Shown here: positions 1 to 28,076 of the stretch, piece after piece | How positions within the stretch are numbered: the stretch's first letter is position 1 | How the letters are laid out: every line of letters begins with the position of its first letter | Source of the DNA: a virus | DNA length: 28,076 nucleotides | Reading direction: 5' to 3' (one strand) | Virus record (IMG/VR): IMGVR_UViG_3300047547_000117 | Span: 1-28,076 of that record | The notes under the pieces: generated by a model | The model's database searches: none | What the model saw: the letters and a program-made list of their open reading frames with translations, nothing else | Told to the model about the DNA's origin: nothing | Program-made: the position numbers and the translations under genes

Positions 1-2
1 AT

Positions 3-128
3 AAAGACATTATGATTCCTGTTTATGTTTACAATGACCTTGATGACAAAGATTTAGAAAAAACACAAGCCTATTTAGATAAGATGTTAGTAGAATGGAA
101 TATTGTTAAGGATACCCAAAATGTATAA
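3..128 (+). CDS. 3' end of a gene of unknown function (partial)
   Basis: An open frame runs in from the left edge and stops at TAA 126-128, giving about 41 residues (KDIMIPVYVYNDLDDKDLEK...). The fragment is acidic and hydrophilic, and no family is recognised. It overlaps the next gene, whose ATG at 121 lies just before this stop, so the two are probably co-transcribed and translationally coupled. The true start lies outside the window. Confidence 0.55.
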   Translation, partial: KDIMIPVYVYNDLDDKDLEKTQAYLDKMLVEWNIVKDTQNV

Positions 129-474
129 AGATGTAACAACAGCAATTAACAATTTACCGGAATATTTGAAGTCTTATCTTAATTGGCAATCTATGATTCT
201 AAGTTATTCACCAAAAGTATTGCCTGAATTATTTGGCAATAAAAAGTCTTATATTTTAGCCAAACTTCAATGGATGAGTGAGAATATTAAATCAGATGGT
301 GACGGTTATAAACGATTTCTTATTATTTGGGATTACAATAAAATGAAATGGGATTTTGCAATAGCTGGTTCAAGTAATCCGTTATCAGTATTATTTACAA
401 GGGATGTTATTGAGCAAATAGTCGATTTTATGTTGCCTGAATTAAAACAATTTGAAGGAGATTTAATTAAATGA
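121..474 (+). CDS. hypothetical protein, 117 residues
   Basis: A soluble, mixed alpha/beta-looking protein (MYKDVTTAINNLPEYLKSYLNWQSM...). I recognise no family. The frame could start upstream at TTG 103, but ATG 121 overlaps the previous stop in the manner of most genes here, so 121 is preferred. It ends in an ATGA overlap with the next gene, a small membrane protein. No motif suggests an activity. It belongs to the operon that ends at the 731-768 terminator, before the packaging genes. Confidence 0.6.
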   Translation: MYKDVTTAINNLPEYLKSYLNWQSMILSYSPKVLPELFGNKKSYILAKLQWMSENIKSDGDGYKRFLIIWDYNKMKWDFAIAGSSNPLSVLFTRDVIEQIVDFMLPELKQFEGDLIK

Positions 475-656
475 AACGAATAATAATATTTATGATCACT
501 TGTGTACTAAGCTTAATATGCGGAGTGCAAGCATTATTTATACAAGGGTATTCAGTTAATAACATTAAGTTTTGGTATTATAGTGTGCCTTGGCTTATTA
601 TTATAATAGGTGTTATTCAGTTTATAGGGATAATATTTATGATGAAAAGCAAATAA
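471..656 (+). CDS. small membrane protein with two transmembrane segments
   Basis: A 61-residue protein with a short basic N-terminus (MKR), a hydrophobic helix at about residues 4-25, a polar linker (YSVNNIKFWYYS) and a second helix at about 38-57, ending in basic residues. It should sit in the inner membrane as a hairpin. The start overlaps the preceding stop (ATGA), and AAGGAG lies about 10 nt upstream. It is the last gene of the left-hand operon. Position and size would suit a holin-like or superinfection-exclusion protein, but nothing in the sequence proves either. Confidence 0.6.
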   Translation: MKRIIIFMITCVLSLICGVQALFIQGYSVNNIKFWYYSVPWLIIIIGVIQFIGIIFMMKSK

Positions 657-730
657 CTACCGTTGGTAGTATAAATATCTTAAATAAAAAGGAATTAACT
701 AGAAGAACTTAGGTAACCGTTAATAACTTG

Positions 731-768
731 TAAGCGGGCTTGACACTACAGGCTCGCTTATTTTATTT
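731..768 (+). terminator. intrinsic terminator ahead of the packaging operon
   Basis: A 10-bp stem (731-740 with 751-760, two G-U pairs) with a 10-nt loop, followed by TTTTATTT. It lies in the 138-nt gap between the small membrane protein and the first packaging gene. A smaller ACTACC/GGTAGT hairpin lies at about 656-670. I see no good promoter in this gap for the downstream operon. Confidence 0.7.
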
Positions 769-794
769 GACAAGATTATAAAAAGGAGTATAAT

Positions 795-1325
795 ATGAGT
801 ATGTATCAACATGGTTTAGATGAAGAGAATATTATAGAATGTCATTATGAAGTAAATAAGTGGGGTGTTAATAAGGTTTGTTTTACAGATATCAATGACC
901 ATAGATGGCATTTATTATTAACAGATTCTAGTGCTGAACTAGAATATCAAAGATTATATCATAAAATGATTAGTAGAGTGCAGACACAACATCCGTTTGA
1001 ACAAGGTGGTAAAATCGTAGAAGGTATGATTAAAGATGATCTACATACTGAAGAGTTAATTAGAGTGCCAGTAAATGAAACAATATTGAATAATAAACAA
1101 CAGAAAGAGATAGATGATAGACTAATCAATATTGCCTATATTAATCAAGACGCATTTACAGACAACTTATTACAGTTAAAGAAACTGCAAAAAGATAATA
1201 TTGTTAATAAATCACAAATACCATTTAATCAGCTTCAATTAAGACTTAAAGACTTTATGGCTAATCAATCACATAAGAGATCAGATATAGAGGTATATAT
1301 TCAATCGGGTAAAAATCGGGTATGA
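795..1325 (+). CDS. hypothetical protein at the head of the packaging operon
   Basis: A 176-residue hydrophilic protein with no recognised domain. The N-terminal 60 residues look beta-rich (KWGVNKVCFTDINDHRWHLLL), and the C-terminal half is charged and helical. The start is clear: AAGGAG lies 6 nt before ATG 795. A second ATG at 801 is in frame, but the first is better placed for the Shine-Dalgarno. It overlaps the putative small terminase gene by ATGA, so a role near packaging is plausible but unproven. Confidence 0.6.
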   Translation: MSMYQHGLDEENIIECHYEVNKWGVNKVCFTDINDHRWHLLLTDSSAELEYQRLYHKMISRVQTQHPFEQGGKIVEGMIKDDLHTEELIRVPVNETILNNKQQKEIDDRLINIAYINQDAFTDNLLQLKKLQKDNIVNKSQIPFNQLQLRLKDFMANQSHKRSDIEVYIQSGKNRV

Positions 1326-1624
1326 GAAAAGATATACAAACAGAAGGTATAGAGCATAGATTTACAAGTGATAAACAACCAAGTAATGAGAGTAAAAGAG
1401 TTCCTAAGTTAAAAACGCGTATTAAAAAAGCGTTAGAGCAAAATGGAGTTATTATAACAGAGAACTTAATTAAAGAGTGTATAAAAGTATCAGTGCCTCA
1501 TTTGCATTTTGCTTTTGATAGAGCTTATGGTAAGGCAGATCAAAATCTCAATATTACAAGTTATACAAACGAAACAAGACAAGCAATTGAAGATATAATT
1601 AATGCTGGACAAACAAAAGATTGA
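1322..1624 (+). CDS. putative terminase small subunit
   Basis: A 100-residue basic protein directly upstream of and overlapping the large terminase. The N-terminus (EHRFTSDKQPSNESKRVPKLKTRIKKAL) resembles the disordered, basic start of DUF5681-like small-terminase proteins (FTS..QPS...K). A helical region and an AYGKADQ segment follow, as in small terminases that precede Mu-type or SPP1-type TerL. Small terminase binds the packaging site and loads TerL. The call rests mainly on position, size and charge, with weak sequence resemblance. It starts in an ATGA overlap with the preceding stop. Confidence 0.5.
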   Translation: MRKDIQTEGIEHRFTSDKQPSNESKRVPKLKTRIKKALEQNGVIITENLIKECIKVSVPHLHFAFDRAYGKADQNLNITSYTNETRQAIEDIINAGQTKD

Positions 1625-2888
1625 ATGGTTATGGAATAATCCTTATAAGTTAGGGCATATATTAGGGTATACTGATTTAACAGAGACTCATAATAAATGG
1701 ATAAAAGAATATTGGTTATCAGAGGTTGATAAAACTTTAATGGCTCATAGAAATAGTTTTAAGACAACTAGCATATTAGTTATAGGTGTAATATGGTATT
1801 TATTTTTTTATCCAAATACAACTATTGCTATTATAAGAAAAAGTGAGACTGGTGCTAAATCTATACTTATTGAAATTATCAAACATTATCAATCAGAAAA
1901 GCTACAATATATTTACCAGGAATGGTTTAATACTACATTTCAATTAAAAGACTTTTCACAAAGTAAACTTAATTTACCTACAAGAGAATTAGTAACAAAA
2001 GAAGACAATATTAACTGTTTTGGCAAAGGCGGTAATATAACAGGTTTTCACTATAACAAAGTATTGATAGATGATATTGTCACTGAAAAAGATCGTTATA
2101 GTAAAGCTGAGAGAGAATCAACAAAGAATTATGTCAGAGAATTACAAAATATTAAAACAGTTGATGGCCAAATCATAGCAACGTTAACACCCTGGCATCC
2201 TGATGATGCTTCTACTTTATTACCGAAGGCTGAGAAATATCCATTAGGAACATTACAAATACCAGGGTTTACTGAGGAGAAAATTAAAGAACTTAAAGCA
2301 ACAATGACAGCTAGTCTTTATTCAGCTAACTATTTATTAGAGCATTCAAAAGACGAGCAATGGCTATTACAATATACTGACTGGAATGATAAAGAGCATT
2401 GTTATGCATGGGTTGATCCTGCTTATTCAGGTAAGAATACAACCTCACTCTGTTTGCTTCAAATGATTGGTGACAAGATTATTTGTAAAGGATGGGTATG
2501 GCGTCAACATATAGCTGAGTTGTATCCACAGATTATCAATTTAGCAAAAGAGTATAATTGTCTAGAAATGATAATAGAGAATAATAAAGATGAGGGGTTA
2601 AGTCAAAGAGAGATTGCTAAAAGCTTTCCTTTGATTAAAGGTATTCATTCAACAGATAATAAGATATACAGAATAAGTTTTTATATCAAACAATATTTAA
2701 ATAGGTTATATTTTGATAATAATTGTCAAACAGACTTTATAGAACAAATTAGTTATTATGAGGAAGGGAAAGAGCCTGACGATGCACCTGATAGTTTAGC
2801 AAGTTTATTAAGGGAAGTAGTTTATAAAGATGCATCAAAAGCAGTATCAGTAGCCGAAGAGATTACCGTTAAGGAGTACATCTATTGA
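1602..2888 (+). CDS. terL: terminase large subunit (TerL)
   Basis: The packaging motor ATPase and headful nuclease, 428 residues. The N-terminal ATPase has an atypical Walker A (AHRNSFKTTS, residues 48-57), a Walker B (KVLIDDIV, acidic pair at 157-158) and a coupling segment (ATLTPWHPDD, about 193-202). The C-terminal RNase H-like nuclease shows the expected acidic clusters: WVDPAYSG (D272), MIIENNKDE (about 324-331) and PDDAPDSLASLL (about 392-403). The product should dock on the portal encoded immediately downstream. ATG 1602 overlaps the small-subunit gene by 23 nt. The short N-terminus and missing classic GxGKS are seen in several phage TerL groups. Confidence 0.9.
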   Translation: MLDKQKIEWLWNNPYKLGHILGYTDLTETHNKWIKEYWLSEVDKTLMAHRNSFKTTSILVIGVIWYLFFYPNTTIAIIRKSETGAKSILIEIIKHYQSEKLQYIYQEWFNTTFQLKDFSQSKLNLPTRELVTKEDNINCFGKGGNITGFHYNKVLIDDIVTEKDRYSKAERESTKNYVRELQNIKTVDGQIIATLTPWHPDDASTLLPKAEKYPLGTLQIPGFTEEKIKELKATMTASLYSANYLLEHSKDEQWLLQYTDWNDKEHCYAWVDPAYSGKNTTSLCLLQMIGDKIICKGWVWRQHIAELYPQIINLAKEYNCLEMIIENNKDEGLSQREIAKSFPLIKGIHSTDNKIYRISFYIKQYLNRLYFDNNCQTDFIEQISYYEEGKEPDDAPDSLASLLREVVYKDASKAVSVAEEITVKEYIY

Positions 2889-4990
2889 AACGAGATGAAG
2901 CTGGGGCTATCATAGAAAAGAATCAAGAGTCATTACCAGGCTTACAGGTTAGTAGCAATGTCATTGAACATACTAATGATGATAAATTAGACTGGTTTGA
3001 ATATCAAAAAGATATACAGAAAATAGAGTACGGTAATCCCATTGTTTCAACTACGATTAAATCTTTATTACAGCCTTTACAATCAAAGTATGAATTAACA
3101 CCAGGGCAGAATAACGATGAAGCTAAGGAAATGGTGGATTATACTTATTGGTGGCTAGATAACTTAGATAAAGGCTTTGATTATTTTCATAGACATTTTT
3201 TAAGGGCTATTACTAGGGGACTGTCATTATTTGAACCAATAGTGCAAAAGGGCGCTGAATACAAGTTTATTCAAAACGGTGTTGGTAAAAAGAAAATTAC
3301 TAATTGCATAATAGCATTATCACCGATTCAAAATCATACTATCAAGCAATTTTATTATAATCCGAACACAGGCAAGTTTGAAGGTATACAGCATGAAAGA
3401 TTGTATATACAAGACAATCCTTATAGTAAAGCTAATAACAAAGATATGTTTGTTGATATTCCTATATGGGATAGTAAAGGTCAAATACCTAGATTGTTTT
3501 GGTGGACATTTGAAGAGTATGATAATGATATAAGAGGTAACGGAGTTATAAGACCTGTTAGATATTATGTAGATGCTGAGAAGAAATTATTAACAGGTGT
3601 TGTAAATAATATTATAAGAGGTACGGGGTTGCCAGGTATTGAGACACAGGGCGAGCCAGCAAATGCCACTCAGTTAGATACGATTGGGAGGAACTTAGCA
3701 TCTACCAGTCAGGCTTATTATAGAGTGGATGTAACCAAGGCTAAGATTATTTTGAATGATTTAAAAGGTCAAGATCAAGCATTAGGAATATTACAATTTA
3801 TAAACAGAGAATTATTCTTTAATACATCAAGTCAGTTTATGACTTCGGGGTTAGGGGAGAATGGGTCAAGGGCAGCAACAGGGGAGTTGAAGTCAACTTA
3901 TGAATTAGCTGTTAATGCTATTGATTATCAAAGAACTTGTAAACTTCAAGAGCTTGTTAATATGGGTATTCAGTTAAGTTATTTATCAGGGGGGATGCCA
4001 GATAATTATCCTGTTATATCTTTCCCTTCGGTTACTCAATTAGATCGTCAGCAAGAAGCTGCAATTTTAAAGGATTTAAGGGCAGCAGGGTTAGTGATAA
4101 CAGATAAGGAATGGAATACTATCATAAGACCTCGTTTTAATATGCCAGTGATTGAGGAAGTGCAAGAGGTTAAAACCTTACCAGACGAGACAAATATAGA
4201 TAATAAGTATTCAAAGAAAGTCCAACGTAAACAAAAGTCTTATGAATTAGAAGAGTTTGAGAGAAATACATTTGAAAAAGAGTCAGCTAATAATCACTTT
4301 CTATCAGCACAGGAACAAGCTACTAAAATTATAGATGATATGACTGTAAGGTTATTAACAGATATTGCTAAACAATTAGAGGGAGACCACACTAAGGAAA
4401 TACAATTAAGATTTGAAGGTGAAACTGTTAATAAGCTTAATAAGATTTATAATGAAGTAAGGGCTGGCGGGATAGCCGATGTTCAGAAAGAATTAGCGAA
4501 GGTAGGGAAGAAGGGCTTACAGTTAACAAAGACCTTTACAGATAAGGAAGTTAAGAATAATTTAAGTAGGCTTGTCAAGAAATACTTCTTTGATATTAAA
4601 ATAGGAGTTGAGAATAAGTTAGCCAAAATGACAGATGAGCAAGTAGCTGATAAAGGCTTGTTAGAAATTGTTTTTGGATTTAAGGATGTTAATAAAGGCA
4701 CTAGATATGATATTGTCAATGAAACACAGAACGGTTATACAAACGGTAGAGGTGAAGAGTTAGAAGCTAACAAGGATAATATAGAATTATATTTATTAAC
4801 AGCTACATTAGATGAGGCGTTATGTACAATATGCGGTGAAATGGATGGGTTTTTAGGAACTGTTGAAGAGTTTTCAGCGTTAGGTATTAGCGTGTTTCAA
4901 GCTCCGCATAATACTAACTGTGAAGGCGGTCATAGAGATCGTTGTCAAGTAATGCCATTCAGTTTAGTGAAAAAAGAGGATTTAGAGTGA
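2885..4990 (+). CDS. portal protein (DUF935/Mu gp29-like) fused to a MuF-like head morphogenesis domain
   Basis: A 701-residue fusion. Residues of about 20-430 match the DUF935/Mu gp29 portal type, with a wing/stem region and a conserved segment around GLGENGSRAATGELKSTYELAVNAIDYQR. The C-terminal ~230 residues end in the MuF signature: LDEALCTICGEMDGF followed by FQAPHNTNCEGGHRDRC, matching the family's C..C and P.H..C.C spacing. Portals form the dodecameric DNA gate; MuF domains are minor head or ejected proteins. Start is TTG 2885, overlapping the TerL stop (TTGA), with AAGGAG 8 nt upstream. Mu keeps these two functions in separate genes. Confidence 0.88.
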   Translation: MKRDEAGAIIEKNQESLPGLQVSSNVIEHTNDDKLDWFEYQKDIQKIEYGNPIVSTTIKSLLQPLQSKYELTPGQNNDEAKEMVDYTYWWLDNLDKGFDYFHRHFLRAITRGLSLFEPIVQKGAEYKFIQNGVGKKKITNCIIALSPIQNHTIKQFYYNPNTGKFEGIQHERLYIQDNPYSKANNKDMFVDIPIWDSKGQIPRLFWWTFEEYDNDIRGNGVIRPVRYYVDAEKKLLTGVVNNIIRGTGLPGIETQGEPANATQLDTIGRNLASTSQAYYRVDVTKAKIILNDLKGQDQALGILQFINRELFFNTSSQFMTSGLGENGSRAATGELKSTYELAVNAIDYQRTCKLQELVNMGIQLSYLSGGMPDNYPVISFPSVTQLDRQQEAAILKDLRAAGLVITDKEWNTIIRPRFNMPVIEEVQEVKTLPDETNIDNKYSKKVQRKQKSYELEEFERNTFEKESANNHFLSAQEQATKIIDDMTVRLLTDIAKQLEGDHTKEIQLRFEGETVNKLNKIYNEVRAGGIADVQKELAKVGKKGLQLTKTFTDKEVKNNLSRLVKKYFFDIKIGVENKLAKMTDEQVADKGLLEIVFGFKDVNKGTRYDIVNETQNGYTNGRGEELEANKDNIELYLLTATLDEALCTICGEMDGFLGTVEEFSALGISVFQAPHNTNCEGGHRDRCQVMPFSLVKKEDLE

Positions 4991-5268
4991 TCTGGAAAAT
5001 ATTGTCAGGTATATTTGTATATATATTTAGTCAGCCTTTTATATTTTATGGGTTTATGGCAGGCTGGATGGTTAAAGATAAGCCATTAGATAAACAGGCT
5101 GAACAAGAAAGAATAGCAAAAACACTTGATAATGATCCGAAGGCTAAATTACAATATCATTTAATGCTATTACAATTAGGCTTATTATCAATAGAGCAGT
5201 TTACAGCATTACAAAAAGATGCTAAACTTAAAGTTGAATGTAAAGATGGTGTATGGATAATAAAATAA
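4987..5268 (+). CDS. hypothetical membrane-anchored protein
   Basis: About 93 residues. A single N-terminal transmembrane segment (IWKILSGIFVYIFSQPFIFYGFMAGWMV) is followed by a charged, helical C-terminal part (DKPLDKQAEQERIAKTLDND...). The frame is open from 4942, but GTG 4987 overlaps the portal stop (GTGA) and has GAGG about 7 nt before it, so this start is chosen. Small membrane proteins at this position between portal and protease genes occur in several siphoviruses. Function unknown. Confidence 0.6.
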   Translation: MIWKILSGIFVYIFSQPFIFYGFMAGWMVKDKPLDKQAEQERIAKTLDNDPKAKLQYHLMLLQLGLLSIEQFTALQKDAKLKVECKDGVWIIK

Positions 5269-5441
5269 GTAAAGAAGAGATTCACTTATTATATAAAGAA
5301 TTAGCTATTAAGCATAAGCAGTTGACAAGGATATTAGGTTTTGATAATATGAAGGCTGAGGTTAATACCTCTATAAGTAAAGATGCATTTGAAATAAAGG
5401 TGAAAATACCAGATAAGAATATAAAAGATTATTTAAATTAA
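5253..5441 (+). CDS. small hypothetical protein, 62 residues
   Basis: A charged protein (MDNKISKEEIHLLYKELAIKHKQL...) with a predicted N-terminal helix and a beta-like tail (SKDAFEIKVKIPDK). ATG 5253 lies inside the 3' end of the previous gene in another frame. The Shine-Dalgarno is weak, consistent with coupled translation. No family recognised. It is the last gene before the 5467-5509 terminator. Confidence 0.5.
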   Translation: MDNKISKEEIHLLYKELAIKHKQLTRILGFDNMKAEVNTSISKDAFEIKVKIPDKNIKDYLN

Positions 5442-5466
5442 TAATTTAACAGCAGACTTGTAATTA

Positions 5467-5509
5467 AGACCTGTTATCGACTAACAATCGGTAATAGGTC
5501 TTTTTTTTT
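5467..5509 (+). terminator. strong intrinsic terminator between portal and protease blocks
   Basis: A 14-bp stem (5467-5480 with 5488-5501, two G-U pairs), a 7-nt loop CTAACAA and nine T. An upstream TAACAG (about 5448-5453) can pair with CTGTTA inside the 5' arm, a possible alternative antiterminator fold. It sits inside the late gene block with no visible promoter after it, so it probably tunes the level of the downstream head genes or is overridden by an antitermination system. Confidence 0.8.
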
Positions 5510-5520
5510 GGAGAAAATAT

Positions 5521-6723
5521 ATGTCAGATAATATGACGCCAACAATACCACAACCAACAGCACCACCGAAAATGAAAGGCAAGGTAGAACTATTAGCAGA
5601 AATTAAAAAGTTATTAGAAAAGAATGGTGTCAATATTTCAGATGACACTTTATTAAGTTTAGTCGATTCGATGGTTATTGAAGGTACTAAGTTATCAAGA
5701 CGATTAGAGAATATTCAATTAGCAATGATAGAACCTACTGAACAAAGGCAAAAAATACTTGTATTTCCTAGGGGTAAACATTGGATTGAAAAATACCAAC
5801 GTTGGATTACCTGGGATAATAATTTTTATAATAAGATTATAGAAAACTTTACTAATAGTAAATTATATAGTCCGTTTATAGATAAACAACATCAAAGAGA
5901 TGAGTCATACGGTGAGATATTAGAGCCGTCAATTGAAGATGAAGGACTCTTTTTTTATATTCAACTTAATCCTATTGGGGTCGAGTTAATAAGAAAAAAG
6001 ATTTACAGATATATATCACCGTCAATAGAAGACGTTGAGGATTTAGAAAAAAGTAAATCAGGTAATTGGATGGATTCTATAAGCCTAACCAACACACCAG
6101 CATTATTAGGGTTAATACCTAAACTTCAAGAACAAATCCAATTATCGAAAAAAAATCATCAAAGGGGGAGAGTTATGGATATTATGGAATTATCCAGACA
6201 AGATTATACAAAGTTAACATCGGTATTAAAGCTTCAAGACGGTGCGGATGTTAATACAATGATGAAGGCAATAACTGAAATACAGGCAAGCCTTCAAGAT
6301 GCCTTAGCTAAAATCACAGCCTTAACAGGTGAGGGACAGGCAAAGGATGAGCAGATTGCTAAACAAGATGAAGTAATGACAAAGCTTAATACAGATATTA
6401 CTAAGTTTACAATTGAGAAAAGAGAAGCGGAATGGGAAACATTGCATAAAGAAGCTATTACTAATAGTCAATGGAATCCTAACGAAAAGTTTATTGAGTT
6501 AAAGAAGACTCAGTTTATGAAAGATCCTGATAGTATCAAAATGGAATTATCTTTAATTCCTAAAATTACTATTCAAGGTCAACAGACTATTGCTAACAAT
6601 GGACAGGCAATGCAGTTATCAAGACAAGAAATTGACTTGTTAACACAGACAGGCTTTGATCACAATACAATGACTCCAAAACAAATAGAGGATTGGAGAA
6701 GCGTTGTAGGGGAGGTAAAATAA
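5521..6723 (+). CDS. prohead protease and scaffold (Mu gpI-like)
   Basis: 400 residues. The N-terminal ~215 residues resemble the Mu gpI prohead protease family: KILVFPRGKH near the start of the domain, FIDKQHQRDESYGEI with a probable catalytic His, then RYISPSIE and SISLTNTPAL, which match the family's Y.SP and .L.LTN.PA segments. Residues from about 219 onward form a scaffold with a long coiled coil (TEIQASLQDALAKITALTGEGQ...). Such proteins guide procapsid assembly and then cleave scaffold and head proteins. ATG 5521 has GGAG 7 nt upstream. An internal start at 6175 is annotated separately. Confidence 0.85.
   Translation: MSDNMTPTIPQPTAPPKMKGKVELLAEIKKLLEKNGVNISDDTLLSLVDSMVIEGTKLSRRLENIQLAMIEPTEQRQKILVFPRGKHWIEKYQRWITWDNNFYNKIIENFTNSKLYSPFIDKQHQRDESYGEILEPSIEDEGLFFYIQLNPIGVELIRKKIYRYISPSIEDVEDLEKSKSGNWMDSISLTNTPALLGLIPKLQEQIQLSKKNHQRGRVMDIMELSRQDYTKLTSVLKLQDGADVNTMMKAITEIQASLQDALAKITALTGEGQAKDEQIAKQDEVMTKLNTDITKFTIEKREAEWETLHKEAITNSQWNPNEKFIELKKTQFMKDPDSIKMELSLIPKITIQGQQTIANNGQAMQLSRQEIDLLTQTGFDHNTMTPKQIEDWRSVVGEVK
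6175..6723 (+). CDS. internal in-frame start producing a free scaffold (Mu gpZ-like)
   Basis: ATG 6175 is in frame with the protease gene and has a strong purine-rich Shine-Dalgarno (AGGGGGAG at 6163-6170) just upstream, within coding sequence. Initiation here gives a 182-residue protein containing only the coiled-coil scaffold half. This matches the Mu I/Z arrangement, in which scaffold Z is translated from an internal start inside protease gene I. A second ATG at 6184 is less well spaced. Confidence 0.6.
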   Translation: MDIMELSRQDYTKLTSVLKLQDGADVNTMMKAITEIQASLQDALAKITALTGEGQAKDEQIAKQDEVMTKLNTDITKFTIEKREAEWETLHKEAITNSQWNPNEKFIELKKTQFMKDPDSIKMELSLIPKITIQGQQTIANNGQAMQLSRQEIDLLTQTGFDHNTMTPKQIEDWRSVVGEVK

Positions 6724-6724
6724 T

Positions 6725-7585
6725 ATGGCAGCAGTAACAGCCGAACAAAAATCAATTAAAATAAGAAATGAAGGCAAGCCGATACCGATACCTGTAATAT
6801 CAGGCGGTACTATTTATGGCGGGACATTAGGTATTATAGAAAAAACTGGCTACTTAGATAATTTAACATCATCTAATTATCATCAAGCAAGAGCCGTTGT
6901 TTATATAGCAGATCGAACTGCTAATACATCAGGCACACCGGCCGCAACAACATCAGCAGGTTCGATATCAGGGTCAAGATATGAAGCCTCAGCGGTTGCA
7001 GGGGATAAAACCGTAAGAGAATGTTTTATTCAAGGTGATATTTTAGTACCGTTTACTTCTATTACTCAGTCAGATTTAGGTAAAACAGTATATGCACAAA
7101 ACAATTTTACACTAGACGAAGTAACAGGTACAGGTATTAAAGTAGGTATGTTAGTAGAAGTATTATCAACATCATTAGGATGGGTAAGACTTAATACATG
7201 GGGTCAAAAAGATGGGTTAGTGAGAGTAAGACTACCATTTACAGCTAATACTACACATGCCGTAGGCGATACCCTACCAAGCTGGTTAAATCCAACAGGT
7301 GAAACAATATTAGTGCATTATGGGTTAATGGACGTTGGTACTAAATCAACAGGGGCTGCAACCGTAGATATCGGCGTAAGTACAGTGTCAGGATCAAGTG
7401 ACATTTTATTTGACGGTCTTGATATAGGAACTGCCGCAGGGGTATTTAATAGTACCGTTTCAGGCGGTTCAAACGGCACAGGGTGTGTAAAGCTAACAAG
7501 CGGACAATATATAACAGCCGATACTTCGGCAGATACAACAGGATTAGTAGCATCGTTAATCCTTGTTTATTCAATAGAAGAGTAA
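6725..7585 (+). CDS. putative head decoration/stabilisation protein
   Basis: 286 residues, rich in Gly, Thr and Ser. The N-terminal half contains SGGTIYGGTLGIIEKTG and ECFIQGDILVPFTSITQSDLGKTVYAQNNFTL, resembling DUF2190-like capsid decoration proteins, which keep short beta strands and a VG..VY motif. The second half is beta-rich and may be an extra surface domain. It lies between the scaffold and the major head gene, the usual place for decoration proteins. GGGGAGG precedes ATG 6725. The exact family is uncertain. Confidence 0.6.
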   Translation: MAAVTAEQKSIKIRNEGKPIPIPVISGGTIYGGTLGIIEKTGYLDNLTSSNYHQARAVVYIADRTANTSGTPAATTSAGSISGSRYEASAVAGDKTVRECFIQGDILVPFTSITQSDLGKTVYAQNNFTLDEVTGTGIKVGMLVEVLSTSLGWVRLNTWGQKDGLVRVRLPFTANTTHAVGDTLPSWLNPTGETILVHYGLMDVGTKSTGAATVDIGVSTVSGSSDILFDGLDIGTAAGVFNSTVSGGSNGTGCVKLTSGQYITADTSADTTGLVASLILVYSIEE

Positions 7586-7597
7586 GGGAGGAAATAG

Positions 7598-8506
7598 ATG
7601 TTTAATTCAGCACAATTATTACAAAAAGTTAACTCTCGTTTCCTAAGGCTTATGCAGGTAGATTATAAACCTGTGTTCGATTTTATGATCGATAGAGTTA
7701 CATCAAAAACAGACAAAGAGATTTATCCAATCATGCAGACATTACCAGGGTTCAGTGAGTTTTTAACTGGTATTGAATATGGTGACTGGGGTGATAACAC
7801 ATTAACCGTTTACAATAAAATATTTGCAGACGGTATATCAGTGAATAGATTTTATTTAGAAAACACACAGGATTATATCGGTAACGCCTTAGAATCTTAT
7901 ATTAAAACAATAGTTGAGATTTATAAGAACGAGCCAGATAGATTTGTTAAGAACTTATTTTCAGCAAATGCGACTCACTATGATGGCACAGCGTTCTTTG
8001 CTACATCACGTCCTAACATAGATACAGGGTCAAATACAATTGACAACCTGGCAACAGGGACTTTATCAAGTGCTTATACAACCACAACTTTTGGCTCTGA
8101 CTTTCAGCTAGCTTTAAATAAGTTTGGCGGTATGTTAGATAAACTTGATAATCCGTTAAATCCTACCAGGAAATATGTGGCGCTAGTGCCTACTCAGCAC
8201 ATGGGAGTGGCTAAACAAGTATTGACATTACAGAGCTATATAGATGCAGCAACAAGCGATCCAACAAGTGCGGTACATCAAGGCATGGCAACCATTGTTG
8301 AAAATACTTATCAGTCTTTATCAGATCATGACTGGTATTTAATCAATGTTAATAATGCCACTAAGCCAGTAGTGATACAAGATAGAGACCCTGTTAAATG
8401 GTATGTAAAAGATGAGCAGGATGATCCGCATGTTAAGTTTTATGCTAAATATGCAATGGGTGCAAGTTTCTTAAATCCATTTAGCATTGTTAAAATTAAT
8501 AATTAA
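7598..8506 (+). CDS. major head (capsid) protein, Mu gpT-like
   Basis: 302 residues. It matches the Mu-like major head subunit family in overall pattern: an N-terminal helix, then IMQTLPGFSEFLTGIEYGDWGDN, FFATSRPNID, RKYVALVPTQHMGVAKQVL and a C-terminal DWYLINVN...KPVVIQDRDPVKWYVKD...FYAKYAMGASFLNPFSIVKINN. It forms the HK97-fold shell. GGGAGG lies 7 nt before ATG. It follows protease/scaffold and decoration genes as in Mu-type head modules. No obvious cleaved N-terminal delta domain is present, in keeping with a separate scaffold. Confidence 0.9.
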   Translation: MFNSAQLLQKVNSRFLRLMQVDYKPVFDFMIDRVTSKTDKEIYPIMQTLPGFSEFLTGIEYGDWGDNTLTVYNKIFADGISVNRFYLENTQDYIGNALESYIKTIVEIYKNEPDRFVKNLFSANATHYDGTAFFATSRPNIDTGSNTIDNLATGTLSSAYTTTTFGSDFQLALNKFGGMLDKLDNPLNPTRKYVALVPTQHMGVAKQVLTLQSYIDAATSDPTSAVHQGMATIVENTYQSLSDHDWYLINVNNATKPVVIQDRDPVKWYVKDEQDDPHVKFYAKYAMGASFLNPFSIVKINN

Positions 8507-8516
8507 GGGGGTGATT

Positions 8517-8714
8517 ATGGACATCTCAATCCAATATTTAGGTGCAAAAACAGATAATTACTCTCGTTATGGGAAGACAATTACTGTTAATGAAACTAAA
8601 ATAACAGATGTAGCCAAATACTATGGCTTAAAAGATGAGGTAGAGGCAGAAGCAAGGGTGAAAGCTCTTGAAGCTGATAAAAGAATATTAGTAAAAAGAT
8701 ATAAGGGGGCTTAA
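8517..8714 (+). CDS. small head-region protein with YSRYG motif
   Basis: 65 residues (MDISIQYLGAKTDNYSRYGKTITVNETKITDVAKYYGL...). ATG 8517 follows GGGGGTG and is preferred over starts upstream that would overlap the head gene further. It shares the motif NYSRYG plus a following short strand with the next protein (NYNYSRYGVNIPNKE), suggesting an ancient duplication. It ends in a basic tail (KRILVKRYKGA). Function unknown; it probably binds the head or connector. Confidence 0.6.
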   Translation: MDISIQYLGAKTDNYSRYGKTITVNETKITDVAKYYGLKDEVEAEARVKALEADKRILVKRYKGA

Positions 8715-8715
8715 T

Positions 8716-9168
8716 ATGTATTATATTAAAGCCTTACCTCCGCAATCGGGAGTGGTTAATTACAACTACTCCCGCTATGGAGTCAATATACCTAACAAAG
8801 AAACCTGGTATAAGAACATGAAGGAATTATTTCCTACAAGTCCTTTAACAGAGGATGAGTTATTTGACTCAATGAGAAAAGATAAAAGAGTAGAAATAAA
8901 AACTCAGGATGAAAAAAATGTTATTGAGGCTGATGCTAAGGGTGAACTAAGAAAAGTCATAGATGCGGATGCAGTCATTCCTAATGATACTATTGTTATA
9001 GAAGATGTTAAAGAAGACAAGACAGTCATTATAGAAGAGCCAAAAGAGCCAGTAATAACATTAGAACAAATTAACGATCAAATAGAAGAAGCACAAAAAC
9101 TTGGTGATAAAGACTTAATCAAAAAATTACAAGATCAAGCTAGGGTAATAGCAAGGAGTCGCAAATGA
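8716..9168 (+). CDS. hypothetical head-region protein with YSRYG motif and acidic tail
   Basis: 150 residues. The N-terminus (MYYIKALPPQSGVVNYNYSRYGVNIPNKETWYKNM) parallels the previous small protein and looks like an attachment module. The middle is a repetitive acidic stretch (VIEDVKEDKTVIIEEPKEP), and the end is a helical hairpin (TLEQINDQIEEAQKLGDKDLIKKLQDQA). A run of G lies before ATG 8716. It overlaps the next gene by ATGA. Probably a minor structural or assembly factor; no family recognised. Confidence 0.6.
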   Translation: MYYIKALPPQSGVVNYNYSRYGVNIPNKETWYKNMKELFPTSPLTEDELFDSMRKDKRVEIKTQDEKNVIEADAKGELRKVIDADAVIPNDTIVIEDVKEDKTVIIEEPKEPVITLEQINDQIEEAQKLGDKDLIKKLQDQARVIARSRK

Positions 9169-9935
9169 TAGTTAATGATATTCAAGCTAGTGAATTAGCA
9201 GGTAATTGTAATGTAGCGATTTCATCAGGGACATCGACAAGTTATTATGAAGCTGCCCTACGTTTTCAGCATGGGTTAACAGATAGATGGGCTTGGGAGA
9301 AAGATAACGTTTCAACACATGATCTTTATTTAAGGCGTTATGATATTGACGGTGTATTAGTTGACTCACCTATTAAAATAGATTGGACAACAGGGGCGGT
9401 TACACAAAGTACAGCTAGCTTAACAAGCCTTAATGTAGGCACAGCTAACACAGGAACAACAGCAGTTGAAAGAGGTGATGGGCATAATCATACAACCGTT
9501 TTAACAGTATCAACTACATTGCCAGCAATTGCTGGTGGAGCAGATTTAGCGGTTGGCAAATTACTTTACACATTTCCCTCAGGGGCTATTATAGTTAATT
9601 CAGCTTATATGAGTATAGGTATTACACAAACACAGGCGCATATAAATGCTGATACACCAGACGGCGGATTAGGTACTGTTATTGCATCAGGGGCGGTAGC
9701 AACATTAGATGGCACAGGTACATTTGAAAATATTATTACAGGTCAGACATTTGCTAATTGTACAGGCACAGCGAAGGTAAAAACTGCTATTCCAACAGCA
9801 GGAGCTTCATTTACAATTGAAATAGGTGAAGCGCATACAATTTATTTTAATGTGGCTGATGGTTGGGCAGTGTCAGGGGATGCAGCAGCTTTATTAGCAG
9901 GGACAGTAATATTAAATTGGAGCTTTATAATTTAA
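9165..9935 (+). CDS. putative virion structural protein (head fibre or decoration)
   Basis: 256 residues, almost wholly beta-rich. The N-terminal part looks like a fibre repeat (WTTGAVTQSTASLTSLNVGTANTGTTAVERGDGHNHTTVLTV). The C-terminal ~150 residues are a globular beta domain (LAVGKLLYTFPSGAIIVNSAYMSIGITQ...EIGEAHTIYFNVADGWAVS...GTVILNWSFII) of a kind found as capsid surface proteins. It sits between the major head and connector genes, which supports a head accessory role. The start is an ATGA overlap. Confidence 0.55.
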   Translation: MIVNDIQASELAGNCNVAISSGTSTSYYEAALRFQHGLTDRWAWEKDNVSTHDLYLRRYDIDGVLVDSPIKIDWTTGAVTQSTASLTSLNVGTANTGTTAVERGDGHNHTTVLTVSTTLPAIAGGADLAVGKLLYTFPSGAIIVNSAYMSIGITQTQAHINADTPDGGLGTVIASGAVATLDGTGTFENIITGQTFANCTGTAKVKTAIPTAGASFTIEIGEAHTIYFNVADGWAVSGDAAALLAGTVILNWSFII

Positions 9936-10381
9936 TGGCTAATTATGCAACATATACTGAGGTAGCTCTTATATTAGGGCTAACAGATTATACGGCAACA
10001 ACCAGGCCGACATCAACTCAGGTCACTAACATATTAACAGAGGTGACACAAAACATAGACTTTACATTAGAGTCTGTTGGATTAGAAAGCCAGCCTAGTG
10101 ATTCTAATGTGCAAGGTAGATTAAAAACATTATGTAAATATGGTACTGCTTGTCAAATAGCAATTTCTAAATATGGAGATGCAGACGGTGTTGAATCAAG
10201 CCAAGGGGCTTATTTCTGTAAACGATATGATGAAGGGATTAAGGAAATAAAAACTAACCCTGAATTATACGGCTTGGTAGTAGGGGACTCAGGATCAACA
10301 GCTAATAGTAACGTGTTAGAAGGAACTGACTCAGTAACAGACATTCAAGCTGATTATGTGGATAGGACTTTTACAGTATGA
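9935..10381 (+). CDS. head-tail connector-like protein (DUF1320/Mu gp36-like)
   Basis: 148 residues from ATG 9935, which overlaps the previous stop (TAATG). The frame is open back to 9863, but that would overlap 70 nt of the fibre gene. It begins MANYATYTEVALILGLTDYTAT and continues with a helix-rich region (QVTNILTEVTQNIDFTLE...LKTLCKYGTACQIAIS), the pattern of DUF1320 and gp6-like head-tail adaptors that sit below the portal. Position after head genes and before the gpG-like gene agrees. Confidence 0.65.
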   Translation: MANYATYTEVALILGLTDYTATTRPTSTQVTNILTEVTQNIDFTLESVGLESQPSDSNVQGRLKTLCKYGTACQIAISKYGDADGVESSQGAYFCKRYDEGIKEIKTNPELYGLVVGDSGSTANSNVLEGTDSVTDIQADYVDRTFTV

Positions 10382-10860
10382 TTAGTTTTAAGGTAACAGG
10401 TGAGGAACGAGCTAAAAACATGTTTCAGTTATTAGCTCAAAGAGTGGGCGATTTACGCCCGATTTGGAAAACGTTTATACCTTATTATCGAGAGACTATT
10501 ATTAGAGGGGCTTTTAATACTAAGGGCAAGATTATGAAAAACTCTTGGAAGCCTTATAAAGAGTCTTATTTAAAGTATCTTCGTAGGAATAGACTTGATA
10601 CTGAGGTGTCATTAAGACGTTCAGACACTATGTATAATGCTGCAATCGGTGGAGCGGGGTGGAAGGATAAACAAGAGAAACAACAATTAACTATGGGTAT
10701 TGAAGGGGAGAAATACTTCGGTGCTCAACAAGAAGGATATCCAGCTAATAATTTAGTTGCTAGGTCTTTTTTTTATACTGATGATGATGACTTGCCTTTA
10801 AGGGCATGGGCATATTTAGTTAAGTCATTAGATGATTACTATAAAAAGGTAGATAAATGA
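10378..10860 (+). CDS. virion morphogenesis protein (Mu gpG-like tail completion)
   Basis: 160 residues. The pattern fits the phage virion morphogenesis family: an N-terminal strand and helix (FKVTGEERAKNMFQLLAQRV), a basic middle with NSWKPYKESYLKYL, an LRRSDTMYNAA segment where the family has L..tG.L..s, then YFGAQQEGYPANNLVARSFFY where the family has YA..HQ.G....PaRpF. These proteins join or complete heads and tails. It overlaps both neighbours by ATGA. Confidence 0.7.
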   Translation: MISFKVTGEERAKNMFQLLAQRVGDLRPIWKTFIPYYRETIIRGAFNTKGKIMKNSWKPYKESYLKYLRRNRLDTEVSLRRSDTMYNAAIGGAGWKDKQEKQQLTMGIEGEKYFGAQQEGYPANNLVARSFFYTDDDDLPLRAWAYLVKSLDDYYKKVDK

Positions 10861-11378
10861 GCCGTTATGTTGGTAGGGATGTAAGGGATAAAATTATAAG
10901 CCTTCTATCAAGCGGTGGAACAAGCTCTAATGTGTATGGGTATCATGGAACAACAGTTAATAGTTTAGCAACAGAGTTAGGATTAATTGATACTGAAAGA
11001 GGTGAGACAACCCCTACGCCTGGGATTATTACGTATAAATGGGATGAGGCTCAATATCCAACCGTAGTAGTAGATTATATTAAGAAAGACAATCTTAATA
11101 CAGGCGAAGGAATGAATTCTATTAACAATGCTTTAAGTGAGTTAGGACAGTTATTAGAGTTGGCAATATTTATTGAAATGCAGTCACATGAAGAGGCGTT
11201 TCATAATTATTTAGAGAATTATGTAGATGCTACTGAGAGAATATTACAAGTATACATGGACATTAACATTACATGGATCATTGTAGATAATGTTGAAATG
11301 ACAGGTGTATATAAAGAGCGTAATGGCCAGGGTTATATGAAAATGGCTAAAATAGGATTACAAGTGAGGGTAAATTAA
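10857..11378 (+). CDS. putative tail terminator/neck protein (Mu gp37-like position)
   Basis: 173 residues, mixed alpha/beta. It begins MSRYVGRDVRDKIISLLSSGG and has YPTVVVDYIKKDNL in the centre and a C-terminal strand (YMKMAKIGLQVRVN), consistent with the alpha/beta fold of tail terminator proteins that cap the tail tube before head joining. The call is by gene order (connector, gpG-like, this, tail tube) and general shape. ATGA overlap at the start. Confidence 0.5.
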   Translation: MSRYVGRDVRDKIISLLSSGGTSSNVYGYHGTTVNSLATELGLIDTERGETTPTPGIITYKWDEAQYPTVVVDYIKKDNLNTGEGMNSINNALSELGQLLELAIFIEMQSHEEAFHNYLENYVDATERILQVYMDINITWIIVDNVEMTGVYKERNGQGYMKMAKIGLQVRVN

Positions 11379-11549
11379 ATGTACAAGGTATTAAAAGGAA
11401 AAGTAAGAAGTGTAAAAGATGAGCAAGGTGTTATTAGGATTTTTCAAGAAGGTGAAATACTCCCAAAAGATTATAAACCACCTCAGGACTATCTTGATCA
11501 AGGGATAGTAATGGAAATTCCTAATACAACTAAAAAAGGAGATAAATAA
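11379..11549 (+). CDS. small hypothetical protein, 56 residues
   Basis: The frame runs from ATG 11379, immediately after the previous stop, to TAA 11547-11549, which overlaps the tail-tube ATG (TAATG). The protein MYKVLKGKVRSVKDEQG...PKDYKPPQDYLDQ... is charged and begins with strand-like residues. Its end carries AAGGAG, which serves as the Shine-Dalgarno of the tail-tube gene. Its exact fit between two genes supports it as real. Similar small proteins precede tail genes in other Mu-headed siphoviruses. Function unknown. Confidence 0.7.
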   Translation: MYKVLKGKVRSVKDEQGVIRIFQEGEILPKDYKPPQDYLDQGIVMEIPNTTKKGDK

Positions 11550-12880
11550 TGCCAACAGGACGACAATTACAAGTAGCAATTAAGAAAGAATCAACTTTTA
11601 ATACTTATGTGACAGGGGACTTATTCCTTAGACCGTCAAGTGAAGAGTTAAAAAATAACATTAAGTTTGTTGAAGATGAGGCGATGGTTGGTGAAACATT
11701 TTCAACTGAGCAAATTAAAACAGGTGAAGACCCTGGTGGTACTATGCAAACGGCTTTACATGGGGACACTGCGGGCGTGTTGTTACACGCTTGTTTAGGC
11801 GGTGAAACCTCTGTTACAAATCCTGCTAAATCTTATTTAGTAGTGAATTATACAGGCACAGCGTTATATGCAAGATTAACAAAAGCAAGCACAAACTTAA
11901 CAGCTGAAACTTCCGCAGATGGGTCTTCATGGTCTGTGGATAATAACTTCGGGTCTAGTGGAGTGGTAGATTTAACAGCAGCAGCGTATGACACAGCGGC
12001 GGAGTTATCATCCGCAATAGACGGTTTTACGGGTTGGGATTCTACTTTATTTGGTGCGTCAGCAACACCATCAACAGGGATTGCAGCATTTTCAGCAACT
12101 GTCCTACATTCAAATGATGTCAAAAATACAGCTATGTTATTACCAGTATTAGTAACATCAACTGTGAGTAAAACTCATACTGTTTATCCTGCTGATGTTG
12201 GCACTAACCTTCCTAGTTATTCTATAACTTTAAATAGAGGATTAGGAACAAATGCAAGTATTAGTTATACAGGTAGTAAATTATCAAGTTTAAATATAAC
12301 AACAGATCAACAGGGGATTGTTAAGGCAGCATTAACCTGGAATTGTTGCTTAGAAACCACAGGGAAAAATGATATTACTTATGTGTTGCCAACAGTACAA
12401 ACTTTTATTGCAAGTAAAACAACTATTTTAATGGATGATGATACAGGTGATCAAATTGACTTTGCAAATGTGAAATCGTTAGGTATTAACGTAAATGCAA
12501 ATGTAGATTCTGATTTTTCAATAGGTAGTTATTATAAGAATGAACAGGTAGCACAAAAAGGTGATATAGATGTGTCATTTACAGCAACATTAACAACTAC
12601 TCAAAATGCTGTTAGACCGTTATGGGTAGCTGGGACTTCGGTGTCAATGTGGGTGTATATGGAATCAAACTCAATAGCTGATTTAACTAATTCAATACCT
12701 TATTCATTGTTAATAAGATTACCTAGGGTGAAGTTAATGGATTTTAATGCACCATCAAATACACCTGATAGAATTGTTATTACAGGATCAGGGAAGGTTG
12801 AGAAACCACAAAATGCAGTAATTCCTAAACATATTTACGCTTATATAACAGACACAGATACAACTGTATACACAAGTTAA
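11549..12880 (+). CDS. major tail tube protein (non-contractile tail)
   Basis: 443 residues. The start MPTGRQLQVAIKKESTFNTYVTGDLFLRPSSEELKNNIKFVEDEAMVG and the C-terminal part (LKSLGINVNANV-like strands, DIDVSFTATLTTTQNAVRPLW, SIPYSLLIRLPRVKLMDFNAPSNTPDRIVITGSGKVEKPQ) match phage tail-tube proteins of the siphovirus type. An insert at about residues 95-210 (TGTALYARLTKASTNLTAETSADGSSW...) looks like an added beta domain that would project from the tube. No sheath gene accompanies it, which argues for a siphovirus. Confidence 0.75.
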   Translation: MPTGRQLQVAIKKESTFNTYVTGDLFLRPSSEELKNNIKFVEDEAMVGETFSTEQIKTGEDPGGTMQTALHGDTAGVLLHACLGGETSVTNPAKSYLVVNYTGTALYARLTKASTNLTAETSADGSSWSVDNNFGSSGVVDLTAAAYDTAAELSSAIDGFTGWDSTLFGASATPSTGIAAFSATVLHSNDVKNTAMLLPVLVTSTVSKTHTVYPADVGTNLPSYSITLNRGLGTNASISYTGSKLSSLNITTDQQGIVKAALTWNCCLETTGKNDITYVLPTVQTFIASKTTILMDDDTGDQIDFANVKSLGINVNANVDSDFSIGSYYKNEQVAQKGDIDVSFTATLTTTQNAVRPLWVAGTSVSMWVYMESNSIADLTNSIPYSLLIRLPRVKLMDFNAPSNTPDRIVITGSGKVEKPQNAVIPKHIYAYITDTDTTVYTS

Positions 12881-12898
12881 TAGAAAGGAGATCGTGCC

Positions 12899-13399
12899 AT
12901 GAAGGTAAATCTAAATACTCAAACAGAGAAAAGACTAGATATTTCAGGGTTTAAAGACTCTATGAAGGGTATTGAAGAGGGTGATTATCTTACTATAAAG
13001 AAATTAACGTTAAAAGAGCGTAGAATAGTAGAAATGACTAGTTTTATGAAGGGAACAAGTCAATTTCATGCTGATTTTTTACAGGCAGTATCAGCTTTAA
13101 ATAAAAAGCCTGAACAAATAACAAATGAAGAGTATAGTCAAATACTTAAAGGTATGAACTTAACTGATAAGGCTATTGTAGAGTTAGCAAGCAGCTTTAC
13201 AGAAAGAGAATATCAAACATTAGAGCTTGCGATTGATGAAGATAAACATTCATTTACAGATATGCAAGGCAAGCCGATAAAATTAACAATTGAAGTGTTA
13301 TTAAATATAGGTACTCAGTTGTTTATTAAATATTTATTAGATGAAATTAACAAATTATATAAGGATGAAGTGCCGGGGGAGAATATCTCGGACAAATAG
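12899..13399 (+). CDS. tail assembly chaperone (lambda gpG analogue)
   Basis: 166 residues, mostly helical and charged (FKDSMKGIEEGDYLTIKKLTLKERRIVEMTSFM...). Its size, position between tail tube and tape measure, and frameshift signal near its end identify it as the shorter tail assembly chaperone. AAAGGAG precedes ATG 12899. Ribosomes that slip -1 at about 13376-13381 bypass the TAG at 13397 and continue into the next frame to make the longer chaperone. These proteins coat the tape measure during tail assembly and are absent from the virion. Confidence 0.75.
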   Translation: MKVNLNTQTEKRLDISGFKDSMKGIEEGDYLTIKKLTLKERRIVEMTSFMKGTSQFHADFLQAVSALNKKPEQITNEEYSQILKGMNLTDKAIVELASSFTEREYQTLELAIDEDKHSFTDMQGKPIKLTIEVLLNIGTQLFIKYLLDEINKLYKDEVPGENISDK

Positions 13400-13404
13400 T
13401 CCGG
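13375..13404 (+). promoter_or_regulatory. programmed -1 ribosomal frameshift site
   Basis: Slippery run G GGG GAG (13375-13381, zero-frame codons GGG and GAG) lets tRNA-Gly re-pair perfectly one base back. Six nt downstream is a hairpin: TCGGAC (13388-13393) pairs with GTCCGG (13399-13404) over a 5-nt loop, with the zero-frame TAG (13397-13399) inside it. The -1 frame is open from 13369 and reads SAGGEYLGQIVRLVYDGVSLIEDDMY into the next ORF. A-site re-pairing is imperfect, so slippage would rely on the P-site. Confidence 0.75.
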
Positions 13405-13407
13405 TTA

Positions 13408-13632
13408 GTGTACGATGGGGTGTCTTTAATAGAAGATGACATGTATAATAGGTGGCAAGGAATTATTAAGGATTGCTTTCATTGCATGGATATAGATGGG
13501 AACTTTATTTCATTACCTGAAAATGGCGGATATTATAATCAAGACGAAACTATTATGAGAATATGGTGTAAGGTACAAAGCGCTTATAAACAAATAATAG
13601 ATGAGAAAATAGACAAGGTAAGAAATGGCTAA
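13408..13632 (+). CDS. -1 frame extension of the tail assembly chaperone (lambda gpGT analogue)
   Basis: This ORF can start at GTG 13408, but no Shine-Dalgarno precedes it. Its frame is open back to 13369, overlapping the end of the upstream chaperone, and reads naturally across that overlap (GGEYLGQIVRLVYDGVSLIEDDMYNRW). I therefore read it as the T part of a G-GT fusion of about 245 residues made by -1 frameshifting. The T part recruits tail-tube subunits in lambda. It overlaps the tape-measure ATG at 13625. Confidence 0.7.
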   Translation: MYDGVSLIEDDMYNRWQGIIKDCFHCMDIDGNFISLPENGGYYNQDETIMRIWCKVQSAYKQIIDEKIDKVRNG

Positions 13633-15412
13633 GGTTGAAATTGATATTATCGCTAAGGACATGGCATCTGGTACAGTCCAAAAAGTCAAAAACCATTTCA
13701 CAGAGCTAGTAGCTGGCTTTGCATCAGGTCAGGTAGTAGCAACAGCTATTATAGGTGCTTTTAATAAAGTTGTTGATGTTGGCAAGGAAATGGTTAAAGA
13801 GTTCGGCGAACAAGAAAAGGCAGAGGCTAAATTAAGAACTCAATTAGGTCAGAATATTGATAGTCATTTACAATTTGCTAATTCAATTCAAAAAATTATT
13901 GCAGTTGGCGATGATGTTATTCTTAATGCTGAAAGCTTTGGGAGATCATTAGGAATAACAGCAAATGAATTAGACGATGCCGCTAAAAAGGCAATAGGCT
14001 TTCAAGCTGTATTAGGCGGTGATTTAAATAGTAATATGAAGCTTGTAGCTCAGGCAACAGCTGGAAACTTCACAATGTTACAACGTTACATTCCAGCATT
14101 AAAACAAGCGACAACAGATAGTGAAAAAATGGCTATTGTGAATAGATTTGCAAGTGAAGGGTTTAAACAAGCTGAGGCAACAGGGAAAACGTTTACGGGC
14201 GGGTTAGAGTTAATGAAGATTCAACAAAAAGAATTGTTAGAATCTGGTGGTAAATTGATCGCCCAAGTTGGTAAGGATTTAGTTATTGCTATGAATGACA
14301 ATACTACGAAGTTAAATGAATGGATTGAAAGCAGTAATGCAATTAATAAAATAACATTTGGAGTGAATATCACATTAAAAGAAATAGTCAATACATATAG
14401 GTTAGTGTATACAGCAATGTTTGATGTAGGAATGATAGCAAAGGAATCAATAGATATTTTTTTAAAGCTAACTAATATATATGGGACTCTAATAGAGTTT
14501 ATTGTTAATCCTAAAAAAGCACTTGATGACTTAAAGCAAAGTTTTATTGATGTAGCGGATGCTGGTAAAAAGGCGGGAACTAATTTAGTAGAGAATGTAA
14601 AAAAAATTGCTACTGATGGAGCAGCGGAGTGGCAAAAATATCAAGCTGGCTACCAAGAAGTGATGAGTCAACAAAAAACCATTACTGAGGAAATGGGTGA
14701 ACTTAATCAAAAAGATTTAGAAGAGTTTATTAAAAATCAATTGTTACATGTTGAATATATTCGTATGACAGAAGCTGAAAAAGAAGCAGCATTCCAAGCT
14801 GATAAAACTCGCATGGCAGAGACAGTTAATTTCTATATAGAGAGTTTTACTCAAATAGGGAATATGGCGTCAAGTGTTTTTGGGTCAATAGCACAACTAA
14901 TTCAACAAACAACTGAACAAGGTATAAAAGACCGTCAAAATATGAGTAAGGAAGAAAAGAAGGCTATGTTAGACGCTTTTAATGCAAGTAAAGCAGCAAG
15001 TATTGCACAGGTATGGATATCCACTGCCATGGGGGTGGCTGGCGCATGGATGCAAGCCTTCTCGGTACCAGGGCAACATCCAATAGCTTCGGCAATTTTT
15101 GCAGGTATATCTACGGCGTTATTATTAGCAAATGCAGGGGTTCAAACAGGCATTATAGCAAGCAAACAACCAGGCTTTTATGAGGGTGGTAAAATTATGG
15201 GTTCACTTGGTATTGATAATATCCCTATAAGAGTTACTGCAAACGAAAGAGTATTAAGTCAAAAACAAAATGCTATGTATGAGGATTGGATTGGTGGTAC
15301 TAATATGCGATCACCTTTTATGTACATAGAGAATATGACCGTTGTAACACCGGATGCAATGGATTTTCAAAGACAAATGATTGAATTACAGAAGGCAGAA
15401 AGTGCCAGATAG
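13625..15412 (+). CDS. tail tape measure protein
   Basis: 595 residues. It starts MAKVEIDIIAKDMASGTVQKVKNHFTEL, typical of tape measures, with a long helical body and hydrophobic segments (about 21-45 VAGFASGQVVATAIIGAF, and about 455-505 SIAQVWISTAMGVAGAWMQAF...IASAIFAGISTALLLANAGVQTGIIA). The end carries FYEGGKIMGSLGIDNIPIRVTANERVLSQKQ, the Gly-rich C-terminal motif common to this family. At about 0.15 nm per residue the tail would be near 90 nm. It overlaps the chaperone extension by 8 nt. Confidence 0.9.
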   Translation: MAKVEIDIIAKDMASGTVQKVKNHFTELVAGFASGQVVATAIIGAFNKVVDVGKEMVKEFGEQEKAEAKLRTQLGQNIDSHLQFANSIQKIIAVGDDVILNAESFGRSLGITANELDDAAKKAIGFQAVLGGDLNSNMKLVAQATAGNFTMLQRYIPALKQATTDSEKMAIVNRFASEGFKQAEATGKTFTGGLELMKIQQKELLESGGKLIAQVGKDLVIAMNDNTTKLNEWIESSNAINKITFGVNITLKEIVNTYRLVYTAMFDVGMIAKESIDIFLKLTNIYGTLIEFIVNPKKALDDLKQSFIDVADAGKKAGTNLVENVKKIATDGAAEWQKYQAGYQEVMSQQKTITEEMGELNQKDLEEFIKNQLLHVEYIRMTEAEKEAAFQADKTRMAETVNFYIESFTQIGNMASSVFGSIAQLIQQTTEQGIKDRQNMSKEEKKAMLDAFNASKAASIAQVWISTAMGVAGAWMQAFSVPGQHPIASAIFAGISTALLLANAGVQTGIIASKQPGFYEGGKIMGSLGIDNIPIRVTANERVLSQKQNAMYEDWIGGTNMRSPFMYIENMTVVTPDAMDFQRQMIELQKAESAR

Positions 15413-16187
15413 TTTTTGGTTATCTGATTTAACTAGTACATTAGTATTAGATTCAAATGTTTCTGAAATTACATTAGGGGCTGTTAAAAGACAATTTGAC
15501 TTTGTGCCTTTTGTAGGGTCGCATGGCGGGCAAGTTAAGGGCATGGGTCAATTAGGAGTTAGAACATTTGCTATTGCAAGACGTGAGTATGTTGAAACAA
15601 GTGACTTAAACTTTGTTAATTCACGAAGAACGGACTTATTGACATGGTTTTTAAAAGCTGGTTGGACTAACATTTATCTTTATAGAACTAATGGAGAAAA
15701 TACCATTACTAGTCGTACGTTAATATTCACTGATCAATTAGGAGCTGAGACAGGGAGTTCTTTAAGGATAACAAATAGTAGACAGATTACAGTTACTAGC
15801 CCCTGGGGATATTTTCAGCGTACAACAGCAACAACTGACAGCGAGGCAATTCCTGATGATGCTGTAAATGAGGTTGATATTGATAATGATGGGGACATTG
15901 AAACGCCAGTAGAGTTTACATTTACACCGACAGGTGATGAAACAATGTTTTCTGTGATTATGAATGATCAATTTGGATTTATATTAACAGGTTCTTTCAG
16001 TGCTGGGGTAGATGTAGTGTATAATACAGGAACTAATGTAGTAACAATTGACGGCAATATTCAACAGACTACACAATATTTAAGTCAAGGCGGGGTGTTT
16101 AACCTACCATCAGGTACAACAACTTTAACTGTATTATGTTCGGGGGCTTGTACAATGGCGTGGTCTTTTTATGAGAGGTATATATGA
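15402..16187 (+). CDS. putative distal tail protein (Dit-like)
   Basis: 261 residues from GTG 15402, chosen because GAAGG lies 6 nt upstream; the frame also has TTG at 15381. The N-terminal part (LVLDSNVSEITLGAVKRQFDFVPFVGSHGGQVKG) and the middle (TDLLTWFLKAGWTNIYLYRTNGENTITSR) form an all-beta domain as in distal tail proteins that join tube and hub. The C-terminal ~100 residues look like a second beta sandwich. It directly follows the tape measure, the expected Dit position. Confidence 0.55.
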   Translation: MPDSFWLSDLTSTLVLDSNVSEITLGAVKRQFDFVPFVGSHGGQVKGMGQLGVRTFAIARREYVETSDLNFVNSRRTDLLTWFLKAGWTNIYLYRTNGENTITSRTLIFTDQLGAETGSSLRITNSRQITVTSPWGYFQRTTATTDSEAIPDDAVNEVDIDNDGDIETPVEFTFTPTGDETMFSVIMNDQFGFILTGSFSAGVDVVYNTGTNVVTIDGNIQQTTQYLSQGGVFNLPSGTTTLTVLCSGACTMAWSFYERYI

Positions 16188-17818
16188 GGCTTGGTGGGTT
16201 TGGATTAGGTGAAACACCTGTCAGTGTTCTTAATCCTACTAATTATCAAAGTCAATTTCCTTTAAGAGTACAGCTTTACCATAAATCTGGCGGTTTAATT
16301 AAAGATTGGTTTATAGGAATGGACTCTGTGCCATTTGCAAGTATTAAGTTTGAATTAAATAAAAAAATATGCGGTGCGGGTTCAATGAAGTTTGCTTACC
16401 TAGATTTCCCTTTACATGCTGAGGATTATATAATTATTAGTTATAAAGGATTTTTATTATATCGAGGTATTATTGACACATCAGTTGACTTAAAAGGCGG
16501 TGAGGCAAAGCTAGTACCAGCAACACAAATCTTAGATGAGCGGTTGGCTAGTGTTACTTTTAGTAATGATACAGTCGAGACAATACTAGAAGATACAATA
16601 GATTATATTAACGGTGTCAGTGATACGGGTATTAGATATTCAAGTCAATTTGTCTCAACAGGTACAACAGACACTTTTAGCCCTGATTATTCAGGTTATG
16701 AGAAAGCTAAAAAGATAATTGAGGAGACTGTTAAGAAATTAGATGACAGAGAATATGGAATAAATGCACATAATATTTTAACGGTTTATACACCTGATAC
16801 TGAGGTAAGTCAAACTTTTTTATTTGGTGATAACCCGCCTTATACTGAGATTGAGAATGAGACTGAGTATGGAAATGTAAAAAAAACCAGACTTCAAGTT
16901 ATGAAGAAATCTGCGGGAGCGGGTGAAACATCAAGGATAGGTGAAGTAGGTTATGGCTCAGGATATGACCCTTTAACAATTGAAACATTAGTTAGGGTGA
17001 AAGAGGATAAATACCAAATAAGTGAGCTTATTTCAGATGATACGGAAGCCCTTGATGGTGCTTACGCTACTTTAATTGATGATATTCCTAACTCAATAAC
17101 AGTAAAGAACTTTGATATAACTAGATTGCCTTTAACCAGACAGCTAATCGGTCAACGTTGGACATTAGAAGATAGAATCGAATATCAATTACGCTGTATA
17201 ATTAACTGTGACGAGCTTACAGATGATGATGATACTATGTGGGGCGGGGCTTGGGGTGTTGATGAGTTTACTTCACTTAATACAACCGATTATGTGCAAG
17301 GGTCAGCCTCTATAAGTACCGCTAATAATACAGAATATGCATTTAATCAAACAATTAACTTTTTACAACCTACTCTTTTAGGCTTTATGTTGAAATCAGA
17401 GACAGCAACTAATGATTTTGCAGTGGCTATTGAGTCAGAAATTGTTGGGTGGTCTACGGGTGCATGGTCGGAAGGGATATGGTCAAGCGAAGAAGCACAA
17501 GTGACTAGTTATCCTGTGAATATTACAACAGCAGGGGTATGGAATTGGTATTCAATACCTATATCAAGCGGAGTTATAAATACATTAGGGTTTTTTAATA
17601 GCTCAGGGGCTGAGATTTTATTAGATCAAGTGAGTTTATACTTACCAGCTAGGCAACGATTTACAGGTGATATAGTACAAATGAACTTTGAAATTACACC
17701 GAAGGGGATTAACATTCCTACAATAAAACTTAATAATTATGACTTACAAGCTAACGATATGGCATTCGAGTTTAATAAAAAGATTGCTAAGTTAGAATCT
17801 ATAAACCAAGATACTTAA
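16184..17818 (+). CDS. tail tip hub protein with a jelly-roll-like insert
   Basis: 544 residues. The N-terminal 350 residues resemble the hub (Tal/gp27-like) proteins of siphoviruses: SIKFELNKKICGAGSMKFAYLDFP, DYIIISYKGFLLYRGIID, ATQILDERLASVTF and a later segment VKNFDITRLPLTRQLIGQRWTLED. From about 345 to 490 is an inserted beta sandwich (MWGGAWGVDEFTSLN...GFMLKSE...WYSIPISSGVINTLGFFNSSGAEILLDQVSLY) with the look of a carbohydrate-binding module, which could aid host binding. The last 50 residues return to the hub fold. AGAGG and an ATGA overlap mark the start. Confidence 0.65.
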   Translation: MRLGGFGLGETPVSVLNPTNYQSQFPLRVQLYHKSGGLIKDWFIGMDSVPFASIKFELNKKICGAGSMKFAYLDFPLHAEDYIIISYKGFLLYRGIIDTSVDLKGGEAKLVPATQILDERLASVTFSNDTVETILEDTIDYINGVSDTGIRYSSQFVSTGTTDTFSPDYSGYEKAKKIIEETVKKLDDREYGINAHNILTVYTPDTEVSQTFLFGDNPPYTEIENETEYGNVKKTRLQVMKKSAGAGETSRIGEVGYGSGYDPLTIETLVRVKEDKYQISELISDDTEALDGAYATLIDDIPNSITVKNFDITRLPLTRQLIGQRWTLEDRIEYQLRCIINCDELTDDDDTMWGGAWGVDEFTSLNTTDYVQGSASISTANNTEYAFNQTINFLQPTLLGFMLKSETATNDFAVAIESEIVGWSTGAWSEGIWSSEEAQVTSYPVNITTAGVWNWYSIPISSGVINTLGFFNSSGAEILLDQVSLYLPARQRFTGDIVQMNFEITPKGINIPTIKLNNYDLQANDMAFEFNKKIAKLESINQDT

Positions 17819-18639
17819 TGAAACATTTGTACTTATTTATATTAGTACTTTTATTAACATGTTCAAATCAATTAGGAGAAAATATGCGGACAGTATATCC
17901 TTATAGTGTTGATTCATTTTCAAGTGATAACCCAGATTACATACATTATCAGACTACTTATTATGCTGGAAGTGAGGCTAATTTTATAGCTCCTTCAAGT
18001 GCTAACTTTCCTAACTCAGGGTCAGCTACTAGATATTTTCTTTATGTACCTTTTATAGTGGATATCTCTGATTTAGCTGGAAGTAAACCTATAATTGCAA
18101 GGGATGTTACATCTTCAACTAACTTAACTACGGTCTCAGGTAGCCCTTCGGCTAATCAGATTAGATATGTTGGTACTGATACATCTACAATGAGAGATGT
18201 TTTAGAAATTAACTCAGCACAGGCAGGGCATACAATAGGCTTAGATTTATATATTAAGGGTGGGGCAAGTAATATTACTTCTGGTATTCCTATGATTTAT
18301 AGAACATCAGCTGGTGTTGAGACATTTAGATGGATTAGACATAAAAAAATAGAAATAGGTGATTGGAACATGGACACAACAGATAGTGTTACTATTACTC
18401 ATGGAGTAGTGAATTTTACATCTATTACTTTACATAATATCTCAATTATTAATGATGATGGATCAACAATACAACAATTAACATTATATTCAGGAGGAGC
18501 TGCTCCTGAGGGATATTTTGGGAGTATCACATCAACAACGATACAATTATTTCGTGTTGCTAGTGGATCATTTGATACAACGGATTATAATGCCACATCA
18601 TATAATCGTGGATATATTGTAATAAGTTATGAGGACTAA
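17818..18639 (+). CDS. tail-tip-region protein with optional lipoprotein signal peptide
   Basis: 273 residues from ATG 17818, which overlaps the hub stop (TAATG). Residues 1-15 form a lipoprotein signal peptide (MKHLYLFILVLLLTC, lipobox LLTC with Cys15). A second in-frame ATG at 17884 (residue 23, MRTVYPYSVDSF) has its own AGGAG 5 nt upstream. The mature part is an all-beta Ser/Thr-rich protein with no recognised family, like small tail-associated proteins. Either a lipoprotein (17818 start), a virion protein (17884 start), or both could be made. Confidence 0.6.
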   Translation: MKHLYLFILVLLLTCSNQLGENMRTVYPYSVDSFSSDNPDYIHYQTTYYAGSEANFIAPSSANFPNSGSATRYFLYVPFIVDISDLAGSKPIIARDVTSSTNLTTVSGSPSANQIRYVGTDTSTMRDVLEINSAQAGHTIGLDLYIKGGASNITSGIPMIYRTSAGVETFRWIRHKKIEIGDWNMDTTDSVTITHGVVNFTSITLHNISIINDDGSTIQQLTLYSGGAAPEGYFGSITSTTIQLFRVASGSFDTTDYNATSYNRGYIVISYED

Positions 18640-18641
18640 TA

Positions 18642-20270
18642 ATGCCAACTAGATTACCTAAACATCAGTCAGATAAAAATGCATGGGTTACTCTAAATAA
18701 CTTCCATAACGCATTAAAAGACTGTCCTGAATATCTTTATATTGTTACTAACTCTAATAACCCACCAACCATTAAACAATACTCACGATTTATTTGGTAT
18801 AACACCGAAAGCATAACGTTATCAAGTGCAGTAGTAACAGGTAACAATGAATACTCTTCGGGTGCAAGTGTTACCAGTAACATATCACAGGCAATATTTG
18901 AAGATGGGGCTGATAGAACATTCTCATGGGGGTCAGGGAACTTCCCGGCTATTTCAGATGGGACTTGGTATTTAGAGTGCCGAGGGTCAACAGATACTAA
19001 CTCGACAACTATTGGTAAAGGTAGTTATTCAGCTAGTACAACAGCACCTACTTATCAGCCTTTAAAAGGCGGTTGGTATAATGCAAGTGGTTATAAAGTA
19101 TTGGCACGATTTACGGTAGCAAGTTCTGTTGTAAGTAATCTTGTAGTATTAAGTAAGCCATTAAATGAGAAGAAAACTACTGATACTGCAGTGTCAACAA
19201 GTGATTTAATAACATTTACAGACGTGTCAGACTCTAACATTGACAAACAGGCTACATTAACGAATATGTTAGCTGGTAATGTAGTAGAGTCCAGTATTAC
19301 GTTGGCTGACAATACAACTAATAATTCAAGCACATCAAATCATGGGTTTTTAAAAAAGTTATCAAATACGGCTACTGAGTTTATGGACGGTACAGGGGCT
19401 TGGGACAGTGTTAAGGACTCAGATTTATCTACTAGTGATATTACAACTAATGATGTCTCAACAAGTAAGCATGGTTTTGCCCCAAAAGCACCCAATGATG
19501 CAACTAAATACCTAGATGGTACAGGAGCATATTCAGTTCCAACAGGTGCGGGACTTGCCAAGTTTGCATCTCCACAAAAAACAGGATTATTATTGTCACG
19601 TGCGTCAACAACTACAATAGGCATCACTTCGGGATATGTCATTGATTCAACAGGTGCAGATGCGTTATATATATCAAGTGCATTTACGAAGTCTACTTCA
19701 AGTTGGGCTGTTGGTACAGGAAATGGCGGTCTTGATACAGGTTCTATTGCTAACTCTACATGGTATTCAGTATGGGTAATTAAAAGACCTGACACAGGCG
19801 TTAATGATGTCTTATTATCAACATCGGCAACAGCTCCGACAATGCCAGCTAACTATACATTAAAGAAACGAATAGGATGGGTATTAACAAATGGGTCAGC
19901 TCAATTTGTAGTATTTTTTGAGAATGTAGAGGGTGAGTTTATATGGGATGTTAAAGCTATTGATGTTAATGAAACCATCAGTGTAACAACAAGGGTATTA
20001 AAAACAATGACAGCACCTATTGGTGTAAATGGGTTATTTAATGTCTTTTATTATCAAACAGCAGGTTCAGTAGCCATTGATATAGGGTGGACGGGTAGAA
20101 CAAATGCAGTTGCATCTCAAACAGCAATGACATTAACATCAACTATAACAGCAGGGCAATCATTACAAGTAAAAGCATTTGTTGATAGTTCACATCAAAT
20201 ATTTTATAGATCGGATTCAGGATTAGGCACATTAGTAATATTAACTGAGGGTTGGGTAGATAAGGTATGA
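18642..20270 (+). CDS. putative tail fibre/receptor-binding protein
   Basis: 542 residues, low in charge and rich in Ser, Thr and Asn. The N-terminal ~190 residues form an adaptor domain. The centre holds two related repeats: TSNHGFLKKLSNTATEFMDGTGAWDSV and TSKHGFAPKAPNDATKYLDGTGAYSVP, the HGF..K..N..T...DGTGA motif common in phage fibres. The C-terminal ~240 residues are beta-rich and likely the receptor-binding tip. GAGG precedes ATG 18642. As the last large structural gene before lysis genes, it fits a fibre. Confidence 0.75.
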   Translation: MPTRLPKHQSDKNAWVTLNNFHNALKDCPEYLYIVTNSNNPPTIKQYSRFIWYNTESITLSSAVVTGNNEYSSGASVTSNISQAIFEDGADRTFSWGSGNFPAISDGTWYLECRGSTDTNSTTIGKGSYSASTTAPTYQPLKGGWYNASGYKVLARFTVASSVVSNLVVLSKPLNEKKTTDTAVSTSDLITFTDVSDSNIDKQATLTNMLAGNVVESSITLADNTTNNSSTSNHGFLKKLSNTATEFMDGTGAWDSVKDSDLSTSDITTNDVSTSKHGFAPKAPNDATKYLDGTGAYSVPTGAGLAKFASPQKTGLLLSRASTTTIGITSGYVIDSTGADALYISSAFTKSTSSWAVGTGNGGLDTGSIANSTWYSVWVIKRPDTGVNDVLLSTSATAPTMPANYTLKKRIGWVLTNGSAQFVVFFENVEGEFIWDVKAIDVNETISVTTRVLKTMTAPIGVNGLFNVFYYQTAGSVAIDIGWTGRTNAVASQTAMTLTSTITAGQSLQVKAFVDSSHQIFYRSDSGLGTLVILTEGWVDKV

Positions 20271-20482
20271 ATAGCATAACACTTAATAAATTAGATACTG
20301 CTTTACAACTAACACAAAAAGACTTAACGGTGTTAGACAAATATGTGAAGGAAGATGTTAAAGATGAAATTAAAGCATTAAATGTTAAAATGAATTGGTT
20401 AATAGGCTTGCTTATAACAGCAATTTTAACACCTATTGCCTTATTTACTATACAGTATTTTCTTAAAGGAATGACACCGTAG
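20267..20482 (+). CDS. small coiled-coil membrane protein (XhlA/holin-like)
   Basis: 71 residues: a helical, charged coiled-coil region (LNKLDTALQLTQKDLTVLDKYVKEDVKDEIKALNVKMNW) followed by one transmembrane helix (LIGLLITAILTPIALFTIQYFL). This is the layout of XhlA-like hemolysin/holin accessory proteins. It overlaps the fibre stop by ATGA and begins the probable lysis region. Which of the small membrane proteins here is the holin cannot be told from sequence alone. Confidence 0.6.
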   Translation: MNSITLNKLDTALQLTQKDLTVLDKYVKEDVKDEIKALNVKMNWLIGLLITAILTPIALFTIQYFLKGMTP

Positions 20483-20490
20483 GAGAATAA

Positions 20491-21048
20491 ATGACAATAA
20501 ATTCTATCGAAATGCAATATCAATCACATCCTGATAATAAACCCTTAATTATTTGCACTCCACCTTGGCAAAAGATTATTAATAATAAAGCAAAAACTAT
20601 TTATGATCCCGACACTATTGGTGAGTTCGGATGTTTAACATGTGCAAAGGTAAATGCCAGGAATCTATTTTACACAAACTATTGGATGAGTATTAAAGAA
20701 GCTAACCAGTTAATTATAGATAATGACGGCTATGAGTTCTTATATCAAATGTCACTATCAAATGATTTAGATGAGGTGAAAGCTAAATGCCTGGGGAGAG
20801 AATCCTACCAGATACCAGCTATTGTTAATCCATTATTTAATATTAAAAAAGAGCGTGACTTTGTAGCCAGGGATCAAATACAAATACATATACCGAATAA
20901 GTTTTATATTATTAAGACTAAGTTTCAGAATACAGGTCATTATTCATTACTAATTAATGAAAAGCTCGACTACTTTGATAGTTATGACGGAGTTGTTAAA
21001 CCAATCAATTCAGAAAACTTATTAGGATTTAAGGAGCTTATATTTTGA
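20491..21048 (+). CDS. C39-like cysteine peptidase, possible endolysin or virion peptidase
   Basis: 185 residues. A papain-like catalytic set is visible: Cys48 in GEFGCLTCAKV, His150 in NTGHYSLLIN and an Asp at 163 or 166 in LDYFDSYDG, matching the C39-like GC....., GHy.vv and DP.. pattern. Such domains cleave peptides and occur in phage cell-wall hydrolases. Its place between two small membrane proteins suggests a lysis role. There is no signal peptide, so export would need a holin. GGAG lies 7 nt before ATG 20491. It could instead act on host or phage proteins. Confidence 0.6.
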   Translation: MTINSIEMQYQSHPDNKPLIICTPPWQKIINNKAKTIYDPDTIGEFGCLTCAKVNARNLFYTNYWMSIKEANQLIIDNDGYEFLYQMSLSNDLDEVKAKCLGRESYQIPAIVNPLFNIKKERDFVARDQIQIHIPNKFYIIKTKFQNTGHYSLLINEKLDYFDSYDGVVKPINSENLLGFKELIF

Positions 21049-21200
21049 TAGTTCTTATTAGAAAGCATTATAGAATCACAGATAAAGGAAAATTAAGATA
21101 TCAGAAAGAAACCATAGCCATAAAAGGCATTTTAGCTGATATTGATATTACAAATATCAATAAACGTAACAAGACAGGAGACATGCAATGGACAAATTAA
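21045..21200 (+). CDS. small basic hypothetical protein, 51 residues
   Basis: The frame starts at TTG 21045, overlapping the previous stop (TTGA), with AAGGAG 8 nt upstream, and ends at TAA 21198-21200 inside the next gene. The product (MIVLIRKHYRITDKGKLRYQKE...DIDITNINKRNK) is basic with no recognised domain. The excellent Shine-Dalgarno and the same overlap style as the portal gene support it. It fills an otherwise empty 140-nt gap. Confidence 0.55.
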   Translation: MIVLIRKHYRITDKGKLRYQKETIAIKGILADIDITNINKRNKTGDMQWTN

Positions 21201-21595
21201 AAGCAATATTAGCAATATTAGACTTATTATGTAATTATGGGTTAAATGCTTACTCTATATTAGGAGTTAACTTATTTATTTGGGCTACTAAATTACTATC
21301 AGATAAACCTCATAAAAGATTATCAAATCATGACGTAGAAGCACACAAACGTAAGTGGACTACTATTAACGTGATTGTCTCTGTAATTGCATCCTACGTT
21401 GCATTATTGCATATCTGGGGGCAATTTTATCCTATTGGGTTTAAACAAATATTGTTACTTATTTATACCGTACCATTAACCAGTTTGACAAGTATAATAC
21501 TTTATTATATAATTAAAGGGTTTATAAAGAAGGCTAATCCTATGGACGGGCTAGTAAGTGTCTGGAATAGTTTTGTGAAAAAGAAAACACAATGA
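21188..21595 (+). CDS. multi-pass membrane protein, holin candidate
   Basis: 135 residues with three or four hydrophobic segments: about 5-35 (AILAILDLLCNYGLNAYSILGVNLFIWATKLL), 58-80 (WTTINVIVSVIASYVALLHIWG), and 84-112 (IGFKQILLLIYTVPLTSLTSIILYYIIKGF), ending in basic residues. Size and topology suit a class I or II holin, but no family is recognised. An ACAGGAG sits about 7 nt before the ATG. It is flanked by a peptidase gene and a small zincin gene and overlaps the next gene by ATGA. Confidence 0.6.
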   Translation: MDKLKAILAILDLLCNYGLNAYSILGVNLFIWATKLLSDKPHKRLSNHDVEAHKRKWTTINVIVSVIASYVALLHIWGQFYPIGFKQILLLIYTVPLTSLTSIILYYIIKGFIKKANPMDGLVSVWNSFVKKKTQ

Positions 21596-21885
21596 AAATA
21601 CCAAAACGATTTAAATTAGCTGGTCAAACTATTCAGGTGATAATTGACAAAGAACTACAACATAGAGAAGACCTTTGGGGACTAACAGTATATCGAGAAA
21701 ATAAAATTTTATTGGATGAGGCAATTGCTAGGCCTCAAACAGGACAAGAACAAACATTTTTACATGAATTAGTTCATTGGATATTATATGCTATGGAATC
21801 TGATTTAAGAACTGATGAAAAGTTTGTGAATTTATTTAGTAATTTCTTACATCAAGCTTTAACAACAATGGAATATAAGGAGTAA
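21592..21885 (+). CDS. small zinc metallopeptidase-like protein (HExxH)
   Basis: 97 residues. It carries HELVH at 58-62 (TFLHELVHWILYAM), the zincin HExxH motif, with Glu77 (RTDEKFVN) as a possible third ligand. The beta-strand N-terminus (KRFKLAGQTIQVIIDKELQHREDLWGLTVYRENKILLDEA) is the usual start of the small SprT/ImmA-like phage proteins found near lysis or tail genes. The substrate is unknown. Its start overlaps the previous stop (ATGA), and the next gene follows after 2 nt. Confidence 0.75.
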   Translation: MKIPKRFKLAGQTIQVIIDKELQHREDLWGLTVYRENKILLDEAIARPQTGQEQTFLHELVHWILYAMESDLRTDEKFVNLFSNFLHQALTTMEYKE

Positions 21886-21887
21886 CT

Positions 21888-22046
21888 ATGTTAGGATATA
21901 GAGTATATATGTATTTATGCCTGGGTATTGGTATTGAATATCAGCCTATTGTTAAAGCATTAACTATTCAGTTAGGCTTAATAGCAATACAGGTATCATT
22001 TGGTAAGGATAGTTCAGGATTCTTATTTGATTGGAAGTATCAATGA
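21888..22046 (+). CDS. small hydrophobic hypothetical protein, 52 residues
   Basis: ATG 21888 has AAGGAG 6 nt upstream, and the frame ends at TGA 22044-22046, overlapping the next ATG (ATGA). The protein MLGYRVYMYLCLGIGIEYQPIVKALTIQLGLIAIQVSFGKDSSGF has two hydrophobic stretches and resembles small phage proteins of the type that read LG..I.FQ.L..AL.I.LGFIAI.VSFG, found next to lysis genes. It probably associates with the inner membrane. Function unknown. Confidence 0.65.
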   Translation: MLGYRVYMYLCLGIGIEYQPIVKALTIQLGLIAIQVSFGKDSSGFLFDWKYQ

Positions 22047-22300
22047 GTAACTTAATTAAGTTTATTAAAAAATATTATGTTGTAATTCTTTTTATTATTA
22101 TAGCTGGTTTATTAGCATATTGGTTAAAAGACGTGATATGGTCTTTAATAGCATTAGCCTTCGGCGGTGCTGGGCAATTTGCTAAGAATAAAACAGAAAA
22201 AACAGAGAACTTAAAAAAGAGGTTTAAAGATGATACCGAAGTTACTGCTAGCGACAGTGATATTATTAACAGGGCTAAATCTAAACGCAGAAAAACTTGA
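22043..22300 (+). CDS. small membrane protein, possible inner-membrane spanin-like component
   Basis: 85 residues from ATG 22043, overlapping the previous stop. The N-terminus has a transmembrane helix (YYVVILFIIIAGLLAYWL), then a second hydrophobic stretch (WSLIALAFGGAGQF) and a very charged helical tail (KNKTEKTENLKKRFKDDTEVTASDSD). The 3' 71 nt overlap the next gene in another frame, the nested layout seen for Rz/Rz1 spanins. The two hydrophobic stretches are not typical of Rz, so the call is tentative. Confidence 0.5.
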   Translation: MSNLIKFIKKYYVVILFIIIAGLLAYWLKDVIWSLIALAFGGAGQFAKNKTEKTENLKKRFKDDTEVTASDSDIINRAKSKRRKT

Positions 22301-22628
22301 TGTATTTAAGTTTAAACCGTCTGAATTAACTCCACAAATTACTGATAAGGTGTTGCCTGACTTAGCATACTGGCTTGTTACTGATGTTTATATGCATAGC
22401 CTAGAAGGTCAATTATTATCACTAGAAAGACGTTACCAGGCAGGGACTGAGTTATTATCATGGTATGAGGGAAAATTCAACCAGGTGGCTAAATTAGAGA
22501 ACTCAGTGAAGATTTTAACAGGGTTAGCAATTGGCTTTGGGGGCTTGTTTGTTATTAGCCTGGGAGCTATCATTATCTCAATCATTTATTTTAGTAAAGT
22601 AATTGAGGTCTATCAAGTATTTCACTAA
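22230..22628 (+). CDS. secreted protein with C-terminal transmembrane helix, overlapping the previous gene
   Basis: 132 residues. An N-terminal signal peptide (MIPKLLLATVILLTGLNLNAEK, cleavage likely after LNA) is followed by a ~70-residue helical ectodomain (...EGQLLSLERRYQAGTELLSWYEGKFNQVAKLENSV) and a C-terminal transmembrane helix (ILTGLAIGFGGLFVISLGAIIISIIYF). It begins inside the previous gene in another frame, with AAGAGG about 10 nt before the ATG. A membrane-spanning periplasmic coiled coil at this position suits a spanin-like lysis protein, but there is no lipobox Cys. It is the last gene before the terminator. Confidence 0.55.
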   Translation: MIPKLLLATVILLTGLNLNAEKLDVFKFKPSELTPQITDKVLPDLAYWLVTDVYMHSLEGQLLSLERRYQAGTELLSWYEGKFNQVAKLENSVKILTGLAIGFGGLFVISLGAIIISIIYFSKVIEVYQVFH

Positions 22629-22667
22629 ACCGAAGTGATTACAAATGATCATTTCATTATACTCCGG

Positions 22668-22698
22668 GAGTACTAGCAGTTTGTTAGTACTCTTTTTT
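22668..22698 (+). terminator. terminator of the late operon
   Basis: Perfect 8-bp stem GAGTACTA/TAGTACTC (22668-22675 with 22685-22692), a 9-nt loop and six T. It closes the long structural and lysis operon. The preceding 39 nt after the last stop hold only an AATGATCATT palindrome. Confidence 0.85.
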
Positions 22699-22699
22699 A

Positions 22700-22728
22700 T
22701 TTACAAACTAATAATAATTTATTATAAT
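22700..22728 (+). promoter_or_regulatory. sigma70-type promoter for the lipoprotein unit
   Basis: TTTACA (22700-22705), 17-nt spacer, TATAAT (22723-22728). It lies directly behind the late terminator and starts the accessory region. The predicted start is near 22735. Confidence 0.65.
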
Positions 22729-22752
22729 ATTATTAATTGTTTTTTTGTTCTT

Positions 22753-22784
22753 AGGCTATTCTTTAAATAGAGTAGCCTTTTTTT
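22753..22784 (+). terminator. leader hairpin/terminator between promoter and lipoprotein gene
   Basis: A 10-bp stem (22753-22762 with 22769-22778, one G-U pair), 6-nt loop and seven T. It lies about 18 nt downstream of the predicted transcription start and 17 nt before the lipoprotein ATG, so it should attenuate that gene. Unlike the three later leaders, its loop has no good complement upstream. Confidence 0.75.
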
Positions 22785-22800
22785 ATCATAGGAGTATGAA

Positions 22801-23205
22801 ATGAAAATGCTTATATTATTATGTTTATTAACTAGTTGTGTTTTATATTACCCACCTGAGTTTATAAGTAATAGTCCAGAACAAATGGGTATATGGGTTA
22901 CCCAAAATATTAAGCAAGTTAATTATTTAGGGTGGCAATCACCTCAAACAACAATGCAAAACAAACAAGGTAATGAAGAAGATATTTGTATTTTATATAT
23001 GTCAATGCTTAAAGAACAAGCTTTTATAGATAGTGAATTGGTTATAGGTTTTAATCCACATGAAGGTGGTCATGAATGGGTAGAATATAAAGGCAAAAGG
23101 TTTAATTATTTACCTGGTTATATTGAATATGAACGTTATACTTATACTGAGGTCTATAATAAAATGGTGCAATTTCAGTTACCTATCACATTAAAAAGTG
23201 AATAA
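22801..23205 (+). CDS. transglutaminase-like lipoprotein
   Basis: 134 residues. A lipoprotein signal peptide (MKMLILLCLLTSC, lipobox Cys13) precedes a small domain with Cys63 in EEDICILYMSML and His91 in GGHEWVEYKGKRFNYLPG. This is the C...HEW arrangement of transglutaminase-like cysteine proteins. The third catalytic residue cannot be placed with certainty. It would be anchored in the cell envelope, where a phage lipoprotein could modify the surface or block superinfection. TAGGAG lies 7 nt before ATG. It has its own promoter and leader hairpin, the layout of a moron gene. Confidence 0.65.
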   Translation: MKMLILLCLLTSCVLYYPPEFISNSPEQMGIWVTQNIKQVNYLGWQSPQTTMQNKQGNEEDICILYMSMLKEQAFIDSELVIGFNPHEGGHEWVEYKGKRFNYLPGYIEYERYTYTEVYNKMVQFQLPITLKSE

Positions 23206-23206
23206 C

Positions 23207-23626
23207 ATGATCACTCAATATAAAAAGATATATGAATACTACTTAAATAAACTCTATACACCCGACGAGGTTGCTTTAATTTATAATGACTTCTATAAGT
23301 ACATAACCCTATTATTTACTAAGTTTACATCTGTTAAGGAAGCCGAGGACTTTTTTAAAACAGCATGGGCTAACTTAAAGATACGTGAAGAAAAGGGATT
23401 CTTACCTGATTACCTCTTTAACATCTTTGAGAATATTAAATTACAAATGAAAATACCAAAACCACACGTTAAAAAAGACTTACAGGAATTAAATACACTT
23501 ACTAAGAACACTACTTATTATGAGAATAAACTACCTACTGACAAAGTAGCAAGCTTACAAGATAGTAACGAAGTCAATACACTTACTCAACAATTATTAG
23601 ATAAATGGAGTAAAGATAAGATATAA
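23207..23626 (+). CDS. hypothetical helical protein
   Basis: 139 residues from ATG 23207 (MITQYKKIYEYYLNKLYTPDEVALIYNDFYKY...). The frame is also open from GTG 23198. It is highly helical and charged with aromatic residues and has no recognised family. The Shine-Dalgarno is poor and the ATG is 1 nt after the lipoprotein stop, so expression is likely coupled. Its C-terminal coding part contains a possible promoter-like pair (CTGACA 23537, GATAGT about 23560) facing the non-coding region downstream. Confidence 0.55.
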   Translation: MITQYKKIYEYYLNKLYTPDEVALIYNDFYKYITLLFTKFTSVKEAEDFFKTAWANLKIREEKGFLPDYLFNIFENIKLQMKIPKPHVKKDLQELNTLTKNTTYYENKLPTDKVASLQDSNEVNTLTQQLLDKWSKDKI

Positions 23627-24009
23627 CCCGATATGAAGTAGGTTTGGAGTGAAGTGACAACAAGCCCATAGGAGATAGACTTGCTATCTTAACAACCCGC
23701 ATATTCGTAGGATATCGTTATTAAGACACACTATACAAGGTTAGGTATTGCAACATAACAGCTTAACTTACATCGTCTATTGTCTGTCCATAGTTAAAAG
23801 CTCCCATACCAGACGCCCACCCCATATAATACGGTTATATGAATCCGATTAACGATGAAGGAGTGATAGTGACAAGAGCCTTTCAACGGTGCAATGTTTT
23901 AGAACGGTCGCAGCTTACCTTTATTGTTTTGTTTGTTGCTATTGGATGGATGTTTTACCTTTTCCCATCCTCACTGTTATTTAACAGATAGGACAGGAAA
24001 ATAAAATGC
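23627..24009 (+). other. G+C-richer, hairpin-rich region of about 380 nt, possible structured RNA
   Basis: The stretch has visibly more G+C than its neighbours and no long ORF. Several hairpins are visible: AGATAG/CTATCT (about 23674-23690), AGCTT..AAC/GTT..AAAGCT (about 23760-23802), CATATAA/TTATATG (about 23823-23841), GGATGG/CCATCC (23944-23970) and CTGTT/AACAG (23973-23986). CGATAT near its start (23630-23635) can pair with ATATCG at about 23711. Only a 40-codon ORF (23869-23991) is well supported inside it. Large phage RNAs such as GOLLD or ROOL often lie near tRNA genes, but I cannot match either. Confidence 0.35.
23869..23991 (+). CDS. 40-residue membrane peptide
   Basis: GTG 23869 has a perfect AAGGAG (23858-23863) 5 nt upstream, and the frame stops at TAG 23989-23991. 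The peptide begins MTRAFQRCNVLERSQ and continues LTFIVLFVAIGWMFYLFPSS, one transmembrane helix after a basic N-terminus, ending in NR. The layout is that of small hydrophobic membrane peptides, including phage membrane effectors and type I toxins. No antisense RNA is proven. It lies in the hairpin-rich region, so it could also be fortuitous. Confidence 0.5.
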   Translation: MTRAFQRCNVLERSQLTFIVLFVAIGWMFYLFPSSLLFNR

Positions 24010-24038
24010 TTGAATAATAATAGAAAGTGTTGTATATT
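24010..24038 (+). promoter_or_regulatory. predicted promoter of a short transcript
   Basis: TTGAAT (24010-24015), 17-nt spacer, TATATT (24033-24038). The next terminator ends at 24117, so transcription from here would give an RNA of about 73 nt with no ORF. Confidence 0.45.
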
Positions 24039-24070
24039 TGCATTGTTATTTTTTGTCATAGACAATTTAA

Positions 24071-24117
24071 AAGATTTGCTTAGTTTTGTCAAGTATGAAA
24101 TTAAGCAATCTTTTTTT
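24071..24117 (+). terminator. intrinsic terminator upstream of the Ro60 promoter
   Basis: A 12-bp stem with one bulged T (24071-24083 with 24101-24112, one G-U pair), 17-nt loop, then a run of T to 24117. GACAA (24061-24065) can pair with TTGTC in the loop (24086-24090), a weaker version of the interleaved pairing seen in the three leader elements downstream. A new promoter begins 2 nt later. Confidence 0.75.
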
Positions 24118-24118
24118 G

Positions 24119-24147
24119 TTGACAAAGTATGATTGATATATTATAGT
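24119..24147 (+). promoter_or_regulatory. sigma70-type promoter of the Y RNA/Ro60 unit
   Basis: TTGACA (24119-24124), 17-nt spacer, TATAGT (24142-24147). The predicted +1 (about 24154) is the first base of stem 1 of the adjoining pseudoknot. Confidence 0.75.
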
Positions 24148-24153
24148 TATATT

Positions 24154-24236
24154 GAACCGATCAAAATAAGGCTATTGATTACTTATTCAGTTTAATCTTG
24201 ATCGGTTCGCTGGGTAATAGTTGATAGCCTTTTTTA
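24154..24236 (+). ncRNA. pseudoknotted terminator leader, copy A (upstream of Y RNA/Ro60)
   Basis: Stem 1: GAACCGATCAA (24154-24164) pairs with TTGATCGGTTC (24198-24208), 11 bp. Stem 2: AAGGCTATTGATTA (24168-24181) pairs with 24218-24231, 14 bp with three G-U pairs, followed by a T-tract. The two stems interleave (1-2-1'-2'), so both can form only as an H-type pseudoknot. The transcript would be about 83 nt. It could be an independent small RNA or an attenuating leader for the structured RNA and Ro60 gene downstream. Confidence 0.65.
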
Positions 24237-24243
24237 TTATACC

Positions 24244-24266
24244 AATACTCTTTATAAGAGGGTATT
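24244..24266 (+). other. hairpin in the Ro60 leader
   Basis: A 9-bp stem (24244-24252 with 24258-24266, two G-U pairs) around a 5-nt loop. No T-tract follows, so it is not a terminator. It lies between the pseudoknot and the longer stem-loop that leads into the tRNA-like RNA. Confidence 0.45.
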
Positions 24267-24271
24267 AGTAT

Positions 24272-24336
24272 AGATGAACTGAATGATAAGGGTTAACTTT
24301 AAAAGATAAATTCCTGATCAATCAACTTGTTCATCT
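24272..24336 (+). other. long irregular stem-loop immediately 5' of the tRNA-like RNA
   Basis: AGATGAAC (24272-24279) pairs with GTTCATCT (24329-24336). Inside it, TGAATGAT (24280-24287) faces ATCAATCA (24317-24324) with one mismatch, separated on one strand by ACTT. The result is a stem of about 15 bp with an asymmetric internal loop and a 29-nt terminal loop. It ends 5 nt before the tRNA-like acceptor strand. Y RNAs use a long stem with an internal loop or bulge to bind Ro60, so this may be that module. The specific Ro60 recognition sequence is not confirmed. Confidence 0.45.
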
Positions 24337-24341
24337 TATAA

Positions 24342-24456
24342 AGGGACGTAGCTTAATGGCAGAGCAAAGTATATATGTTTATTAACCACTTGCTTAAAGC
24401 TGACTAATAAACGTTAACGGCGACTTAGGTTGTTGGTTCGAATCCAATCGTCCCTA
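24342..24456 (+). ncRNA. tRNA-like RNA, probable Y RNA (YrlA-type) partner of Ro60
   Basis: Near-perfect tRNA outer half: acceptor AGGGACG (24342-24348)/CGTCCCT (24449-24455), TA at 8-9, D arm GCTT-AATGGCA-GAGC (24351-24365), variable AGGTT, T arm GTTGG-TTCGAAT-CCAAT (24432-24448), discriminator A, no CCA. The anticodon arm is replaced: AAGT/ACTT (24367-24370 with 24423-24426) opens into an internal loop and a 10-bp A/U-rich helix (24375-24384 with 24405-24414) capped by a 20-nt loop. No 7-nt anticodon loop can be formed, so it should not decode. Y RNAs encoded beside Ro60 are known to contain such tRNA-mimic domains, including in phages. Confidence 0.7.
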
Positions 24457-24460
24457 AATA

Positions 24461-24516
24461 AAGGCTGATGAGGTAGGGTTAACTGCAAAGTAACTCCCTA
24501 TCTCATTTCTTGCCTT
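24461..24516 (+). other. long hairpin between tRNA-like RNA and the Ro60 Shine-Dalgarno
   Basis: AAGGC/GCCTT (24461-24465 with 24512-24516) encloses an 11-bp stem (24468-24478 with 24496-24506) and a further TTA/TAA. There is no T-tract. The hairpin ends 2 nt before the AGGAG used by the Ro60 ATG, so it could block translation or mark the 3' end of the processed Y RNA. Confidence 0.55.
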
Positions 24517-24529
24517 ATAGGAGTATTAA

Positions 24530-26146
24530 ATGAATTATGCAAATCAATTTTCAGGCAAACAAATAGATCAACAAGAACAAATACCAGGTAAAAAGCAAGT
24601 ACAGAATAATGCTGGTGGATATGTATTTCAAGTTGATGATATGAAACGAGTACGAAGATTTCTTATATTAGGATCGGATACAAATACATTTTATCAAACA
24701 TCAAAGAAATTAACGATAGAGAACTCACAGCTTATAGTAGATTTAATTCAAGCAGGCAAAGGCAAAGAGGTATTAGATTTAGCGTGTGAGGTATCGGATA
24801 ATGGATTAGCACGAAAAAACGATCAAGCTATATTTATATTAGCTTTGTGTTGTGCTTTTGGTGACAATGAATTAAAGAATTATGCAGTAACTTGTTTTAA
24901 TAAGATTATTAGAATAGGTACTCACTTATTTCAGTTTATTCATTCATGGAAACAATTAAGAGGGTTCGGAAAGTTATCTAAAAAGATATTTACTGAATGG
25001 TATTTAAATAAGCCGTTAAAAGAGTTAGTTTATCAAGTGGTTAAATATCAGGGAAGAACTGTTGAGGAAGGGAATACTAAAAGCAAATGGACTCATAGAG
25101 ATGTTTTAAGACTTATGAAGTTTAAGACAGAGGATAAACAAAGAGATAACTTATTTAGTTATATTACCAAAGAACAGTTAAAGATTGAAGGTGATAGTCA
25201 GTTAAGCTTGATTGAAGGATTTGAGAAAGCTAAGGTTTGTAGTAATGAAAAGGATATGGTTAAGTTAATTAATGATTATAAATTAACAAGGGAAATGATT
25301 CCTACTACTTTTTTAGATAAGCCAGTAATCCAAGAGCAAATATTTTATCAGTCAGGTTTAATAGCTATTATTAGATCGTTGGCAACATGGACAGTATCAG
25401 GGTTGATCAAAGATTATAATACAGACTTTGTGAATAAAGTATGCGATAAGATTCTTAATGTTGAGGATTTAAAGAAATCAAAAATACATCCATTACAAAT
25501 ATTAGATGCTATTAAGACTTATTCAGGCGGGCATTCATTAAGAGGTATATCGACATGGAAGCCAGTACAAAAGATAATCGATGCTTTAAATGAGGCATTT
25601 TATTTATCATTTGGGTTTATAGAGCCTACTAATAAAAAGATTATGATAGGCTTAGATGTATCAGGAAGTATGACAAGTGGTAATATTTCAGGTTCTTTAT
25701 TAAGCCCTAGGGAAGTTTCGGCAGTGCTATCAATGGTTACTGCAAGAGTAGAAAAAAGGTATATTTTAAAAGGGTTTAGTCATGTATTGGTAGAAGTGCC
25801 TATATCACCAACAATGAGATTAGATCAAGTGATAAGAGTGATTGAATCAATACAATACGGTGCAACTGATTGTTCTTTACCAATTATAAACGCGATGGGT
25901 AATAACTGTTATGATATTGACGCATTTATTATTTATACAGACAATGAAACATTCGCTGGTAGAATACATCCTTGTCAAGCATTAAATCAATACAATAATA
26001 AAGCAAATAGACAGGCGAAACTAATAACAGTAGGCATGACATCAACAGGCTTTACAATAGCCGATCCGAGTAATAAACATATGGTTGATATAGTAGGATG
26101 TTCAATAGATACACCACAAGTAATTAGTGATATAATTAGAGATTGA
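24530..26146 (+). CDS. rsr: Ro60 orthologue (TROVE domain plus von Willebrand A domain)
   Basis: 538 residues. The N-terminal TROVE ring-forming domain starts QEQIPGKKQVQNNAGGYVFQVDDMKRVRRFLILGSDTNTFYQTSKKLT, very like Ro60, and continues VLDLACEVSDNGLARKNDQAIFILALCCAFGD. The C-terminal vWA domain has MIDAS DVSGSM (about residues 374-379), the Thr in YGATDCSLPI and Asp in IIYTDNETF. Ro60 rings bind misfolded RNA and Y RNAs; in Deinococcus a Y RNA tethers Ro60 to PNPase for structured-RNA decay. AGGAG lies 8 nt before ATG. The tRNA-like RNA directly upstream is its expected partner. Its stop lies inside the next promoter. Confidence 0.93.
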   Translation: MNYANQFSGKQIDQQEQIPGKKQVQNNAGGYVFQVDDMKRVRRFLILGSDTNTFYQTSKKLTIENSQLIVDLIQAGKGKEVLDLACEVSDNGLARKNDQAIFILALCCAFGDNELKNYAVTCFNKIIRIGTHLFQFIHSWKQLRGFGKLSKKIFTEWYLNKPLKELVYQVVKYQGRTVEEGNTKSKWTHRDVLRLMKFKTEDKQRDNLFSYITKEQLKIEGDSQLSLIEGFEKAKVCSNEKDMVKLINDYKLTREMIPTTFLDKPVIQEQIFYQSGLIAIIRSLATWTVSGLIKDYNTDFVNKVCDKILNVEDLKKSKIHPLQILDAIKTYSGGHSLRGISTWKPVQKIIDALNEAFYLSFGFIEPTNKKIMIGLDVSGSMTSGNISGSLLSPREVSAVLSMVTARVEKRYILKGFSHVLVEVPISPTMRLDQVIRVIESIQYGATDCSLPIINAMGNNCYDIDAFIIYTDNETFAGRIHPCQALNQYNNKANRQAKLITVGMTSTGFTIADPSNKHMVDIVGCSIDTPQVISDIIRD

Positions 26147-26171
26147 CAGGGACGCAATAATATATTATAAG
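26143..26171 (+). promoter_or_regulatory. promoter overlapping the Ro60 stop codon
   Basis: TTGACA (26143-26148) contains the Ro60 TGA stop; a 17-nt spacer and TATAAG (26166-26171) follow. The predicted +1 (about 26178) is the first base of stem 1 of pseudoknot copy B. Confidence 0.7.
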
Positions 26172-26177
26172 TAAGTT

Positions 26178-26257
26178 AACGGGCTAAACAGGGTTATTTT
26201 TAAGAGTTTAAAGCTAACTTCAAGCCCGTTGTTAGTCTCTTGAAAGTAACCCTTTTT
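26178..26257 (+). ncRNA. pseudoknotted terminator leader, copy B (upstream of the DUF6745-like gene)
   Basis: Stem 1: AACGGGCT (26178-26185) with AGCCCGTT (26223-26230), 8 bp. Stem 2: 26190-26206 with 26237-26253, 17 continuous bp (AGGGTTATTTTTAAGAG, two G-U pairs), then TTTTT. The stems interleave as in copy A. The 80-nt predicted RNA starts with stem 1 and ends 16 nt before the next ATG. A competing AAGTTA/TAACTT pairing is possible. Confidence 0.7.
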
Positions 26258-26273
26258 AATTAGGAGTGAATGA

Positions 26274-27521
26274 ATGATTACAAAATTAACAAAGAAGCAA
26301 TTAGATGCTATTCCAGCATGGAATGAGCGGTTTATAAAGGAAGGGTTATCAACTGAGCCGTTAGACTTGCCAACATTTACTGAGAATGTAAAGAAGTGTT
26401 ATAAGTATGCTGGTTTAAATACAGATATACCAATTATAGAGGTATCGTCTCCAATAGTGGGAGCGTTAGCAAGTAGTATAGCACGATATATTATAGAAAA
26501 ACGATTGTCAGCCGTTGATTCAGCCGTTTATTCAGCCGTTTATTCAGCCGTTTATTCAGCCGTTTATTCAGCCGTTGATTCAGCCGTTGGTTCAGCCGTT
26601 GATTCAGCCGTTTATTCAGCCGTTTATTCAGCCGTTTATTCAGCCGTTGATTCAGCCGTTGGTTCAGCCGTTTATTCAGCCGTTGATTCAGCCGTTGGTT
26701 CAGCCGTTTATTCAGCCGTTGATTCAGCCGTTGATTCAGCCGTTCGTTCAGCCGTTGATTCAGCCGTTGATTCAGCCGTTTATTCAGCCGTTCGTTCAGC
26801 CGTTCGTTCAGCCGTTCGTTCAGCCGTTGGTTCAGCCGTTTATTCAGCCGTTCGTTCAGCCGTTGGTTCAGCCGTTGATTGGCATTATTGGATAGGTGGG
26901 CGACTATGGCATTCATGGCAAGCTTTTATTATGTATTTTATAGAAATATGTACAGTGAAGATTAGTAAAGAAATGATTGATAGAGCTTATGCATATTATA
27001 ATTGTCAAAGATCATCAGGATATTGGTGGGCTAATAAATATTTTATTATGGTATCACATCCACCAACTAGTATACAATTACTCAATAATGAGTTACATTG
27101 TGAGACAGGGCAAGCTATTAGCTATAAAGATGGGTGGGGGGTATATTCAATACATGGTGTTATTATGCCTGAATGGGTAGTAATGACAAAAGCAAATGAT
27201 TTACAGCCTGAGAATGTAATGAAATTAGATAATGCGGAACAAAGAGCTTATGCCATTAAGAAAATGGGTATAAGTAAATTAGAAAATAAAATGATAAAAA
27301 AAGATGAAGTGAAGGGTAATAATCCTTATATATTGTTTGATATGGGTAGATTGATAAATAATGGTATTTATCAGCCTGTATTAAAGATGAAAAATCCTTC
27401 ATTAGCAAATCATTATCATTTTGAGTTTGTTGATCCTGTTTGTCAAACAGTTCAACAGGCATTAAACTGGCGGTATTCTAAGGACATCAATAAAGAATGG
27501 AAGCCAAGTATTTTAACATAA
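26274..27521 (+). CDS. DUF6745-like protein with a 31-unit SAVx repeat
   Basis: 415 residues. Residues 1-75 (WNERFIKEGLSTEPLDLPTFTENVKKCYKYAGL...IIEVSSPIVGALASSIA) and 203-415 (WIGGRLWHSWQAFIMYFIEI, RSSGYWWANKYFIMVSHPPTSIQLLNNELHCETGQAISYKDGWGVYSIHGVIMPEWVV, DNAEQRAYAIKKMG) match DUF6745, a family of unknown function. Residues 79-202 are 31 tetrapeptides SAV followed by Tyr, Asp, Gly or Arg, at the place where I recall relatives having W/D-S-V type repeats. TAGGAG precedes ATG. The gene has its own promoter and pseudoknot leader, between Ro60 and a small gene that I recall as a usual DUF6745 neighbour. Confidence 0.8.
   Translation: MITKLTKKQLDAIPAWNERFIKEGLSTEPLDLPTFTENVKKCYKYAGLNTDIPIIEVSSPIVGALASSIARYIIEKRLSAVDSAVYSAVYSAVYSAVYSAVDSAVGSAVDSAVYSAVYSAVYSAVDSAVGSAVYSAVDSAVGSAVYSAVDSAVDSAVRSAVDSAVDSAVYSAVRSAVRSAVRSAVGSAVYSAVRSAVGSAVDWHYWIGGRLWHSWQAFIMYFIEICTVKISKEMIDRAYAYYNCQRSSGYWWANKYFIMVSHPPTSIQLLNNELHCETGQAISYKDGWGVYSIHGVIMPEWVVMTKANDLQPENVMKLDNAEQRAYAIKKMGISKLENKMIKKDEVKGNNPYILFDMGRLINNGIYQPVLKMKNPSLANHYHFEFVDPVCQTVQQALNWRYSKDINKEWKPSILT
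26508..26879 (+). repeat. 31 tandem copies of a 12-bp unit
   Basis: Unit TCAGCCGTT followed by one variable codon. The nine constant bases appear identical in all copies. The variable codon always ends in T and is TAT (11), GAT (10), GGT (5) or CGT (5). In order it reads D YYYY D G D YYY D G Y D G Y DD R DD Y RRR G Y R G D, showing higher-order duplication of Y-D-G blocks. The unit has no stop in three frames, producing long spurious ORFs. Confidence 0.97.
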
Positions 27522-27534
27522 ATAGGAGTATTAA

Positions 27535-27903
27535 ATGAGATTAAATAATGGTAATAGTAACCAAATTGCACAAGGGGATGTATTATTCACTAAGTTAGAC
27601 ATTAACATAACTGAATTAAAAGAAATTAAGCCAAATAAAAGAGGCTTTGTATTAGCGGAAGGTGAAGCCACAGGTCATGCACATAGAATAGAGGCAACCG
27701 AAAGAGCTGAGTTATTTGAATATTTTGACTTTGATTTACAAGAGACTTGTATGTTATTAAAGATATTGCAAGATGATACGGAAGTGAAACACGAAGAACA
27801 TCAAAGCTTATTCTTAAATAAAGGTACTTATAGAGTCTCACAGATTAACGAATATGATCCCTGGGCTAAAATAGGTGAACAAATTAAGAAAGTAAGGGAT
27901 TGA
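27535..27903 (+). CDS. small conserved protein of the DUF6745 neighbourhood
   Basis: 122 residues: QIAQGDVLFTKLD, RGFVLAEGEATGHAHRIE, MLLKILQDDTEVKHEEHQSLFLNKGTYRVSQINEYDPW. The QGDVL, LAEGE.TGHAH and HEEH..l.l..G.Y.V..Q.EY.P motifs are those of a small beta-rich protein that I recall as a frequent neighbour of DUF6745 genes in bacteria. Conserved His residues (TGHAH, HEEH) suggest metal or ligand binding, but no activity is known to me. The upstream AGGAGTATTAA before ATG matches that of Ro60. Its stop is inside the next promoter. Confidence 0.7.
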   Translation: MRLNNGNSNQIAQGDVLFTKLDINITELKEIKPNKRGFVLAEGEATGHAHRIEATERAELFEYFDFDLQETCMLLKILQDDTEVKHEEHQSLFLNKGTYRVSQINEYDPWAKIGEQIKKVRD

Positions 27904-27928
27904 CTTACTAGTTTTATTAAGCTATAAA
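27900..27928 (+). promoter_or_regulatory. promoter overlapping the preceding stop codon
   Basis: TTGACT (27900-27905), which contains the upstream TGA stop, a 17-nt spacer and TATAAA (27923-27928). The predicted +1 (about 27935) is the first base of stem 1 of pseudoknot copy C. Confidence 0.65.
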
Positions 27929-27934
27929 TAAGTA

Positions 27935-28015
27935 CTGTTGGAATAAGATAGGCTCTTGCTATCGGATTATGTAAGTTGACCAACAGCAATTTACCCGATA
28001 ATGAGAGCCTTTTTT
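27935..28015 (+). ncRNA. pseudoknotted terminator leader, copy C
   Basis: Stem 1: CTGTTGG (27935-27941) with CCAACAG (27980-27986), 7 bp. Stem 2: 27950-27958 with 28002-28010 (two G-U pairs), one C-A mismatch, then TATCGG/CCGATA (27960-27965 with 27995-28000), followed by six T. The stems interleave exactly as in copies A and B, and the predicted RNA is about 81 nt. It ends 13 nt before the next ATG. Confidence 0.7.
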
Positions 28016-28028
28016 GTTGGAGTGTATA

Positions 28029-28076
28029 ATGAAAATAATTCAATATGTAGATTTATATAAATATCATATTATTAGC
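28029..28076 (+). CDS. 5' end of a gene (partial), function unknown
   Basis: ATG 28029 with GGAG 7 nt upstream opens a frame (MKIIQYVDLYKYHIIS) that runs off the right edge. Its leader holds pseudoknot copy C, in the same arrangement as the DUF6745-like gene. Too little is present to assign a family. Confidence 0.5.
   Translation, partial: MKIIQYVDLYKYHIIS

What the first reader, a model, noticed from the sequence alone, without database searches (positions are those of the whole stretch)
24119..28028. A family of three promoter-linked pseudoknotted terminators
At 24154, 26178 and 27935 the same architecture recurs: a TTGAC(A/T)-17-TATA promoter; a stem-1 strand beginning exactly 7 nt after the last base of the -10 box; 3-8 nt; a 14-17 nt hairpin arm; 14-16 nt; the stem-1 complement; 6-9 nt; the second hairpin arm; T5-T6; a Shine-Dalgarno and ATG. 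Predicted RNAs are 80-83 nt. Stem-1 sequences (GAACCGATCAA, AACGGGCT, CTGTTGG) are unrelated, yet each finds a perfect complement in the terminator loop. That is what covariation under structural selection looks like. A loose AGYTNA motif precedes stem 1' in all three. They may be attenuating leaders, binding sites for a phage or host regulator, or small RNAs. I know no described family with this layout.
Basis: partly seen in the sequence, partly recalled or inferred. Interest (0 to 1): 0.9.

Follow-up and report, generated by a model that had tools for sequence, protein, structure and literature searches.

The report
Phage terminators paired to RNA starts
Three accessory-gene units of an uncultured phage each begin with a promoter that runs almost at once into a terminator hairpin whose loop matches the first letters of the same RNA, which looks like a built-in on/off switch of a layout I could not find elsewhere.

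Summary
At 24154, 26178 and 27935 a sigma-70-like promoter (10-11 of 12 matches, 17-nt spacer) starts a ~80-nt RNA ending in a long terminator hairpin. The first 11, 8 and 7 nt of each RNA are perfectly complementary to the hairpin's apical region; chance with shuffled interiors is 2e-5, 2e-4 and 7e-4. An unbiased scan of the window returns these three as its best hits. In each, the complement abuts the 3' strand of an inner stem (S3), so 5'-end pairing and S3 probably exclude each other. The 5'-end hairpin is the lowest-energy nascent fold and is replaced by the terminator only when the last arm emerges. For two copies a gene starts 13-16 nt after the T tract. I read them as leader attenuators that also release an sRNA; the direction of the switch is inferred. 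The covariation claim is unsupported: the three bodies do not align, and no relative turned up in ~5.3 Mb of fetched sequence or three IMG/VR pattern scans (two capped). Function is untested. A side finding, tRNA-like candidate Y RNAs beside phage Ro60 genes, may be the better lead.

The parts
24119..24147 (+). Promoter of element E1 (TTGACA-17-TATAGT)
   Evidence: 11 of 12 consensus matches
24154..24164 (+). E1 S1 (GAACCGATCAA), predicted first 11 nt of the RNA
   Evidence: complement at 24198-24208
24168..24181 (+). E1 terminator 5' arm S2
24183..24191 (+). E1 inner stem S3, 5' strand
   Evidence: fold
24198..24208 (+). E1 S1' in the apical region, abutting S3'
24209..24217 (+). E1 inner stem S3, 3' strand
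   Evidence: fold
24218..24235 (+). E1 terminator 3' arm S2' and T tract
24342..24456 (+). tRNA-like RNA between E1 and Ro60, candidate Y RNA; downstream of E1, not part of the switch
   Evidence: Rfam tRNA 49 bits; family alignment
24530..26146 (+). Ro60/Rsr homologue gene downstream of E1
   Evidence: Pfam vWA_Ro60 E 3e-53, TROVE E 4e-24
26143..26171 (+). Promoter of element E2 (TTGACA-17-TATAAG), overlapping the end of the Ro60 gene
26178..26185 (+). E2 S1 (AACGGGCT)
26190..26206 (+). E2 terminator 5' arm S2
26213..26218 (+). E2 inner stem S3, 5' strand
   Evidence: fold
26223..26230 (+). E2 S1', abutting S3'
26231..26236 (+). E2 inner stem S3, 3' strand
   Evidence: fold
26237..26257 (+). 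E2 terminator 3' arm S2' and T tract
26274..27521 (+). Gene downstream of E2: DUF6745 protein with a long SAVxSAVx repeat
   Evidence: Pfam DUF6745 E 1e-8
27900..27928 (+). Promoter of element E3 (TTGACT-17-TATAAA), overlapping the end of the preceding gene
27935..27941 (+). E3 S1 (CTGTTGG)
27950..27965 (+). E3 terminator 5' arm S2
27971..27978 (+). E3 inner stem S3, 5' strand
   Evidence: fold
27980..27986 (+). E3 S1', abutting S3'
27987..27994 (+). E3 inner stem S3, 3' strand
   Evidence: fold
27995..28015 (+). E3 terminator 3' arm S2' and T tract; SD and ATG (28029) follow

Best explanation
Each element is a transcription attenuator in the leader of a phage accessory-gene unit. Shown from sequence: a promoter-like site, a ~80-nt leader and a strong intrinsic terminator, with an SD and ATG 13-16 nt further on for E2 and E3; the first 7-11 nt of the predicted RNA are perfectly complementary to the loop region of the terminator hairpin; that complement sits directly against an inner stem (S3) of the hairpin. 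Inferred from folding energies: as RNA polymerase moves along, the 5' end first pairs with S1', closing a hairpin that traps the terminator's 5' arm in its loop and keeps S3 from forming; when the last arm emerges, S3 and then S2 can zip up and terminate. The balance of these two folds would set how much transcription ends as an 80-nt RNA and how much enters the gene. Conjecture: something that frees or occupies the 5' end (another copy of the 80-nt RNA, whose loop carries the same S1' sequence, or a protein) shifts the balance. The need to avoid cross-talk would explain why the three S1 sequences are unrelated.
For: Top-3 unbiased hits with a wide margin over shuffles; S1 fixed at +1 with P 2e-5, 2e-4 and 7e-4; promoter and terminator present in all three; the nascent RNA's MFE is the S1 hairpin from the end of S1' (about -17.5, -17.1, -12.6 kcal/mol) until the last arm emerges, when the terminator fold wins (-25.5, -27.6, -26.4); the terminator hairpin has z -4.7 to -5.9; the 22700-22785 unit of the same phage has promoter-terminator-SD-ATG without S1, so leader terminators are usual in this phage and S1 is an addition.
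Against: S1 and S2 share no bases, so S1 pairing does not by sequence forbid the terminator; the block rests on topology and on S3. The extra helix inside the S1 hairpin is no better than shuffles (P 0.35, 0.13, 0.34), and S3 is only weakly supported (P 0.03, 0.14, 0.13). No homologue, so no covariation test. No transcript data. E1 is ~290 nt from its gene.
Confidence: 0.45

Rival explanations
1. The elements are genes for stable small RNAs. The 5' end is tucked into the terminator hairpin (a true pseudoknot) so that 5'-end-dependent decay enzymes cannot start; the RNA acts elsewhere, and downstream genes get only leak-through.
For: S1 begins exactly at the predicted +1, which 5'-end sequestration would require; lengths are uniform (80-82 nt); pseudoknot energies come close to the nested fold for E1 and E2 with a low penalty (-24.7 and -27.0 against -25.6 and -27.6).
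Against: The full hairpin with S3 is as stable or more stable without S1; for E3 the pseudoknot is clearly worse (-24.6 against -27.2). E2 and E3 sit directly before start codons, an odd place for free-standing sRNA genes.
Confidence: 0.2
2. The 80-nt RNA acts in trans on its own or another leader through the exposed loop (antisense or tail-loop contact), a self-addressed feedback loop as in plasmid copy-number attenuators.
For: In the stable fold S1' is in or beside the apical loop and S1 is a free 5' tail, as in antisense RNAs with a 5' tail plus stem-loop such as pMV158 RNAII (PMC4485353, title and abstract seen); the three S1/S1' sets share no 6-nt cross-match (inspection).
Against: No convincing other target in the window (11-nt word search); the fragment is incomplete; purely structural argument.
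Confidence: 0.15
3. A phage or host protein recognises the shared shape (promoter-proximal hairpin with paired tail), for example to switch on accessory genes at one stage of infection.
For: Same layout at three loci with unrelated sequence; all lie in the accessory region after the late operon.
Against: No shared sequence besides promoter, AGG..CCTTTTT stem base and T tract; no candidate protein identified.
Confidence: 0.1
4. Ordinary intergenic terminators that happen to follow promoters; the S1 matches are chance or a by-product of something at DNA level.
For: Promoter-like matches are common in this AT-rich sequence (72 found, 71 expected); an AGGCT..AGCCT stem also occurs in a plain terminator at 22753-22778.
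Against: Joint chance of the three matches at a fixed offset is tiny; the -35/-10 pairs here score 10-11 of 12.
Confidence: 0.1

Closest known systems
Leader transcription attenuators (terminator/antiterminator switches)
   Same: Promoter, short leader, intrinsic terminator, then SD and ATG; an alternative early-forming helix
   Different: No leader peptide seen, no known ligand aptamer, no Rfam match; the alternative helix uses the RNA's own first nucleotides and the hairpin loop rather than a terminator arm
Plasmid antisense RNA controls (pMV158 RNAII; pIP501/pT181-type attenuation)
   Same: Short RNA with a free 5' tail and a terminator stem-loop; loop/tail complementarity can drive RNA-RNA contact (general knowledge; PMC4485353)
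   Different: Here tail and loop of the same RNA match each other, no convergent antisense promoter is shown, and the gene follows in the same direction
Antitoxin RNAs of type III toxin-antitoxin systems (ToxI-like)
   Same: Promoter, structured RNA, terminator, then a gene expressed by read-through (general knowledge)
   Different: No tandem repeats; the two downstream proteins that could be scanned match Ro60/TROVE and DUF6745 in Pfam, not a type III toxin
T4-type early-promoter/stem-loop cassettes (PeSL)
   Same: Repeated promoter plus stem-loop units at accessory genes of a phage (from memory; only papers citing the work were found)
   Different: Not tested against PeSL sequences; no mobility seen; bodies of E1-E3 are not copies of each other
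H-type pseudoknot riboswitches (SAM-II, preQ1)
   Same: 5' part of the RNA can pair into a downstream hairpin loop (general knowledge)
   Different: No match to any Rfam family; here the second stem is itself the terminator, with 14-17 bp arms

Membership tests
Intrinsic (Rho-independent) terminator | G+C-containing stem followed directly by a T tract | tested here: met
   14-17 bp arms, T5-T6; S2+S3 hairpin -25.6 to -27.6 kcal/mol
Leader attenuator | Promoter upstream and coding gene downstream in the same direction | tested here: met
   E2 and E3 directly; E1 with ~290 nt and a tRNA-like RNA between. Promoters are sequence matches only
Leader attenuator | Two mutually exclusive folds, one terminating | tested here: inconclusive
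   Nascent MFE switches from S1 hairpin to terminator, but S1 and S2 share no bases and the inner helix is not better than shuffles
Leader attenuator | Read-through changes with a signal | not testable with these tools
   Needs a transcription assay
Conserved structured RNA family | Compensatory changes across homologues | tested here: inconclusive
   No homologue found; E1-E3 not alignable, so the test could not be made
Known Rfam families | Match at or above gathering score | tested here: not met
   Only the tRNA-like RNA at 24342-24456
H-type pseudoknot RNA | Interleaved stems present together in the stable fold | tested here: inconclusive
   Interleaving possible for S1+S2; S3, favoured by energy, should exclude S1
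ToxI-like type III antitoxin | Tandem-repeat RNA and adjacent type III toxin gene | tested here: not met
   Single units, no repeats; Ro60 and DUF6745 hits downstream; the gene after E3 runs off the fragment and was not scanned
T4-type PeSL cassettes | T4 early promoter plus characteristic stem-loop, mobile between genomes | not tested
   Reference sequences and the describing paper were not available

The most novel reading that the evidence does not exclude
A class of self-addressed attenuators: each leader's 80-nt terminated product carries, in its loop, the complement of the first nucleotides of its own nascent transcript, so the RNA represses or tunes only its own gene, and a phage can stack several that do not cross-talk because each has its own address.
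Probability: 0.12. Interest if true: 0.8.

Novelty: new variant of a known kind. Interest (0 to 1): 0.45.

Why it matters
If real, these leaders show a simple way to build independent on/off controls from one architecture with interchangeable address sequences, placed before a phage Ro60 gene and its neighbours. They would be a compact, testable model of how the 5' end of an RNA can influence its own termination, and a ready part for synthetic circuits.

Tried and rejected
(1) Relatives of the Ro60 gene: single-sequence IMG/VR scan empty; profile gave 80 loci, none with the element. (2) Terminase relatives: 80 viral and 80 GTDB loci, none; best cellular hit a Leptospirales MAG, so the host is only guessed; 150 relatives of that genome lack this Ro60. 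L372 has a 7-nt match in a similar position, 11 nt after its -10, but about 1% of such promoter-hairpin pairs match that well by chance, so it is not counted. (4) The S1 hairpin as a classical antiterminator with an extra helix sequestering the S2 arm: seen in MFE folds but not better than shuffles, so not relied on. (5) Paralogy of E1-E3: no similarity outside promoter and T tract. (6) Further copies of S1/S1' words as trans targets in the window: none convincing. (7) Proteins of the E2 unit (DUF6745 part and the 122-aa protein) searched in 37 and 25 related records: no match.
Full report
WHAT WAS CHECKED. The window is a 28,076-base IMG/VR virus record with a Mu-like head module (Portal_Mu and gpT matches) and a terminase nearest, among annotated phages, to Leptospira phages LE3/LE4 at about 35% identity. 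After the tightly packed late genes come accessory units, and the finding lies there. Promoter matches score 10-11 of 12 with 17-nt spacers; S1 starts on the 7th base after the -10 in all three; S1' starts 44, 45 and 45 nt after S1; the terminator arms are 14-17 bp and end in T5-T6.

CHANCE. A descriptor scan (S1, gap, S2 arm, S1' in the loop, S2' arm, T tract) of both strands returned exactly these three as top hits with scores 60.4, 54.4 and 48.6; the next hit scored 36.8 and the best of 20 dinucleotide shuffles 39.6. Keeping the 5' end fixed and shuffling the hairpin interior gives P = 2e-5, 2.2e-4 and 7.2e-4 for an equal match starting exactly at +1. Among 151 promoter plus long-hairpin pairs outside the window (5.3 Mb), only one reached 7 bp, about what permutation expects. 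S1 is therefore not chance.

Nested folding shows a second stem S3 inside the hairpin (24183-24191/24209-24217; 26213-26218/26231-26236; 27971-27978/27987-27994). In all three, S1' ends on the base before S3' begins. S1' thus lies in the loop that S3 closes, while S1 is a free 5' tail. With no nucleotides between S1' and S3', and linkers of only 3-8 nt at the base of the hairpin, S1 and S3 should not be able to form together in one molecule (geometric inference, not modelled). The 'AGYTNA motif' falls in or beside the 5' strand of S3.

FOLDING ORDER. Step-wise MFE shows the S1 hairpin as the best fold of the nascent RNA from the moment S1' is made (about -17.5, -17.1 and -12.6 kcal/mol) until the second S2 arm emerges, when the S2+S3 terminator takes over (-25.5, -27.6, -26.4). 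A pseudoknot of S1 with S2 is estimated at -22 to -27, close to but not better than the nested fold; that estimate uses a simple penalty and is rough. An extra helix inside the S1 hairpin that would sequester the S2 arm is visible but not better than shuffles (P 0.35, 0.13, 0.34), and S3 itself is only weakly supported (P 0.03, 0.14, 0.13). S1 and S2 share no bases, so an effect of S1 on termination must work through topology and S3; this is inference.

CONTEXT. For E2 and E3 the T tract ends 16 and 13 nt before a start codon with an SD between; E1 is followed by a tRNA-like RNA (24342-24456) and then the Ro60 gene (24530). E1's is the strongest promoter match shortly upstream of both, so it probably gates them. 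A fourth unit (promoter 22700, terminator 22753-22778, SD and ATG at 22801) has the same order without S1. Leader terminators are thus usual in this phage, and S1 is an addition in three of four.

RELATIVES. None was found: Ro60-bearing viral loci, terminase relatives in viral and GTDB contigs, further stretches of related phages, and three IMG/VR pattern scans, two of them capped (filtered). The patterns cover only some stem bases, so absence is not proven. The three bodies do not align with each other.

JUDGEMENT. Best reading: leader attenuators with a 5'-end-paired early fold, releasing an 80-nt RNA on termination (confidence 0.45). Shown: promoter-like, terminator and complementarity features and their non-randomness. 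Inferred: start sites, folding order, effect on termination. Conjecture: trans action of the 80-nt RNA. Kind: new variant of a known kind. Interest 0.45, limited by a single phage and no functional data.

SIDE FINDING. The tRNA-like RNA is one of a set beside phage Ro60 genes. A motif search found RNAs with tRNA acceptor, D and T arms and a long stem in place of the anticodon arm near Ro60 in about a dozen of 80 loci; 14 copies align with an ACTTGCCC..GGGCCGA..GTTATC core, the acceptor and T arms covary, and in most the outer stem of the insert is complementary with different sequences. Rfam calls those it finds only 'tRNA'. The published Y RNA YrlA has its 5' and 3' ends in the Ro-binding stem and a tRNA-like domain at the other end (PMC8394870); these would be the permuted arrangement. 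Whether this is already described in Chen et al. 2014 (cited in PMC9569102) could not be read here.

Noticed in passing
24342-24457 (+), and L007, L009, L010/L011, L016, L017, L018, L023, L026, L034, L044, L072 near Ro60: tRNA-like RNAs whose anticodon arm is replaced by a long stem with an ACTTGCCC..GGGCCGA..stem'-TTATC core, next to phage Ro60 genes; candidate Y RNAs in the permuted arrangement of YrlA. ARAGORN misses the window copy.
   Followed up: partly
26274-27521 (+): DUF6745 protein with about 30 repeats SAV[DYGR], encoded by a 12-base DNA repeat of the type TCAGCCGTTNAT at about 26510-26880.
   Followed up: no
22660-22800 (+): Terminator (22666-22694), then promoter 22700-22728, second terminator 22753-22778, SD and ATG: a leader terminator without S1.
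   Followed up: partly
L400 1320-1434 (+) and L403: Promoter followed by two direct GGGGAGATC copies that could compete for one ATCTCCCC terminator arm: a different attenuator-like layout.
   Followed up: no
23627-24118 (+): About 490 nt with only a 50-aa ORF and no RNA family match; possibly a further non-coding RNA.
   Followed up: no
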